DNA from: Marinobacter oulmenensis
Lineage (GTDB): Bacteria; Pseudomonadota; Gammaproteobacteria; Pseudomonadales; Oleiphilaceae
Direction: 5' to 3'
Assembly (NCBI RefSeq): GCF_014201735.1
Contig: NZ_JACHFE010000001.1
Location: 186,001-250,000 of the forward strand
Length of the DNA stretch: 64,000 nucleotides
Shown: piece after piece, positions 1-64,000 of the stretch
Numbering within the stretch: the first letter of the stretch is position 1
Layout: every line of letters starts with the position of its first letter
Position numbers and translations under genes: made by a program
Notes under the pieces: model-generated
Seen by the model: the letters and a program-made list of their open reading frames with translations, nothing else
Told to the model about the DNA's origin: nothing
Database searches by the model: none

Positions 1-102
1 CGTGGTTTCCGCCTGAGCCGGGGCAGCCATCATGACGGCCGCCAGCGCGGCGGATAACAGCCCGGAACGCAGCGTTATCTTTTGTGTCAGGGAATAGACC
101 AA
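1..102 (-). CDS. N-terminal fragment of an exported protein (cut by window edge)
   Basis: Reading leftwards from a TTG start at 102, preceded by a GAGAGG ribosome site, 34 codons give a typical signal peptide: a short polar start with lysine and arginine, a hydrophobic core rich in Ala, Leu and Met, and an Ala-Gln-Ala cleavage site followed by Glu-Thr-Thr. The mature protein lies outside the window, so its function cannot be read. In Pseudomonas this neighbourhood contains phosphate-uptake genes, so a phosphate-related exported protein is possible; that is inference only. The start choice rests on the ribosome site and the signal peptide. Confidence 0.5.
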   Translation of the reverse strand, partial: MVYSLTQKITLRSGLLSAALAAVMMAAPAQAETT

Positions 103-300
103 GGGGCACCTCTCACGGTAGATTGAAAATCTCTGATCGGGCCATGTTAGCGCGTTTTCCGGGTCTGGAAATACCGCTACAGGCTACCGTTACCAACTAT
201 TTTAAACGGTTTCGTTCTCGTCATTTGGTCACATACGGTGAATGGGCGTGTCGGGATGTTCTATAGTGGTGCCAATGACCAAATCCGGAGTGACGTTGAT

Positions 301-1197
301 ATGACAACCCTGAAGGCGCTGGTAGTGGATGACGCCAGCTTTGTGCGGGATCTGGTGAAACGCACGGTACGCCAGCGTTTTCCGGTGATCGAGACAACCG
401 ATGCCCAGAACGGGCGCCGGGCGCAGTCGCTGATGTCCCGCACGACCTTTGATCTGGTGCTCTGTGACTGGGAGATGCCGGAGATGTCCGGCCTGGAACT
501 TCTGCAGTGGATGCGTCAGCAGCCCCATTATCAGAAAGTGCCGTTTATCATGATCACCAGCCGGGGCGACAAGGATCATGTGGTTGAAGCGGTCAAGGAA
601 GGGGTGTCGGAATACCTGGGCAAGCCGTTCAGCCCCGAAGGCCTGAGCAAGAAAATCATCAAAGTGATGGGCCGGCGCCTGAAAGAGGCCATGGACGGTT
701 CCGGAAAATCCATGGATGGGCCGGCCGATGCCTTCCGGGAATCCGCCGACCTGCTGACCCAGAAGCGGGAGGTGGCTCCTCCCAAGCCTGCGGCTTCCGC
801 ACCGAATCCGGCGGCTGACAACCCACTGCTGGCGGCAGGCCGGCAGGGTGGCAGCGCCGGCCGGTCGGCCCAGAAAGCCTCGATGACCGTGGCGTCTGTA
901 CGCTTCTCGGACAGCACCCTCAAATCGGTGGTCAAGGATGTGAACCTCACAGAGGTGCGGGTTATCGCCAAGCGGGACCAGGTTTTTCCGGGCATCCTTG
1001 ATCAGGCGGTGGTTGATATCGACACCGGGGAGGGGCAGATGGCGCGTCTGAATGGTTATGTTCATCAGCTTCAGGCGGTGGACAAACGCCAGGACACGGA
1101 TTTTGTCAGCGTCACCATCCGCTTTGTCGATGAAGACCCGAAAAAGATGGAGGACCTGTCCCGGTTTGTGGCCCGTTTCCGTGCTGCGGCACGCTGA
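301..1197 (+). CDS. Response regulator: receiver domain plus unassigned C-terminal domain
   Basis: 298 residues from the ATG at 301, which has GGAG upstream; an in-frame ATG at 238 lacks a good ribosome site. Residues 1-125 form a CheY-like receiver: Asp9-Asp10 acidic pocket, phospho-acceptor Asp56 in LVLCDWEMP, Ser/Thr in MITSRG and Lys107 in GKPF. An Ala/Pro-rich linker (about 155-210) joins a C-terminal domain of about 90 residues that I do not recognise; it is not a winged helix. It converges on phoR. A comparable orphan regulator lies near phoU/phoR in Pseudomonas (remembered synteny). The output is unknown, perhaps protein-protein contact. Confidence 0.8.
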   Translation: MTTLKALVVDDASFVRDLVKRTVRQRFPVIETTDAQNGRRAQSLMSRTTFDLVLCDWEMPEMSGLELLQWMRQQPHYQKVPFIMITSRGDKDHVVEAVKEGVSEYLGKPFSPEGLSKKIIKVMGRRLKEAMDGSGKSMDGPADAFRESADLLTQKREVAPPKPAASAPNPAADNPLLAAGRQGGSAGRSAQKASMTVASVRFSDSTLKSVVKDVNLTEVRVIAKRDQVFPGILDQAVVDIDTGEGQMARLNGYVHQLQAVDKRQDTDFVSVTIRFVDEDPKKMEDLSRFVARFRAAAR

Positions 1198-1211
1198 TCC
1201 GGCGGGATCAG
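1194..1211. terminator. Hairpin holding both convergent stop codons
   Basis: CTGATCC at 1194-1200 pairs with GGATCAG at 1205-1211 across a 4-base loop. The response-regulator TGA and the phoR TGA (opposite strand) both lie in the stem. No T-run follows on either side, so a terminator role is only plausible. Confidence 0.4.
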
Positions 1212-2527
1212 ACCTCCTCGTGAGTTTCCTGGCGTTCCACCAGCCGAACCTTGGGGAAGTGGCAGATGAACTCGCTGCCTTTCCCGATTTCACTGCGGAT
1301 ATCAAGGCTGCCATCGTGGTTAATCAGCACATGCTTGACGATGGCCAGGCCCAGCCCGGTTCCGCCCGTCTCCTTGTGGCGACTTGGGTCGGCCCGGTAG
1401 AAACGCTCGGTCAGGCGCGGAATGTGAATCGGGTCTATGCCCAGGCCGGTATCTTTCACTGACAGGTGAGCGCCCTCACGGTCAGCGCTCCAGGAGACGG
1501 TAATTCGCCCACCCGCCGGGGTGTATTTCACGGCGTTGAACACCAGGTTGGAGAACGCGCTGCGCAACTGGCTCTCGTCCCCCCTCAATAAACGGTGGTC
1601 CGTTACTTCCACGTTGATGCTGTGCTGTTTGTCGCCGCTCAGGGCCCGGGCATCACTGCAGATCTGCTGGATCAGGGCTTCCACATCGGTCAGGGCGTCG
1701 TCCGCGGTCTGTTCGCCGGTTTCGATCCGGGAGAGCAGGATCAGGTCCGTGATCAGGGCCTCCATCCGTGAGGACTGGTCGGCCATGGTGTGAATGGCCC
1801 GCTGCCATTTCTTCGGCAGTTCGTCGGCGTGATCCACCAGGGTTTCCAGGTAGCCGCTGATCACGGTCAGGGGCGTTCGCATCTCGTGGGAGACATTGCC
1901 GACGAAGTCCCGGCGCATCTGCTCCAGTTGATAGAGACGGGTGACATCCTTGGCAACAATCAGCCGGTCGTTATCCCCGAACAGGCTGATCTGTATCTGC
2001 AGGCGCAGGTGCGGCCGTGAGGGGGAATGGAGTTCCAGGGGGTCCCGATAATCCCGTGCTTCGAAGTAGGCCTTGAAGGCCGGGGTCCGGATCAGGTTGT
2101 AGATGTACTGGCCCTGGTCCGTACTGCGCCGGAACCCCAACAGGTGTTCCGCGGCGCCGTTCCACCATTCCAGCGAGCCCTGGGCGTTGGTCATGATCAC
2201 ACCGTCGCGCATGGCGTTGGTGGACTCCTGAACCCGGTTGATCTGGGCGCGGAGCCGATCCTCGGTGAGCAGGTGGCTCTGGTGCAGTTTCTGCAGCTTG
2301 TCGAAGGTTTCACCCCACAGGCCGACGCTCTGGGGCGCCTCGGCGCTGGCGCTGGGATTGCTTAACCAGTTGTAGAGCCGGCGGGACTGGACCAGTGTCC
2401 AGCCAAGATAGGCGGCCAGGCCCACAAGGAGTCCGTACAGTGGCTCACCGAGGTACGCACCGATCATCGTGGTGACGGCGAGCCCGATCAGGATAATGCG
2501 CAGATAGCGTGACCAGGAATGTTGCAT
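1208..2527 (-). CDS. phoR: Phosphate regulon sensor histidine kinase PhoR
   Basis: 439-residue inner-membrane kinase that phosphorylates PhoB when phosphate is scarce. Two closely spaced hydrophobic segments (about residues 8-26 and 29-45) anchor it with almost no periplasmic loop, as usual for PhoR. A PAS region spans about 100-200. The HisKA box FVGNVSHEMRTPL carries the phospho-acceptor His214. The ATP-binding domain shows the N box (SNLVFNAVKYT), G1 (DTGLGID) and G2 (GTGLGLAIVKH). It lies 49 nt downstream of phoB on the same strand and is probably co-transcribed from the phoB Pho-box promoter. Confidence 0.95.
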   Translation of the reverse strand: MQHSWSRYLRIILIGLAVTTMIGAYLGEPLYGLLVGLAAYLGWTLVQSRRLYNWLSNPSASAEAPQSVGLWGETFDKLQKLHQSHLLTEDRLRAQINRVQESTNAMRDGVIMTNAQGSLEWWNGAAEHLLGFRRSTDQGQYIYNLIRTPAFKAYFEARDYRDPLELHSPSRPHLRLQIQISLFGDNDRLIVAKDVTRLYQLEQMRRDFVGNVSHEMRTPLTVISGYLETLVDHADELPKKWQRAIHTMADQSSRMEALITDLILLSRIETGEQTADDALTDVEALIQQICSDARALSGDKQHSINVEVTDHRLLRGDESQLRSAFSNLVFNAVKYTPAGGRITVSWSADREGAHLSVKDTGLGIDPIHIPRLTERFYRADPSRHKETGGTGLGLAIVKHVLINHDGSLDIRSEIGKGSEFICHFPKVRLVERQETHEEV

Positions 2528-2576
2528 CCAGTACTGCCTTGTGGAAACCGATGCGGATGCCGCGAATCTCTGTCGA

Positions 2577-3269
2577 TCAGGCGGCTCTTGTCGAGAAGCG
2601 GTAGCCGGTGCCCCGTACCGTCTGGATCAGGTGGTCGTAACGCTCACCCAGAGCTTTGCGCAGGCGCCGGATATGCACATCAACGGTACGCTCCTCAACG
2701 TAAACATTGCCACCCCAGACCTGGTCAAGCAACTGCGAGCGGCTGTAAACCCGCTCCTGGTGCGTCATGAAGAACTGCAGCAGCCGGTATTCGGTGGGGC
2801 CAATGCTGATTTCGCCTTCCTGTGTGGTGACCCGGTGGCCGACCGGGTCCAGGGTCAGGCCTTCCACCTCGATGGGGCTGTCGACGCCGGCCGGGGTGGT
2901 CCGGCGCAGGACGGCCTTCAGTCGCGCCACCAGTTCCCGTGGGCTGAACGGTTTGGTGATGTAGTCGTCAGCACCGACTTCCAGACCCTGGATCTTGTTG
3001 TCCTCTTCCACCTTGGCGGTCAGCATGATGATGGGGATATCCGCCGTGGTTTCATCTTTCTTCAGCCGGCGCGCCAGTTCAACCCCGCTGGTGCCCGGGA
3101 GCATCCAGTCAAGCAGCACCAGGTCGGGCTGCCTGTCAACGATCAGGGCGTGGGCTTCGCGGGCGTCCTCCGCTTCCAGGTAGTCGTAGTCGGCCATTTC
3201 GAGGGCCACCGCGATCATCTCGCGGATCGGGGCCTCGTCATCGACGATCAGGACGGTTTTTCCAGTCAT
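2577..3269 (-). CDS. phoB: Phosphate regulon response regulator PhoB
   Basis: 230-residue OmpR/PhoB-type transcription factor. The receiver domain (1-120) has the acidic pocket DDEAPIREM and phospho-acceptor Asp54 in LLDWMLPG, with Lys in [10 protein letters not shown]. The C-terminal winged helix (about 130-228) carries the typical [14 protein letters not shown] recognition region. I chose the ATG at 3269 because the protein then begins like other PhoB proteins ([18 protein letters not shown]); an in-frame TTG at 3278 is an alternative. A strong Pho box lies 81 nt upstream, so autoregulation is expected. Confidence 0.95.
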
Positions 3270-3334
3270 GAGCTTCAACCTGTTGTAGACCGGGGGTGCT
3301 CTTGGCTGATCACCCCCTGTTTTGTTGCTGCCTC

Positions 3335-3368
3335 ATTACATCGCTGATTTGTTACAGGTATATGACAG
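3335..3368 (-). promoter_or_regulatory. Pho box and -10 element of phoB
   Basis: Read on the minus strand, CTGTCATATACCTGTAACA (3368 down to 3350) has two 7-base repeats, CTGTCAT and CTGTAAC, separated by the 4 bases ATAC. This is the classical PhoB site layout. TGTAAT (3340-3335) follows 10 bases after the second repeat, the spacing expected when PhoB replaces the -35 element. The site lies between the ubiA stop and the phoB start, giving phoBR its own promoter. Confidence 0.85.
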
Positions 3369-3374
3369 GGTGAA

Positions 3375-4259
3375 CTAGAGAGCAAGGTCGAGCGCCAGGC
3401 CTGCAAACACGGAAAAACCGGCCCAGTTATTGTTGAGAAACGCCTTGAAACACGCTGCCCGAGCGCGATCCCGGGCCAGGTACTGGTGGTAAACGAAGAG
3501 CGTGGCCATGCCTACCAGGCCGAGGTAGTAGAAGGTGCCCAGTTCGGCCTGTCGTCCCACCATGACCAGCACAACGATCACCAGTACCTGGAGAACCGCG
3601 ATGATGGCCTTGTCCGCCTCGCCGAACAGGATTGCGGTGGATTTGATGCCCACCTGCAGGTCGTCGTCCCGGTCCACCATGGCATACAGGGTGTCGTAGG
3701 CCACCGTCCAGAGCACGTTGGCGGTGAACAGCAGCCAGGTGATGCGTGCCAGTTCGCCGGCCTCTGCAGCCCAGGCCATTGGGATGGCCCACGAGAAGGC
3801 GGCTCCGAGAAACAGCTGTGGCAGATGGGTGTAACGCTTCATAAACGGATAGATAAACGCCAGCACCACGCCACCGAAGGACAGGTAGAGGGTCAGGGTA
3901 TTGGTGAACAGGACCACCATGAGAAACGACACAATCGCCAGTCCGGCAAACAGGGCCAAAGCCTCCCACGCCTGAATACGGCCGGTGGTGAGCGGGCGTT
4001 CCCGGGTGCGTTCGACATGGCGATCCCATTCCCGATCGGCAAAGTCGTTGATGGCGCAACCAGCGGCGCGCATGAAGAACACCCCCAGTGTGAAAATCAC
4101 CAGATTGGCGATGGAGGGCATGCCCTCGGCCGCCAGCCAGAGCGACCACCAGGTGGGCCACAAAAGCAGCAGGGTGCCGATGGGGCGATTGATCCTCAGC
4201 AGTCGCGCGTAGTCGAGCAGACGTTGCTGGACAGAGGCAGGCACGGCGTTTTGCAGCAT
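3375..4259 (-). CDS. ubiA: 4-hydroxybenzoate polyprenyltransferase UbiA
   Basis: 294-residue integral membrane enzyme that attaches the polyprenyl tail to 4-hydroxybenzoate in ubiquinone synthesis. The first Asp-rich motif NDFADREWD and the second, around [13 protein letters not shown], bind Mg-diphosphate. Multiple hydrophobic helices fill the rest. The start is the ATG at 4259, giving MLQNAVPAS followed by the conserved [17 protein letters not shown]; the in-frame upstream extension looks non-coding. UbiC, the preceding enzyme, is encoded just upstream on the same strand. Confidence 0.95.
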
Positions 4260-4327
4260 GGTGGTGATCCGTCGGTGGAAAACAGAAACTATCGAGCGAC
4301 TGATTATAGCCACCGGAGTGATCCGGA

Positions 4328-4894
4328 TTAAAGCGGACCTGCCGGCAGGTAAAGGTCGGGCAGGAGATACTCGCAGACCATCAGGGCCTGGTGCTGGCAA
4401 TGGAACAGCGAGCGACGGGCCAGGCGGGGCTGGCCGGGCTGCGTCGCGCGGCAGAGGCCGACTTCGAGGGGGCCGCGGGACCAGTCCGGGCTGCTGAACA
4501 GATAGGCGCCCAGCGGCCGGCTGCCGAGATGTCGCAGTTGCCGACCGCGGCCCTCCAGGCAGGGTACGGGAATCACCGTGCGGGCCAGTACCCAGAGCTG
4601 ATGGTCACCGCAGAGCCGGACTTCGCGAATCCAGGCTTGTTGGCGGGGTGGGATGTCCAGTCTCCGGGCTTCCTCGGCAGAGGGGCGGGCAAAGCCCTCA
4701 GTGCAGACCTCGACATGAAAGGCCTCGCGGCACTGCTGCTGCAGTGCCCGGGTGAAGGAGCCTTCCACGCCCAGCCAGTAGCGGGCCGGGCCCCGGACTT
4801 CCGGAGACTGCAGGCCGGCAGCCGACAGTGAGCGGAGCCAGTGGGTCTCGGGAAGAGGGCTTTGTCTTCCGGTCTCAGAGTCCTTTGACAGCAT
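4328..4894 (-). CDS. ubiC: Chorismate--pyruvate lyase UbiC
   Basis: 188 residues. It converts chorismate to 4-hydroxybenzoate plus pyruvate, the first step of ubiquinone synthesis. Family features are the N-terminal THWLRS stretch, REVRLCG in mid-protein, [17 protein letters not shown] and the C-terminal RRSLFHC region. Two starts are possible: ATG 4894 (closer GGGGA site) or ATG 4909; both overlap the end of hpt by 20-35 nt, suggesting translational coupling. It forms a likely hpt-ubiC-ubiA transcription unit. Confidence 0.9.
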
Positions 4895-5432
4895 AGATCC
4901 CCGGCGCATTGCGCCAGTAACCCTTGTAATCCATGCCGTAGCCGAACAGGAAGCGGTCTTCCACTTCCATGCCGGTGAAGTCGGCCTTCAGGTCGGGCCG
5001 GGCCTTGCGGTCATGCTGTTTGTCCACCAGCACGGCGGTCAGAACCTCGCGGGCACCGTGAGCACGGCAGTAATCCGCGATGGCGCACAGGGTCGTACCC
5101 TCATCCAGAATGTCGTCGACAATCAGCACGGTGCGGTCGTTGAGGTCCGCGTCAGGGCGGAGTTTCCACTCCAGGATGCCGCCTGTGGTTTCCTGACGGT
5201 AACGGGTGGCGTGCATGTATTCGGCTTGCACCGGAAAGTGCAGTTTCGGCAGTAGCTGCCCGGTCAGGATAAGGCCTCCATTCATGACACAGAACAGCAG
5301 GGGGTTGCTGTCCTTCAGTCGGTCGGCGATTTCCTGTGCCATGGTGTTAATGGCGGTGTGTACCTGCTGTTCGGTGACCAGGCAGTCAGCGTCTGCCATG
5401 ACCTGGTTCATTTCGGCGACGGTGTCGGTCAT
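4875..5432 (-). CDS. hpt: Hypoxanthine-guanine phosphoribosyltransferase
   Basis: 185-residue cytoplasmic purine-salvage enzyme that joins hypoxanthine or guanine to PRPP. The PRPP signature VLIVDDILDEGTT is intact. Other family features are the CVMNGGLILTGQL loop and the C-terminal VEDRFLFGYGMDYKGYWRN segment that stacks on the purine. The ATG at 5432, with AGGA upstream, gives MTDTVAEMNQV; an in-frame upstream codon at 5450 is less likely. It is divergent from the rubredoxin genes. Confidence 0.9.
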   Translation of the reverse strand: MTDTVAEMNQVMADADCLVTEQQVHTAINTMAQEIADRLKDSNPLLFCVMNGGLILTGQLLPKLHFPVQAEYMHATRYRQETTGGILEWKLRPDADLNDRTVLIVDDILDEGTTLCAIADYCRAHGAREVLTAVLVDKQHDRKARPDLKADFTGMEVEDRFLFGYGMDYKGYWRNAPGIYAVKGL

Positions 5433-5557
5433 TCGATCGGTCCTGTCCAAAACCGGCGATTATACCGGACCGGACCGGTTGAAGGGAGGGGGTGCTGGGG
5501 TATGATGGCGGGTAAAAGCATGCGTACTGTCCGTGATCAAAAAACAGGAGAGACAGT

Positions 5558-5725
5558 GTGAAGAAATGGCAGTGTATGGTGTGCGGTTTCATCTATGACG
5601 AGGCCGAAGGCTGGCCGGAAGACGGCATCGAGCCCGGAACCCGCTGGGAGGATGTGCCGGAAGACTGGGAATGCCCGGACTGCGGTGTTGGCAAGGAAGA
5701 TTTCGAAATGATCGAAGTCGACTGA
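5558..5725 (+). CDS. rubA: Rubredoxin (single [Fe(SCys)4] domain)
   Basis: 55-residue electron carrier with a GTG start behind AGGAG. The iron is held by Cys6, Cys9, Cys39 and Cys42 in CMVCG and CPDCG. Conserved aromatic residues (Trp4, Tyr13, Trp30 and Trp37) pack the core. It sits 15 nt upstream of its likely reductase. In alkane-oxidising bacteria such pairs feed electrons to AlkB-type hydroxylases; no hydroxylase lies in this window, so the acceptor is inferred. Confidence 0.95.
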
Positions 5726-5740
5726 GCCGGAGCCTGACAC

Positions 5741-6898
5741 ATGACTGAAGAGCTTCCGGTGGTTGTGGTTGGTACTGGCCTGGCGGGTTACGCCCTGGTC
5801 CGGGAGTTGCGCAAGCATGCTCCGGATCAGCGGGTGCTGATGATCACGGCGGATGATGGCGCCAGCTACTCCAAGCCCATGCTGTCGACCGGGTTCACCA
5901 AAGACAAGGACGCAGATGGCCTGGCCCAGGCCAGTGCCGAGGCCATGGCGGAGCAGTTGAATGTGGAGATCCGGCCCTATACGGCGGTCACCGCCATTGA
6001 CGCCGATGCCCATGAGCTGCGGATCGGTCAGGAGCGGGTGCGGTACAGCCGGCTTGTGCTGGCCTGGGGCGCTGATGTCGTGCGCCTGGATCTGGACGGT
6101 GATGGCCTTGATCGCGTGTTTTCCATCAACGACCTGATGGACTACCGGACGTTCCGGGAGGCGCTGGCCGGAGCCAGGCATGTGGCGATCATGGGGGCGG
6201 GGTTGATTGGTTGTGAGTTTGCCAATGATTTGCGCAATGGCGGGTACGATGTCTCGGTGATTGCCCCGGACCACACGGTTATGCCGGGACTTTTGCCGAA
6301 GCCGGCCGCTGATGCGGTGCAGACAGCGCTGGCCGGGCTGGGCGTGGCTTTTTATCCGGGCACAGTGGTCCAGCGCGTTGACCGGCAGGGCGACGCCGTC
6401 CGGCTGACCCTGGCCGACAGCCAGACTCTGGAAGCAGATCTGGTGATTTCTGCCGTGGGGCTGCAGCCGAGGGTGGCACTGGCCCGGGCAGCAGGTGCTG
6501 ACACAGCCCGCGGCATCGTGGTGAGCAGGGCCCTGGAAACCTCCCTGCCGGATGTTTATGCCCTGGGGGACTGTGCCGAGGTGGACGGTCACTTGCTGCC
6601 CTATGTCATGCCGCTGATGGCCTGTGCTCGGGCGCTGGCCCGGACGCTCACCGGTGAGCGCACGGAAGTGCGCTATGGCGTTATGCCGGTGATGGTCAAG
6701 ACGCCGTGCTGTCCGACCGCTGTCTATCCGCCGCCGGCGCAGGCGTCCGGAGAGTGGCAGGTGACGCAGGACGGCCAGGATGTGAAAGCGGTCTTCCGTT
6801 CACCGAAGGGGGAAACTCTGGGCTTTGCGGTGACCGGACGCTACGCTATGGAAAAGCAGCAACTGGCCAGGGACGTCCCCCCGGTCCACTCCTTGTGA
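5741..6898 (+). CDS. rubB: Rubredoxin--NAD(+) reductase (FAD flavoprotein)
   Basis: 385 residues. It transfers electrons from NADH through FAD to rubredoxin. An N-terminal FAD dinucleotide fold (VVVVGTGLAGYAL, residues 7-19), a second NADH-binding fold (VAIMGAGLIGCEF, near 147) and the FAD-contact motif VYALGDCAEV (near 278) are in the right order. The length matches Pseudomonas RubB. Its position directly behind rubA indicates one operon, as in Pseudomonas. Confidence 0.92.
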   Translation: MTEELPVVVVGTGLAGYALVRELRKHAPDQRVLMITADDGASYSKPMLSTGFTKDKDADGLAQASAEAMAEQLNVEIRPYTAVTAIDADAHELRIGQERVRYSRLVLAWGADVVRLDLDGDGLDRVFSINDLMDYRTFREALAGARHVAIMGAGLIGCEFANDLRNGGYDVSVIAPDHTVMPGLLPKPAADAVQTALAGLGVAFYPGTVVQRVDRQGDAVRLTLADSQTLEADLVISAVGLQPRVALARAAGADTARGIVVSRALETSLPDVYALGDCAEVDGHLLPYVMPLMACARALARTLTGERTEVRYGVMPVMVKTPCCPTAVYPPPAQASGEWQVTQDGQDVKAVFRSPKGETLGFAVTGRYAMEKQQLARDVPPVHSL

Positions 6899-7000
6899 GT
6901 CGGTATCTCCGGGATTTTCCGTTGCCAAACCCGGCGGTCTGAGGTAGAAATCCCGTTCGTAAGCTAAGCTATTGCAATAAATAGACAGACAGGAGCAGGC

Positions 7001-7861
7001 ATGCTGGAAGTAACCCGGAAACTGGTGGATTTGCTGGATCTGGCCCCTATTGGTGATGATCATTTTCAGGGCGACAGTGAGGATCTGGGGTTTCCCCATG
7101 TTTTCGGCGGTCAGGTACTCGGTCAGGCCCTCATGGCGGCCAGCCGCACCGTGGAAGACCGGCTGTGCCATTCCCTTCACGCCTATTTTCTGCGCCCGGG
7201 CAATCACAGCATGCCGATTGATTATGAGGTGCAGCGCGTACGCGATGGTGGAACCTTCTCGGTCCGGCGGGTGATCGCCCGCCAGGACGGCAAGGAAATC
7301 CTGACCGGTTCCATGTCATTCCAGGCGGAGGAGCAGGGCTTTGAACATCAGCTCGACATGCCAGCGGCGCCGAACCCGGATACCCTCAAATCGGAACAGG
7401 AGCTGGGTGAGCTGCTGTCGGATCAGGCGCCGGAACAGATGAGGGATATGCTGACCCGTGACCGGCCCATCGAAATCCGTCCGGTGAACCCGGGCAATCC
7501 GTTCAAGCCCGAGAAGGAGCCGCCGCACCGGCAGAACTGGTTCCGGGCCCAGGGCCCGCTGCCGGATGACCCCGTGCTGCACCGTTGTCTGTTGACCTAC
7601 GCCTCGGATTTTACCTTTCTGGGCACATCGCTGGCGCCCCACGGCCGGAGTTTCCTGAGCCGGAACATGCAGGTGGCCAGCCTGGACCACGCCATCTGGT
7701 TCCACCGGGATTTCCGCATGGACGACTGGCTGTTGTATGACAAGGACAGCCCCAGCGCTTCTGGTGGCCGGGGCTTCAACCGGGGCAATTTCTTTACCCG
7801 GGATGGGCAACTGGTGGCTTCGACCACCCAGGAAGCCCTGATCCGGGAACGCCGGCGCTGA
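7001..7861 (+). CDS. tesB: Acyl-CoA thioesterase II (TesB)
   Basis: 286-residue double-hotdog enzyme that hydrolyses medium- and long-chain acyl-CoA. The N-terminal hotdog shows DLGFPHVFGGQVLGQAL-type sequence. The catalytic residues fit Asp in YASDFTFLGT, Ser/Thr in the SLDHAIWFHR region and Gln in the STTQEALIR tail. The length equals that of E. coli TesB. Its TGA abuts the stop codon of the flavodoxin gene on the other strand in TGATCA (7859-7864). Confidence 0.93.
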   Translation: MLEVTRKLVDLLDLAPIGDDHFQGDSEDLGFPHVFGGQVLGQALMAASRTVEDRLCHSLHAYFLRPGNHSMPIDYEVQRVRDGGTFSVRRVIARQDGKEILTGSMSFQAEEQGFEHQLDMPAAPNPDTLKSEQELGELLSDQAPEQMRDMLTRDRPIEIRPVNPGNPFKPEKEPPHRQNWFRAQGPLPDDPVLHRCLLTYASDFTFLGTSLAPHGRSFLSRNMQVASLDHAIWFHRDFRMDDWLLYDKDSPSASGGRGFNRGNFFTRDGQLVASTTQEALIRERRR

Positions 7862-8308
7862 TCAGAGCTGGCTGGCCCAGGCCCTGGCCCATGGCACCGC
7901 TTCGGCTTCCGGCTCCATGGTTTCCAGGGCATCGATCCTGAGAGTCTCGCCCTGCTTGCTGGCGCCGGTTTCCAGCAATGCCTCTTCCATCAGATCGCCG
8001 GCACCGCAGAACGAATCCCCGTAAGAGCTGTCCCCCAGCACGATAATGCCGAACGGCCGCCCGGGCTGTTGTGGTAACTGTTCCCGCAGGTCAACGTAGA
8101 GCGGCAACAGGTTGGGCGGTACCTCGCCCTGGCCAGTGGTGGAGGTGCACACCAGCAGGGCATCCTCGTTATCAGTAATGTCCGATACTGAAGGTTCCTC
8201 CAGAACCGTGACTGTGTGGCCGTCAGCTTCCAGTTCCTGGCGTAGCCGTCGTGCGGTCAGCAGTGCGCCACCAAAGACACTGCCGGTAAGAATGCGGATA
8301 GCTGCCAT
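7862..8308 (-). CDS. Flavodoxin, MioC-like
   Basis: 148-residue FMN protein. The phosphate-binding loop is ILTGSVFGGALLTAR, the usual loop with Gly and Ser. VCTSTTGQGEVPPNL and VLGDSSYGDSFCGAG are the two FMN-flanking loops typical of MioC and flavodoxin domains. It acts as a soluble one-electron carrier; the partner is not identifiable here. The gene converges with tesB with zero bases between the stops. Confidence 0.88.
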   Translation of the reverse strand: MAAIRILTGSVFGGALLTARRLRQELEADGHTVTVLEEPSVSDITDNEDALLVCTSTTGQGEVPPNLLPLYVDLREQLPQQPGRPFGIIVLGDSSYGDSFCGAGDLMEEALLETGASKQGETLRIDALETMEPEAEAVPWARAWASQL

Positions 8309-8478
8309 GGGGTCCCCGTCGGTGTTGGCTGAATACAGAGGAGACGATATTAGCGGCGGGGCGATTCGGGCTCAAGTCAACGGATGTGTCGGTTGTGTTT
8401 CAATTCCGTTGCAAAAAAACTATAGTTTGCAGCGCTGAAAACGCCCGAATTCATCCCGTGTCGAAGAGATGTTTTTTT

Positions 8479-10044
8479 ATGGCCACTGCCTCCGGTTTCA
8501 TGGATACCCTCCTCAGCAGCCCCTCTACCGAAAGGTACCGCATTGGTATCAGTGTTTTCTTCCTGTTGGGAATCTGGTTAACCGTAGGCGCGTTCAGCCA
8601 GGACCTGCCCGGCAACATGCTTTTGATGGCGGCTGCTGTCATCGGCGGTTACATGGCCATCAACATCGGGGCCAACGATGTCGCCAATAACGTTGGCCCG
8701 GCCGTGGGCTCCGGAGCCGTCTCCCTGGGCATGGCGGTGCTGCTGGCCGCGGTGTTCGAGGCTGGTGGTGCGTTGATCGCCGGCGGTGAGGTGGTTTCCA
8801 CCATCAAAGGGGGCATTATTGACCCCACGGTTCTGGAAGAACCAAAGGCGTTTGTCTGGCTGATGACTGCCGCCCTGCTGGCTGGTGCTCTCTGGCTGAA
8901 CCTGGCGACCTGGATGGGCGCTCCGGTGTCCACCACGCACTCCATTGTTGGGGGCGTTCTGGGCGCGGGCATCGCCGCCGGTGGCTGGGGCATCGCGGAC
9001 TGGTCGGTCATGGGTAAAATCGCTGCCAGTTGGGTGATCTCGCCGGTTCTCGGCGGTCTGCTGGCGGCCCTGTTCCTGTTTGCGCTCAAGAAAGCCGTCC
9101 TGTACCGCCAGAACCTGGTGGCGTCGGCCCGTACCTTTGTGCCCTGGCTGGTGGCTATCATGGCGTGGGCCTTTGCCTCCTATCTGATGATCAAAGGGGT
9201 CAAGAAGGTGGTCAAGGTGGATTTCCTGGACGCGTCCCTGATTGGCCTGGCCGTGGCCGTGGCGGTGCTGTTGATCATGCGCAGACTGGTCAGCCGTATT
9301 GCGGCGACCATGGAAAACACTCCCCAGGCCGTCAGCAACCTGTTTACCTGGCCGCTGATCTTCGCCGCAGCGTTGCTCAGCTTTGCCCATGGTGCCAACG
9401 ATGTGGCCAATGCCATTGGTCCGTTGGCAGCCATCAACGATGCCATCCAGGCCGGCGGTGGTGTGGTGACTTCCGCCAGTATTCCGCTGTGGGTGATGAT
9501 GGTGGGCGCGCTGGGTCTGGCGCTCGGGCTGATGCTGTTTGGTCCCCGCCTGATCAAAACCGTCGGCACGGAGATTACCGAGCTGGACAAGACCCGCGCC
9601 TTCTGTATTGCCCTGTCCGCGGCATTGACTGTCATCCTGGCCTCACAACTGGGGCTGCCGGTCAGTTCCACTCACATCGCCATTGGCGGTGTCTTCGGGG
9701 TGGGCTTCCTGCGAGAATATCTTAAATCCAATTACGTGTCCCAGCTGCATTCGGTCATCCAGCACCATGAGCCTGAGGACCAGGAACGGCTGCGTTCCTT
9801 CCTGAAGGATTTCCGTAATTCCTCGGTGGAGGAGATGGAGAGGCTGCTCAAACAGGCGAAGAAGGGCAAAAGCCAGACGCCGCTGTCCAAATCCGAGCGT
9901 AAACGCCTGAAAAAACTGTACCGTGAGGAGATGGTCAAGCGCTCGCACCTGTTCAAGATTGCGGCGGCCTGGATCATTACCGTGCCGGCTTCGGCGTTGC
10001 TCGCGGCCCTGCTGTTCTTTACCCTTCGTGGGGCTTTGGTCTGA
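8479..10044 (+). CDS. pitA: Inorganic phosphate transporter, PiT family
   Basis: 521-residue membrane protein for low-affinity proton- or cation-coupled phosphate uptake. Both halves contain the PiT signatures: NIGANDVANNVGPAVGSGA with STTHSIVGGVLGAG in the first, HGANDVANAIGPLAAI with SSTHIAIGGVFGVG in the second. A charged cytoplasmic stretch (about residues 420-490) separates the last helices. The ATG at 8479, with AGAGA upstream, is preferred over an in-frame start at 8386. I saw no Pho box upstream; a weak TTTCAA-17-TATAGT promoter (8398-8426) is present. Confidence 0.92.
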   Translation: MATASGFMDTLLSSPSTERYRIGISVFFLLGIWLTVGAFSQDLPGNMLLMAAAVIGGYMAINIGANDVANNVGPAVGSGAVSLGMAVLLAAVFEAGGALIAGGEVVSTIKGGIIDPTVLEEPKAFVWLMTAALLAGALWLNLATWMGAPVSTTHSIVGGVLGAGIAAGGWGIADWSVMGKIAASWVISPVLGGLLAALFLFALKKAVLYRQNLVASARTFVPWLVAIMAWAFASYLMIKGVKKVVKVDFLDASLIGLAVAVAVLLIMRRLVSRIAATMENTPQAVSNLFTWPLIFAAALLSFAHGANDVANAIGPLAAINDAIQAGGGVVTSASIPLWVMMVGALGLALGLMLFGPRLIKTVGTEITELDKTRAFCIALSAALTVILASQLGLPVSSTHIAIGGVFGVGFLREYLKSNYVSQLHSVIQHHEPEDQERLRSFLKDFRNSSVEEMERLLKQAKKGKSQTPLSKSERKRLKKLYREEMVKRSHLFKIAAAWIITVPASALLAALLFFTLRGALV

Positions 10045-10141
10045 GTTGCCGGGCTGGTGAGCCAGGTCGACTTTGGCCATACTACAAGAAGAGTGTGGAG
10101 CACCTGAGGCTCCACGGCAGTTCTATTTCGGAGAGAAGGCT

Positions 10142-10408
10142 ATGAGCACATCGGTTGAAAGCCGCCAGGCCCGGATGATTGAAGAGCTTCGGGTGTTCAT
10201 CAAAAAGGTGATGAGCGATCCGACCATTGCGGTCAAGTCCATGGAGATTGCCCGTAAATACCGGGGCGAGGCCAACGCGGATGAGCTGATCGCCCGGGAA
10301 ATCGGTGCCAGTACCACCATCCGTATTCCCGAGAACTGGAGCGAAGCGGATCGCATGTTCCTCGGCATCCTGCACGAAGTACTGGATGACGAAGAGGCGC
10401 TTTACTGA
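10142..10408 (+). CDS. Conserved small protein of unknown function
   Basis: 88 residues from the ATG at 10142 behind a strong GGAGAG ribosome site. It looks soluble and mostly helical, with a basic middle (IARKYRGEANADELI) and a very acidic end (LHEVLDDEEALY). No catalytic motif or membrane segment is visible, and I do not recognise the family. It follows the phosphate transporter by 97 nt on the same strand and converges on panP. Confidence 0.7.
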   Translation: MSTSVESRQARMIEELRVFIKKVMSDPTIAVKSMEIARKYRGEANADELIAREIGASTTIRIPENWSEADRMFLGILHEVLDDEEALY

Positions 10409-10425
10409 GTCCCGCCCCTCGAGTT

Positions 10426-12102
10426 TCAGGCCTGGCGGGTGCTCCGTTGCTCGCTGGCCAGCACGGCGTCGGCCATCTGCTCCAGGATGGCTATTTCGTC
10501 GGCAATCTCTGCTTCCTGCACCAGCGTTTTCTGCTCCTCCAGAATGTCTGAAAGAATCTCCGGTGTTGTCAGTGGGTTGGCCAGCACCACCCGGAAGACA
10601 ATACAGGGGAAGTAGTAATAGTGGGCCGGTTCCAGACGGGTCCGTGATACAAAGGCCTTGCCCCGTTCCCGCTGGGTTTTCTGGATGAATTTGGTGATCC
10701 GGTTCAGGCAGGTGTTGAGTCTTTCTGCCTGCAACTCGTTGGCCATGGTCAGGGCTTGTTGCACTTTGTCCGGGCAGTAGCGGTAGGTCAGGATGTTCAG
10801 TTCCGGTTTGGTGACCAGTTCAAAATCCGGATCGGCCGTGATCATGTCAGCGAAGGTCCGGGCTTTCTCAATGCCCTGATCAATCAGGATTTCATAGCCT
10901 TCCCGCCCCAGAATTCTCAGGCCCGAGTGGATCAGCATGGACATGCCGGGCCGGGAGCCCTCCAGCGTGGTGCTGCCCAGGTCCCGCGAGCCTTTTCGGA
11001 TGATGTACTGGGCGTGATGCTCCACGGCGCTGGCCAGGCTGGGATCACGAAATACCACCAGGCCCACGCCCATGGGGACGTAGAGTTGCTTGTGGGCGTC
11101 GAAGGTGACGGAGTCCGCTTTCTCGATGCCCCGCAGCAGGTGCTGATGGGTCCTGGAGAACAGGGTCGGGCCACCCCAGGCGGCGTCCACGTGGAAATGG
11201 GCGCCAAACTCGGTAGCGATGTCAGCCATGGCGTCGAGCGGGTCGACGTTACCGGTCTCCGTGGTGCCGGCCACCCCGCAGATAGCCATGACCTTGATCT
11301 TCTGTTTCTGCAGTTCCAGACATTTGTCGCGCAGGGCGTCAATCTGGATACGGTTGTCGTCGTCGGTTTCCACCGATACCAGCGCGTCCCGGCCCAGCCC
11401 CAGCACATCGGCAGCCTTGCGCAGGGAGTAGTGCCCCCGGTCCGAGACGACAATGGCGGCGCCTTCATGGCCGTAGTAGCGCAGGGCCCGGAACAGGCCT
11501 TCTTCGTGCAGGCCCCGGAAGCTGCCCTCCGCCGGGAAGGCGCGGTTGCGGGCGACCCAGAGTGCGCTGAGGTTGGCAATGGTGCCGCCGGAGCACATGG
11601 CACCCAGGGAGTAACGGGGGTCCTGCATCCATTTGCGGTAGAACGGGCCGTCCTGTTTGTACACCAGCCGGTGGATCATGCCCAGCACCTGGCGCTCCAG
11701 CGGTGTGAATGCCTTGGAGGTTTCGGTCTTAACCAGGTTCTGGTTCAGCGCGATCATGATTTTCGACAGCGGCAGCATGAAGTAGGGCAGTGCCGAAGTC
11801 ATGTGGCCGATGAACGCCGGGGAGGCGGTGTGTACGGAGTTGGCCACGAGCTTGTCCAGCAGGAACTGCGCCTGCTCGGATACAAAGACAGGCTTCTCCG
11901 GTATCGCGTAGTCCGAAAAGTTCTTTTCAACATCCGATAGGTCGCGCTCAACCGCAACGATGTGTTCCTGGAGGAATCCCGCCATATTGCGGGAAATGTC
12001 CTGGTCGATCCGGCTCAGGGTTGAGTCCGGCGCTTCGGGCACAGTGAATACGCGGTACATGGCCTCCAATGAGGCCTGAGCGGATTTTTTCTTTCCGGTC
12101 AT
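10426..12102 (-). CDS. panP: PLP-dependent aspartate 1-decarboxylase PanP
   Basis: 558 residues, group II amino-acid decarboxylase fold. The PLP lysine is about Lys338 in VTFDAHKQLYVPMG, and the cofactor-binding Asp is in HVDAAWGG (about 306). Overall it matches the Vibrio/Marinobacter-type PanP family, which makes beta-alanine from aspartate in bacteria lacking the pyruvoyl enzyme PanD. Glutamate decarboxylase-like activity cannot be excluded from sequence. The ATG at 12102 is used although no clear ribosome site precedes it; a GTG at 12114 is possible. It complements panB, coaBC and coaD in the same window. Confidence 0.85.
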   Translation of the reverse strand: MTGKKKSAQASLEAMYRVFTVPEAPDSTLSRIDQDISRNMAGFLQEHIVAVERDLSDVEKNFSDYAIPEKPVFVSEQAQFLLDKLVANSVHTASPAFIGHMTSALPYFMLPLSKIMIALNQNLVKTETSKAFTPLERQVLGMIHRLVYKQDGPFYRKWMQDPRYSLGAMCSGGTIANLSALWVARNRAFPAEGSFRGLHEEGLFRALRYYGHEGAAIVVSDRGHYSLRKAADVLGLGRDALVSVETDDDNRIQIDALRDKCLELQKQKIKVMAICGVAGTTETGNVDPLDAMADIATEFGAHFHVDAAWGGPTLFSRTHQHLLRGIEKADSVTFDAHKQLYVPMGVGLVVFRDPSLASAVEHHAQYIIRKGSRDLGSTTLEGSRPGMSMLIHSGLRILGREGYEILIDQGIEKARTFADMITADPDFELVTKPELNILTYRYCPDKVQQALTMANELQAERLNTCLNRITKFIQKTQRERGKAFVSRTRLEPAHYYYFPCIVFRVVLANPLTTPEILSDILEEQKTLVQEAEIADEIAILEQMADAVLASEQRSTRQA

Positions 12103-12262
12103 AGCGGCACACACAATCAGTGGTTATCCGTGGGATCGGTTCCGGGAACCCTGCGGATCGGAGGCCGGGACGGGCCCGGTCAGGTATAGCGGTCAGCCAG
12201 AAGGCATACCAGGGTATCAATTCCCTGAGGGCGCTTAGTATAAGCCTTCAACCGGTTGGACA

Positions 12263-12604
12263 CTAGAGGATCTCCCGCTGGACTTCGAGAATGGCCGCGT
12301 CAATGCGCTCGGCGATCTCTTTTTCAACCTGGTCCAGGCGCTGGGTAATCTGTTGTGAGGAGGCGCCCAGAGCGGCAACGGTCCAGGTGGCGCAGTCCAG
12401 TGCCTCGAGGTCGGCGGTTTCCGCGACCGCAAGGTCCGGCTCTTTGCCCCAGACCGCTTTGAGGGCCGTGAATACCTTGCGTTTGGCCTTGAGGTCATCG
12501 CAGCCATAGAGCTGGAAATGCAGGGTGAGCACGCCGACGTTGGGGGTGATCACCGGCTGCTGGGGGTTGCCTTGGGCTAGCAGTTTTCTGAGGGCTTCTG
12601 ACAT
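12263..12604 (-). CDS. DUF503 family protein (YlxP-like)
   Basis: 113 residues. The core NVGVLTLHFQLYGCDDLKAK followed by RKVFTALKAVW matches the small DUF503 family, with the conserved C-terminal TWTVAALGASSQQITQRLDQVEKEI-type segment. Gram-positive relatives (YlxP) lie in ribosome-related operons, but the function is unsettled. The ATG at 12604 has only a weak GGAT upstream; longer in-frame versions would run through the repeat at 12634-12730 and are rejected. That repeat is therefore in its presumed 5' leader. Confidence 0.8.
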   Translation of the reverse strand: MSEALRKLLAQGNPQQPVITPNVGVLTLHFQLYGCDDLKAKRKVFTALKAVWGKEPDLAVAETADLEALDCATWTVAALGASSQQITQRLDQVEKEIAERIDAAILEVQREIL

Positions 12605-12633
12605 GGGATCCGGATCAATGGTGAAGGGCGTAC

Positions 12634-12730
12634 GTGGTGGCGCCTGCCAAAAAACGCTCCTGCGGCACATCCATGTGACGCTTGGGCTCCGCCATCCCTG
12701 GCTCCGCACATTTTTGTCAGGCGCCACCAC
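12634..12730 (-). repeat. 97-bp element with perfect 13-bp inverted ends and GGA hairpins
   Basis: GTGGTGGCGCCTG at 12634-12646 is exactly inverted at 12718-12730. Read on the minus strand the interior holds three small hairpins with GGA in the loop: GCCA-GGGA-TGGC (12702-12691), CACA-TGGA-TGTG (12677-12666) and CGC-AGGA-GCG (12664-12655), the last followed by six T. Further GCGGAGC copies lie between. It sits between the acyl-CoA dehydrogenase stop and the DUF503 start. GGA-loop hairpins are the classical ligands of CsrA/RsmA. The element has no coding content that I can support. Confidence 0.7.
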
Positions 12731-12754
12731 GCCCGCCCGCAGACAGTTGAGGCA

Positions 12755-12782
12755 AACGCCCCGTCGCCATGCAGGGGGCGTT
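12755..12782 (-). terminator. Stem-loop after the acyl-CoA dehydrogenase gene
   Basis: AACGCCCC at 12755-12762 pairs with GGGGCGTT at 12775-12782, ten bases past the dehydrogenase stop on the minus strand. Only a short T3 follows, so termination may be weak. Confidence 0.45.
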
Positions 12783-12791
12783 ACGATATCG

Positions 12792-14498
12792 CTAGCCTAC
12801 TACAGGCGTCGCCCGTTTGATAATGGCTGCGGGGTCGGTGCCCGAGGGAAGGTTGCCGTAGTTCATGCCACCGGCGCTTTGCAGCCGCGAGGCGCAGAAG
12901 GCATCGGCCACGTGAGGGTCGCTGTAGCGCAGCAGCAGGGAGGCCTGCATCGCCAGCGCCATGCGGTCGACCAGGTTGCGGGCCCGGTACTGGAAGTCGC
13001 TGACATCGCCAAAGTCGGTCTGCAGGTTGGCCAGGAACTGGTCGAAGCGCCGGTCAGCGCCTTTGGCTTCGGCGACCTCCCGGAAGAAGGCATCCAGGCT
13101 CTCGGGTTCCTTTTGCATGGCGCGCAGGGTGTCCAGACACTGGACGTTGCCGCTGCCTTCCCAGATGGCGTTGACCGGAGACTCCCGGAACAGCCGGGGC
13201 ATGATGCAGTCTTCCATGACGCCGCTGCCGCCTATGCACTCCATGGCCTCGTAGGCGTGGTTGGGTGTGCGTTTGCAGATCCAGTATTTGCCGATGGGGG
13301 TGGCCAGGCGTGTCAGCAGGCGTTCGTGTTCCTGGTCCTGGCTATCCAGGGCCCGGGCAACGCGCATGGTGTAGGCCAGCGCGGCTTCGCTTTCCAGGGC
13401 CAGGTCGGCCAGCACGTTCTGCATCAGCGGCTGGTCGCTCAGCCGGGCTCCAAAGGCACTGCGGCTGTGGCAGTGGTGGCTGGCCTGGGCGATGGCCTGG
13501 CGCATGCCGGCAGAGCTGCCGATCATGCAGTCAAAGCGGGTCATGGCCACCATGTTGATGATGGTTCGCACACCCCGGCCCTCTTCGCCAACCATCCAGG
13601 CCAGCGCGCCGCGCAGTTCGACTTCGCTGGAGGCGTTGGCGACGTTGCCCATCTTGTTCTTCAGTTGCTGGACCTGCCAGGGATTCTTGGTGCCGTCCGG
13701 GCGCCAGCGTGGCATCAGGAAGCAGGACAGGCCGGCATCGGTCTGTGCCAGCACCAGGAACGCATCGCTCATGGGGGCCGAGACAAACCATTTGTGGCCC
13801 ACCAGTTCGTAGGCCTGGCCGGAACCGGGTTGCCCCACCGGATAGGCGCGGGTGGTGTTGGCCCGTACATCGCTGCCGCCCTGCTTCTCGGTCATGGCCA
13901 TGCCGATGGTGACGGAGGTCTTCCCGGTATCGGGGATGTTGCGGCTGTCATAGCTGTTGGCCAGAATTTTCGGCTCCCAGAGTTGGGCCAGTTCCGGCTG
14001 GTTGCGAATGGAGGGGATGGCCGCAAAGGTCATGGTGATCGGGCAGCAGTGGGCGGCTTCCACCTGGGAATGCATGTAGAAACGGGCTGCCCTGGCGACG
14101 TTGGCACCCTGGCCGGGGTTGCTCCAGGGAGAGCTGTGGATGCCGTTTTCCAGCGCTACCCGCATCAGTTCGTGGTAGGCCGGGTGAAAGGTCACCTCGT
14201 CAATCCGGTGGCCGTAACGGTCGTGGGTCCGGAAGGTGGGTTTGTTGGCATTGGCCTGGTTGCCCAGATCGATGGTCTCGGCCCGGCCGGCCCATTCGCC
14301 AAAGCGTTCCAGGTCGTCGTTGGCTTTGCCGGCACCTTCGCGCAGCACCGCTTCGCGCAGTGCCTTGTCCTGAATGTACAGGTTGTAGTTTTCCAGCGGA
14401 CGGGGCTGATTGATGACCTCGTGGGTGCTGGCCAGGTACCGGTCGTCGTGGAGCGGTTCACCGGTGTTTGTTGTGTTGTTCTGTGTCGGTTTACTCAT
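12792..14498 (-). CDS. Acyl-CoA dehydrogenase family protein, AidB-like
   Basis: 568-residue FAD protein of the AidB branch. Signatures include HSSPWSNPGQG near residue 140, the FAD-contact region MAMTEKQGGSDVRANTT, GHKWFVSAPMSDAFLVLAQT, and GGSGVMEDC..LFRESPVNAIWEGSGNVQCLD, which is typical of AidB. E. coli AidB is induced by alkylation stress and binds DNA and FAD; its substrate is unclear. The start at 14498 (AGGAG upstream) overlaps the TetR stop by ATGA, so the pair is translationally coupled and probably controlled by that regulator. Confidence 0.85.
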   Translation of the reverse strand: MSKPTQNNTTNTGEPLHDDRYLASTHEVINQPRPLENYNLYIQDKALREAVLREGAGKANDDLERFGEWAGRAETIDLGNQANANKPTFRTHDRYGHRIDEVTFHPAYHELMRVALENGIHSSPWSNPGQGANVARAARFYMHSQVEAAHCCPITMTFAAIPSIRNQPELAQLWEPKILANSYDSRNIPDTGKTSVTIGMAMTEKQGGSDVRANTTRAYPVGQPGSGQAYELVGHKWFVSAPMSDAFLVLAQTDAGLSCFLMPRWRPDGTKNPWQVQQLKNKMGNVANASSEVELRGALAWMVGEEGRGVRTIINMVAMTRFDCMIGSSAGMRQAIAQASHHCHSRSAFGARLSDQPLMQNVLADLALESEAALAYTMRVARALDSQDQEHERLLTRLATPIGKYWICKRTPNHAYEAMECIGGSGVMEDCIMPRLFRESPVNAIWEGSGNVQCLDTLRAMQKEPESLDAFFREVAEAKGADRRFDQFLANLQTDFGDVSDFQYRARNLVDRMALAMQASLLLRYSDPHVADAFCASRLQSAGGMNYGNLPSGTDPAAIIKRATPVVG

Positions 14499-15130
14499 GG
14501 TTGGCTCCTGGTGCCGGTCAGGCCCTGCATGCAGAACTGCATGATGGCGTCGACCAGCTCGTTCGGTTTCAGGTCCGCAGCTTCGCAAGGCTCGGGGCTT
14601 GCCTGGGCTAGCGGTCCGATCAGGGACTCGGCAATCGCGCCGACCAGACTGGTGCTGGCCAGTCTGGCGTTCTGTTCCGGCAGGCTGCCGTCAAGAACGC
14701 CATCCCGGATGGCACCTTCGAACAGTCGGGCAAAAGCGCGACGATAGACCAGACGTTCCTCGTCCAGTTTCGGGTCCACGGGCTCGGCGATCAGTGCCCA
14801 GGCCCGGGTGGGTGCCCTGAGAGCCCGCTCGGCGAAGAGTCTCAGTGCGTTTTCCAGCTGCTGAGCTGCGGTTTCCGGGCCGGTAAGTGCCTGGGCGACC
14901 CGGTCCACCTCATGCTGGGTGGCAAGCCGGAACATTTCGGCGAACAGCTCCTCCCGGGATTCGAAGTGCCGGTAGATGCTGCCGGTGGCCACACCGGCCA
15001 TGCTCGCGATTTGCGTGATTCGGGCGCTTCGGAAGCCGCCGGTTGTCACGCTTTCCCAGGCGCATTCAATGATTCGCTGTCGGGCCTGGGCTTTGCGTTC
15101 CCGCATCATTTCTGTTTCACGATAGGCCAT
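14495..15130 (-). CDS. TetR family transcriptional repressor
   Basis: 211 residues. The N-terminal helix-turn-helix is clear: ARQRIIECAWESVTTGGFRS then ITQIASMAGVATGSIYRHFESREELFAEMF. The C-terminal ligand domain is variable and gives no ligand by eye. The ATG at 15130 has AGGAGG upstream. A 14-bp palindrome sits 20 bp upstream of the start and is the likely self-operator. It is co-transcribed with the AidB-like dehydrogenase, so an acyl-CoA or similar inducer is a reasonable guess. Confidence 0.88.
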   Translation of the reverse strand: MAYRETEMMRERKAQARQRIIECAWESVTTGGFRSARITQIASMAGVATGSIYRHFESREELFAEMFRLATQHEVDRVAQALTGPETAAQQLENALRLFAERALRAPTRAWALIAEPVDPKLDEERLVYRRAFARLFEGAIRDGVLDGSLPEQNARLASTSLVGAIAESLIGPLAQASPEPCEAADLKPNELVDAIMQFCMQGLTGTRSQP

Positions 15131-15149
15131 GGTGTCCTCCTGAAAGGAG

Positions 15150-15163
15150 TGAATCACGATTCA
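15150..15163. promoter_or_regulatory. Candidate TetR operator
   Basis: TGAATCACGATTCA is an inverted repeat with perfect 6-base arms (TGAATC/GATTCA) around two bases. It lies immediately upstream of the TetR gene ribosome site, where a repressor would block the promoter or early transcript. Confidence 0.6.
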
Positions 15164-15224
15164 TTTGTTGTGTCAATGTGGTGTCAGGTCGGAGAATTTT
15201 CATTAATTCTTTTAAAATCATTGA

Positions 15225-15254
15225 TATAATTATGATTACAAAAAATTACAAAAA
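15225..15254 (+). promoter_or_regulatory. AT-rich promoter region with tandem 10-bp repeat
   Basis: A TATAAT (15225-15230) lies in a very AT-rich stretch and is followed by two exact copies of ATTACAAAAA (15235-15244 and 15245-15254). It lies between the TetR gene and the SutA-like gene. No convincing -35 was found. The leader to the SutA-like start would be about 155 nt. Confidence 0.4.
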
Positions 15255-15394
15255 ATCGGTTGTCAGGCAATAGCGCAGTAACGGTTTCGGGATTATAAAG
15301 ACGCCAAGGCTGGCTGGTCGTAGCGCCGGTGGCCGATACAGGGTGATCCGGCCGTGGCACCCGCGGTGCTGTTTTCGTTGGTGGAGAGATGACC

Positions 15395-15613
15395 ATGAGC
15401 GAGCTCGACGAAAGCAATCTGGACGCCTCCGGTAGCTGGGGCGACAGTGAAGACAACCATTCCATTGCCAGCCGGGCGCGGGTACGCGCGCGGTTGCAGG
15501 CGGATATCGACGCATTCCTCAATGGTGGAGGGCGGATTGAGGAGGTTGAGACCAGTTTCCGGTCTGATGCGCCTCGCAAGGTGGAAACCGGGTTCAACAA
15601 CCGTTCCATCTGA
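15395..15613 (+). CDS. SutA-like small RNA-polymerase-associated protein
   Basis: 72 residues: an acidic, low-complexity N-terminal third (DESNLDASGSWGDSEDNH), a helical centre (RARVRARLQADIDAFLNGGG) and a tail RIEEVETSF..KVETGFNNRSI. The pattern of a helix ending in FL-x-x-GG-x-I/V-x-E-I/V followed by a tail ending in SI/PI resembles Pseudomonas SutA, which binds RNA polymerase and promotes transcription in slow growth. The match is from memory of the family. Start at 15395 with GGAGAG seven bases upstream; ATG 15389 would overlap the ribosome site. A terminator follows. Confidence 0.6.
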   Translation: MSELDESNLDASGSWGDSEDNHSIASRARVRARLQADIDAFLNGGGRIEEVETSFRSDAPRKVETGFNNRSI

Positions 15614-15637
15614 GTTCTCTCTTCCCTGATTCTGGAG

Positions 15638-15668
15638 CCGGGCATTCTCTGATTGTCCGGTTTTCTGT
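15638..15668 (+). terminator. Terminator of the SutA-like gene
   Basis: CCGGGCA (15638-15644) pairs with TGTCCGG (15654-15660) with one G-U pair and a 9-base loop, followed by TTTTCTG. It lies 25 nt past the stop and touches the Pho box for hemB. Confidence 0.7.
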
Positions 15669-15682
15669 CATCCGTTTGTCAT
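15665..15682 (+). promoter_or_regulatory. Candidate Pho box upstream of hemB-ppk
   Basis: CTGTCATCCGTTTGTCAT contains two direct 7-base repeats (CTGTCAT, TTGTCAT) spaced by 4 bases, the PhoB-binding layout. The expected -10 position, ten bases further, reads CAGACT (15693-15698), only a 3/6 match. The site is 86 bp before the hemB start. Polyphosphate kinase is a known Pho-regulon member in E. coli. Confidence 0.65.
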
Positions 15683-15735
15683 CAGTCAACGGCAGACTCG
15701 GCCCGGGGCCTTCGGTGAGTGTATGATGTCACTAG

Positions 15736-16800
<1,065 letters not shown>

Positions 16801-16841
16801 TCGCGGGCACTGCCCGCACCAACCGACGGATACGCACAGCA

Positions 16842-18983
16842 ATGACAACCGAGACAGCGAAAACCACAGACCCCAGTGACCAGAACGTGCCGGCCCCTGT
16901 GGATGTGCCGCCGGTGGGCGAGGAAATCAATCTCGATGCCAGCGAGAACTACTTCAACCGGGAACTGGGCCAGTTGCAGTTCAACTACCGGGTTCTGAAG
17001 CAGGCGCTGGACAACACCCACCCGCTGATCAACCGGTTGATCTTCTGTTGTATCTTCAGCAGCAACATGGATGAGTTTTTCGAGATCCGTGTTGCCGGTC
17101 TGCGCCAGCAGATGAAGTATGGCCGTGAGGCCGTCGGCGTGGATGGCATGCTGCCGGATCAGGTCTTGGAGGAGATCGGTCGCATTGCTCACGATTACAT
17201 CGACGAGCAGTACGAGATTCTCAACAAGGTCCTGATCCCGGAGCTGGAAAAAGAGAATATCCACTTTGTCCGTCGCCGGGAGTGGACCGCGGAGCAGGCC
17301 GAATGGGTGCGCTCCTACTTCGAGGACGAGATCCTGCCGGTGGTCAGTCCGATCGGGCTGGACCCATCGCACCCGTTCCCGCGCCTGGTCAACAAGAGCC
17401 TGAACTTTATTGTCGAGCTGGATGGCAAGGACGCCTTCGGCCGGGAAACCGGTCTGGCCATCGTGCCGGCGCCCCGCTCATTGCCGCGCCTGGTGCGCCT
17501 GCCGGATGAGATCTGCAACGGTGGAGACAATCTGGTGTTCCTGTCCTCCATGATCCACGCCCACGCCGATGAGCTGTTCCCGGGCATGGAAGTGAAGGGC
17601 TGTTACCAGTTCCGTCTGACCCGTAACGCTGACCTGGAGCTGGAGGATGATCTGGAAGATCTGGCTTCCGCCCTGCGCGGTGAGCTGCTCAGCCGTCGCT
17701 TCGGTGATGCGGTGCGCCTGGAAGTGGCGGATAACTGCCCGGAGGAGCTGATCGAGTTTCTGCTCCGTGAGTTCGGCCTGACCGAGCGGGAACTGTACAA
17801 GGTGCATGGCCCGGTAAACCTGACCCGGCTGATGGCAGTCGGCGGGCTGGTGGATCGCCCGGACCTGACCTATTCCAGCTTCTCACCGTCGATTCCGCGT
17901 GCCATCCGCAACAAGGATTCCATGTTTGATGCCATCCGCAAGCGCCCGCTGCTGTTGTTGCATCCCTATGAGAATTTCAGCCCGGTGGTGGATCTGCTAC
18001 GCCAGGCGGCAAAAGATCCCCAGGTGCTGGCCATTCGCCAGACCCTTTACCGTACCGGTGCCAATTCAGAAGTAGTGGAGGCGCTGGCAGACGCTGCCCG
18101 CCGCGGCAAGGAAGTGACAGCGGTCATCGAGCTGCGCGCCCGCTTCAGCGAGGAGGAAAACCTGGAGCTGGCCAGCCGGCTTCAGGAAGCGGGCGTCATC
18201 GTGGTGTACGGGGTGGTGGGGTACAAGACCCACGCCAAGATGATTCTGGTAGTCCGGCGTGAGGAAGGCCGGCTGCGCCGGTATGTGCATCTGGGGACCG
18301 GTAACTATCACGCCGGCAATGCCCGGCTCTACACCGACTACAGCTTCATGACCTGCGACGAGTCCATCGGGGATGACGTCAACAAGCTGTTCCAGCAACT
18401 GACCGGGATGGGCAAGGCCCTGAAGATCAAGAAGCTGTTCCACGCACCCTTCACGCTGCATAACCGGCTGATCAGTCTGATCGAGCGGGAGGCCAGCCTG
18501 GGTGAGAAGGGGCGGATCATCTTCAAGTTCAATGCCCTGACCGAACCGCAACTGATCAAGGCGCTTTACCGCGCCTCCCAGGCTGGTGTGAAGATTGACC
18601 TGATCATCCGGGGCATCTGCTGCCTGCGTCCGCAGGTGACGGGGCTTTCGGACAACATCCGGGTACGTTCGATCATCGGCCGTTTCCTGGAACATACCCG
18701 GGTCTATTATTTCGGCAACAAGGGGCGCCCGGAGGTCTACTGTTCCAGCGCCGATGGCATGGAGCGGAACCTGCTCAACCGGGTGGAAACCGCCTTCCCG
18801 ATTGAGGATCCGACCCTGGTCGCCCGGCTCCGGGAGGATCTGGACACCTATCTGGCCGACAACTGCCAGTCGTGGGTATTGCAGCCCGATGGCAGTTACC
18901 AGCAGAATCAACCGGAGGAGGGAGAGGAGCGCCTTGCCTCACAGTGGGTATTGCTGGAGCGGCTGACGGGCAAGACCGGCTGA
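16842..18983 (+). CDS. ppk: Polyphosphate kinase 1
   Basis: 713-residue enzyme that reversibly builds polyphosphate from ATP. The four-domain PPK1 layout is complete: the N-terminal YFNRELGQLQFNYRVL region, then the head domain, then the catalytic core. The autophosphorylated histidine is about His464 in YKTHAKM and the second catalytic histidine about His618 in LEHTRVYYF. HLGTGNYHAGNARLYTDY is conserved. It probably shares the hemB promoter and the candidate Pho box, linking it to PhoBR in this window. Confidence 0.95.
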   Translation: MTTETAKTTDPSDQNVPAPVDVPPVGEEINLDASENYFNRELGQLQFNYRVLKQALDNTHPLINRLIFCCIFSSNMDEFFEIRVAGLRQQMKYGREAVGVDGMLPDQVLEEIGRIAHDYIDEQYEILNKVLIPELEKENIHFVRRREWTAEQAEWVRSYFEDEILPVVSPIGLDPSHPFPRLVNKSLNFIVELDGKDAFGRETGLAIVPAPRSLPRLVRLPDEICNGGDNLVFLSSMIHAHADELFPGMEVKGCYQFRLTRNADLELEDDLEDLASALRGELLSRRFGDAVRLEVADNCPEELIEFLLREFGLTERELYKVHGPVNLTRLMAVGGLVDRPDLTYSSFSPSIPRAIRNKDSMFDAIRKRPLLLLHPYENFSPVVDLLRQAAKDPQVLAIRQTLYRTGANSEVVEALADAARRGKEVTAVIELRARFSEEENLELASRLQEAGVIVVYGVVGYKTHAKMILVVRREEGRLRRYVHLGTGNYHAGNARLYTDYSFMTCDESIGDDVNKLFQQLTGMGKALKIKKLFHAPFTLHNRLISLIEREASLGEKGRIIFKFNALTEPQLIKALYRASQAGVKIDLIIRGICCLRPQVTGLSDNIRVRSIIGRFLEHTRVYYFGNKGRPEVYCSSADGMERNLLNRVETAFPIEDPTLVARLREDLDTYLADNCQSWVLQPDGSYQQNQPEEGEERLASQWVLLERLTGKTG

Positions 18984-19025
18984 TCACACTCTCCCGGAGA
19001 CGGAAAAACAAACAGGAACGGAACC

Positions 19026-20318
19026 TTGAAACTGAAAAAATGGATTGTCGCCGGTTCGGCGATTCTTGTCGCGGCCGGCGCGGCCCCCTGGGGTGTCGGT
19101 TATGTTACGGAACAGCAGTGGTTTCAGGCCGTTGACGAGGTCAATCGGTCACAGGCGTTCGTAACCATGGAAACAGACCAGTATCAGCGTGGTCTGCTTG
19201 GCGCCGATGCCACAGGCTCTCTGGTCGTTATCGATCCGAGCACCGGTGAGCACCATCGGGTGGATTTCCGGATGACGGTGAGCCATGGTGTTACCGGCAG
19301 CCTGATGGACTTCCAGCCGGTTGATGGCTGGCAGCCGGAAGGCGCTGACTGGTTCCCCGAAGGCGATCCCCGCCTGACTCTGGAAACCCGCCTCTGGGGC
19401 TCCGGTGTACTGGAGTTGAAGATGCCGGTTACCCGCATCCAGTCTCCTGATGGTATTGAAAACCTGCGCAGCAGTGGTGGCCTCGCTCGCCTGGATGTGG
19501 GCAGCATGGGGCAGCAGGCGGATTTGCTGGTGGTCATGCCCGGACTTCAACTGGATAGCCCCGAAGCGCAGGTGAGCATAGACGACTTCCAGGCGGAACA
19601 GAGCATGGAGTGGCTGAGCGGCGATATCTGGACCGGCTCGGGCACCATGACCATCAAGCAGCTGTCGTTCCTTGGTCCCGGAGCGCCTCGGATGACCGTT
19701 GAGGGGCTAGCCGTGGATAGCCGCAGTGAGGCAAACGACGATGGCTCACGCTTGGATTCCGAAGTGAGCTTCTCACTCGACTCCACTCGCATGGAAGGTC
19801 AGGCCTATGGCCCGCACCGGGTGACGCTGAGTCTTGAGCACCTGGATGTGGCTAACTGGAACGACTTCAGCACCAACCTTGCCGAAATGCAGGCGCTGGC
19901 CCTGCAGGATCCCGACGACCCTCAGGCGGCTTTCGAACAGCAGATGGTGCTGATGCAGCGTGTCAACGATTCCCTGCAGGGGCTGGTTGCGGCGGGCTTT
20001 TCCGCCGGCATTCCGGAGCTGAGTGTCAGTACGCCTGAAGGGGTGGTGGAAGGCAGTCTGAGTCTGTCACATCCGGAACTGAGCGAAGAGGAGCGCCAAC
20101 AGATGCTGATGGTGATGCAGCGACTGACCGGTCAGGTGGACCTCAGCCTGCCGGCGGCGCTGGCAGAAAATTATCCGTCCGTGCGCATGCAGGCAGCCCC
20201 GCTGATCAAGCAGGGTCTCCTTGTTGAGGAAGGGGACCGCCTGGTACTGGAGGGTCGTATGAAGGACATGGTCCTGACGATCAACGGTCAGGACCTGCCG
20301 CTGCCACCGCTGTTCTGA
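19026..20318 (+). CDS. DUF945 family (YdgA-like) exported protein
   Basis: 430 residues. It starts MKLKKWIVAGSAILVAAG, a signal or anchor segment, followed by the GVGYVTEQQWFQAVDEVN stretch typical of DUF945. The remainder is beta-rich. The start is a TTG at 19026 with AGGAACGG upstream. It is probably periplasmic and inner-membrane anchored; the E. coli relative YdgA has no firmly established role. It lies 42 nt after ppk. Its TGA abuts the ferredoxin stop in TGATCA (20316-20321). Confidence 0.75.
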   Translation: MKLKKWIVAGSAILVAAGAAPWGVGYVTEQQWFQAVDEVNRSQAFVTMETDQYQRGLLGADATGSLVVIDPSTGEHHRVDFRMTVSHGVTGSLMDFQPVDGWQPEGADWFPEGDPRLTLETRLWGSGVLELKMPVTRIQSPDGIENLRSSGGLARLDVGSMGQQADLLVVMPGLQLDSPEAQVSIDDFQAEQSMEWLSGDIWTGSGTMTIKQLSFLGPGAPRMTVEGLAVDSRSEANDDGSRLDSEVSFSLDSTRMEGQAYGPHRVTLSLEHLDVANWNDFSTNLAEMQALALQDPDDPQAAFEQQMVLMQRVNDSLQGLVAAGFSAGIPELSVSTPEGVVEGSLSLSHPELSEEERQQMLMVMQRLTGQVDLSLPAALAENYPSVRMQAAPLIKQGLLVEEGDRLVLEGRMKDMVLTINGQDLPLPPLF

Positions 20319-21130
<812 letters not shown>

Positions 21131-21169
21131 TTATTGTCATAGTTCTATAAGGAATTAACGAAGTATCGG

Positions 21170-22612
21170 CTACCGGATAAAGAACCGGTAAACCAGTCGG
21201 TGCAGGATTGTACCGTGGGGGGCGTAGATAAATCGCCCGCTGTTGAATTTCTGTTTGCTGAATATCGCCCGGTGATGGGAAAAGGTCAGGAATCCTTCAT
21301 GGCCATGGTAATGCCCCATGCCGGAGTTGCCGACGCCACCGAAGGGCAGGTCGTCCTGGGCCACGTGCATCAGGGAGTCGTTGATGCACACGCCGCCGGA
21401 GCAGGTGTTCCCCAGCACGTGTTGCTGCTGCTCCCGGTCGTAACCGAAGAAGTACAGGGCCAGCGGGCGTGGCCGTTCATTGATATAGCGCATCGCGTCG
21501 TCCAGGGTTCGGTAGCCGATCACCGGCAGGATGGGGCCGAAGATCTCGTCCTGCATCAGTGCCATCTCCGGCCCGGTATTGAGCGCCAGGGTCAGCGGCA
21601 GCTTGCGGGTGCCTGTCAGGTCTTCGTTCCCGGGATTGAGGGTGATGAGCTCCGCGCCGAGATCGCTTGCCTGGTCCAGGTATCCCTGCAATCGCTGGTA
21701 CTGGCGGTCATTGACGATGGCCGTATAGTCCCGGTTGTCCCGGAGTGTCGGGTACATGCGCCTGGCCGCCTTTGAGAACTGCTCAACAAAGTCCTGCACC
21801 CGGTCTTTCGGGCACAGCACATAGTCTGGGGCGACGCAGGTCTGGCCGGCGTTGAGGGCTTTGCCGAAGGCGATGCGCTGAGCGGCATCCCGCATGGGTA
21901 CATCCGGAGAAATAACCGCCGGGGATTTGCCGCCCAGTTCCAGGGTCACCGGGGTCAGGTTGTCTGCGGCGGCCTTCATGACTTTCCGGCCAACACTGGT
22001 GGACCCGGTGAACAGAAGGTGATCGAAGGGCAGGGCGGAAAAATGGGCGGCTACATCGGCCTCCCCTTTGACCACCGCCACCTGATCTTCCGGAAATGTC
22101 GCCTCAATGATTTCTGCAAAGAGTTCGGAGGTGGACGGTGTGAACTCCGACATCTTGATCAGGGCCCGGTTGCCCGCCGCGAGTGCGGCGACCAGCGGGC
22201 CCACCGCCAGGTAAAGCGGGTAGTTCCAGGGCACGATGATGCCCGTCACACCCTTGGGCTGGTACTCCACCCGGTTGCGGGCCGGCTGGAACAGCACGGA
22301 GACATGGCGCCGGGAGGGCTTCATCCAGCGGGCCAGATGTTTGAGGGTATGGTTGATGCCCTGAACGGACGGCATGATTTCGGCGATCAGGGTTTCATCC
22401 CGGGAGCGGCAGGAAAAGTCCTGGTCAATGGCCTCGATCAGGCGTTCGCGATTGTCCAGCAGGGCCTGTTTCAGTCGCTCAAGGTGTTGTTCGCGCTCAG
22501 CAAGACCAGGAGGCGCAGACTGCCTGAAGGCCGTCCGCTGCAGGCTGAAAAGCCGTTCGGTGTGCCGGATCTGTTCTTCGCTGGCAGTTGTCGTGGTGGT
22601 TTCACTTGCCAT
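21170..22612 (-). CDS. Aldehyde dehydrogenase, coniferyl-aldehyde-dehydrogenase-like
   Basis: 480 residues with the NAD-binding GSTSVGRKVMKAA and the catalytic glutamate in VTLELGGKSPAVI. The catalytic cysteine is in GQTCVAPDYVLCP, and the C-terminal SGMGHYHGHEGFLTFSH block is typical of class-3-like enzymes that act on long-chain or aromatic aldehydes. Start at 22612 behind GGAGG. In a rubredoxin-bearing hydrocarbon-type background a fatty-aldehyde role is plausible but not shown. Confidence 0.9.
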   Translation of the reverse strand: MASETTTTTASEEQIRHTERLFSLQRTAFRQSAPPGLAEREQHLERLKQALLDNRERLIEAIDQDFSCRSRDETLIAEIMPSVQGINHTLKHLARWMKPSRRHVSVLFQPARNRVEYQPKGVTGIIVPWNYPLYLAVGPLVAALAAGNRALIKMSEFTPSTSELFAEIIEATFPEDQVAVVKGEADVAAHFSALPFDHLLFTGSTSVGRKVMKAAADNLTPVTLELGGKSPAVISPDVPMRDAAQRIAFGKALNAGQTCVAPDYVLCPKDRVQDFVEQFSKAARRMYPTLRDNRDYTAIVNDRQYQRLQGYLDQASDLGAELITLNPGNEDLTGTRKLPLTLALNTGPEMALMQDEIFGPILPVIGYRTLDDAMRYINERPRPLALYFFGYDREQQQHVLGNTCSGGVCINDSLMHVAQDDLPFGGVGNSGMGHYHGHEGFLTFSHHRAIFSKQKFNSGRFIYAPHGTILHRLVYRFFIR

Positions 22613-22638
22613 GTTTCCTCCGGGCCTTGGTGAAAAAG

Positions 22639-22666
22639 TATCCGATTATTGAACTTTTTTCGGATA
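22639..22666. repeat. Inverted repeat upstream of the aldehyde dehydrogenase gene
   Basis: TATCCGA (22639-22645) and TCGGATA (22660-22666) are inverted with 14 bases between, 27 bp upstream of the dehydrogenase start. It could be a repressor site for that gene, or part of the upstream region of the candidate RNA at 22700-22818. Confidence 0.35.
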
Positions 22667-22699
22667 TAAGGTTCCAACCCAATGACGCAGGGAAACCGG

Positions 22700-22818
22700 A
22701 CATCCCCAGCGTCTCCTGAGTGAGTACTCAGGTTGGTGATTCACGAAATCCGGGAATCACCGAGCACGTCGCAAACCCTGACGATTCTCCGGCCTGTCCT
22801 GTACAGGCCGGCTTTTTG
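22700..22818 (+). ncRNA. Candidate small RNA with three hairpins
   Basis: The gap between two minus-strand genes holds, on the plus strand, three consecutive hairpins: 22715-22732 (CCTGAGT/ACTCAGG), 22735-22761 (GGTGATTC/GAATCACC) and 22789-22811 (CCGGCCTG/CAGGCCGG). The last is followed by CTTTTTG, a Rho-independent terminator. No plus-strand gene lies upstream for over 2 kb, so the terminator has no other obvious client. The 5' end is a guess; a TATAAG at 22665-22670 lacks a good -35. No ORF of note. Confidence 0.4.
22789..22818 (+). terminator. Rho-independent terminator, plus-strand orientation
   Basis: CCGGCCTG (22789-22796) and CAGGCCGG (22804-22811) form an 8-bp stem with a 7-base loop, followed by CTTTTTG. 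In the minus direction, past the engB stop, the same stem has no T-run after it. Confidence 0.7.
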
Positions 22819-23463
22819 TCACTCCGCAGAATCGACGTCTTCCGGCGCCTCAAGCCAGTCGGTCAGGGCCTGACGACATTCCTCGACACCCCGCCCGGAG
22901 GTGGCTGAAAACATGATCAGGTGCTGAACGCAGCGATGATCTTTCAGCGCCTTGGCGATGCCCAGCATGCTGGTCTTGGCCTTGCCATATTTAAGCTTGT
23001 CGGCCTTGGTGGCCAGGATCATCAGGGGCAGATCGTTGTGTTCACACCACTCCACCATCATCTGGTCAAAATCGGTCAGCGGATGACGGATATCCATGAC
23101 CAGTACCAGTCCCCTAAGACAGCGTCTTTCGATCAGATATTGCCCAAGGTGCTGTTGCCAGTCATCCTTCATGTCGCGGGACACACGGGCATAGCCATAA
23201 CCGGGCAGGTCCACCAGTCGGCAGTTGTCCCGGTTGAGGCTGAAAAAGTTGATCAGGCGGGTGCGGCCGGGGGTTTTACTGGTGCGGGCCAGTTTGCCAT
23301 TGGCCGTAATGGTATTCAGCGCACTGGATTTGCCCGCATTGGAGCGCCCGGCAAACGCCACTTCGGCGCCGGCATCGGTTGGGCACTCGTCCAGTCGGGA
23401 GGCGCTGATCAGGAATCGGGCACTGTTGAACGAAAGGCTTTTTTGAGTCAGATCAGGGTCCAC
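22819..23463 (-). CDS. engB: Ribosome biogenesis GTPase EngB (YihA/YsxC)
   Basis: 214-residue small GTPase needed for large-subunit assembly. The G1 loop is GRSNAGKSSALN, G3 is DLPGYGYA and G4 is TKADK, and the SATSGRG G5-like segment is present. The start is a GTG at 23463 with AAAGGAA about 12 bases upstream, slightly long spacing. It is divergent from the cytochrome c4 gene, as in Pseudomonas. Confidence 0.93.
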   Translation of the reverse strand: MDPDLTQKSLSFNSARFLISASRLDECPTDAGAEVAFAGRSNAGKSSALNTITANGKLARTSKTPGRTRLINFFSLNRDNCRLVDLPGYGYARVSRDMKDDWQQHLGQYLIERRCLRGLVLVMDIRHPLTDFDQMMVEWCEHNDLPLMILATKADKLKYGKAKTSMLGIAKALKDHRCVQHLIMFSATSGRGVEECRQALTDWLEAPEDVDSAE

Positions 23464-23506
23464 GACGGTTGGTATTCCTTTGGATTTCAGTTATCGATGA
23501 TTAATG

Positions 23507-23512
23507 TATAAT
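23507..23512 (+). promoter_or_regulatory. -10 element for cytochrome c4
   Basis: A perfect TATAAT lies about 135 nt before the cytochrome start. No convincing -35 sits at 16-18 bases; TTGGAT at 23480-23485 is 21 bases away. Confidence 0.45.
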
Positions 23513-23646
23513 GCTACACCAATTTCCGGCGGCGCGCTTTGCGTTGCCGCTGTCAGCCCCGGTTTTGAGCCTGATCGGGTCAGTGCCTGCCGGCTGCAGA
23601 ATAAAGAACATTTTCTAGATTCGAAGATGAGAGAAGCGGAGCGAGC

Positions 23647-24255
23647 ATGAAAAGACTGATCGCAGGAGTTGTTCTCGGAGTAGGCCTTACAGCGATGGCT
23701 CACGGGGCTGGAGATCCGAATGCGGGTGAACAGAAGGCAGCGGTTTGTACCAGCTGTCACGGCCAGGGCGGTGCCAAGCCGATCATGGGCAACTATCCCA
23801 AGCTGTCCGGTGTGGGCGAAACCTACCTGTACAGCCAGCTCCGGAACATCAAGTCCGGGGAGCGGGCCATCCCGGAAATGACCGGTCTGCTGGATGCCAT
23901 GTCCGATCAGGATCTGCAGAACCTGGCCGCTTATTTCAGCAGCCAGGAAATGGTGGTTAACCAGGCCGATCCGGAACTGGTTGATCAGGGTGCTGCCCTG
24001 TATCGTGGCGGCAACATGGCCTCTGGCGTTCCCGCCTGTGCCGGTTGTCATAACCCGCAGGGTAAAGGCAACGAGCCTGCCGGTTATCCGCGCCTGGGTG
24101 GTCAGAATGCCCAGTACGTGATTAACCAGCTCAAAGCCTACCGTGCCGGCGAGCGCACCAGCGGCAACAATGCGTCCATCATGATGGATGTGGCCTCCAA
24201 GCTGACGGACACAGAAATCGAGGCGGTTGCAAACTACGTCTCTGGTCTGCACTGA
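23647..24255 (+). CDS. Dihaem cytochrome c4
   Basis: 202 residues with a signal peptide ending in AHG-A (about residue 20). There are two haem motifs, CTSCH and CAGCH, each followed by its distal methionine region, and the two halves are internal duplicates (KPIMGNYPKLSG versus NEPAGYPRLGG). It is a periplasmic electron donor to terminal oxidases. Length and duplication are typical of c4. A canonical terminator follows. It lies between engB and dsbA as in Pseudomonas. Confidence 0.93.
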   Translation: MKRLIAGVVLGVGLTAMAHGAGDPNAGEQKAAVCTSCHGQGGAKPIMGNYPKLSGVGETYLYSQLRNIKSGERAIPEMTGLLDAMSDQDLQNLAAYFSSQEMVVNQADPELVDQGAALYRGGNMASGVPACAGCHNPQGKGNEPAGYPRLGGQNAQYVINQLKAYRAGERTSGNNASIMMDVASKLTDTEIEAVANYVSGLH

Positions 24256-24276
24256 GGGCGTCTCGACGGTCGCTGA

Positions 24277-24301
24277 AAAACCCGCTTCGGCGGGTTTTTT
24301 T
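24277..24301 (+). terminator. Terminator of cytochrome c4
   Basis: AAAACCCGC (24277-24285), TTCG loop and GCGGGTTTTTTT form a textbook Rho-independent terminator 22 nt past the stop. Confidence 0.92.
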
Positions 24302-24401
24302 GTTTACCTATCCGTAACCATTCCCTTGGGTCAGGCGGTGGCACTCCCTCGCTCTGGTAAGTCATAATCGGCTAAATTCCATTTTTCCTCGGAGATTGTC
24401 G

Positions 24402-25037
24402 ATGTTCAGAGCCTTTGGTTATGCAGCCACGCTCGTCTTTTCACTGTTTGCTGCAACGGTTAGCGCCCAGTCCTGGCAGGAAGGTACCCATTACCGGACT
24501 CTGGACAATCCTCTCCATACGGAATCCGATACCGGTGTCGAAGTGGCCGAGATCTTCTGGTATGGCTGTCCGCACTGCTACAACCTGAAGCCGCTGGCGG
24601 AAGCGTGGGAAGAAAGCGCGCCGGACTATGTTAACTATGTTCGCCTGCCGGCAGCCCTGGGTCGCAGCTGGGAGCCCCATGCCTATGCTTTCTATGCGCT
24701 GCAGGCGATGGGTGAGCTGGACAAGGTCCACGATGCCCTGTTCGATGCCCTGGCCGGTGAGCACCGCCCGCTGAACGATGCTGAGTCCCTGGGGGATTTC
24801 GTCGAAGGTTATGGTGTCGATCGTGAACAGTTCATCAAGAACTACAAGAGCTTTGGTGTGCGCGCCAAGGTTCAGCAGGCCCAGTCCAAGATTCGTGGTG
24901 CGCGGGTGACCGGAACACCGACTATGCTGGTGAATGGCAAGTATGTTGTTACCGCATCCATGGCGGGTAGTCATGAACAGATGCTGGAAGTGGTCGGGTA
25001 CCTGGCTGAGCAGGAGCACAATGCAGCCGGAGAATAA
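24402..25037 (+). CDS. dsbA: Thiol:disulfide interchange protein DsbA
   Basis: 211-residue periplasmic oxidase that introduces disulfides into exported proteins. It has a signal peptide cleaved after about residue 22 (TVSA-QS). The thioredoxin-fold active site is CPHC in FWYGCPHCYNLKP and the cis-proline is in VTGTPTMLVNG. The ATG at 24402 has GGAG upstream. It is followed after 59 nt by a phosphatase-fold gene, the same order as in Pseudomonas. Confidence 0.95.
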   Translation: MFRAFGYAATLVFSLFAATVSAQSWQEGTHYRTLDNPLHTESDTGVEVAEIFWYGCPHCYNLKPLAEAWEESAPDYVNYVRLPAALGRSWEPHAYAFYALQAMGELDKVHDALFDALAGEHRPLNDAESLGDFVEGYGVDREQFIKNYKSFGVRAKVQQAQSKIRGARVTGTPTMLVNGKYVVTASMAGSHEQMLEVVGYLAEQEHNAAGE

Positions 25038-25096
25038 ACGGCCCGGCCTGGCCGGGCATGCCGACGCGGCCCCCGGTAAAATACAAAGGCCTGATT

Positions 25097-25957
25097 ATGT
25101 ATAAGCGCATCCGGAGTCGGCTGGATGGGATCATCAACCCGGGGGAACGCCGCCGGGGGGGCTGCTCGGGCAGTGATCACGTCCCTGACTTCGAGCCACA
25201 TCGCCACATCCGTCTGCTTACCTTCAATATCCAGGTGGGCATCAACACGTCGTCTTACCATCATTATCTGACCCGAAGCTGGCAGCACCTGCTGCCTCAC
25301 CGGCGACGGTTTGACACCCTGGACCGCATTGCCGGGCTGCTCAGTCAGTACGACGTGGTGGCGCTTCAGGAGTGTGACGGTGGTAGCCTGCGTAGCGGTT
25401 ACATCAACCAGGTGCAGTATCTGGCTGAGGCAGCGGGTATTCCCTACTGGTATCAGCAACTGAACCGGAATCTGGGCCAGATCGCTCAGCACAGCAATGG
25501 ACTGCTGAGCCGGTTCCGGCCTCTGGATGTGACCGAGCACCGGTTGCCGGGGCTGATTCCCGGGCGAGGGGCCATCATTGCCCGTTATGGCGCTGAGGAC
25601 GATCCGCTGGTGCTGGTGCTGATGCATCTGTCGCTGAGCAAGGCGGCGCAGCAGCGGCAGCTCGGCTTTATCCGGGAACTGATCTCTGACTACCGGCACG
25701 TAGTCCTGATGGGCGATATGAATGCCCATGCCGACCAGTTGCTGAATGAAACTCCCCTGAAAGAAACCGATCTTGTCCCTCTTCCTGCTTCTGCTCACAG
25801 CTTCCCCAGCTGGCGGCCCGGCAAAGCCCTGGATCACATTCTGGTCAGTCCCTCCCTGGAAATCCGCCGCTCGGAAGTCGTCAGCTATCCGGTCTCTGAC
25901 CATCTGCCCATTGCCATGGATGTGGCTCTGCCCAAGGGCTATCTGGAAACCTTCTGA
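25097..25957 (+). CDS. Endonuclease/exonuclease/phosphatase family protein
   Basis: 286 residues. EEP-fold landmarks appear in order: LLTFNIQVG (Asn), VVALQECDGG (metal Glu), LMGDMNAHADQL (Asp and Asn), and the C-terminal DHILVS and SDHLPIAMD (catalytic His). No signal peptide or membrane anchor is clear, so it is probably cytoplasmic. The substrate could be nucleic acid or a phosphoester and cannot be told by eye. The ATG at 25097 has AAAGG upstream. Confidence 0.88.
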   Translation: MYKRIRSRLDGIINPGERRRGGCSGSDHVPDFEPHRHIRLLTFNIQVGINTSSYHHYLTRSWQHLLPHRRRFDTLDRIAGLLSQYDVVALQECDGGSLRSGYINQVQYLAEAAGIPYWYQQLNRNLGQIAQHSNGLLSRFRPLDVTEHRLPGLIPGRGAIIARYGAEDDPLVLVLMHLSLSKAAQQRQLGFIRELISDYRHVVLMGDMNAHADQLLNETPLKETDLVPLPASAHSFPSWRPGKALDHILVSPSLEIRRSEVVSYPVSDHLPIAMDVALPKGYLETF

Positions 25958-26221
25958 TCCGCCTGACTGGCCTGACATGGATACGCCAAAGACAGTTTTT
26001 TGCTTGAAAGACTTGTAACTTTTGCTGAGCGTCCTATCCTTAGAGGTCTATGGATCTACATTCTGATTTATTACATACCGAGCTCCTACGGCCTTCCTGG
26101 TCTAGGCCTCCCCCCTCAGGCTGACGGTCGATGGGCCATTTCGGCCTACCCTCCGTACACCTGAATTACTGGTTCGAATCATAACGCCAGATATATATCA
26201 AACCGGAAAGGAGAGTAACCC

Positions 26222-27190
26222 ATGCGTAAACTTGCGTCTGCCACATTGCTTTGCACCCTAACGATTCCAGGGGTTGCCAGTGCCAATTGTGGCGAGGTCT
26301 CAATCACCGAGATGAACTGGGCGTCCAACACCGTGGTAACCAGCGTTGCCAAATTCATCATGGAGCAGGGCTACGGCTGTGACGTGACCGTGGTTCCATC
26401 CGACACCGTGCCGGCGGTGACCTCCGTTGCCGAAAACGGTGAGCCGGACATCGTGACCGAGCTGTGGCTGAACTCCGCCGGTGAGGCCTATCTGCGCCTG
26501 GAAGAGCAGGGCAAGATCGAGCGCCTGACCAAAGTGCTGCGTCCGGGCGGTGTTGAAGGCTGGTGGATCCCGACCTACCTGGCCGAAGAACATCCGGAAC
26601 TGACCACCATTGAAGGCATCATGGAAAACCCCGAGCTGGTTGACGCCCGCTTCAACAACTGCCCGGACGGCTGGGGCTGTCGTGTGGTCAGTGACAACCT
26701 GATTGAAGCGCTGGATCTGGAAGCATCCGGCATCGAAGTCTTCAACCACGGCTCTGGTGAGACACTGGCGTCCTCCATGGCGTCTGCGGTCCAGAGCGAA
26801 GAACCCTGGTTCGGCTACTACTGGGGCCCGACCGTGCCGCTGGGTAAATTCGACATGACCCGCGTCGAGCTCGGTGAATACAAGCCGGAAGTCCACAAGC
26901 GTAACCAGACCCAGGATGCGGAAAACCCGGGGGTATCTGAATTCCCGGCTGCTACCGTCCTGACGTCCGTGACCACCGACTTCAAGGATCGCGAGCCGGA
27001 AGTGGCTGAAATGCTGAGCCACCTGAGCTTCGAAACCTCCACCATGAGTTCCCTGCTGGCGTGGATGGACAAAAACAACGCCACCGCCGAGGAAGCGGCT
27101 GTTTACTTCCTGAGCAACTACGGTGACGAATGGTCCTCCTGGCTCAGCGACGACGCCCGTGGTCGCCTGAGCAAGGTTCTCAACAACTGA
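26222..27190 (+). CDS. Glycine betaine/proline-type ABC transporter, substrate-binding protein
   Basis: 322 residues. A signal peptide ends at VASA-N. The mature protein resembles OpuAC/ProX-like binding proteins, with Trp residues for a cation-pi cage (EMNWASN, ELWLNS, GWWIPTY, PWFGYYWGP). Cys pairs at CGE/YGC and NNCPDGWGC suggest disulfides. A strong AAAGGAGAG ribosome site precedes the ATG. It is first in a binding protein-permease-ATPase operon for a compatible solute or related quaternary amine. A long stem-loop separates it from the permease gene. Confidence 0.88.
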   Translation: MRKLASATLLCTLTIPGVASANCGEVSITEMNWASNTVVTSVAKFIMEQGYGCDVTVVPSDTVPAVTSVAENGEPDIVTELWLNSAGEAYLRLEEQGKIERLTKVLRPGGVEGWWIPTYLAEEHPELTTIEGIMENPELVDARFNNCPDGWGCRVVSDNLIEALDLEASGIEVFNHGSGETLASSMASAVQSEEPWFGYYWGPTVPLGKFDMTRVELGEYKPEVHKRNQTQDAENPGVSEFPAATVLTSVTTDFKDREPEVAEMLSHLSFETSTMSSLLAWMDKNNATAEEAAVYFLSNYGDEWSSWLSDDARGRLSKVLNN

Positions 27191-27201
27191 TAGGCCTGCC
27201 T

Positions 27202-27235
27202 CACCCACCCGGCCATCCCCTCGGCCGGGTGGGTG
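27202..27235 (+). repeat. Strong intercistronic stem-loop
   Basis: CACCCACCCGGCC (27202-27214) is perfectly complementary to GGCCGGGTGGGTG (27223-27235) around an 8-base loop, without a T-run. It lies 12 nt past the binding-protein stop and 50 nt before the permease. Such stems protect upstream mRNA and raise binding-protein dose (malE-malF logic). Confidence 0.75.
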
Positions 27236-27285
27236 ATCCCGACACTGTCCCGTCTTTCCGATAGCGCAACGCAAAAGGCATATCG

Positions 27286-28320
27286 ATGGCAACGTATGAC
27301 TGGTTATTCTCCTCCCTGGGATTGGAGGAGTGGTGTGGCCAGGGTAAGAGTGGCGCGCCCATGTCCATGGCCGATCTGCTGGCCAAGAGCAAGGGCGACG
27401 AAGCGCAGGAGGAGTCCCTCTGGGACCTGCCGTTTCCGTCCATGGACGCACTCAATGAATCCTGTGCTGCTTTTCCCAAATCCAGGGAACTGACCAAGGG
27501 ATTGGAAGATGGCTTTCTCAATATCAAGGACAGTCTGAGCCTGGTTCTGGATCCGATTACCCAGCCCCTGAGCTGGGGGCTTGATGGCGCCCTCTACGCC
27601 ATGCTGAATACACCCTGGTGGCTGGTGATCCCGATTATGCTGGCCATCGTCTTTCTGGTGAGCCGCTCCTGGAAATTGGTGGCGTTTGTTGCCATTGCCA
27701 TTGGCTCCCTGGCGTTTATCGATCACTACGATTACGCCATGCAGACACTGGCCATTATCTTTGTCTGCGCCTTCCTCTGTGTGCTTCTGGGCGTGCCCAT
27801 AGGGATTGCCATGGCCCGCAGTGACTGGCTGCAACGATCGGCCATACCGGTGCTGGACATGCTCCAGACACTGCCGCCGTTCGTGTACCTGATTCCGCTG
27901 ATCTTCCTGTTCAGCGTGACCGAATCCAAGCTGTACGGCATCGCCATTATCCTCTATGCCATCGTGCCGGTGGTGCGATTGACCGACCTGGGCATACGGC
28001 TGGTGGATAAGGAAGTGATTGAGGCGGCGGATGCCTTTGGCATGACCCCTCGTCAGAAACTGTTCAAGGTTCAGATTCCGCTGGCCCTGCCCAACATCAT
28101 GGCTGGTGTGAACCAGACCATCATGATGAGTCTGGCCATGGTCGTGATCGCCTCGCTGGTCTCGGCGCCCGGTCTCGGCGTCCTGGTGCTGCGTGGTATC
28201 CGTAACCTGGAACTGGGTGTGGGTCTGGTGTCCGGTCTGGGCATCGTCCTTCTTGCCGTGATTCTTGACCGTGTCACCAAGGCCTCCCTGGCCCGGGTGA
28301 ATGCGGCCCAGAAACAGTGA
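27286..28320 (+). CDS. Glycine betaine/proline-type ABC transporter permease
   Basis: 344 residues. About 85 soluble N-terminal residues come before the membrane part, as in ProW-type permeases. Helices begin near residue 105. The ABC permease EAA loop is EVIEAADAFGMTPRQKLFKVQIPLALPNI, and the TMD pattern (TLPPFVYLIPLIFLF, GLGVLVLRGI) fits the OpuAB/ProW family. It overlaps nothing and is followed 8 nt later by the ATPase gene. Confidence 0.92.
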   Translation: MATYDWLFSSLGLEEWCGQGKSGAPMSMADLLAKSKGDEAQEESLWDLPFPSMDALNESCAAFPKSRELTKGLEDGFLNIKDSLSLVLDPITQPLSWGLDGALYAMLNTPWWLVIPIMLAIVFLVSRSWKLVAFVAIAIGSLAFIDHYDYAMQTLAIIFVCAFLCVLLGVPIGIAMARSDWLQRSAIPVLDMLQTLPPFVYLIPLIFLFSVTESKLYGIAIILYAIVPVVRLTDLGIRLVDKEVIEAADAFGMTPRQKLFKVQIPLALPNIMAGVNQTIMMSLAMVVIASLVSAPGLGVLVLRGIRNLELGVGLVSGLGIVLLAVILDRVTKASLARVNAAQKQ

Positions 28321-28328
28321 GGTAGCCA

Positions 28329-29366
28329 GTGGCTAAAAACGTCAAGATATCGATCCGAAACCTGTACAAGATATTCGGCCCGGAGCCGGATGTGGCGTTG
28401 GAGTACGTCCAGCGAGGCATGACCAAGCCCGAACTGCTTGAACAGCAGAACCATGTCCTGGGGCTCCGGGACATCAATGTGGATATCCACGAGGGTGAGA
28501 TCACCGTGATCATGGGCCTGTCCGGTTCGGGCAAGTCCACGCTGATCCGTCACCTGAACCGTCTGATTGACCCCACCTCCGGTGAGGTGCGGGTCGACGG
28601 CAAGGATATCCTGAACTTCAGTGAGGAAACCCTGCGCAAGCTTCGCCGAACCACCATGTCCATGGTGTTCCAGAAGTTTGCGCTGCTGCCCCACAAGACC
28701 GTGGTGGAAAATGCCGGTCTGTCCTGGGAAATCGGTGGCCAGACCCAGAAAGACTACGAGGATGAAGCCCGTAAATGGCTCGCCCGGGTTGGACTGGAAG
28801 GCAACGAGGAGCAGTATCCGCATCAGTTGTCCGGCGGTATGCAACAGCGCGTGGGTATTGCCCGTGCGCTGGTGTCCAATGCGCCGATCATGTTGATGGA
28901 TGAGGCATTCTCTGCCCTGGATCCATTGATCCGCTCGGATATGCAGGATCTGCTGCTGGAGCTTCAGGAAGAGCTTCACAAGACCATTGTGTTTATCACT
29001 CACGACCTGGATGAAGCCCTGAAACTGGCGGACCATCTGGTGATCCTCAAGGAAGGGGAGGTGGTGCAGCAGGGGGATCCCCAGGATATCCTGCTGAACC
29101 CGAACGATCCCTACATCGTGGACTTTGTCAGCGACATCAACCGGGCCCGGGTCCTGCGGGTGCGCTCGGTCATGACAGAGGCCAGGTCGGATGACGAGTA
29201 CGCCGGAGAGGTGGTTGAGAATGACAACCTTGAAAGTGTGCTGGCCAAATCCGAAGGCGATGTCAGTCTTGTCTATCGTGTCGTCCGTGATGGCGAGACG
29301 GTGGGTCGTCTGTCCATGCTGGATCTGACCAAGGCGCTGGTGCCCACTGAGGGGGCCAGTCGTTAG
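28329..29366 (+). CDS. Glycine betaine/proline-type ABC transporter ATPase
   Basis: 345 residues, GTG start. Walker A is GLSGSGKSTL, the Q-loop is MVFQKFALLPHKTV, the signature is LSGGMQQRVGIARAL, Walker B is IMLMDEAFSALDP and the H-loop is FITHDLDEA. The N-terminal LEYVQRGMTKPELLEQ and a C-terminal regulatory region from about residue 265 (VLRVRSVMTEA onward) are typical of ProV/OpuAA. The family uses this region for osmotic sensing, although here the tail looks short for two CBS domains. Confidence 0.92.
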   Translation: MAKNVKISIRNLYKIFGPEPDVALEYVQRGMTKPELLEQQNHVLGLRDINVDIHEGEITVIMGLSGSGKSTLIRHLNRLIDPTSGEVRVDGKDILNFSEETLRKLRRTTMSMVFQKFALLPHKTVVENAGLSWEIGGQTQKDYEDEARKWLARVGLEGNEEQYPHQLSGGMQQRVGIARALVSNAPIMLMDEAFSALDPLIRSDMQDLLLELQEELHKTIVFITHDLDEALKLADHLVILKEGEVVQQGDPQDILLNPNDPYIVDFVSDINRARVLRVRSVMTEARSDDEYAGEVVENDNLESVLAKSEGDVSLVYRVVRDGETVGRLSMLDLTKALVPTEGASR

Positions 29367-29401
29367 GTTGATGCGGGCCTTCGGGCCTGCTGATCAGGCA
29401 T

Positions 29402-29432
29402 AAAAAAACCCGGCCACTGGCCGGGTTTTTTT
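29402..29432. terminator. Bidirectional terminator between transporter operon and rpmG
   Basis: Seven A, CCCGGCC, ACT, GGCCGGG and seven T form a symmetric stem that can stop transcripts from both sides. Confidence 0.93.
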
Positions 29433-29447
29433 GTCGCCTCGAATCAA

Positions 29448-29603
29448 TTACTTGATCTTGGCTTCCTTGTACTCAACGTGCTTGCGTACAACCGGATCGT
29501 ACTTTTTCATAGCGATTTTTTCCGGAGTGTTACGCTTGTTTTTCTTGGTCGTGTAGAAGTGACCAGTGCCTGCTGAGGATACCAGCTTGATTTTCTCGCG
29601 CAT
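29448..29603 (-). CDS. rpmG: 50S ribosomal protein L33
   Basis: 51 residues: [20 protein letters not shown] then [20 protein letters not shown] and a [11 protein letters not shown] tail, the classical cysteine-free L33. It is the second gene of the rpmB-rpmG operon, 11 nt after rpmB, with the bidirectional terminator behind it. Confidence 0.97.
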
Positions 29604-29614
29604 GATGCGGCTCC

Positions 29615-29851
29615 TTATACTTTCTCGCCGCGGGCACGAAGATCGGCCAGCACAGCGTCAATGCCTTTTTTGTCGATGATGCGCATGCCCTTGGTGGAAA
29701 CGCGCAGCTTCACGAAACGCTTCTCGGATTCAACCCAGAAACGGTGGTTCTGCAGATTCGGCAGAAAACGGCGACGAGTGTGGTTCATCGCGTGGGAAAC
29801 GTTGTTACCGGTAACCGGACGCTTTCCGGTAACCTGACAAACTCTGGACAT
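29615..29851 (-). CDS. rpmB: 50S ribosomal protein L28
   Basis: 78 residues from the ATG at 29851 (GGAGG upstream): [20 protein letters not shown], then [16 protein letters not shown] and the [15 protein letters not shown] segment. It is first in the rpmBG operon and has a good sigma-70 promoter about 145 nt upstream. The longer in-frame reading from 29881 is not supported. Confidence 0.97.
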
Positions 29852-29994
29852 ACTTGCCTCCGACCTGAGCAGTGGTCTCAATCAATACGAATTCGTTTTT
29901 AATGCGTCTCTGGTTGCCGGGAGCCGGTTATTTGCTCCCTGTTCGCGCCTTTGAACGGAACGCTGCCTGCCAGACGCCGCCAGAAAGGGACGCT

Positions 29995-30023
29995 TTTATA
30001 CCAGAACTGGCCCCCCAACGCAA
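29995..30023 (-). promoter_or_regulatory. Sigma-70-like promoter of rpmBG
   Basis: On the minus strand TTGCGT (30023-30018), a 17-base spacer and TATAAA (30000-29995) match the housekeeping consensus. The leader of about 135 nt contains a repeat-rich, partly palindromic stretch before rpmB. Confidence 0.7.
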
Positions 30024-30061
30024 AAAATTGTTGGGAATTTGGCCAGCATTCCGGTGCCTGT

Positions 30062-30736
30062 TTACATCAAACCCCGTTCGGCGAGCGATATTACCTCACC
30101 ATGCCCGATCACCATATGGTCAAGAACCCTGATATCGACCAGGCCCAGGGCTTCCTTCAGTCGCCGGGTCAGGGAAACATCGGCCGGGCTGGGCTCCGCG
30201 ACACCCGAAGGATGATTGTGGGCAAAAATGACTGCTGCTGCGTTTTCTTCCAGCGCCTGGCGCACCACTTCCCGGGGATAGACAGCAGCGCCGTCAATGG
30301 TACCCCGGAACAGTTCCCGGTAACGAATCACCCGGTGGCGGTTGTCCAGGAACAGGCCGGCGAACACCTCATGGGGGTAGGTGCCGAGACGACTGGTCAG
30401 AAAGCGGCGGGTATCCTCGGGTGAGCGCAGGGGGTCACCCTGGCGCAGGGGTTCGTCCATGACCCGCCTGGCCATCTCCATGGCCGCCTGGACCTGGGCG
30501 TATTTGGCGGTGCCCAGCCCGTGAACCTGACAGAACTGGCGCCGGGAGGCGCTCATCAGCCCTCGCAGGCCGGAAAATTCCTGAATCAGGTGCCGGGCCA
30601 GATCCATGACCGGCATGCCTGCGGTGCCCGTGCGCAGAAAAATAGCGAGCAGTTCGGGGTCTGAGAGCGCTTCGGGGCCATGGGCCAGAAGCCGCTCGCG
30701 GGGGCGCTCCTCGCTGGGCCAGTGAGAGTCATTCAT
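30062..30736 (-). CDS. radC: RadC/JAMM-family protein
   Basis: 224 residues. A helix-hairpin-helix-like N-terminal half (LLSD-type [29 protein letters not shown]) is followed by the MPN/JAMM domain with the zinc motif [16 protein letters not shown]. The catalytic Glu appears in the preceding strand region. The role is unsettled; it was once linked to DNA repair. ATG 30736 has AGGGAAG upstream. It is divergent from coaBC. Confidence 0.93.
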
Positions 30737-30927
30737 GCTTGCTTCCCTGCAGAGAAAGTGAAGGAGTTGGTCCAGGCCGTCCTGTGCCTGGAAGATCGCG
30801 TCTCCAGAGGTTACTGCAAACCGCGAAGGCGGTAAACGCGGCGCGGATAGCAGGCTGCCTGGCAACGCCCAACATGCTATCTTGTAACTCCTTTATTTCT
30901 TCTACTGACCGACTGGATGGGGAGCCC

Positions 30928-32133
30928 ATGGCTGCCAGACGCATACTGCTGGGAATTACCGGTGGCATTGCCGCCTACAAAAGTGCAGAACTGGTGCGAC
31001 AACTGAAAAAGGCTGGCTGCGAAGTGCGGGTTGTGATGACCCGGGGCGCCGAAGCCTTTGTGACCGCCATGACCTTTCAGGCCCTCAGTGGTGAGCCGGT
31101 AAGGACCTCTCTGCTGGACCCGGAGGCCGAAGCCGGCATGGGCCATATCGAACTGGCGAAATGGGCGGATCAGGTGGTCGTTGCGCCAGCGTCCGCGGAT
31201 TTCATGGCCCGGTTGGCCCAGGGCATGGCCGACGACCTGTTGACCACCGTCTGCTGCGCCACCGAAGCACCGATTGCCATAGCGCCGGCGATGAACCAGG
31301 CCATGTGGAAAAACCATCGTACCCGACGCAACCTGTCCCTGCTGCAGGACGACCCGCAGATCTCGGTCTGGGGCCCGGACCAGGGCGATCAGGCGTGTGG
31401 CGATGTCGGGCCGGGGCGGATGCTGGAGCCGCAGGTGCTGGCCGGGCTTATTCTGGACTCGGAGGCCGAGCCGGCTTCAAGGCCACTGGCGGGTAAACGG
31501 GTGGTTATTACGGCAGGCCCGACCCGGGAGGCCATTGACCCGGTGCGCTACATCTCCAACCACAGTTCAGGCAAGATGGGTTATGCCATTGCCCGGGCTG
31601 CGGAGCGTGCTGGCGCGCGGGTTGTGCTGATCAGCGGCCCGGTGTCGCTGACAGCGCCGGATAACGTGGAGGTCCGCCCGGTGCAGACGGCCAGCGAGAT
31701 GCTGGCAGCCTCGGAGAAGGCGGTGGCTGAAGGCTGCGATCTGTTCGTTGCCACCGCTGCGGTGGCGGATTACCGCCCGGAGAACCGCGCCGGAGACAAA
31801 ATCAAGAAGACCAGCGAGACCATGGCGCTGCCACTGGTGCGCAACCCCGACATCCTGGCCACCATTGCCGGTCGTGAGGACGCGCCCTTTACCGTGGGCT
31901 TTGCGGCGGAAACCAGCGATGTTGCCCGGTACGCCACCGACAAGATGCATCGCAAGAAGCTGAACATGATCGTGGCCAATGACGTCTCCGTCGCCGGGCT
32001 CGGTTTCAACAGTGACGATAACGCGGTCACGGTGTTCTGGCCCGAGGGCCAGGAGAGCATCGGGCCGGACAGCAAACAGGCCATTGCCGACCGTCTGGTG
32101 GTGCTGATGGCGGAACAGAACGACAGGGCATGA
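30928..32133 (+). CDS. coaBC: Bifunctional phosphopantothenoylcysteine decarboxylase/synthase CoaBC
   Basis: 401 residues. The N-terminal CoaC flavoprotein half has [38 protein letters not shown] and the PXMNXXMW motif as APAMNQAMW. The C-terminal CoaB half begins near residue 190 ([20 protein letters not shown]) with [11 protein letters not shown] and the KIKK segment. It makes 4'-phosphopantetheine from phosphopantothenate and cysteine. Start at ATG 30928 with GGGGAG upstream. It overlaps or abuts dut in the dut-algC-argB order seen in Pseudomonas. Confidence 0.96.
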
Positions 32134-32138
32134 ACCCA

Positions 32139-32600
32139 ATGAGCAAAAGAAAACTGCAGGTAAAAATTCTCGACGACCGGATCGGCACCGCCATCCCATT
32201 CCCGGAATACGCCACCGACGGCTCAGCCGGACTCGATTTGCGGGCCTGCCTGGCAGAACCCCTGACTCTGCGCCCCGGGGAAACCCAGTTGATTCCCACG
32301 GGCCTGTCGATCCACATCGCCGATCCGGCTCTGGCGGCTATGATCCTGCCGCGCAGTGGCCTTGGCCACAAGCACGGCATTGTTCTGGGCAATCTGGTGG
32401 GGCTGATCGACTCGGATTACCAGGGCGAGCTGATGGTGTCCTGCTGGAACCGGGGCAGCACCGAGTTTACCGTTGACGTGGGTGAACGGATCGCCCAACT
32501 GGTTCTGGTGCCGGTGGTCCAGGCCGATTTCGAGCTGGTCACGGAGTTTACGGACAGTGACCGGGGCGAGGGTGGCTTTGGCTCCACCGGCCGGCAGTAA
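32139..32600 (+). CDS. dut: dUTP diphosphatase (dUTPase)
   Basis: 153 residues. The five trimeric dUTPase motifs are visible, including [47 protein letters not shown] and the Phe-bearing tail [11 protein letters not shown]. It hydrolyses dUTP to dUMP. I prefer ATG 32139, nine bases after AGGG. The ATG at 32130 overlaps the coaBC stop (ATGA) but is too close to that site. Confidence 0.95.
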
Positions 32601-32696
32601 CTGCCGGGTGTGACACGACGAGCGGCAGTTTGCACGGCCTGTGTCTATAATTCCGTGTAAATGTCGGTCCGGGAAGGAAAACAGGCGGGATGCACT

Positions 32697-36259
<3,563 letters not shown>

Positions 36260-36284
36260 TTCTGACCGGAGCGGGGGACAAGGA

Positions 36285-37535
36285 ATGAAACGCCTGCTGT
36301 CATTTCTGATCATTGCGGCACTGGTGCTGTTTGCCGTTTTCAAGGCGGGCGTCTGGTGGCTGACGGACCAGCGCATGGCGGAGGCCCGCCGGGCGCTGTC
36401 CGAGTTTGGCGTGCTGGAAAGGGGCGGCATTCATTCCTCCGTGGATGGGCGGGTCACGCTGAAGCATGCGCTCTGGCAGGACTTTCGGTTAACCCCGCCC
36501 CTGGATATCGGGACCCTGGAATTTGACGCCGGTTCGCCGGTCAGCCTGATCAGTGCGCTGGCCGATCCCTCCCATCTGCCGGAGACCTGGCGTGTGTCGG
36601 CGACGGACCTTCGCCTGACCCTGGAGCCGGCCATGTTCCGCAACTGGGTGGATGCCGGCGATCCGTCTGATGAAGCCAGTGTTCCCCTGGTGGTGCTGCC
36701 CTGTGGCCCGGACCTCAGACAGCGTCTGGGCAGCGGCGATCTGATCCGGATGGGCATCACCGACATCACCGGCGACCTTATGGTTACCCAGTCGCCGGCG
36801 GGACTCGTTGCCGAGATCAACACCGGCACCACTGGCAGCCTGGAGCTGCACTGGCAAGACACCCGTGTGGGGCCACAGAGCCTGGATACCCTCTGGAGCA
36901 ACGAGTCGCCTGCTCTCGACATTCAGCTTCGGGACGCCGGACTGATGCGGCGGCTTTCCGGATACTGTGCCCGGGAAACCGGGCTGTCACTGGAGGACTG
37001 GGGCGATCAGTCGCTGGAGTTTCTGGCTCAGGCGCTGGCGGCCCGAGGCTATCGTGGCAGTCCACAGCTGATGGCGCTGTACCGGACCTGGCTGATGGAT
37101 GGTGGCGAACTGACCCTGCAACTGGCCTCCGGTGTCGACCTGCCGGGGATACCTGTGCGGGCCGAAGATGACGCCACCGACAGCTGGCCGGTTCGATACA
37201 ATGGTGCCGAGGTGCCGGATGTTTACCTGATGCCGGTGGAAGAACCCGCGCAGCCGGCCCCGACCACCTCGGCGGCTTTACCCGAGGATGGCGCACAGGA
37301 GCAACCACAGGGCCGGCAGTGGTATCCGGAAGCCGTTGGGAACGCCGACGACTGGATTAACCGTCAGGTCCGGGTGCTGCTGTCGAACGGTAATGAAGTC
37401 GAGGGGCGTCTGGTCAGCGTGGGTGAGCGTGAATTCGAAGTCGCCAGGACCGTGGCCGGTGGCGAAGTGGCCTATCCCATCCTGATCCGGGCCATCACCC
37501 GGTTTGAGGTCTGGCGCCGTGGCCAACAGAACTGA
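36285..37535 (+). CDS. Unknown membrane-anchored protein with C-terminal LSm/SH3-like domain
   Basis: 416 residues. An N-terminal hydrophobic segment (MKRLLSFLIIAALVLFAVFK) anchors or exports it. The middle (about 30-310) is not a family I recognise; it contains one Cys near each end of a beta-rich section. A Pro/Ala/Gln-rich linker (about 310-345) precedes about 70 residues with NRQVRVLLSNGNEVEGRLVS, which resembles an LSm-like small barrel. It lies between argB and argE on the same strand, 25 nt and 20 nt from its neighbours, so it is very likely co-transcribed. Confidence 0.75.
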   Translation: MKRLLSFLIIAALVLFAVFKAGVWWLTDQRMAEARRALSEFGVLERGGIHSSVDGRVTLKHALWQDFRLTPPLDIGTLEFDAGSPVSLISALADPSHLPETWRVSATDLRLTLEPAMFRNWVDAGDPSDEASVPLVVLPCGPDLRQRLGSGDLIRMGITDITGDLMVTQSPAGLVAEINTGTTGSLELHWQDTRVGPQSLDTLWSNESPALDIQLRDAGLMRRLSGYCARETGLSLEDWGDQSLEFLAQALAARGYRGSPQLMALYRTWLMDGGELTLQLASGVDLPGIPVRAEDDATDSWPVRYNGAEVPDVYLMPVEEPAQPAPTTSAALPEDGAQEQPQGRQWYPEAVGNADDWINRQVRVLLSNGNEVEGRLVSVGEREFEVARTVAGGEVAYPILIRAITRFEVWRRGQQN

Positions 37536-37555
37536 CCGACCGGCAGGAGGTTGTT

Positions 37556-38740
37556 ATGGCAAAAGGGACGGACAGCGCGGACCAGGTACCGGGTATCCGC
37601 GAGATGCTGGCCCGGCTGATTTCACAGCCGTCGATCAGCAGTGCCTCACCGGACTGGGATCACAGTAACGAGAGTGTCGTGCACACTCTGGCCCAGTGGC
37701 TGGAGGCACTGGGCTTTGCCATTGAGATTCTTGAAGTGCCGGGCATGTCCGGCAAGTACAATCTGATTGCCACGCTCGGCAGTGGCTCCGGAGGCTTGGT
37801 GCTGTCCGGGCATACCGACACAGTCCCCTTTGACGACCAGCGCTGGCAGAGTGATCCGTTCACCCTGACCGAGAGAGACAATCGCTGGTATGGCCTGGGC
37901 ACCTGCGACATGAAAGGCTTTTTCGCCCTGGCCATCGAGGCCGCCCGGGAATTCGTCGATCAGCCACTGGCACAGCCGCTGATCATTCTGGCCACCGCCG
38001 ATGAGGAAAGTTCCATGAACGGCGCCCGGGCCCTGGCCGAGGCCGGCAAGCCCAAAGCCCGTTATGCGGTGATCGGTGAGCCTACCAGCCTCAAGCCGGT
38101 GCGCATGCACAAGGGCATCATGATGGAACGCCTGAAGTTCGAGGGCCAGTCTGGCCATTCCTCGGACCCGGCGCTGGGCCGCAATGCCCTGGAAGGCATG
38201 CACGAGGCCATGGGCGAGTTGCTGTCGCTGCGCAGCCAGTGGCAGGAGGCTTACCGCAACCCCGGTTTCCGGGTCCAGGTACCCACCATGAATCTCGGCT
38301 GCATCCACGGTGGAGACAATCCCAACCGGATCTGTGCCCAGTGCGAGCTGCATTTCGACCTGCGCCCGTTGCCGGGAATGAACATGGACACCCTGCGCCA
38401 GACGATCCTGGACCGGATGAGACCTCTGGCGCAGCGGCGGGAGCTCAAGCTGACGTTCGAGCCGCTGTTTGATGGCGTTCCACCGTTCGAAACGCCGGCG
38501 GATGCGGCGCTGGTTAAAGCCTGCGAAAAGCTGACCGGCCAGCCTGCCCAGTCGGTGGCGTTTGCCACCGAAGCGCCCTGGCTGCAGATACTCGGGCTGG
38601 AGACCCTGGTAATGGGGCCGGGCTCTATCGACCAGGCCCATCAGCCGGACGAATACCTGGAACTCTCGCAGTTACAGCCCACGGTCGATATCCTTAAAGG
38701 GTTAATCAAAGCGTTCTGTCTTGAAGGAAAAGAGTCTTGA
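37556..38740 (+). CDS. argE: Acetylornithine deacetylase
   Basis: 394-residue M20-family zinc hydrolase that releases ornithine from N-acetylornithine. The zinc ligands are in LSGHTDTVPFD and GLGTCDMKGFFAL, with DEESSMNGA for the catalytic Glu. The dimerisation domain follows (KGIMMERLKFEGQSGHSS). AGGAGG lies directly upstream. Its stop overlaps the argA TTG start (TTGA, 38737-38740), so the two are translationally coupled. Confidence 0.94.
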   Translation: MAKGTDSADQVPGIREMLARLISQPSISSASPDWDHSNESVVHTLAQWLEALGFAIEILEVPGMSGKYNLIATLGSGSGGLVLSGHTDTVPFDDQRWQSDPFTLTERDNRWYGLGTCDMKGFFALAIEAAREFVDQPLAQPLIILATADEESSMNGARALAEAGKPKARYAVIGEPTSLKPVRMHKGIMMERLKFEGQSGHSSDPALGRNALEGMHEAMGELLSLRSQWQEAYRNPGFRVQVPTMNLGCIHGGDNPNRICAQCELHFDLRPLPGMNMDTLRQTILDRMRPLAQRRELKLTFEPLFDGVPPFETPADAALVKACEKLTGQPAQSVAFATEAPWLQILGLETLVMGPGSIDQAHQPDEYLELSQLQPTVDILKGLIKAFCLEGKES

Positions 38741-40044
38741 AATCAAATGACTGGCTGCACGGATTCAGGCACTCATCACCCTACATCAACGCCCATCGCG
38801 GGCGTACGGTGGTGCTGACCCTGCCCGGGGATGCCATTGAGCACCGGAACTTCATCAACATCATCCACGACATTACCCTGCTGGCCAGCCTGGGCATCCG
38901 ACTGGTGGTGGCGTTCGGTGCGCGACCGCAGATCCAGTCACGTCTTGATGATGCCGGACTGGAATCCAGCTTCTCGCGGGGGCTGAGAGTCACCCCGGAT
39001 CATCATCTGCCGTTGGTCATGGAGGCCATTGGTGGGCTCAGGGGCTATATTGAAAGTCAGATGTCCATGGGATTGGTCAACTCCCCCATGCACAACGCCC
39101 GTATCCGGGTGAGCAGTGGCAACTATGTCATGGCGCGGCCGGTCGGGGTTCTGGACGGAACGGATTTCGGATACACCGGTCGGGTACGCCGGGTGGACTC
39201 CCGGGGTATCGAACAGTTGCTGGAGATGGGGCACATCGTGCTGCTGCCACCGATGGGCTACTCGCCGACCGGCGATGCCTTCAACCTGTCCTATGAAGAC
39301 GTGGGCAGTCAGGTTGCCGCTGCCCTGCAGGCTGAGAAGCTGATTGTGTTCATTGATGATGAAGGCCTGCTGGAGGAAGATGGCGCCCTGATCCGCGAGT
39401 TGTCGGCGCGCCAGGCTTCCGAACGGCTTCATGGCAACATGGTGACCGGCCATGACGCCGCCCTGCTGCAAGCCGCCTGTGACGCCTGTGTCAAAGGCGT
39501 GCGCCGGGCCCACATCATCAGCTATGCCGAAGACGGTGCCCTGCTGGAAGAGCTGTTTACCCGGGATGGCTCGGGCACACTGGTCAGCGGCGACAATTAC
39601 GAGCAGATCCGTCAGGCCCGGGTGGAAGACATCGGCGGCATTCTGGAACTGATCCAGCCACTGGAAGAACAGGGTATATTGGTCAGACGATCCCGGGAAA
39701 TGCTGGAAACCGAAGTGGACCGTTTTGTGGTGGTGGAGCGGGACGGCACGATCGTGGGCTGCGCCGCGCTCTATCACTACCAGGACGAGAGTGCAGGGGA
39801 ACTGTCCTGCTTTGCGGTCAATCCGGAGTACCGTCGCGCAGGGCGGGGTGACGAACTACTGGCCATGATCGAGAAAATGGCCCGAGGGCTTGGTCTGACA
39901 AAACTGTTTGCGTTGACCACCCAGACGGAGCACTGGTTCCTTGAGCGTGGCTTTCAGGTGGGCGAGGTCAAGGACCTGCCCGGTCCCAAACTGGCATCCT
40001 ATAACACCCAGCGTAACTCCAAGGTTTTTTTCAAAAACCTGTAA
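38737..40044 (+). CDS. argA: Amino-acid N-acetyltransferase (N-acetylglutamate synthase)
   Basis: 435 residues. An N-terminal amino-acid-kinase-like regulatory domain (to about 290) binds arginine. A C-terminal GNAT domain (about 290-435) has the acetyl-CoA loop region EYRRAGRGDELLAMIE. It performs the first step of arginine synthesis. The TTG start at 38737 has AAGGAAAAGAG upstream. The presence of argE alongside argA indicates a linear acetyl pathway or redundancy with argJ elsewhere. Confidence 0.95.
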   Translation: MKSNDWLHGFRHSSPYINAHRGRTVVLTLPGDAIEHRNFINIIHDITLLASLGIRLVVAFGARPQIQSRLDDAGLESSFSRGLRVTPDHHLPLVMEAIGGLRGYIESQMSMGLVNSPMHNARIRVSSGNYVMARPVGVLDGTDFGYTGRVRRVDSRGIEQLLEMGHIVLLPPMGYSPTGDAFNLSYEDVGSQVAAALQAEKLIVFIDDEGLLEEDGALIRELSARQASERLHGNMVTGHDAALLQAACDACVKGVRRAHIISYAEDGALLEELFTRDGSGTLVSGDNYEQIRQARVEDIGGILELIQPLEEQGILVRRSREMLETEVDRFVVVERDGTIVGCAALYHYQDESAGELSCFAVNPEYRRAGRGDELLAMIEKMARGLGLTKLFALTTQTEHWFLERGFQVGEVKDLPGPKLASYNTQRNSKVFFKNL

Positions 40045-40059
40045 ACCGAACGAGGCAGG

Positions 40060-43000
40060 ATGGATCCCAGAGAACGCCGTACCAGTCAGCGACAGCCGAT
40101 CAAACTGGCCGCCCAGATCCACATTGGCGGCGATACGCCGCTGCCGTGTCAGATCGCGGATTTTTGTGCCGAAGGTCTGTTCGTCCGCTATTCCGGTGAA
40201 ACCTCTGGCAAGCTGGATCATCTGTTCCACCTGCAGGCTCCGAACGAGCTGATTGTCCGCTTCCGCAGCGCGGATGGTCATCGCCGCCATGATCTGCACG
40301 TGGCGCCGGTTCGCCGTATTGATGGCGCCATGGGCGTCCAGCTGACCCGTCCCAATCTCCAGGCCCTGGAAGACATGCTCGAGATGTGCGGCAGTGACGG
40401 TGACCAGGAGCGTTCCGCACTCAAGGCGCCCAATGAACAGGTGCAGTTTGTCCTGCACCAGTCGGCCCGGGCGATTATCCGTCATATCGAACCCCTGCTG
40501 GCCACCTGCTGTAGCCAGGTGACCGAGGCCCTGAGGCAGGCCGCCCAGGCTGCCACCAGCGATCAGCTGGCCAATGAGTACATTGACGCTTCGGGCATCA
40601 TGCAGAGCCGGCACCGGATGATCTGGCACCAGATGGCCAAAAGTCTCGAATCCCCCCTCAAACCGGAATCCCACGAGACGCCGGACGCCAGTCTTTCAGT
40701 GGTGGACAAGAACGAATTCGAGGACTGGCTGGCGGTTCGAGTGATGGTCACCCGGGCGGACACCCTGTACCGGGGTGATCTGATGCAACTGAAACTCCGG
40801 CTCGACAAGCTGGGTATCGCCAACCGCACGGGACATCATAATCCGCTGGGGCCGGCTCTGGTCTGTGAGTCCTTTCACCGGGCCCTGGCTCAGCTCAAAC
40901 TCTCCCGGGAGGTGGAGAAGGTCTGCCTGAAAACCTTCGAACAGACCGTCCTGAAAAACCTGGGTCCGCTCTACCAGGAGCTCAATGATCTGTTGATACG
41001 CCAGGGTGTGTTGCCGGACCTGGATCTGTCGCGCTATCTGAGTACCCAGGCCCGAAAAAAAACGGCCCCGCCCGCTTCGCCGCTGGAGCCTGAGGCGACT
41101 GCCCCGAAGGAGCCAGAGCCTCGTTTGGTACCCACAGAAGCAGCCGATGCTCCGCCGGTGCCCCCTTTAAAGCCCGACTCTTACCGCCGTGGATTGCCCT
41201 CCCGGGAGTTTGCCGGGCATTCCCGGGCCGCACAGACGGCCTTTGCCACCGTGCGCAACCTGCTGGGCAGCCTGCAGGCCGATCGCCTCAGCCGTGGCCA
41301 GCGGGATCCTGAGCCTTTCCCGGTCAATGCCCGACCGTTATCCAGCGGCGAGCTTCAGCGCCAGCTTCAGGAACTTCAGATTCAGGGGCCGGGGGAAACC
41401 GAGTCTCCTGCCTCGCTACGGGAGCGGGTGGTCAGCAAGATCCGCGATAACGCCGATGATGCCCGTCTGGGGGACGACGAGCAGGAAACACTGGACGTCG
41501 TGGACCGCTTCTTCAAGAGCGTGGTGGAAAGCCCGAAACTGGGTGAATACGGGCAGAGCCGGCTGCGCCAGCTGGAAGTGCCGGTGCTGAAAGTGGTGAT
41601 GCGCGGCCCCGCATTTTTCGAGGACCAGGGCAGCCCTGTCAGGGGGGTGATGAACCGCCTGGCCCAGCTGGGAGTGAAAGGAGGCCGGCTTAATCCGGTG
41701 GTCCAGCGGCGCGTGGACGAACTGGTGCACCGGATCGCCTCGGAGTTCGAGCAGGATGTGGGTATCTTTGAGCAGACCGTGAGCGAACTGGACACCCTGA
41801 TTGACCGCCAGAACCTGGTGTACCGTCGCAATGTCGAGCGGGTAACCGCGGCCGCCGAGGGCGCCCAAAAGGTTTCGGAATCCAAGGCCCGGGTGTCGGA
41901 AGCACTGGATGACCGGCTGGCCGGCCGTCGTGTGCCCCGCGCCGTGCTCAGCCTGCTTGATGGTGGCTGGCGGGATCTGCTGTCACTGACCTGGATCCGC
42001 CAGGGCCCGGACAGCCAGATGTGGCAGGATTACCTGTCGGTGATCGACTCCCTGCTGGAATTTGCCGACAACCCGGACGGTAACATCAACCTGCCGGAGC
42101 TGTTGCGCACCATCCAGGAAGGCCTGGCCTCCATCTCCAGTAACCACCTGCCATCGTCCCAGATTCGCGAAGAACTCAAGCGTTTTCTGGTGCGCCGGCC
42201 GGACTGGTCGCCGGATCTGGTGCAAATGCCCGAGCGTCGCCCGGACACGGTGAATGCGAAGGAAGTCAGCGAGCGCGAGCAGCGCAGCATCCAGCGCTGG
42301 ATCAATCGTGCCCAGCAACTGCGCACCGGGGACTGGCTGCGTGACCAGACCCATCCGGAAACGCCGCAGTATATCCGTCTGGTCTGGATTGCCCGTGGCT
42401 TTGGCCGGTTCGTCTTCGTGAACCACCAGGGCATGCGGGTGGTGGAACTGGAACTGGATGCCCTGGCCCGACAGATGCGCAAGGGCGTGATTGTACCGGA
42501 CAACCAGTATGACCGGCCGCTGGTGGATGAAAGCATCGACCGGATGGTTCGCAGTGTCTACGATCAGTTGTCCTGGGTGTCGACTCACGATGACCTGACC
42601 CGTCTGCTCAACCGCCGTGAATTCGAGCGTATGGTGGACCAGCAACTGACCCGCCGTGAGGACCACCGGAGCCTGCTGCATCTGGATTTGCGGGGATTCC
42701 AGTTGCTCAATGACACCGCCGGGCACGAGGGTGGCGACGCTGCCCTGCGGCAGGTGGCGGACATGCTGTGTCAGCACGTAAACGACGGCATGCCGGTGGC
42801 CCGGATATCGGGCACCGAGTTCGCCATGCTGGTGGCGGAAGAAGATGCCGAGCAGGTGGCGCGGAATATCGTCAAGGCGATAGAAGGCACCGGTTTCGCC
42901 CATAATGGTCGTAGCTACCAGTTGTCGGCCAATGTCGGGCTGGTGCCGGAGTTGCCTGCGCTGGTCAGCGCCGGCCGCTGGCTGAGAGCATCCGACCGGG

Positions 43001-43833
43001 CGCTGGCCATCGCCCGCAATAACGGGCCGGGCCGGGTTGAGCGTTATGTTCCGGATGAGGAAGACCAGTCCCGGCAGGAGCAGATCGCTGCCCGGGTGGC
43101 CGGCCTGAACAATCCGGACGACGAGCGTATCCGGCTGCGTTGTCAGAAAATCATACCTCTACACCCGCAGACCTCCATGGCGGCCCAGTACGAAATCCTG
43201 ATCAGCATGTACGACGACAGCGGCCAGATGATCTCCGGCCGGGATTTCGTCACCATGGCCGAGCGTTATGACCGTATGCAGGTAGTGGACCGCTGGGTGG
43301 TTGGTCACATGCTTGACTGGCTCAGGGACCGGGCGCCGGATGCCATTGGCGTGGCGGGAGTGTGCATCAACCTGTCCGGGCACTCGCTCAATGATCAGTC
43401 CCTGCTGGAATTTATCTACGAGAAGCTGAGCGAGAAAGACGCGCCTATCGAGCGGCTCTGGTTCGAACTCACCGAGGCTGCTGCCATCAACGATGTTCAG
43501 GCGGTGGCGGATTTCATGGCGGAAATGCAGGAGATTGGCTGCCGGTTCTGCCTGGCCAATTTCGGCAGCGGTCCCGGATCGTTCGAATTTCTGCGGTCAC
43601 TGCCGGTCGATCTGATCAAGATCGACAGCGCCTTTACCGCGCGCCTGGACGTGAACCAGAACGACCAGGCAATGGTTCGCTCCATGGTGGACATGGCCCA
43701 TTACATGAAGCGGGAAGTCATTGCCGCCCAGGTGGAATCCCGAAGTGTGCTCGATACCCTCAAACAGCTGGGTGTGGACTATGCCCAGGGCTTCGTGGTT
43801 GAAAAGCCGAGACTGCTGGAGAGCCTCGGCTAG
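40060..43833 (+). CDS. DUF1631/PilZ-like protein with degenerate GGDEF and EAL domains
   Basis: 1257 residues. About 1-110 look PilZ-like (RERRTSQRQ then IADFCAEGLFVRY). A long DUF1631-type helical region with a Pro-rich break near 330-375 reaches about 780. A GGDEF domain (about 840-1000) keeps HDDLTRLLNRREFE but has SGTEF in place of GGDEF. An EAL domain (about 1027-1257) has YEILIS instead of E-A-L-x-R and ANFGSGPG instead of the DDFG metal pair. Both enzymes are therefore probably dead and the protein a cyclic-di-GMP sensor or scaffold. Cytoplasmic; the target is unknown. Confidence 0.85.
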   Translation: MDPRERRTSQRQPIKLAAQIHIGGDTPLPCQIADFCAEGLFVRYSGETSGKLDHLFHLQAPNELIVRFRSADGHRRHDLHVAPVRRIDGAMGVQLTRPNLQALEDMLEMCGSDGDQERSALKAPNEQVQFVLHQSARAIIRHIEPLLATCCSQVTEALRQAAQAATSDQLANEYIDASGIMQSRHRMIWHQMAKSLESPLKPESHETPDASLSVVDKNEFEDWLAVRVMVTRADTLYRGDLMQLKLRLDKLGIANRTGHHNPLGPALVCESFHRALAQLKLSREVEKVCLKTFEQTVLKNLGPLYQELNDLLIRQGVLPDLDLSRYLSTQARKKTAPPASPLEPEATAPKEPEPRLVPTEAADAPPVPPLKPDSYRRGLPSREFAGHSRAAQTAFATVRNLLGSLQADRLSRGQRDPEPFPVNARPLSSGELQRQLQELQIQGPGETESPASLRERVVSKIRDNADDARLGDDEQETLDVVDRFFKSVVESPKLGEYGQSRLRQLEVPVLKVVMRGPAFFEDQGSPVRGVMNRLAQLGVKGGRLNPVVQRRVDELVHRIASEFEQDVGIFEQTVSELDTLIDRQNLVYRRNVERVTAAAEGAQKVSESKARVSEALDDRLAGRRVPRAVLSLLDGGWRDLLSLTWIRQGPDSQMWQDYLSVIDSLLEFADNPDGNINLPELLRTIQEGLASISSNHLPSSQIREELKRFLVRRPDWSPDLVQMPERRPDTVNAKEVSEREQRSIQRWINRAQQLRTGDWLRDQTHPETPQYIRLVWIARGFGRFVFVNHQGMRVVELELDALARQMRKGVIVPDNQYDRPLVDESIDRMVRSVYDQLSWVSTHDDLTRLLNRREFERMVDQQLTRREDHRSLLHLDLRGFQLLNDTAGHEGGDAALRQVADMLCQHVNDGMPVARISGTEFAMLVAEEDAEQVARNIVKAIEGTGFAHNGRSYQLSANVGLVPELPALVSAGRWLRASDRALAIARNNGPGRVERYVPDEEDQSRQEQIAARVAGLNNPDDERIRLRCQKIIPLHPQTSMAAQYEILISMYDDSGQMISGRDFVTMAERYDRMQVVDRWVVGHMLDWLRDRAPDAIGVAGVCINLSGHSLNDQSLLEFIYEKLSEKDAPIERLWFELTEAAAINDVQAVADFMAEMQEIGCRFCLANFGSGPGSFEFLRSLPVDLIKIDSAFTARLDVNQNDQAMVRSMVDMAHYMKREVIAAQVESRSVLDTLKQLGVDYAQGFVVEKPRLLESLG

Positions 43834-44687
43834 GCCGTGAGCGCGCCGCTCTGGTAATCCCGCAGCGCCTGTTCCACTTCCTCGCGGGTATTCATCACGA
43901 ACGGGCCGTACTGCACCACCGGTTCCCGTAGCGCTTTGCCGGCAATCAGCAGCAGCCGGGCGCCATCGTCTCCTGCTTTCAGGTGCACCTGCCCGCCCTC
44001 AGAGAGAAGGCTGGCTCCGGACCGGGTCAGGGGCTTCTCTTCGTCTTCTGTAACAATCCGCGCATCGCCTTCGTAAAGGTAGACCATGGCACTGAGTGCC
44101 TCGTCTACCGGCAGCATGATGTCGCTACCCGGCGCCAGATGGATGTCCGCGTACAGTGGCCGGGTGGTGCCGCCGACGACGGCGCCAGCGAGGGTCTGGC
44201 CTTCGATGTCCAGTTCTCCGGCAATCAGGCGGACACTGGCATCGCCCACCTGGAACGCCGGAATGTCCTCGGGCTGGATGTCCCGGTAGCCCGCCGGTTT
44301 CATTTTTTCATCCGCTGGCAGGTTCAGCCAGAGCTGGAAGCCGCGCATCAGGCCGGATTCCTGCTGGGGCATTTCGGAGTGCACGATGCCACGGCCGGCG
44401 GTCATCCACTGCACGCCCCCGCTGCGCAGATCTCCCCGGTTACCCAGGTGATCCTCGTGGAGCATGTGACCGTCGATCATATAGGTCACGGTCTCGAAGC
44501 CCCGGTGAGGGTGTGGCGGGAAGCCGGCAATGTAGTCCTGGGGCTGGTCCGAGCCGAACTCATCCAGCATCAGGAACGGGTCCATGCGGGCATGGGGATT
44601 GTTGCCCAGCGAGCGCCGGATGCGCACACCGGCGCCGTCGGAGGTTTCCTGGGCGGCGATGGTGCGGGTGATTGAACGAAGCGTCAT
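43830..44687 (-). CDS. Pirin family protein (bicupin)
   Basis: 285 residues. The N-terminal cupin contains the pirin metal motif HPHRGFETVTYMIDG and HEDHLGN, followed by RSGGVQWMTAGRGIVHSEMP. Bacterial pirins are iron-binding proteins, some with quercetinase activity; the substrate here is unknown. Start behind AGGAGG. Its TAG shares the CTAG with the opposite stop of the DUF1631 gene (43830-43833). Confidence 0.92.
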   Translation of the reverse strand: MTLRSITRTIAAQETSDGAGVRIRRSLGNNPHARMDPFLMLDEFGSDQPQDYIAGFPPHPHRGFETVTYMIDGHMLHEDHLGNRGDLRSGGVQWMTAGRGIVHSEMPQQESGLMRGFQLWLNLPADEKMKPAGYRDIQPEDIPAFQVGDASVRLIAGELDIEGQTLAGAVVGGTTRPLYADIHLAPGSDIMLPVDEALSAMVYLYEGDARIVTEDEEKPLTRSGASLLSEGGQVHLKAGDDGARLLLIAGKALREPVVQYGPFVMNTREEVEQALRDYQSGALTA

Positions 44688-44770
44688 TTCGTCCTCCTGT
44701 CTTGGTTATACCCGTTATTAAACCGGGGTGACGCAGAGGATGAAAACGCAGAATTCTGGCGGGGCAATTC

Positions 44771-44806
44771 AAAAAAACTGAAGGGCGGCAGCGGGAGCTG
44801 CCACCC
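44771..44806 (-). terminator. Terminator of speD
   Basis: On the minus strand GGGTGGCAG (44806-44798) pairs with CTGCCGCCC (44791-44783), one G-U pair, followed by TTCAG and seven T. Confidence 0.9.
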
Positions 44807-44813
44807 GGAGGTA

Positions 44814-45605
44814 TCACTCCACGTTGCGGGAGTAGAAAATCTCCAGCATCTCACGGCGTAGCCGGTCTTCAATGGACTGGGCCTCAGCTGGGTCCAGGTC
44901 GGTGGCATTCACCCCGAATACGTAGTTATCCAGGTCGAAGTTTTTCAACATCATCTTTGTGTGGAACAGGTTCTCCTGATACACGTTCACATCGATTGTC
45001 TGGTAGGCGTTGCGGGTGTCCTCGGTCAGATAGTTCTGGATCGAGTTGATATCATGATCAATGTAGTGCTTGGTGCCGTCCACATCCCGGGTAAAGCCTC
45101 GCACCCGGTAGTCTACGGTCACTACATCGGAATCAAAGCTGTGGATCAGGTAGTTCAGTACCTTCAGCGGCGAAATCAGCCCGCAGGTGGACACATCGAT
45201 ATCCGCCCGGAACGTGCTCACGCCATCGTGTGGGTGGCTCTCCGGGTAGGTGTGCACGGTCACGTGGCTCTTGTCGAGATGGGCCACGATGGTGTCCGGT
45301 AGCGGGCCGGGCGATTCCTCGTTGTTGGCCTCGCCGTCGGTCAGTTCGTGCTCAGCGATCAGCATGGTCACCGAGGCGCCATGGGGCTCGTAGTCCTGGC
45401 GGGCGATGTTCAGCACGTTGGCGCCGATGATCTTCACCACATCCGTGAGAATCTGGGTCAGTCGCTCGGCGTTGTACATCTCGTCAATGTAGTCGATGTA
45501 CGCCTCGCGCTGCTCTTCGGTCTGCGCGTAGCAGATATCGTAGATGTTGAAGCTCAGGGATTTGGTCAGGTTGTTGAAACCGTGGAGTTGAAGTTTGCTT
45601 TCCAT
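44814..45605 (-). CDS. speD: S-adenosylmethionine decarboxylase proenzyme
   Basis: 263 residues, length of the E. coli type. It supplies decarboxylated SAM for spermidine synthesis. It is a self-cleaving pyruvoyl enzyme: the processing Ser lies in [15 protein letters not shown]. The following [16 protein letters not shown] and [14 protein letters not shown] segments are conserved. GGAGG precedes the ATG. It is downstream of the osmC gene in one operon (12 nt gap), as in Pseudomonas. Confidence 0.95.
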
Positions 45606-45617
45606 GATCCGGCCTCC

Positions 45618-46040
45618 TTATTCCGCCGCCCGGATTTCATAGCTGTGGGTGATGTCCACCCCTGCGCTGTCGAGCATGATCGATGCGGAACAGTACTTTT
45701 CTGCGGACAGGCTGACTGCCCGCTGGACCTGCTTCTCTTTCAGGTTGTTGCCTGTCACCACGAAGTGCAGGTGGATCTTTGTAAACACCGCCGGTACGGC
45801 GTCCGCCCGTTCTGCTTCAAGCTCGGCATGGCAGGCGGTGACGTCCTGGCGGCTCTTCTTCAGGATGCTCATCACATCAAATGAGGAGCAGCCGCCAACA
45901 CCCATCAGCAGCAGTTCCATGGGCCGGGGGCCGAGGTTTTCGCCGCCGTGGTCGGGCGGTCCATCCAACTGAACGCTGTGGCCCGTGCCACTGGTGGCCT
46001 TGAAACTGGCATTGCCTGTCCAGTCAATGGTTGCTCGCAT
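45618..46040 (-). CDS. OsmC family protein (YhfA-like)
   Basis: 140 residues. The OsmC fold is shown by GPRPMELLLMGVGGCSSFDV, containing the first thiol Cys, and by SAEKYCSASIML with the second Cys. It is a thiol peroxidase-like protein whose YhfA branch has no settled substrate. It starts the osmC-speD operon and is divergent from vfr across 274 bp. Confidence 0.9.
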   Translation of the reverse strand: MRATIDWTGNASFKATSGTGHSVQLDGPPDHGGENLGPRPMELLLMGVGGCSSFDVMSILKKSRQDVTACHAELEAERADAVPAVFTKIHLHFVVTGNNLKEKQVQRAVSLSAEKYCSASIMLDSAGVDITHSYEIRAAE

Positions 46041-46183
46041 TTAGGGATCTCCGTCAGGCGTATCTGTGATGGCACCTTGCCATGGTGAAATACCCGCGAT
46101 GCTAGCACAGACGGGTTACAGCTACAGCAGCAGAAAAACATCATGGAATGTGTGGATAAGCCCGCAACAACAGGGGGCGCTTG

Positions 46184-46212
46184 TTGCCGAAAGTTAACCG
46201 TCTTGTTATAAC
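46184..46212 (+). promoter_or_regulatory. Sigma-70-like promoter of vfr
   Basis: TTGCCG (46184-46189), a 17-base spacer and TATAAC (46207-46212) precede vfr, leaving a leader of about 95 nt. No good cAMP-receptor site was found in the gap. Confidence 0.55.
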
Positions 46213-46314
46213 TGGATGTTAATCTGACAATTCCCCAAAACTTGTAGGGAAAAGCGACAGAAAAACAATAATAACCAGGGAAAAGCCACATTTTCAGGAG
46301 GCTCGCGCCGCACC

Positions 46315-46956
46315 ATGGCTACTATCGTTAAGCCGGTTGAACAGAAAACCAAGCACTTGGATTATTTTCTTTCCCAGTGCCACCGTCGGCACTATCCGGC
46401 CAAAAGCACCATCATTTACGCCGGTGACAGCAGTGATTCACTGTTCTACATCGTCAAGGGATCTGTGACGGTCATCATTGAGGATGACGAAGGTCGCGAG
46501 ATGATCATGGCCTACCTCAACGCCGGGGCCTTCTTCGGCGAAATGGGCCTGTTCGATAACATGGATTCCCGCAGTGCCTGGGTGCGGGCGAAAACAGAAT
46601 GCGAAGTGGCTGAAATCAGCTACACCAAGTTCCGGGAGATTGCCCAGGAAGACCCCCGGGTGCTCTATTTTATCGGTGAACAGATGGCCTCCCGCCTGCG
46701 CCAGACCACGCGCAAGGTGGGCGATCTGGCGTTCCTGGATGTCACCGGCCGTGTGGCGCGCACGCTGCTTGACCTGTGCAAGGAACCGGATGCCATGACC
46801 CACCCTGATGGCATGCAGATCAAGATCACCCGTCAGGAAATCGGCCGTATTGTGGGCTGCTCCCGGGAGATGGTCGGCCGGGTGTTGAAAACCCTGGAAG
46901 ATCAGGGATTGGTCAAGGTGAAGGGCAAGACCATGGTGGTGCACGGCACCCGCTGA
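46315..46956 (+). CDS. vfr: cAMP-activated global regulator CRP/Vfr
   Basis: 213 residues. The cyclic-nucleotide domain has the phosphate-binding cassette [20 protein letters not shown]. The C-terminal winged helix [20 protein letters not shown] is nearly identical to CRP and Vfr, including the Arg and Glu that read TGTGA/TCACA. In Pseudomonas, Vfr lies next to an OsmC gene and speD exactly as here, so vfr is the better name. AGGAGG is 13 bases before the ATG, slightly distant. Confidence 0.94.
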
Positions 46957-46970
46957 GGGTGGCTTAGCGG
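46950..46970. terminator. Hairpin holding the vfr and modB stop codons
   Basis: CCGCTGA (46950-46956) and TTAGCGG (46964-46970) pair over a 7-base loop, with one G-U pair. The first includes the vfr TGA, the second the modB TAA on the other strand. There is no T-run. Confidence 0.45.
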
Positions 46971-47644
46971 ATCATGCCGGTGCGGGCGCGGCCATTGAGC
47001 GCATAGAGCGTCACCAGCACCAGGAAGGAAAACACCACCAGCCCGGCCGACAGCCAGTGGGCCTGGGCGTATTCCAGCGATTCCACGTGGTCATAAATGG
47101 CCACGGACAACACCCGCGTTTCCCCCGGAATGTTGCCGCCAATCATCAGGATGACCCCGAACTCGCCCACCGTGTGGGCGAAGGTCAACACACCGGCACT
47201 GACAAACCCGTTACGGGCCAGCGGCAGTGCCACCCGCCAGAACCTTTCCGCCGGTGACGCGCCCAGGGTGGCGGCCGCCTCGAGCAGGCTTTCCCGCACC
47301 TCCCCAAAGGCATTCTGCAGTGGATGCACGGCAAACGGCAGGGAATAGACGACCGACGCCACCACCAGTCCCCAGAAACTGAACGGCAATAGCCCCAGCC
47401 CCAGGTTTTCGGTCAGCTGGCCGATCCAGCCCTCCGGCCCCATCACCAGCAGCAGATAAAAGCCCAGCACTGTGGGAGGTAGCACCAGAGGCAGGGCCAC
47501 TATCGCCGATATCGGCTGGCGTGACCAATGGCGGGTTCGGGCCAGCCACCACGCCATGGGGGTGGCAATGAACAGCAGCACCAGGGTGGTAAGTGACGCC
47601 AGGCGCAGGGTCAGCCAGACCGGCTCCCAGTAGGTTTCAAGCAT
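46964..47644 (-). CDS. modB: Molybdate ABC transporter permease ModB
   Basis: 226 residues, about five membrane helices. The family start is WLTLRLASLTTLVLL, and the EAA loop is LLEAAATLGASPAERFWRVALPLARNGF. FAHTVGEFGVILMIGGNIPGETRV is typical of ModB. It lies 2 nt behind modA. The ATPase gene modC, which normally follows, is absent: the next gene is vfr on the opposite strand only 7 nt away. Confidence 0.93.
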   Translation of the reverse strand: MLETYWEPVWLTLRLASLTTLVLLFIATPMAWWLARTRHWSRQPISAIVALPLVLPPTVLGFYLLLVMGPEGWIGQLTENLGLGLLPFSFWGLVVASVVYSLPFAVHPLQNAFGEVRESLLEAAATLGASPAERFWRVALPLARNGFVSAGVLTFAHTVGEFGVILMIGGNIPGETRVLSVAIYDHVESLEYAQAHWLSAGLVVFSFLVLVTLYALNGRARTGMIR

Positions 47645-47646
47645 GG

Positions 47647-48405
47647 TCAGTCCGGGATGTCATAACCGAAGCGGCGAATGATGTCCCGGGCGGTTTCGGT
47701 CTGCAGAAAGCCCAGCCAGGCCCGGGCTGCGGCGTTGTCCTCGCCCTGGCGTAACAGAATGGCCTGCTGCTCTATCGGCTGGTAAAGGCGCTGGGGCACC
47801 TGCCAGGCTCGCCCTTCCTGTTCCGGCCAGGCGCGCACCTGGGACAGGGCGACAAAGCCGGCTTTGGCATTGCCGGTTGCCACAAACTGGAAGGCCTGGG
47901 CGATGGAGTCACCACGGACCAGTCTGGGCTGAAGCGGCTGCCACAGCTCCAGTGCCTGCAGCACCTGTTGTGCCGCCAGGCCATACGGGGCTGTTTTCGG
48001 ATTGGCAATGGCCAGGCGCTGGAAGTCACCATCTGCCAGGTAATCCTGCGGTGAATCAAAAGTCTCCGGTTCCGGGCTCCAGAGCACCAGTTTGCCCTGA
48101 GCGTAGGTAAAGCGGGTGCCGGGCACGCCCACGCCTTCCTGTTCGATGCGCTCCGGCCGTTGAACATCGGCCGCCATGAACACGTGATAGGGGGCGCCGT
48201 TACGGATCTGGGCGTAGAGCTTGCCGGTTGAGCCAAAACTGGCTGATGCGGTGTGCCCGGTGCTGGCCTCGAAGGCCTGAATCAGTTCGCGGGTGGTGTC
48301 CGTAAAGTTGGCGGCCACCCCCAGGCTGACCTCGCCGGCGCTGACGCTGACGGTGGTCATGAGCAGCAGGGCAGCAACCAGCTGACGGACAGGCTTATGG
48401 GGCAT
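47647..48405 (-). CDS. modA: Molybdate-binding periplasmic protein ModA
   Basis: 252 residues. A signal peptide ends at VSVSA-G. The oxyanion-binding segments ANFTDTTRELIQAFEASTG, SFGSTGKLYAQI, PYHVFMAADV and NPKTAPYGLAAQQ fit ModA. It captures molybdate or tungstate for ModB. The GST gene 18 nt upstream on the same strand may be part of the transcript. Confidence 0.93.
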   Translation of the reverse strand: MPHKPVRQLVAALLLMTTVSVSAGEVSLGVAANFTDTTRELIQAFEASTGHTASASFGSTGKLYAQIRNGAPYHVFMAADVQRPERIEQEGVGVPGTRFTYAQGKLVLWSPEPETFDSPQDYLADGDFQRLAIANPKTAPYGLAAQQVLQALELWQPLQPRLVRGDSIAQAFQFVATGNAKAGFVALSQVRAWPEQEGRAWQVPQRLYQPIEQQAILLRQGEDNAAARAWLGFLQTETARDIIRRFGYDIPD

Positions 48406-48423
48406 GGTGTGGGCTCCGGCGGA

Positions 48424-49161
48424 TTAGCGGTTCTGGCGGTACATGTCCACCAGTGGCTCCAGCGTGGTCTGCCACTGGTCCAGCCACTGCTGCACCGGCT
48501 TGGGCGTCTTGCCAGGCTTTGGCCAGGGCACCGGGTATTGCGGCGGCTGGAACAGGGGCGCCAGCAGTGAGCCAGCGGTGATGTCGGCCCGTGAGAAGCT
48601 ATCGCCGGCCAGGAACGGCTGCTGGCGATAGCTTTCGGCCAGATCCGTAATCAGCTGTTCCAGGATCTCCTGCGCCGCGTCTGCGGTTTTCTGGTTGATC
48701 TTCATCCAGTTGCGCATCACCTCATCCACGCGGCTGAAAGCCAGGCTCAGGAGGATGCGGTTGTAGAAGGGTGTGCCTGCCGTCAGCATCGGCACCACCA
48801 CCTTCGGGCGCTGCAGGAAGTAGTGGTAGACCCAGGTGCGCACCGCCGGGCCGGCTTCGTCATCCAGGCGTTTTTCCCAGGCCAGGGCAGCCTCACGGGC
48901 AGCCGGATCTGCCGGTGTCAGCGGTTTTTCCGGGAAGGCCTGATCCAGGTGATCGAGGATCGCAGAGGACCCCTGGATGATGTCGCCGTTGTGGTCCAGC
49001 ACCGGAACCGAGGAGCCGGCCCCGGTCAGCTTCTTGATGGTTTTGACATGCTGGCCGGGCAACAGGTTGACCGGCTGATACTGGATACCCTTGTAATCCA
49101 GTGCCCAGCGGACCTTCTCCGAATAGTGCGAAATGCAGAACTGATAGAGTTTGATGGCCAT
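48424..49161 (-). CDS. Glutathione S-transferase family protein
   Basis: 245 residues. The N-terminal thioredoxin-like domain (LYQFCISHYSEKVRWALDYK, then GSSVPVLDHNGDIIQGSSAI) carries the Ser/Cys region and the cis-Pro. The C-terminal domain is helical, with the conserved GDSFSRADITAG N-capping box near residue 190. Substrate unknown. It is upstream of modA in the same direction. Confidence 0.88.
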   Translation of the reverse strand: MAIKLYQFCISHYSEKVRWALDYKGIQYQPVNLLPGQHVKTIKKLTGAGSSVPVLDHNGDIIQGSSAILDHLDQAFPEKPLTPADPAAREAALAWEKRLDDEAGPAVRTWVYHYFLQRPKVVVPMLTAGTPFYNRILLSLAFSRVDEVMRNWMKINQKTADAAQEILEQLITDLAESYRQQPFLAGDSFSRADITAGSLLAPLFQPPQYPVPWPKPGKTPKPVQQWLDQWQTTLEPLVDMYRQNR

Positions 49162-49269
49162 GGCGATACTCCCGGTGTCTGGTGACGCAAGATTAACCTT
49201 TCTGTCAGGGTTTTCCCAATACGGGAGGCGTAAAATGAAACAGTATGTGACGGATTTTCAGGGGTTTAT

Positions 49270-49710
49270 ATGAGTCTTGCAAAGAATATCATGGCCATGC
49301 TGCTGGTGACGGGGTCACTCTGGGGCTGCTCACTCAGCCAGGAGCGTGAGGGCGACGGCAGCGAGACCCTGGCCGGCAGCCAATGGCGGGTTGAAGCCAT
49401 CGGTGATCAGCCGGTGGCTGAAGGCAGCACCGTGACCATTGGGTTCAGTGAAGACGGCCGGGTGTTTGGTTCCTCCTCCTGCAATCGCTACAACGGTGGC
49501 TGGCACGTTCAGGGCGGTACCCTGGAATTTTCCCAGATGGCGGCGACCCGCATGGTGTGTCCGGACCCGGCCATGGCCCAGGAAAACCGCTTCCTGGAAC
49601 TGCTGGAAGATGTGCACCGGTACCAGCTCGAAGCCGATGGCCGGCTGGTTCTGGAAACGCCGGAAGGTGTGACGATCACCGCCGTACCCAAAGGCTCGGA
49701 AGCGGTCTGA
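49270..49710 (+). CDS. META-domain lipoprotein
   Basis: 146 residues. The signal peptide ends in the lipobox SLWGC, so it is probably an acylated envelope protein. The META domain shows the core LAGSQWRVEAIG, VTIGFSEDGRVFGSSSCNRY and MAATRMVCPDPAMAQENRFL. Relatives (HslJ type) are linked to envelope or heat-type stress; no enzymatic function is known. AGGGG precedes the ATG. It is divergent from the GST gene. Confidence 0.85.
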   Translation: MSLAKNIMAMLLVTGSLWGCSLSQEREGDGSETLAGSQWRVEAIGDQPVAEGSTVTIGFSEDGRVFGSSSCNRYNGGWHVQGGTLEFSQMAATRMVCPDPAMAQENRFLELLEDVHRYQLEADGRLVLETPEGVTITAVPKGSEAV

Positions 49711-49728
49711 ATAAACGGGCGTCGGTGC

Positions 49729-49771
49729 CAGACTGTCAAAGGACTGCAGCACTCTGTCTTCAGACTGTCAT
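49729..49771 (+). repeat. Direct repeats of CAGACTGTCA with Pho-box-like spacing
   Basis: CAGACTGTCA occurs at 49729-49738 and 49761-49770. Within the second, CTGTCTT (49754-49760) and CTGTCAT (49765-49771) are 11 bases apart, like a Pho box. The last repeat ends only 23 bp before the peptidase start, too close for a normal PhoB promoter. Confidence 0.35.
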
Positions 49772-49794
49772 CTGGACATGGCAAGGAGTCTGGT

Positions 49795-50895
49795 ATGACG
49801 GAACTGAAAGCACTGACACCCCACAGCGTGATTCCTGCCGAACAGGCGCGCCGGGATAGCCGGCAGAAGCGCCTGCTGCGCAATTTCCTGCCGGAGATGA
49901 TCGAACTGGAACGGCTGCTGGCGGAAGCGCCGGCACGGGTGACCAGTTCGGTGGTCTCCCGTATCCCCCTCAAGGATCTGGAACTCCCCATTTACCGGGT
50001 GGATATTGGTTCACCCAACGCCGATGCGCCGGTGGTGCTGATGGTGGGTGGCGTCCATGGCCTGGAACGCATCGGCAGCCAGGTAGTGGTTGCCTGGCTG
50101 GCTTCCTTTCTGGCCCGGCTGGGCTGGGATGACGGCCTGGGCCAGTTGCTGGAGCGGGTGCACATTACCCTGCTGCCCATCCTCAACCCGGGCGGCATGT
50201 ACCTGAACCAGCGCGCCAACCCCAATGGCGTGGACCTCATGCGTAATGCGCCCATCACCGCCCAGGACCGCAGCACCTTCCTGCTGGGTGGCCAGCGTTT
50301 TTCACCCCGTCTGCCCTGGTACATCGGGGATCCGGAGCAGGGCATGGAGGCGGAAAACCGGGCCCTGGAGTCGGTCATCCGGGACGTGCTGCCGGGCCGG
50401 CCCTTCAGCCTGGCGCTGGACTGCCACTCCGGTTTTGGCTGGCAGGACCAGATCTGGTTTCCCTACGCCTATCGCCGCCGGCCCATGCGCCGTATCGGCT
50501 CGGTTATGGCGCTCAAACTGATCTGGGAGCAGGCCTACCCCAATCACACCTACCAGTTTGAGCCCCAGTCTGCCCATTACCTGACGCACGGCGACCTCTG
50601 GGACTATTTTTATAAACAGATGAACCGGACCAGTCAGGGGGTATTCCTGCCCCTGACCCTGGAAATGGGCTCCTGGCGCTGGATACGCAAACGCCCGAGG
50701 CAGTTGTTGCGACTGCAGGGCTTTTTCAACCCGCTGGCGCCCCACCGGCAACAACGGGTTCTACGCAGTCATCTGCCCTGGCTGGACTTTCTGGTGCGTG
50801 CGGCTGCCAACCACCGGAACTGGCTGCCGGGTGAGGCCGACGAGCCCCTGCTGCGACAGGCCGCCATCATGCACTGGTATCAGGAGCGCAACTGA
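49795..50895 (+). CDS. M14-family zinc carboxypeptidase-like protein
   Basis: 366 residues without a signal peptide. The zinc motif H-x-x-E is in GGVHGLERIG, the third ligand His in LALDCHSGFGW, and the catalytic Glu probably lies in PLTLEMGSWRW. The substrate is unknown; such cytoplasmic M14 members act on peptides or modified amino acids. AAGGAG precedes the ATG. The next gene, a hydrolase, starts 1 nt after the stop, so the two are coupled. Confidence 0.86.
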   Translation: MTELKALTPHSVIPAEQARRDSRQKRLLRNFLPEMIELERLLAEAPARVTSSVVSRIPLKDLELPIYRVDIGSPNADAPVVLMVGGVHGLERIGSQVVVAWLASFLARLGWDDGLGQLLERVHITLLPILNPGGMYLNQRANPNGVDLMRNAPITAQDRSTFLLGGQRFSPRLPWYIGDPEQGMEAENRALESVIRDVLPGRPFSLALDCHSGFGWQDQIWFPYAYRRRPMRRIGSVMALKLIWEQAYPNHTYQFEPQSAHYLTHGDLWDYFYKQMNRTSQGVFLPLTLEMGSWRWIRKRPRQLLRLQGFFNPLAPHRQQRVLRSHLPWLDFLVRAAANHRNWLPGEADEPLLRQAAIMHWYQERN

Positions 50896-50896
50896 T

Positions 50897-51649
50897 ATGC
50901 ACTGGATTCTGCTGCGGGGGCTTACCCGTGAGCATGCCCACTGGGGCCATTTCCCCACGCAGTTGCGCGAGGCGTTTCCTGACCAGCAGTTTCACACCGT
51001 GGATCTGCCCGGCACCGGTATCCGTTTCCGGGACGAATCCCCGGCCAGCATTGCCGGCATCCGCGAACGGGTGACCGGGCAGGTCCGGCATATTCCCAGG
51101 CCACTGGGGCTGATCGCCCTGTCCATGGGCGCCATGGTGGCCATCGACTGGGCCCAGCATGCAGACCCGGGAGAGGTGCAGCAACTGGTACTGATCAACA
51201 CCAGCACCGGCTTCAGTCCGTTCTGGCGGCGTATGCGGCCAGGCGCCTGGCCAAAGATGCTGCGGCTGCTGGCCCGGCGGGAATGTTTCCACCGGGAGGG
51301 CGACATCCTGCGGCTGACCTCCAACAACGATATTCCCCTGGCGCTCAATAAACGCTGGTACAGCATCCAGCGCCAGCGGCCGGTCAGCCGGGCTAACGCC
51401 ATGAGGCAACTGTTCGCGGCCGCCCGCTATCGACCCCGTAAGAAGCGCCCCATGAGTGATGCCCTGTTGCTGGCCAGTGAAGCCGACCGCATTGTGAGCT
51501 GGCGCTGCAGTGCCGAACTGGCCCGTCGCTGGTGCTGGACACTGACATGCCATGGCAGTGCCGGCCATGACCTGCCCCTGGACGACCCCGACTGGTGTAT
51601 CCGCCAGCTTCGGGAATGGCTGGCGGACCAGGACTGCTTGACGCGGTGA
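50897..51649 (+). CDS. Alpha/beta hydrolase
   Basis: 250 residues. The nucleophile elbow is IALSMGAM (Ser about 79), the oxyanion region is near LLRGLTREHAHWG, and a candidate His is in CHGSAGHDLP. It is short and soluble, with substrate unknown. The ATG at 50897 follows AGGAG of the peptidase tail. It forms a likely two-gene unit with the M14 peptidase. Confidence 0.82.
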   Translation: MHWILLRGLTREHAHWGHFPTQLREAFPDQQFHTVDLPGTGIRFRDESPASIAGIRERVTGQVRHIPRPLGLIALSMGAMVAIDWAQHADPGEVQQLVLINTSTGFSPFWRRMRPGAWPKMLRLLARRECFHREGDILRLTSNNDIPLALNKRWYSIQRQRPVSRANAMRQLFAAARYRPRKKRPMSDALLLASEADRIVSWRCSAELARRWCWTLTCHGSAGHDLPLDDPDWCIRQLREWLADQDCLTR

Positions 51650-51708
51650 CCGGTTAACGGCAGCCTCAGAGCTTCCAGGTTCAATTTCCTGACGGAGCTA
51701 ACAACAAT

Positions 51709-52326
51709 ATGAAAATCTTCGAAACCAAGACCGCCCCCAATCCCCGCCGGGTCCGCATGTTCATGGCCGAGAAAGGCCTGCTTGAAGAAGCTGAGTTTGT
51801 GGAAGTGGACATCGAGAAAGGCGAGAACCTCACGCCCGAGTTCATCGCCCGCAACCCCATGAAAAAAGTCCCGGTGATGGAGCTGGATAACGGCACCTGC
51901 ATCGCCGAGACCATGGCCATTTGCCGTTATTTTGAGGAAGCCTACCCGGATACCCCGAAACTGCTGGGTGAGAACCCGGAACACAAAGCCCTGGTGGAAC
52001 AGTGGCTGCGCTGGATCGACTTCTATTTCTTCCTGCCCACCGGCATGTGTTTCCAGCACACCACCGGCTACTTCAAGGACCGCATGAACCCAATCAAGGA
52101 ATGGGGCGACGAGTGCGGCAAGCAGGTGCTGGATTTCATGGCGTTTCTGGATAAGCACCTGGAAGGCCGTGAATACATCTGCGGTGATACACTGACCGCC
52201 GCCGATATTAATGCCTTTACCACCCTGGCCTTTGCCCGGGTAGTGAAAATCCGCATCGCGCCGGAACAGGCCAGTCTTCAGGCCTGGTTTGATCGCATCA
52301 AGGCCCGGCCGTCGGCGGGCGCCTGA
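51709..52326 (+). CDS. Glutathione S-transferase
   Basis: 205 residues. An N-terminal thioredoxin-like domain (KIFETKTAPNPRRVRMFMAEKG) with the cis-Pro in MKKVPVMELDNGTCIAETMAI is followed by a helical C-terminal domain with the N-capping box GDTLTAADINAF. A Ser/Cys catalytic residue is not obvious at the first helix; Thr/Asn/Pro residues occupy that position. Detoxification role inferred from family. Confidence 0.88.
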   Translation: MKIFETKTAPNPRRVRMFMAEKGLLEEAEFVEVDIEKGENLTPEFIARNPMKKVPVMELDNGTCIAETMAICRYFEEAYPDTPKLLGENPEHKALVEQWLRWIDFYFFLPTGMCFQHTTGYFKDRMNPIKEWGDECGKQVLDFMAFLDKHLEGREYICGDTLTAADINAFTTLAFARVVKIRIAPEQASLQAWFDRIKARPSAGA

Positions 52327-52351
52327 CCCAATAACTGAAGAAGGATACCCC

Positions 52352-52966
52352 ATGACCGACCAGGACCGGCTGAGTTGCGCGCTCGATCGCATCGACCAGG
52401 CCAACCGGGCAGACCCGAACACCGAGCAGGTGGACAGCGAGACCCTGCCACGGGAATACGCCTACAGCCTGCATATGACACGCTGGCTGTTTGCCCTGGA
52501 AGCCAGCCCGTCCGAACGCATGCAGATTGCCTGCCGGGCCCAGCATATCGAGCGCTGGACTATTCCGCGCAGCGACTTTGGCGAGGGCCGCAAGAACTAC
52601 TACCTGTGGCGCCAGGCCTGCGGGCGTATGCACGGCCGGCGAGCGGCTGCGATCATGGCCCAGTGCGGGTATCCGGCGGAAGAGTATGAGCGGGTCCAGA
52701 CCATTCTGACCAAACGGGAACTGCGCCAGGACCCGGATACCCAGCTACTCGAAGACGTGGCCTGCATGGTGTTCCTGGAGCGGTACTTCGCCCGGTTCTA
52801 CGAGGAGAAAGCCGAGTACGACCGGGAAAAGTGGCTACGCATCGTTCGCCGCACCTGGGGCAAGATGACCCCTCGTGGCCACGAGGCGGCGCTGAAGCTG
52901 GCGGAGGGCATGCCGGCCCATCTGCTGGAACTGCTGCAGGAGGCGCTGGCGGATCCGGAGGCCTGA
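52352..52966 (+). CDS. DUF4202 family protein
   Basis: 204 residues, ATG at 52352 with AAGGAT upstream. It is helical and soluble. SERMQIACRAQHIERWTIPR with the later LEDVACMVFLERYF resembles the DUF4202 pattern, whose His/Asp positions suggest a metal-dependent HD-like site. Function unknown. Its stop codon and the trpC stop form the centre of a 26-bp perfect palindrome; both proteins end in Pro-Glu-Ala. Confidence 0.78.
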   Translation: MTDQDRLSCALDRIDQANRADPNTEQVDSETLPREYAYSLHMTRWLFALEASPSERMQIACRAQHIERWTIPRSDFGEGRKNYYLWRQACGRMHGRRAAAIMAQCGYPAEEYERVQTILTKRELRQDPDTQLLEDVACMVFLERYFARFYEEKAEYDREKWLRIVRRTWGKMTPRGHEAALKLAEGMPAHLLELLQEALADPEA

Positions 52967-52979
52967 TCAGGCCTCCGGA
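52954..52979. terminator. 26-bp perfect palindrome at convergent stops
   Basis: The 13 bases from 52954 (TCCGGAGGCCTGA) are exactly inverted through 52979. The centre TGATCA holds the DUF4202 TGA and the trpC TGA. RNA from either strand could fold into a long stem, but no T-run follows. Confidence 0.55.
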
Positions 52980-53788
52980 AAGAACAGCTCCCGCAGTTTT
53001 TCGCCGGGTTCCGGTGCGCGCATGAACGACTCGCCCACCAGAAACCCGTGAATGCCCCGGCTGGCCATGGCCTGCACATCGGCAATGGTCATGATGCCGC
53101 TTTCGGTGATGGTCAGACGGTCATCGCCAATGCGCTGGTGCAGGTTGTAGGTGGTGTCCAGCGAGACGTCGAAGGTGTGCAGGTCCCGGTTGTTGATACC
53201 CACCAGCGGGGTGGAGAGCGTCAGCGCGTCGTCCAGTTCCTCGCCATTGTGGACTTCCACCAGCACATCCAGCCCGATCTCATGGGCGATGCCCTCCAGC
53301 TCCTGCATCTGGTGGCGGCTCAGGCAGGCGGCAATCAGCAGGATACAGTCCGCCCCGATGGCCCGGCTTTCATACACCTGGTAGGGCGAGACCATGAAAT
53401 CCTTGCGGATTACAGGCAGGGCGCAGGCCTCGCGGGCTGCTTTCAGGTAGTCCTCGTGGCCCTGGAAAAAGTCGTGGTCGGTCAGAACCGACAGGCAGGC
53501 GGCGCCACCGTGTTCGTAACTGGTGGCAATCTGCTCGGGCACAAACGGATCGCGGATCACGCCCCGGCTGGGAGAGGCCTTCTTGATCTCCGCAATCACC
53601 GCCGGTGTCTGTTGCTCGATGCGCTGGCGCATGGCGTCTGCAAAACCACGGGCGGCGGGCTGATCGCCGGCCATGGCCTTCAGGTCCGCCAGGGAAAGGT
53701 CACGCTGGCGCTCCTCAATCTCTTCCCATTTGCGCTCAACAATCCGGCGCAGGATGGTGGGCGTTTTATCCAGATGTCTGTCGGTCAT
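52967..53788 (-). CDS. trpC: Indole-3-glycerol phosphate synthase
   Basis: 273 residues, TIM barrel. It closes the indole ring in tryptophan synthesis. The substrate-binding and catalytic segments [53 protein letters not shown] and ITESGI are all present. Last gene of trpGDC, 9 nt after trpD. Not fused to trpF, as in Pseudomonas. Confidence 0.96.
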
Positions 53789-53797
53789 GCCTTGGCC

Positions 53798-54826
53798 TCA
53801 GAAGCAGTGCGAGAAATCGGCCAGTTCCGACATCTTGCCGGCGGCCAGGCCTGAGCCCATGGCGTCCAGCGCCATATCCACCCCTTCCTTCGCGGTGTCG
53901 GCCAGGCCGGATACATAGATAGCGGCGCCGGCATTCAGGGCGATCATGTCGCGTGCCTTCTCGGTGATTTCGTCATGGGTGCGGCCGAAGGCGGCACGGA
54001 TCAGCGCCAGGGATTCCTCGGAGGAATCCACAGACAGCCCCACCAGTGACTGGCTCTTGATGCCCAGGTCTTCGGGGGTGATGTCGTATTCGGTGATCTT
54101 CCCGTCTTTCAGTTCCGCCACGTGAGTGGCAGACGCCAGGCTGATTTCATCCAGGCCATCCTTGGAATGCACCACCATGATGTGCTCGGCGCCCAGCCGA
54201 TGCAGCACTTCCGCCATCGGGTAGCAGAGCTCTTTGGTGAACACGCCGATCAACTGGCGGGTAACGCCCGCCGGGTTGGTCATCGGGCCCAGAATGTTGA
54301 AAAGCGTACGGCAGCCCAGTTCCTTGCGCGGACCGATGGCATTCTTCATGGCGCCATGGTGGGCCGGGGCAAACATGAAACCGACACCGATCTCGGCAAC
54401 GCAGCGGGCGACTTCCTCCGGCTTCATGTCCAGGTTGATGCCGGCCTTCTCGATCAGATCCGCGCTGCCGCTCTTGGACGACACACCCCGGTTGCCGTGC
54501 TTGGCGACAAACCCGCCGGCGGCGGCCACCACGAAAGCGGCCGCAGACGACACATTGAACAGATTGGCGCCATCGCCGCCGGTGCCTACGATGTCCACCA
54601 TCGGGCTGGCATCCACCGTGACGCCAGTGGCCAGCTCCCGCATCACCTCGGTGGCGCCGGTAATTTCATCAATGGTTTCGCTCTTCAGGCGCAACCCCAT
54701 CAGGAAGGCGCCGATCTGGGCATCCGTGGCCTCACCGTTCATCACGATGCGCATGACCTCCTTCATTTCCTCCCGGGACAGGTCCAGGTTGGAGGCAATG
54801 CGGTTGAGCGCTTGTTTCATGTCCAT
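53798..54826 (-). CDS. trpD: Anthranilate phosphoribosyltransferase
   Basis: 342 residues. It transfers phosphoribose from PRPP to anthranilate. The glycine-rich PRPP loop [15 protein letters not shown], the [16 protein letters not shown] segment and [14 protein letters not shown] are conserved. Middle gene of the operon, 11 nt after trpG, with AGAGG upstream of the ATG. Confidence 0.96.
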
Positions 54827-54837
54827 GTGTCGGCCTC

Positions 54838-55416
54838 TTACATTCTCAGGAAATTGCGCAGCAGTTCGTGACCCTGCCCGGTCATGATGGATTCGGGGTG
54901 GAACTGCACGCCTTCAATGGGCAGCGTTTTGTGGCGAACCCCCATGATCTCCTCCACCGAGCCGTCGGACTGGCGGGTCCAGGCGGTGACTTCCAAGCAG
55001 TCCGGCAGGGTGGTCTTGTCAATCACCAGGCTGTGGTAGCGGGTGGCCTGAAGCGGGTTGTCCAGGCTGCGGAACACGCCGCTGTCGCTGTGGTACACCG
55101 CCGATACCTTGCCGTGCATCACCTGGCCGGCGCGAATCACATCGCCGCCAAACACCTGGCCAATGGCCTGGTGCCCCAGGCAGATGCCCAGAATCGGCAG
55201 CTTACCGGCAAAGTGGCGAATCGCCTCCATGGAAATGCCGGCCTCGTTGGGCGTACAGGGGCCTGGGGACACCACCAGCCGTTCCGGCTTCAGTGCCTCA
55301 ATTTCTTCAACGGTGATTTCATCGTTCCGATGCACCTGTACATCCGCACCCAGCTCCGCCAGGTACTGGACCACGTTGTAGGTAAAGGAATCGTAGTTGT
55401 CGATCATCAGCAGCAT
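54838..55416 (-). CDS. trpG: Anthranilate synthase glutamine amidotransferase subunit
   Basis: 192 residues. A class-I amidotransferase that feeds ammonia to TrpE. The catalytic Cys79 is in [15 protein letters not shown], and the His/Glu pair in [14 protein letters not shown]. The trpE gene, which would lie upstream, is not adjacent; panB lies there in the opposite direction. It can also serve 4-amino-4-deoxychorismate synthase in some bacteria. Confidence 0.94.
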
Positions 55417-55728
55417 AGCGACTACCCGTGCGTGTTGACTGTGGATTGGCTCGCCATGCCGGCGGAGTTACCAAACATTCTGCTCACGTAACCGTTGCCC
55501 GGCGTGTGAAAGGAATAGAAGGAGGATTATTGCAGCCAGCCGCCGCCGGTACAATATCGGGTTGCCGGGGTGAAACCTGACCAGCACCCACGCCTACCAA
55601 CCCGGGAGTTATACGAACGCGTTCGCAAAACCCCGCTGCAAACAAAAGAAAGCCTGCTAACCTTATGAAAACACAGTAGGGAAACATGTAGATCATGCGA
55701 TCTATTCCATTACAGGAGGAGAACAGGG
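55417..55728. other. Intergenic region between trpG and panB, with a 12-bp palindrome
   Basis: 312 bases between divergent genes. It holds the perfect palindrome CGAACGCGTTCG at 55614-55625, a LacI/TetR-like operator form, about 105 bp before panB. A GGAGGAG ribosome site ends the region. I see no trpE remnant, leader peptide or RNA gene. The left part looks as GC-rich as trpG; the right part is AT-richer. Confidence 0.5.
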
Positions 55729-56508
55729 ATGAAACTGAACCCGCAGGATTTTGTCGTGATGAAAGGCGCCAGGCCTATCCCTATGCTGACCGCCTATAAC
55801 TGTCCCGTTGCCAGAAGCATCGAAGAAGCCGAGGTTCCGGTGATTCTTGTTGGCGATACGGTCGGAATGGTTGAGATGGGCTTTGATAGCACCCGAGATG
55901 TCACCATTGAGCACATGGAATATCACATAGGCGCTGTGCGCCGTGGCGCCAAGGAAACCCATATAATCGGTGACCTCCCATACGGTACCGATGTTGATCC
56001 GGAAACCGCATTGACCAACGCTCAGCGGCTTATCCGGGCCGGTGCAGATAGCGTGAAACTCGAAGGCGCCAATGTGCAGGTTATCCGGCACCTGGTGGAG
56101 CACAATATTCCAGTGGTAGGCCATACGGGTCTGCTTCCTCAGACGGCCAAAAACTTCAAGCAGGTTGGCCGGTCCAGCGAGGAAGCGACGAGAATCCTGA
56201 ATGACGCCCAGGCCATTGAAGATGCGGGGGCGTTCATGGTGGTGCTTGAACATATCCCTTATTCACTGGCAGGCGAGATTACCAAGGCTTTGTCGATTCC
56301 CACTATTGGTATTGGCGCGGGCCCGGATTGTGATGGGCAGGTCCTGGTCATCAATGATGCGTTGGGCCTTGGTGATTACTGGCCGCCATTCTCGAAGCAG
56401 TATGCTTACGTCAGCAAAACCGTGCTGAAAGTGGCGAACGAATTTTCCAGGGAGGTTGGGTCCCGGAAGTTTCCGAGCAACATTATCCAGTTCACTGGCA
56501 CCAATTGA
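55729..56508 (+). CDS. panB: 3-methyl-2-oxobutanoate hydroxymethyltransferase (PanB)
   Basis: 259-residue TIM barrel that makes ketopantoate for CoA. Metal and substrate motifs are LTAYNCPVARSIEEA, ILVGDTVGMVEMG, ADSVKLEG, VVGHTGLLPQT and IGIGAGPDCDGQVLV. The usual panBC operon partner is missing. Its base composition is lower in GC than trpGDC, and it stands alone between an operator-bearing gap and a strong hairpin. It could be a second copy or an acquired variant. Start behind GGAGGAG. Confidence 0.88.
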   Translation: MKLNPQDFVVMKGARPIPMLTAYNCPVARSIEEAEVPVILVGDTVGMVEMGFDSTRDVTIEHMEYHIGAVRRGAKETHIIGDLPYGTDVDPETALTNAQRLIRAGADSVKLEGANVQVIRHLVEHNIPVVGHTGLLPQTAKNFKQVGRSSEEATRILNDAQAIEDAGAFMVVLEHIPYSLAGEITKALSIPTIGIGAGPDCDGQVLVINDALGLGDYWPPFSKQYAYVSKTVLKVANEFSREVGSRKFPSNIIQFTGTN

Positions 56509-56525
56509 AGTCAATAAATGGCTGT

Positions 56526-56555
56526 TGTCGACGCACCTATGCGGGTGCGTCGACA
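56526..56555 (+). terminator. 12-bp stem-loop after panB
   Basis: TGTCGACGCACC (56526-56537) and GGTGCGTCGACA (56544-56555) form a perfect stem with a 6-base loop, 17 nt past the panB stop. What follows (CGTCTTGTC) is only mildly T-rich. Confidence 0.6.
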
Positions 56556-56711
56556 CGTCTTGTCGCTGCCTGGATAGTGCACAAACTGTAAACAATTGTA
56601 GTATTTCAGCGTTTCCGCTTGATCAATATTCTCTCCCTGCATAGGTTAAGCCTGTGTAATACTCATGTTTTCTGGCTTTCCATCCAGCCCTCACCTGCAT
56701 AGTAGAAAAGC

Positions 56712-57356
56712 ATGTCCAAGTTACAGGCCCCGCGGGGGCGTTTGTTTCTGTTCACCCTGATCTCTGTTCTGCTGCTGGAAACAGGCACGGTGCAGGCGAA
56801 GGTCTACAAATGGGTGGATGCACAGGGGCAGGTGCATTATTCCCAAACGCCGCCGCCCAAAGCGATAGTGACGGCGAAAGACTCGGAGGTGATGACGGGG
56901 CTGTCGCGCAAGTATTTCCCCCGTGAAAAGGATGGCGAAACCTACTGTGCCGGCGAGAAGCTGTACAAGATCAAGTCCTATGACGTTGAGAACACCATCT
57001 ATTTCCTGATTGAGGAAAAGGACCGGTTTGAGCAGCTTGTGGGCGCGGAAAGCGATACCGAACGGCGGGATGTGCTTCGCTGCAAGGCCCAGTATTACAC
57101 CAACGAATTGCAGCAGCACAGCAACCGGATTGATCAGATCCGGCGCGAATACGAGACACTGGAAAAGCGCCGTGTCGCCATGGAGAAAAGCAAAGACGGT
57201 TGCTATTCCGATAAAGACAAGACCCTGTATGTGGGAGAGGAAGCGCGGGACATGGTGCAATGCCTGGACCGTTACGACAGCCTGAACGAGATCGAGCAGA
57301 GGCTACGCGACCTGAAGAAAGTGTACTTTGCAATCAAGGAGAAACTGGATGGTTAG
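56712..57356 (+). CDS. DUF4124-domain exported protein
   Basis: 214 residues. A signal peptide ends near TVQA-K and is followed by the DUF4124 motif VYKWVDAQGQVHYSQTPPP. The remainder is a charged helical region (KDRFEQLVGAE to EKLDG) with a probable coiled coil near 120-170 and four cysteines. Probably periplasmic; function unknown. It overlaps the next gene by 8 nt. Confidence 0.8.
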   Translation: MSKLQAPRGRLFLFTLISVLLLETGTVQAKVYKWVDAQGQVHYSQTPPPKAIVTAKDSEVMTGLSRKYFPREKDGETYCAGEKLYKIKSYDVENTIYFLIEEKDRFEQLVGAESDTERRDVLRCKAQYYTNELQQHSNRIDQIRREYETLEKRRVAMEKSKDGCYSDKDKTLYVGEEARDMVQCLDRYDSLNEIEQRLRDLKKVYFAIKEKLDG

Positions 57357-57780
57357 GATGATCATGGGCGCCGGCGTATTGCTGGCGTTCGCATACTACA
57401 TGATGCCTTCTGAGAGTCAGGTTCAGGCTGTTGAGGCCCAGCGGGAGTACCAGAAAGATACGAAGGTCTTTCTGGAGCAGCAGCGGGTCGCCCGGTCAAT
57501 TATGAATGATGACAGGGTGGTGGAGCTGGCCAAGCGGGTCCGGTCCGATCTGGACCGGGAGCGGTTCAACCCGGCCTGGTACATTATGGGGCGCCTGGAG
57601 GAGAATAACCCGGACATAGTCATTGCATCACTGTCCGAGTCCGGGGAGATGACGTTCACCAACGAAGCCAAGGACGTGAAGGTGGCCTGCAGACACATCG
57701 ATCAGCAACAGATGTGGCTGACCGAGTGCATGGCGACGTCCCTCAATGAAGCAGACTTTATCGACAAGACAGTCTACTAA
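57349..57780 (+). CDS. Small unknown protein with N-terminal membrane segment
   Basis: 143 residues. A hydrophobic start (MVRMIMGAGVLLAFAYYMM) is followed by a helical region and a C-terminal stretch with MTFTNEAKDVKVACRHID. It overlaps the DUF4124 gene by 8 nt (start within its last codons), with AAGGAG upstream, so the two are co-expressed. I do not recognise the family. A pilin-like or anchored role is possible but unsupported. Confidence 0.65.
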   Translation: MVRMIMGAGVLLAFAYYMMPSESQVQAVEAQREYQKDTKVFLEQQRVARSIMNDDRVVELAKRVRSDLDRERFNPAWYIMGRLEENNPDIVIASLSESGEMTFTNEAKDVKVACRHIDQQQMWLTECMATSLNEADFIDKTVY

Positions 57781-57790
57781 TGGCCGTGCC

Positions 57791-58612
57791 CTAGAGGGCG
57801 TCGAGCCTCTGCAGCTTGATTTCGCGACCGTCGCTTGTCCGCCTCAGGGTGATCGATTCCGGGCGTCTGTCGAGGATGCGCCACTCGTAGGTATCGCCGG
57901 TGTAATAACGCTCCCGGGTATAGTCGACGATCACCTCCAGTGACATGACCGGGTCCTGCCAGTGCCAGTTTCCTTCGGCTCGGGTCTTGTAGCGACGCGG
58001 GCCATTGTGGGTCAGCAGCTTGAAACGGCCATGGCCGAACTCGTAAATACGGGTCCGGTTTTCGGTGTTAAACCACTTGCCGTAAAGATCGCTGGACAGG
58101 GGCGTGACCCGGGTGGGCTGAAGACGTTTGAGCGAGAGTTGCTGGCCCTGCCGGGTCAGCTTCAGGGTTTGGTCGTCCAGCCGGGAGACGATGTACTCCT
58201 GTGGCTCGTTGAACCTGGCCTCATAGCGGTTGGAGTTGCCGTAGTCCAGGGTGAGGGCATCGTTGCTGAGTTGGTAGCGCCCCTTTACGCGTGTCCTGAA
58301 CTGCCGGCTGTCGGGGCGGTGTTCTTCGTGCCAGAACTCACCTCCCGGGTAAAACCGCAGGTTGATCGTGGCGCCGTCCGGGCTCCGTCCCCACCAGCTG
58401 CCGGCGAGGCGTTCGAGCCTGCTTTTCCGGGAATCTTCATCGATCAGTTCTACCTTGTCTTCTTCCCCGCCAGAATTGACGGCGGGCGGTTGCGCCCCGA
58501 AGTGAACAACGCCGTTGTCATCAACCCATTTGTAGACACTCTGGCTGCTGGCGGTGGTACTCCAGAAGGCCAGGCTCCCCAGGATGATGATCAGGATGGC
58601 GTTGTTGGTCAC
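57791..58612 (-). CDS. DUF4124-domain exported protein, larger
   Basis: 273 residues, GTG start behind AAGGAAACC. A signal peptide ends near TASS-Q. The DUF4124 motif SVYKWVDDNGVVHFGAQPP follows. The remaining 200 residues are beta-rich repeats (KGRYQLSNDALTLDYG, EGNWHWQDPVMSLEVIVD) that look like two lipocalin-like blocks. It faces the previous small gene head to head at their stops. Function unknown. Confidence 0.78.
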   Translation of the reverse strand: MTNNAILIIILGSLAFWSTTASSQSVYKWVDDNGVVHFGAQPPAVNSGGEEDKVELIDEDSRKSRLERLAGSWWGRSPDGATINLRFYPGGEFWHEEHRPDSRQFRTRVKGRYQLSNDALTLDYGNSNRYEARFNEPQEYIVSRLDDQTLKLTRQGQQLSLKRLQPTRVTPLSSDLYGKWFNTENRTRIYEFGHGRFKLLTHNGPRRYKTRAEGNWHWQDPVMSLEVIVDYTRERYYTGDTYEWRILDRRPESITLRRTSDGREIKLQRLDAL

Positions 58613-58647
58613 TTCGGTTTCCTTCTTGTTTCGGTCATGTCATGGAT

Positions 58648-58663
58648 GATGTGTCGACACATC
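58648..58663. promoter_or_regulatory. 16-bp perfect palindrome
   Basis: GATGTGTCGACACATC is exactly self-complementary. It lies 36 bp upstream of the larger DUF4124 gene and 310 bp before the dehydrogenase operon. It could be a repressor operator for the DUF4124 gene. Confidence 0.45.
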
Positions 58664-58845
58664 CAGAAGTTTCTACGATAGCTGGAAAAAAGCAACTTTC
58701 GGGTCTTGGTCCCCTCGCAATAGGGTTACTGCGTCCGGAAACATGCTTTGAAAAACGTAACCCGTTGCCCCGCCCTCTCTCTGCTTTCCCCGTGAGTGAC
58801 CGTCAACCAAGCCCGTAAAGCCTCCGGATCTGTCTTGAAAAACGC

Positions 58846-58896
58846 TTGACAAAGCAAATCAACCGAACATAAAGTTAATTAACCGACGGGTTAGTT
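58846..58896 (+). promoter_or_regulatory. Promoter and palindromic operator of the dehydrogenase operon
   Basis: TTGACA (58846-58851) and CATAAA (58868-58873) are spaced by 16 bases. Directly downstream, AATTAACC (58877-58884), GACG and GGTTAGTT (58889-58896) form an inverted repeat with 7 of 8 matches, placed over the expected start of transcription. TetR-family repressors commonly bind such sites; the repressor gene is not in the window. Confidence 0.7.
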
Positions 58897-58972
58897 GTTT
58901 TTCTTTTCGTTAGGATTGTGCGGCAGCCCGTGTCAGTTCAACAAAAAATGCCTGTTTACAGGAGGGGGGAAG

Positions 58973-59944
58973 GTGAGCCACCAGATGAATGATGAGCTGC
59001 TCGATATGTACCGACAGATGGTGACCATTCGCATGGTCGAGTTGCGCTTGAGTCGTCTGTTTGCCGATGGCGAGGTCCCTGGCTTTATCCATCTGAGTCT
59101 GGGGCAGGAGGCCGTTGCCGCCGGTGCGGGTAGTGTATTGCGTAGTGATGACACGGTTGCCTCAACCCATAGAGGCCACGGTCATGCTCTGTCGAAAGGC
59201 ATCGCCATTGATGACTTTTTTGCCGAGCTTATGGCCAGGGAGGAAGGCATCTGCAGAGGACGTGGAGGCTCCATGCATGTGGCCAATCTGAGTCTCGGAA
59301 TGTTGGGTGCTAATGCGATTGTTGGGGCGTCGATTCCTATCGCCTTGGGGAGCGCTTTGGCCCATCAGCTTCGGAAGACCGATTCCGTGGCAGTGGCCTT
59401 TTTTGGTGATGGAGCGATGGCCGAGGGAGTATTTCATGAAAGCTTGAATCTGGCGGCTCTCTGGCAGCTTCCGTTGTTGTTCCTTTGTGAGAACAACGGC
59501 TGGGCAGAATTCTCACCAACGCATAAGCAGTTTATCGCACCGCTCGATAAGCTCGCGGCAGCCTTCGACATACCCCATGCAAAGGCAGACGGTAACGATG
59601 TGATGGCGGTTCAGAGCGCGGTGGCTAAGTGTGTTGATGGCATTCGAGCGGGTGGCGGGCCTCAGGTATTGGAGTGCATGACCCATCGGTGGCGGGGGCA
59701 CTATGAGGGTGATCCTCAGAAATATCGTCCGAGTGAGGAACTTGAAGGCCTTGAGGACCATGACCCTATTCCAAGATTCGAAGCGGCATTGGTGGAGAAG
59801 GGCATTGAGGCCAATGTGCTGGAAAGCATTCGAGCAGATGTGGATGCGGCAATAGAAGCAGCGGTTGAAAAGGCCCGTGCTGGTAATTCCCCGGAGTGGG
59901 AGCGCGCGCGCAATGATGTTTACACCCAGGTTGGAGCTGTTTGA
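58973..59944 (+). CDS. 2-oxo acid dehydrogenase E1 component, alpha subunit
   Basis: 323 residues. A thiamine-diphosphate decarboxylase of the PdhA/AcoA type. The ThDP motif is GDGAMAEGVFHESLNLAALW ending in ENN, and the phosphorylation-loop-like HYEGDPQKYR is conserved. GTG at 58973 is chosen for the GGAGGGGG upstream; ATG 58985 is possible. The substrate cannot be told; pyruvate, acetoin or a branched or medium-chain oxo acid are options. First gene of the operon. Confidence 0.9.
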   Translation: MSHQMNDELLDMYRQMVTIRMVELRLSRLFADGEVPGFIHLSLGQEAVAAGAGSVLRSDDTVASTHRGHGHALSKGIAIDDFFAELMAREEGICRGRGGSMHVANLSLGMLGANAIVGASIPIALGSALAHQLRKTDSVAVAFFGDGAMAEGVFHESLNLAALWQLPLLFLCENNGWAEFSPTHKQFIAPLDKLAAAFDIPHAKADGNDVMAVQSAVAKCVDGIRAGGGPQVLECMTHRWRGHYEGDPQKYRPSEELEGLEDHDPIPRFEAALVEKGIEANVLESIRADVDAAIEAAVEKARAGNSPEWERARNDVYTQVGAV

Positions 59945-59945
59945 T

Positions 59946-60920
59946 ATGGCTGAGTTGCGGTATGCCCATGCGATTAATCGTGCACTTGCGGAGTGCATGG
60001 AAGAGGATTCGACGGTTTTCGTATTTGGTGAAGACGTGGCTGATGCCGGTGGCCCGTTTGGGGTAACCCGTGGATTGGCGTCCCGGTTTGGTGAGGACCG
60101 GATACGCGATACACCAATTTCGGAGGCCACCATGGCTAATGCAGCAGTTGGTGCGGCGCTTACCGGACTGAGGCCTGTATTGGAAATTATGTTCATGGAT
60201 TTTATGACCTTGACCATGGATGCGGTTGTTAACCAGGCGGCCAAGGCCCGTTACATGTTTGGTGGGCAGACGAGTGTGCCAATGGTGGTGCGAACACCCC
60301 ATGGTGGCGGCATTAACGCAGGGCCTCAGCACTCACAGTGTCTTGAAGCCTGGTTTGCCCATATTCCCGGCTTGAAAGTGCTTTGCCCCAGCAACCCGGC
60401 TGATGCTTATGGCCTCCTCAAGTCAGCAATCACGGACCCCGATCCAGTGATTTTCGTCGAGAACAAGGCCCTCTACGCCATGAAAGGAGAGGTCCCGGAA
60501 GAGGCTGCTTCGATAGAAATTGGCAAGGCTCTTCAGGTTCGGAAAGGGGAGGATCTGTCCATTGTTACCTATGGCGCTACGGTCCATACGGTGAAGCGGG
60601 CAGCCGAAATTCTGGCCGATAGTGGCATCGAAGCGGATGTACTCGACCTGCGCAGCATTCAGCCATGGGACGAGAGTGCAGTATTGGCATCGCTTAGGAA
60701 GACCCATCGGCTGCTAATTGTTCATGAGGCTGTCGAGGCCTTTGGGGTTGGCGCCGAAATTGCGGCGCGTATGGGCGATATTGGCTTCGACGAGCTGGAT
60801 GCGCCGATTTCCCGTCTTGGTGCCCCGTTCGTCCCTGTTCCTTTTGCTCCGAGTCTTGAGCAGCAATATCAACCAGGTGCCGACGATATCGTCGCCGCGG
60901 CACGCAACCTTTGCGCCTGA
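59946..60920 (+). CDS. 2-oxo acid dehydrogenase E1 component, beta subunit
   Basis: 324 residues, AcoB/PdhB-type. It contains the pyrimidine-binding FGEDVADAGGPFGVTRGL and TPISEATMANAAVGAA, then MVVRTPHGGGINAGPQHSQ with the active-site His, and the C-terminal transketolase fold. It starts 1 nt after the alpha subunit stop, so translation is coupled. Confidence 0.92.
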   Translation: MAELRYAHAINRALAECMEEDSTVFVFGEDVADAGGPFGVTRGLASRFGEDRIRDTPISEATMANAAVGAALTGLRPVLEIMFMDFMTLTMDAVVNQAAKARYMFGGQTSVPMVVRTPHGGGINAGPQHSQCLEAWFAHIPGLKVLCPSNPADAYGLLKSAITDPDPVIFVENKALYAMKGEVPEEAASIEIGKALQVRKGEDLSIVTYGATVHTVKRAAEILADSGIEADVLDLRSIQPWDESAVLASLRKTHRLLIVHEAVEAFGVGAEIAARMGDIGFDELDAPISRLGAPFVPVPFAPSLEQQYQPGADDIVAAARNLCA

Positions 60921-60934
60921 AAAGGAGTCAAATC

Positions 60935-61720
60935 ATGGCTGACCAAATTGTCCTTACTGAAGTTCGTGGACTTGTCGGGTTGATTACCATTAATCGTCCT
61001 GAGGTCCACAACGCGCTTGATTCCCGAACTTTATTGGCCCTGGAGAAGGCCTTGACTGAGCTGGAGTCCAATGAGCAGGTGCGGGTCATTGTCCTGACGG
61101 GGGCCGGGGAAAAAAGTTTTGTGGCCGGCGGCGATCTGGCGGAGATGAATGAACGTCAGGGGATCGCTCACTATCAGGAGTTTGCTGAAGATATACATCG
61201 GATCTTCAGGCGTTTTGAGGTTTCTGACAAACCAACCATCTGCGCAGTCAATGGCTGGGCCTTGGGAGGGGGAACCGAGTTGTTGCTGTCTCTTGATATT
61301 CGTTTGCTCGCGGATCACGCAATGTTGGCTCTGCCGGAAATCAATCTTGGCCTTTTCCCGGGCGCAGGTGGGAGCCAGAGAATTATCCGACAGATTCCTC
61401 TGTGTAGGGCTAAGGAAATGATGTTTTCCGGAGAGCGAATGACTGCCGAAGAGGCTGTCCGGGTTGGCCTGGCAAACCGTGTCGTGCCCAAAGAACAACT
61501 GATGGATGAGGCGATGTCCCTTGCGGAAACCATCGCGAAGAAATCACCGCTCGTCCTGAAACTCCTTAAGCGAACTTTGCGGGATGGAGCTGATATGCCT
61601 TTGGCCGGGGCCCTCGCTCACGAGCAGGCGATGGTCAGTTTGGTGTTTGACTCCAGAGATGCCCATGAGGGCATCGGTGCCTTCCTGGAGAAGCGCAAAG
61701 CAAACTTCATCGGACGCTAA
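60935..61720 (+). CDS. Enoyl-CoA hydratase/isomerase family protein
   Basis: 261 residues. Crotonase fold with the oxyanion segments AGGDLAEMNERQG and NGWALGGGTELLLS, and the catalytic Glu region PEINLGLFPGAGGSQRI. The two Glu positions of a true hydratase are probably present (GGTE and PEINLG). Placement between E1 beta and E2 is unusual and points to a substrate that is also dehydrated or hydrated at the CoA level. AAGGAG precedes the ATG. Confidence 0.9.
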   Translation: MADQIVLTEVRGLVGLITINRPEVHNALDSRTLLALEKALTELESNEQVRVIVLTGAGEKSFVAGGDLAEMNERQGIAHYQEFAEDIHRIFRRFEVSDKPTICAVNGWALGGGTELLLSLDIRLLADHAMLALPEINLGLFPGAGGSQRIIRQIPLCRAKEMMFSGERMTAEEAVRVGLANRVVPKEQLMDEAMSLAETIAKKSPLVLKLLKRTLRDGADMPLAGALAHEQAMVSLVFDSRDAHEGIGAFLEKRKANFIGR

Positions 61721-61723
61721 GTT

Positions 61724-62962
61724 ATGAGTGAGCTCAACGATCTGCTGATGCCTAAGCTTGGCCTGACGATGACCGAAGGCCTCCTGTCTGAATGGTGTGT
61801 GAGCCCGGGAGACGCAGTCAGTGAAGGCGATGTCATTTTTATCGTCGAGACCGATAAAGTGGCCACAGAGGTGTCGGCCCAAGCGGGTGGAACCATTGGT
61901 GAACTCCTGGTCCAGGAAGGGGAAACGGTTTCTGTGGGGGCCGTCGTTGCCCGTTGGACCGGGCCAGGGCAAGGGTTTACTACTGACCAGCCCGATGAGG
62001 GGGGTGCTCCGGCTGATGGGGCCTCCATGTCCTCGAAAGAGAAGCACGCGGCAAAGTCTGCTGATATCTCTGAATCGATGCCTGAGCCGCAGGGCGTGGT
62101 CTCCTCCTCTGTGCGGGTGGTTGCAACACCTCTGGCACGTCGACTGGCCCATGAGCATGGTGTGGACATGGTTGGCATTACGGGGTCCGGCCCCAGAGGC
62201 CGAATTAAGGCCGAGGATGTGCGAGCTGTGGTGAGTCGGAGTGATCAGGCGAGGTCTGCTTTCCTTGAACAGGCTGCCGAGCGCACACCGGCAGGGGGCG
62301 TTGTCCAGACGATGGCCCGGCGGATGGTCGAAGCCAAGCAGACCGTGCCCCATTTTTACCTTGCAACTGAGGTTGAAGTGACGGAGCTGATGGGCTTGCG
62401 GGAACGCCTTAACGATAATGACGATGCCCCCAAACTGACCATCAACCATTTTATTATCGCAGCCGTTGCCTCAGCTCTGCGTGCGATGCCGGAGCAAAAC
62501 CGGATATGGGATAACGGGGACATTGTCCAGTTTCAGAGTGTGGATGTCGGTGTCGCGGTGTCCACGGAAAAAGGGCTAATGGCTCCGGTACTGCGCGATC
62601 TGGATAGTTGTTCCCTGGATGATATCGCCCTCCGTGCCACTGATTTGGTTGACCGCACTCGTGAAGGCCAGGCAACCAGAGACGATCTTCAGGGCGGAGC
62701 AATCACGATATCGAATGCGGGCATGTTCAATGTCACCTACATGACGCCAATCATTAACCCGCCACAGTCCGCCATTCTCGGAATAGGAAGCGTGCGTGAG
62801 CTTTTCCGGCCGGCAACGGATGGTACCCCAGTATTGCACCGGGAGATGGGTGTGGTTCTGGCAGGTGATCACCGTCTGCATGACGGTGCCAGTGGGTTGC
62901 GTTTCCTCAATCGGGTCATCGAATTATTGCAGGACCCATATCGACTGCTTCGCGGCGTGTAA
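61724..62962 (+). CDS. 2-oxo acid dehydrogenase E2 component (lipoyl acyltransferase)
   Basis: 412 residues. One lipoyl domain (Lys45 in VETDKVATEV), a flexible linker, the E1/E3-binding segment VVATPLARRLAHEHGVDMVG then GSGPRGRIKAEDV (about 128-165), and a C-terminal acyltransferase core ending in DHRLHDGASGLRF with the catalytic His and Asp. It transfers the acyl group to CoA. No E3 (dihydrolipoyl dehydrogenase) gene is seen before the right edge. Confidence 0.93.
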   Translation: MSELNDLLMPKLGLTMTEGLLSEWCVSPGDAVSEGDVIFIVETDKVATEVSAQAGGTIGELLVQEGETVSVGAVVARWTGPGQGFTTDQPDEGGAPADGASMSSKEKHAAKSADISESMPEPQGVVSSSVRVVATPLARRLAHEHGVDMVGITGSGPRGRIKAEDVRAVVSRSDQARSAFLEQAAERTPAGGVVQTMARRMVEAKQTVPHFYLATEVEVTELMGLRERLNDNDDAPKLTINHFIIAAVASALRAMPEQNRIWDNGDIVQFQSVDVGVAVSTEKGLMAPVLRDLDSCSLDDIALRATDLVDRTREGQATRDDLQGGAITISNAGMFNVTYMTPIINPPQSAILGIGSVRELFRPATDGTPVLHREMGVVLAGDHRLHDGASGLRFLNRVIELLQDPYRLLRGV

Positions 62963-62980
62963 TGAATAGAGGCAAAAATA

Positions 62981-64000
62981 ATGGATTTTTCACTGACCGA
63001 AGAACAACAAATGATTATCGAGACCGCGCGCAAGGTGGGCTCAGAGTTTGGTCTGGAGTATTGGGCTGAAAAGGACGAAAAGAAAGAATTCCCGACGGAG
63101 TGCTGGCAGGCGATCTGTGATGCGGGGCTGGCAGGCGCAAGCCTGCCGGTGGAGTTTGGTGGCTCCAACCTTGGCATGTTGGAGATGGCTCTGATCATTG
63201 AAGAGCTGGCCGCCAGCGGTGCTGGAGCTACGGTCGGGCAGATGTTTATGATCAACCCGATTTTTGGCGGGGTATCTGTCTCCAAATTTGGTAGCCCAGC
63301 TATGCAGAATGAGTTGTTGCCGGCTCTTGCTGATGGTCGTCTGAATTTCTGCATGGCGCTCACAGAACCCGACGCGGGAACGAATACTCTGGCGATGAAA
63401 ACCTTTGCTTCGCCTGAAGGGGACGGGTGGCGTCTTAACGGTCGCAAGATTTGGATTACGGCGGTTGATGCTGCCCAGAAAATGCTGGTTGTCGCCCGAA
63501 CCAGAAAAGCTGAAGAGGTGGAAAGGCCTACCCAGGGCATCTCAATGTTCGTGATTGACGTGGACCGTGAAGGCCTTAGTTATACCCCGATAGATAAGGT
63601 TGGTACACGTACCCTTAGCGCCTGTTCAGTGTTTTTTGATGATGTTTTTATCAGATCGGATGAGCTGATTGGAACATTGGATAATGGTTTCAAGGAACTC
63701 CTACATGTGCTCAACACGGAACGTGTTGTAACCACCGCCTGCATGGTGGGAGCCGGCAGGTTGGCGGAGCGGCTTGCGATACAGTACGCCAATGACCGGA
63801 AGGTCTTTGGAGGTCGACCGATATCTGCATACCAGGGATTGCAGTTCCCGTTGGCTCAGTCGCATGCCGAGCTGAAGTGCGCCCGGCTGATGAACCTTCA
63901 CGCAGCCGCGCTATACGACGCTGGCCATCCCTATGCCAGTGAGGCAAATACCGCAAAGCTGATTGGCTCACAGGCTGCTACCCATGCCATTGAACGCAGC
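62981..64000 (+). CDS. Acyl-CoA dehydrogenase (C-terminus beyond window)
   Basis: 340 codons are visible and the frame is open at the edge. MDFSLTEEQQMIIETARKVG, LPVEFGGSNLGMLEMALI, the FAD motif ALTEPDAGTNTLAM, LNGRKIWITAV and RVVTTACMVGAGRLAERLAI match the family, and the ADP-binding QGLQFPLAQ region is present. The catalytic Glu probably lies beyond the edge. Directly downstream of the E2 gene on the same strand. It would oxidise an acyl-CoA to the enoyl-CoA used by the hydratase. Confidence 0.9.
   Translation, partial: MDFSLTEEQQMIIETARKVGSEFGLEYWAEKDEKKEFPTECWQAICDAGLAGASLPVEFGGSNLGMLEMALIIEELAASGAGATVGQMFMINPIFGGVSVSKFGSPAMQNELLPALADGRLNFCMALTEPDAGTNTLAMKTFASPEGDGWRLNGRKIWITAVDAAQKMLVVARTRKAEEVERPTQGISMFVIDVDREGLSYTPIDKVGTRTLSACSVFFDDVFIRSDELIGTLDNGFKELLHVLNTERVVTTACMVGAGRLAERLAIQYANDRKVFGGRPISAYQGLQFPLAQSHAELKCARLMNLHAAALYDAGHPYASEANTAKLIGSQAATHAIERS

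Follow-up and report, generated by a model that had tools for sequence, protein, structure and literature searches.

The window analysed here, a 64,000-nt stretch of the Marinobacter oulmenensis genome (G000), carries a palindromic element between an acyl-CoA dehydrogenase gene and a DUF503 gene. The initial annotation described it as a 97-bp element with 13-bp inverted ends and three GGA hairpins, and raised the question of whether it is a dispersed decoy or a leader switch for RsmA/CsrA. The parts of the locus are as follows, in window positions.

12626..12738, minus strand: whole element, a long hairpin showing two ANGGAY loops (covariance-model match at contig positions 198626-198738; fold)
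12711..12738, minus strand: 5′ arm of the outer stem in the RNA sense, ending in an A-run (28-position stem; orthologue covariation)
12626..12653, minus strand: 3′ arm of the outer stem, starting with a T-run (28-position stem; orthologue covariation)
12691..12702, minus strand: hairpin 1, loop region AGGGAT (sequence, fold, family-wide loop counts)
12666..12677, minus strand: hairpin 2, loop region ATGGAT, context ACATGGATGT (sequence, fold, family-wide loop counts)
12263..12604, minus strand: downstream gene, DUF503 (PF04456; Pfam 62.2 bits, gene call), with its ATG 21 nt past the element
12792..14498, minus strand: upstream gene, AidB-like acyl-CoA dehydrogenase (AidB_N 217.3 bits, gene call), with its stop 53 nt before the element

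Both neighbouring genes had been named correctly at first, and the window copy lies in sense, 21 nt ahead of the DUF503 start. The predicted fold of the minus strand of this copy (−58.8 kcal/mol, z −4.5) was equalled by none of 200 shuffled sequences. The copy is about 113 nt long, and its outer stem has 28 positions per side, inner A-run and T-run included, of which 25 are Watson–Crick pairs, one is G–U and two are mismatched. The exact 13-bp inverted ends are indeed present (12634-12646 and 12718-12730); however, the 97-bp extent given to the element (12634-12730) is too short, since the paired stem spans 12626-12738. The boundaries described as sharp were misread as well, the outermost stem positions being the least conserved in sequence. 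The exact ends are thus the single-locus version of an outer stem whose sequence varies by copy. Two of the three four-base GGA loops that had been described, GCCA-GGGA-TGGC (12691-12702) and CACA-TGGA-TGTG (12666-12677), are found in the fold, and an extra A–U pair predicted for the free RNA narrows each of them to four bases. The third, AGGA in GCAGGAGC, forms no separate hairpin in the fold and is absent from variant copies; it does not characterise the family. The window copy does have the extra GCGGAGC copies claimed, but variant copies do not.

The suggestion that the element is present many times in the genome proved right. A DNA search of G000 already gave tens of copies, and a covariance model built from 36 copies (E up to 1) gave 55 matches, one of them the reverse strand of another, i.e., at least 54 distinct places; this is a lower bound, as 150 of 1,447 first-look candidates were scored. 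Among 38 genomes including the window's own, matches were found in 25 of 25 from the genus and in 0 of 13 from other families. The covariance model, with 145 candidates scored per genome, found the element in all 26 genus genomes, with at least 2 to at least 121 copies each, and the element was also matched in an uncultured Marinobacter MAG record. The reading as a dispersed intergenic repeat of a marine gammaproteobacterium is borne out by the G000 copies, the 26 genus genomes and the Marinobacter MAG. No copy of the 54 overlaps a gene as called by a codon-based gene caller made for this analysis (40 bases allowed at the edge). Many of the gaps read as inside housekeeping operons, e.g., hisG-hisD-hisC, purE-purK, ureB-ureC, hisH-hisA, nrdA-nrdB and pgk-fba, where gene names were read by eye from the protein sequences, Pfam having been applied to four genes of the window. 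With regard to carriage by phages or plasmids, one exact pattern gave 0 matches among viral contigs, and the window core had no blastn match among plasmid or phage records.

The flanks of the copies were also compared. Upstream, the commonest 8-mer occurs in 3 of 54 copies, and no word is recurrent. On the 3′ side, 17 of 54 copies have CTCC within 14 nt of the stem, against 3 of 54 when a control distance was used, and GCAGGCTA was seen repeatedly in the 3′ flank (5 of 54 G000 copies).

Across the 54 copies, the outer stems vary in sequence while nearly full pairing is kept in each, and the interior is conserved. The stem has a median length of 29 pairs, with 27-31 pairs in 43 of 54 copies. 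Each of the six outermost stem positions holds 0.01 to 0.13 bit. In the left arm, the consensus over the 20 outer positions amounts to 7.35 bits (vs. a maximum of 2.12 in 500 shuffles), about half of which sits in the innermost three of these positions. With so little information at the outermost positions, conserved terminal inverted repeats of the kind borne by MITEs of DDE transposases are absent.

Whether pairing has been maintained at a single site was examined in orthologues of the window locus. In 18 genomes including G000 (a 19th, G004, was left out as unresolvable), the gap between the acyl-CoA dehydrogenase and DUF503 genes carries the element in 12 and lacks it in 6, and by reading, the orientation is sense in 12 of 12 carriers. 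Eleven aligned carriers formed the covariation set, which excludes G013, where the second hairpin is interrupted by an insert. Paired cells amount to 98.1% vs. 85.2% in shuffled controls, 19 of 34 pairs are changed on both sides vs. 7.8 when shuffled, and the covariation score is 0.424 vs. 0.157 for shuffled and 0.051 to 0.121 for slid partners. None of 500 shuffles, a control that ignores relatedness, matched the pairing, the two-sided changes or the covariation score, whereas the number of further pair types was reached by 10 of 500. The structure used for the count was taken from one among the aligned sequences, and G008 is one base out of register at a few pairs, an offset that reduces the counts. 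The element has thus persisted at this site long enough for its stem to covary. Among the six sites without a copy, four (G001, G015, G012, G006) showed short hairpins by eye. A similar multi-hairpin stretch of about 80-100 nt was observed as an insert within the element's second small hairpin at two loci in two species, L073 (acyl-CoA dehydrogenase-DUF503 gap of G013) and L197 (pgk-fba of G015).

The mismatch pattern suggests which strand is constrained. G–U on one strand is A–C on the other, so a palindrome of double-stranded DNA would give no preference. Counted on the GGA strand, the ratio of G–U to A–C is 96:32 for an initial set of 59 distinct copies, 265:83 for a set of 155 distinct copies drawn from G000 and relatives, and 99:25 for the 54 G000 copies (39 favour G–U, 5 favour A–C and 10 tie), where the copies behind the counts are partly orthologous and hence non-independent. 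The excess amounts to 125:23 in sense vs. 81:42 in antisense copies (Fisher p 0.0005, with related copies non-independent). Because it is present in both, a transcription-linked mutation bias in operons cannot be the whole cause. The G–U preference suggests that the GGA strand is the one that functions in single-stranded form, in the simplest case as RNA, and the mutation pattern suggests that the element matters as RNA, although a single-stranded DNA hairpin is compatible with the excess too.

The conserved interior of this strand resembles a CsrA/RsmA target. Using a rule that requires a loop ANGGAN on stems of at least three and at least two pairs, two such hairpins, 22-25 nt apart, were found in 52 of 54 copies; the other two copies have ANGGA at the same places, with two pairs in the first stem. 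In most copies loop 1 reads AGGGAT. The last loop base is C or T in 50 of 52 copies for loop 1 and 51 of 52 for loop 2, and the second loop base is C or T in 18 of 52 and 29 of 52, respectively. According to a published review, the ANGGAN hexaloop hairpin is the bound form of RsmE targets, hairpins from SELEX mostly have four or fewer pairs, and a single CsrA dimer can span two sites separated by 10-63 nt, with an optimum above 18 nt (PMC7652899). An ANGGAN loop, a short stem and sites 10-63 nt apart are found together in the same 52 of 54 copies. G000 encodes one CsrA match (93.1 bits), and its csrA gene is intact. Judged by sequence and spacing, a potential for CsrA/RsmA binding is supported.

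A known RNA family lends further weight to this potential. At E up to 1, the TwoAYGGAY model (RF01731) gave 23 matches in G000, all of which are copies of the element on the GGA strand. Since the outer stem looks the same whichever strand is taken, the choice of strand must come from the interior. The family cut-off (43 bits) is passed by 1 of 54 copies (C10:46741, 44.2 bits), the window copy has no RF01731 match at E 1, and the stricter class-wide run (E 0.001) gave none in G000. Long-stem microRNA families also reach sub-threshold scores, so RF01731 scores near 35 bits are weak evidence alone. In the class-wide run, 17 of 274 gammaproteobacterial genomes had matches at E 0.001, 13 of them above the cut-off and five with at least 9 matches. 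When 22 places in five genomes of other families were viewed by eye, two hairpins on a longer stem were seen, the second loop often without GGA; these places were taken from the Rfam coordinates, as our element finder overlooked most copies there. The designation that fits the sequences is therefore "TwoAYGGAY-type", short of full membership in RF01731.

The proposal of an RsmA/CsrA decoy or leader switch is supported in part. The site potential holds, given the loops, their spacing, csrA and the TwoAYGGAY matches; a general leader switch does not. Relative to the GGA strand, all four gene arrangements occur, i.e., both neighbours sense in 22 copies, both antisense in 12, convergent in 13 and divergent in 7, and among the tandem copies the difference between 22 sense and 12 antisense is not significant (p 0.12). 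The 12 of 34 tandem copies that are antisense to both neighbours place no GGA loops in those mRNAs. A leader switch for all copies was thus rejected on orientation, including flips between relatives at the same gap, and the mixed orientation speaks against one uniform cis role. As for a dedicated decoy RNA, a terminator of the decoy type (five consecutive T within 12 nt 3′ of the hairpin) is found on the GGA strand in 0 of 54 copies. A search of G000 for RsmY gave a best match of 25.1 bits against a cut-off of 57, and 10 of 14 control genomes also match. This sub-threshold RsmY-like match (L243, G000 C8:80632-80770) is possibly the true decoy RNA of the genus.

Seven other operon gaps, picked for a sense copy in G000, were compared across as many as 26 genomes per gap. 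The 153 readings comprise 53 with sense copies only, 22 with antisense only, 1 with both, 76 in which none was found and 1 masked, and the sense share is biased by the choice of gaps; the copy finder overlooked at least one copy, that of G015 at pgk-fba, which bears an insert. At hisG-hisD, 12 species carry an antisense copy, G000 a sense copy and G015 copies in both orientations; at hisD-hisC, G013 has a sense copy and G005 an antisense one. Core-less, graded remnants were found at liuA-liuB in G010, G024 and G012. These differences in orientation, presence and remnants imply that copies come and go and may insert anew, while some persist until they covary.

Copy-free gaps bear on where the stems come from. 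At hisD-hisC (13 of 13) and hisH-hisA (8 of 8), the copy-free gap measures 0 to 39 bp and holds no hairpin of score at least 9; an origin of the outer stems from palindromes that preceded insertion at the site was thus rejected as the general case, though it may apply at individual sites. Over the seven gaps, 18 of 76 copy-free readings hold such a hairpin (hisG-hisD 5 of 10, hisC-nif3 1 of 13, nrdA-nrdB 7 of 19, liuA-liuB 2 of 2, and pgk-fba 3 of 11, one being the overlooked copy), several of them other repeat types. The graded remnants at liuA-liuB suggest that some of the short hairpins at copy-free sites of the window locus may be scars of lost copies. Other palindromic repeats, of the GTCGGATTA/TAATCCGAC, GGGACAGA/TCTGTCCC and GGGGTCTGAAG types, were also seen in copy-free readings, at L169, L171, L173, L175 and L183 (nrdA-nrdB), L188 and L237 (G004) and L155 (G002). 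The same operon gaps may therefore be hot spots of hairpin repeats.

Based on these observations, we consider it probable that the element is a TwoAYGGAY-type RNA repeat, structured and dispersed, whose loops would most likely hold one CsrA/RsmA dimer. A repeat of about 113 nt would have spread into gaps between Marinobacter genes, and its GGA strand would be transcribed, usually as intercistronic or untranslated mRNA. The transcript is predicted to fold into a stem of about 29 pairs topped by two ANGGAY loops 22-25 nt apart, which most likely bind as a pair to a single CsrA/RsmA dimer. A sense copy, such as that before the DUF503 gene, might tether CsrA to the mRNA, whereupon downstream translation or stability could change, and 50-100 copies jointly could soak up CsrA. 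Tethering, mRNA protection and titration are each possible. More speculatively, and as a tentative proposal, TwoAYGGAY may be, rather than an ordinary small RNA, a self-spreading RNA repeat with a ready-made CsrA dock. In Marinobacter and several other gammaproteobacteria, it would have brought CsrA sites to tens of operons, creating both a distributed sponge and a fast-evolving regulon for CsrA.

The alternative that survives best is a REP/ERIC-like selfish or neutral repeat, in which the hairpin, as single-stranded DNA or RNA, serves spreading, and the CsrA-like loops are the signal of a mobilising factor or a coincidence. The copy numbers (at least 2 to at least 121 per species, in both orientations) fit such a repeat, as do the core-less remnants and the differences in presence and orientation at the same gap among relatives. 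In G000, all 8 pairs of copies that lie within 400 nt of each other face outward, and the G–U excess persists in antisense copies (81:42), where a role in the mRNA of the neighbours is impossible. Among the RF01731 matches listed for other families, four pairs lie within 400 nt; three face outward (two in G306 and one in G195), and that of G127 is head-to-tail. Close pairs were also observed frequently to join two core sub-types. However, no link to Y1/RAYT transposases was found: PF01797 is absent from 11 of 26 genomes, some with at least 105, at least 92 and at least 79 copies, whereas G004 has 22 PF01797 matches yet at least 6 copies of the element. RAYT-driven spread was rejected on the absence of PF01797 from high-copy genomes. 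The only PF01797 match in G000 is a Y1/RAYT transposase remnant with an internal TAG (L031, C6:31216-31437). Moreover, the outer ends are not conserved in sequence, so there is no terminal inverted repeat; same-site copies with compensated stems look functional, and the loops match the CsrA consensus closely. Taken together, we regard a selfish or neutral repeat of this kind as unlikely.

A further alternative is that the hairpin stabilises mRNA or serves RNase III processing in the gaps of operons; the stem would then be the function and the loops secondary. The fairly narrow range of stem lengths, the copies between operon genes (hisGDC, purEK, ureBC, nrdAB and pgk-fba, named by eye) and the ability of either strand to form the stem would suit this role. 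However, the loop-bearing interior is the most conserved part while the stems vary, and the G–U excess lies on the GGA strand even for antisense copies, making this quite improbable. A transcription terminator or attenuator, for which strong intergenic hairpins would speak, is highly improbable, as the five-T run missing from the GGA strand follows the hairpin on the other strand in just 1 of 54 copies, and many copies lie between genes that read as operons.

To return to the reading as a CsrA/RsmA-binding repeat, two consequences would follow if copies bind CsrA: a moving repeat would have supplied targets of a global regulator in the genus, and the function of an orphan Rfam family would become testable. 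The in-place covariation is, in addition, a clean natural data set for the evolution of compensatory changes in RNA stems.

Finally, we compare the element with systems already described. REP and ERIC-like palindromic repeats are dispersed and intergenic, lie in operon gaps and occur singly or as inverted pairs. The element shares all of these properties, whereas its stems vary yet stay paired, its loops are conserved and an association with RAYT is absent. Like TwoAYGGAY, the element has a long, poorly conserved outer stem and two A-N-GGA-Y hairpin loops, and some other gammaproteobacteria have several matches to that model each. TwoAYGGAY has been catalogued as a probable RNA that is unlikely to be cis-regulatory, with human gut, gammaproteobacteria and Clostridiales as its sources (PMC2864571), and has been proposed to bind CsrA (PMC4333381). 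The element differs in its loop 1, mostly AGGGAT rather than AYGGAY, and, relative to those descriptions, in being dispersed in both orientations. Among the matches listed in open-licence papers, no description of the element, or of TwoAYGGAY as a dispersed repeat, was found.

The element also shares GGA hairpin loops with CsrB/CsrC and RsmX/Y/Z, whose loops can sequester CsrA/RsmA (PMC7652899). Whereas those are dedicated sRNA genes with many sites, the element has two sites per copy, tens of copies and no T-run terminator. As in CsrA leader sites such as that of glgC (PMC7652899), hairpin GGA sites precede a start codon at the window locus, where the copy ends 21 nt before the ATG; in contrast to sites of the glgC type, both GGA sites lie within the element, neither lies on a Shine-Dalgarno sequence, and the sites are borne by a repeat. 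Dispersed palindromic repeats and CsrA hairpin sites are each known; what is new is the union of both in one repeat.
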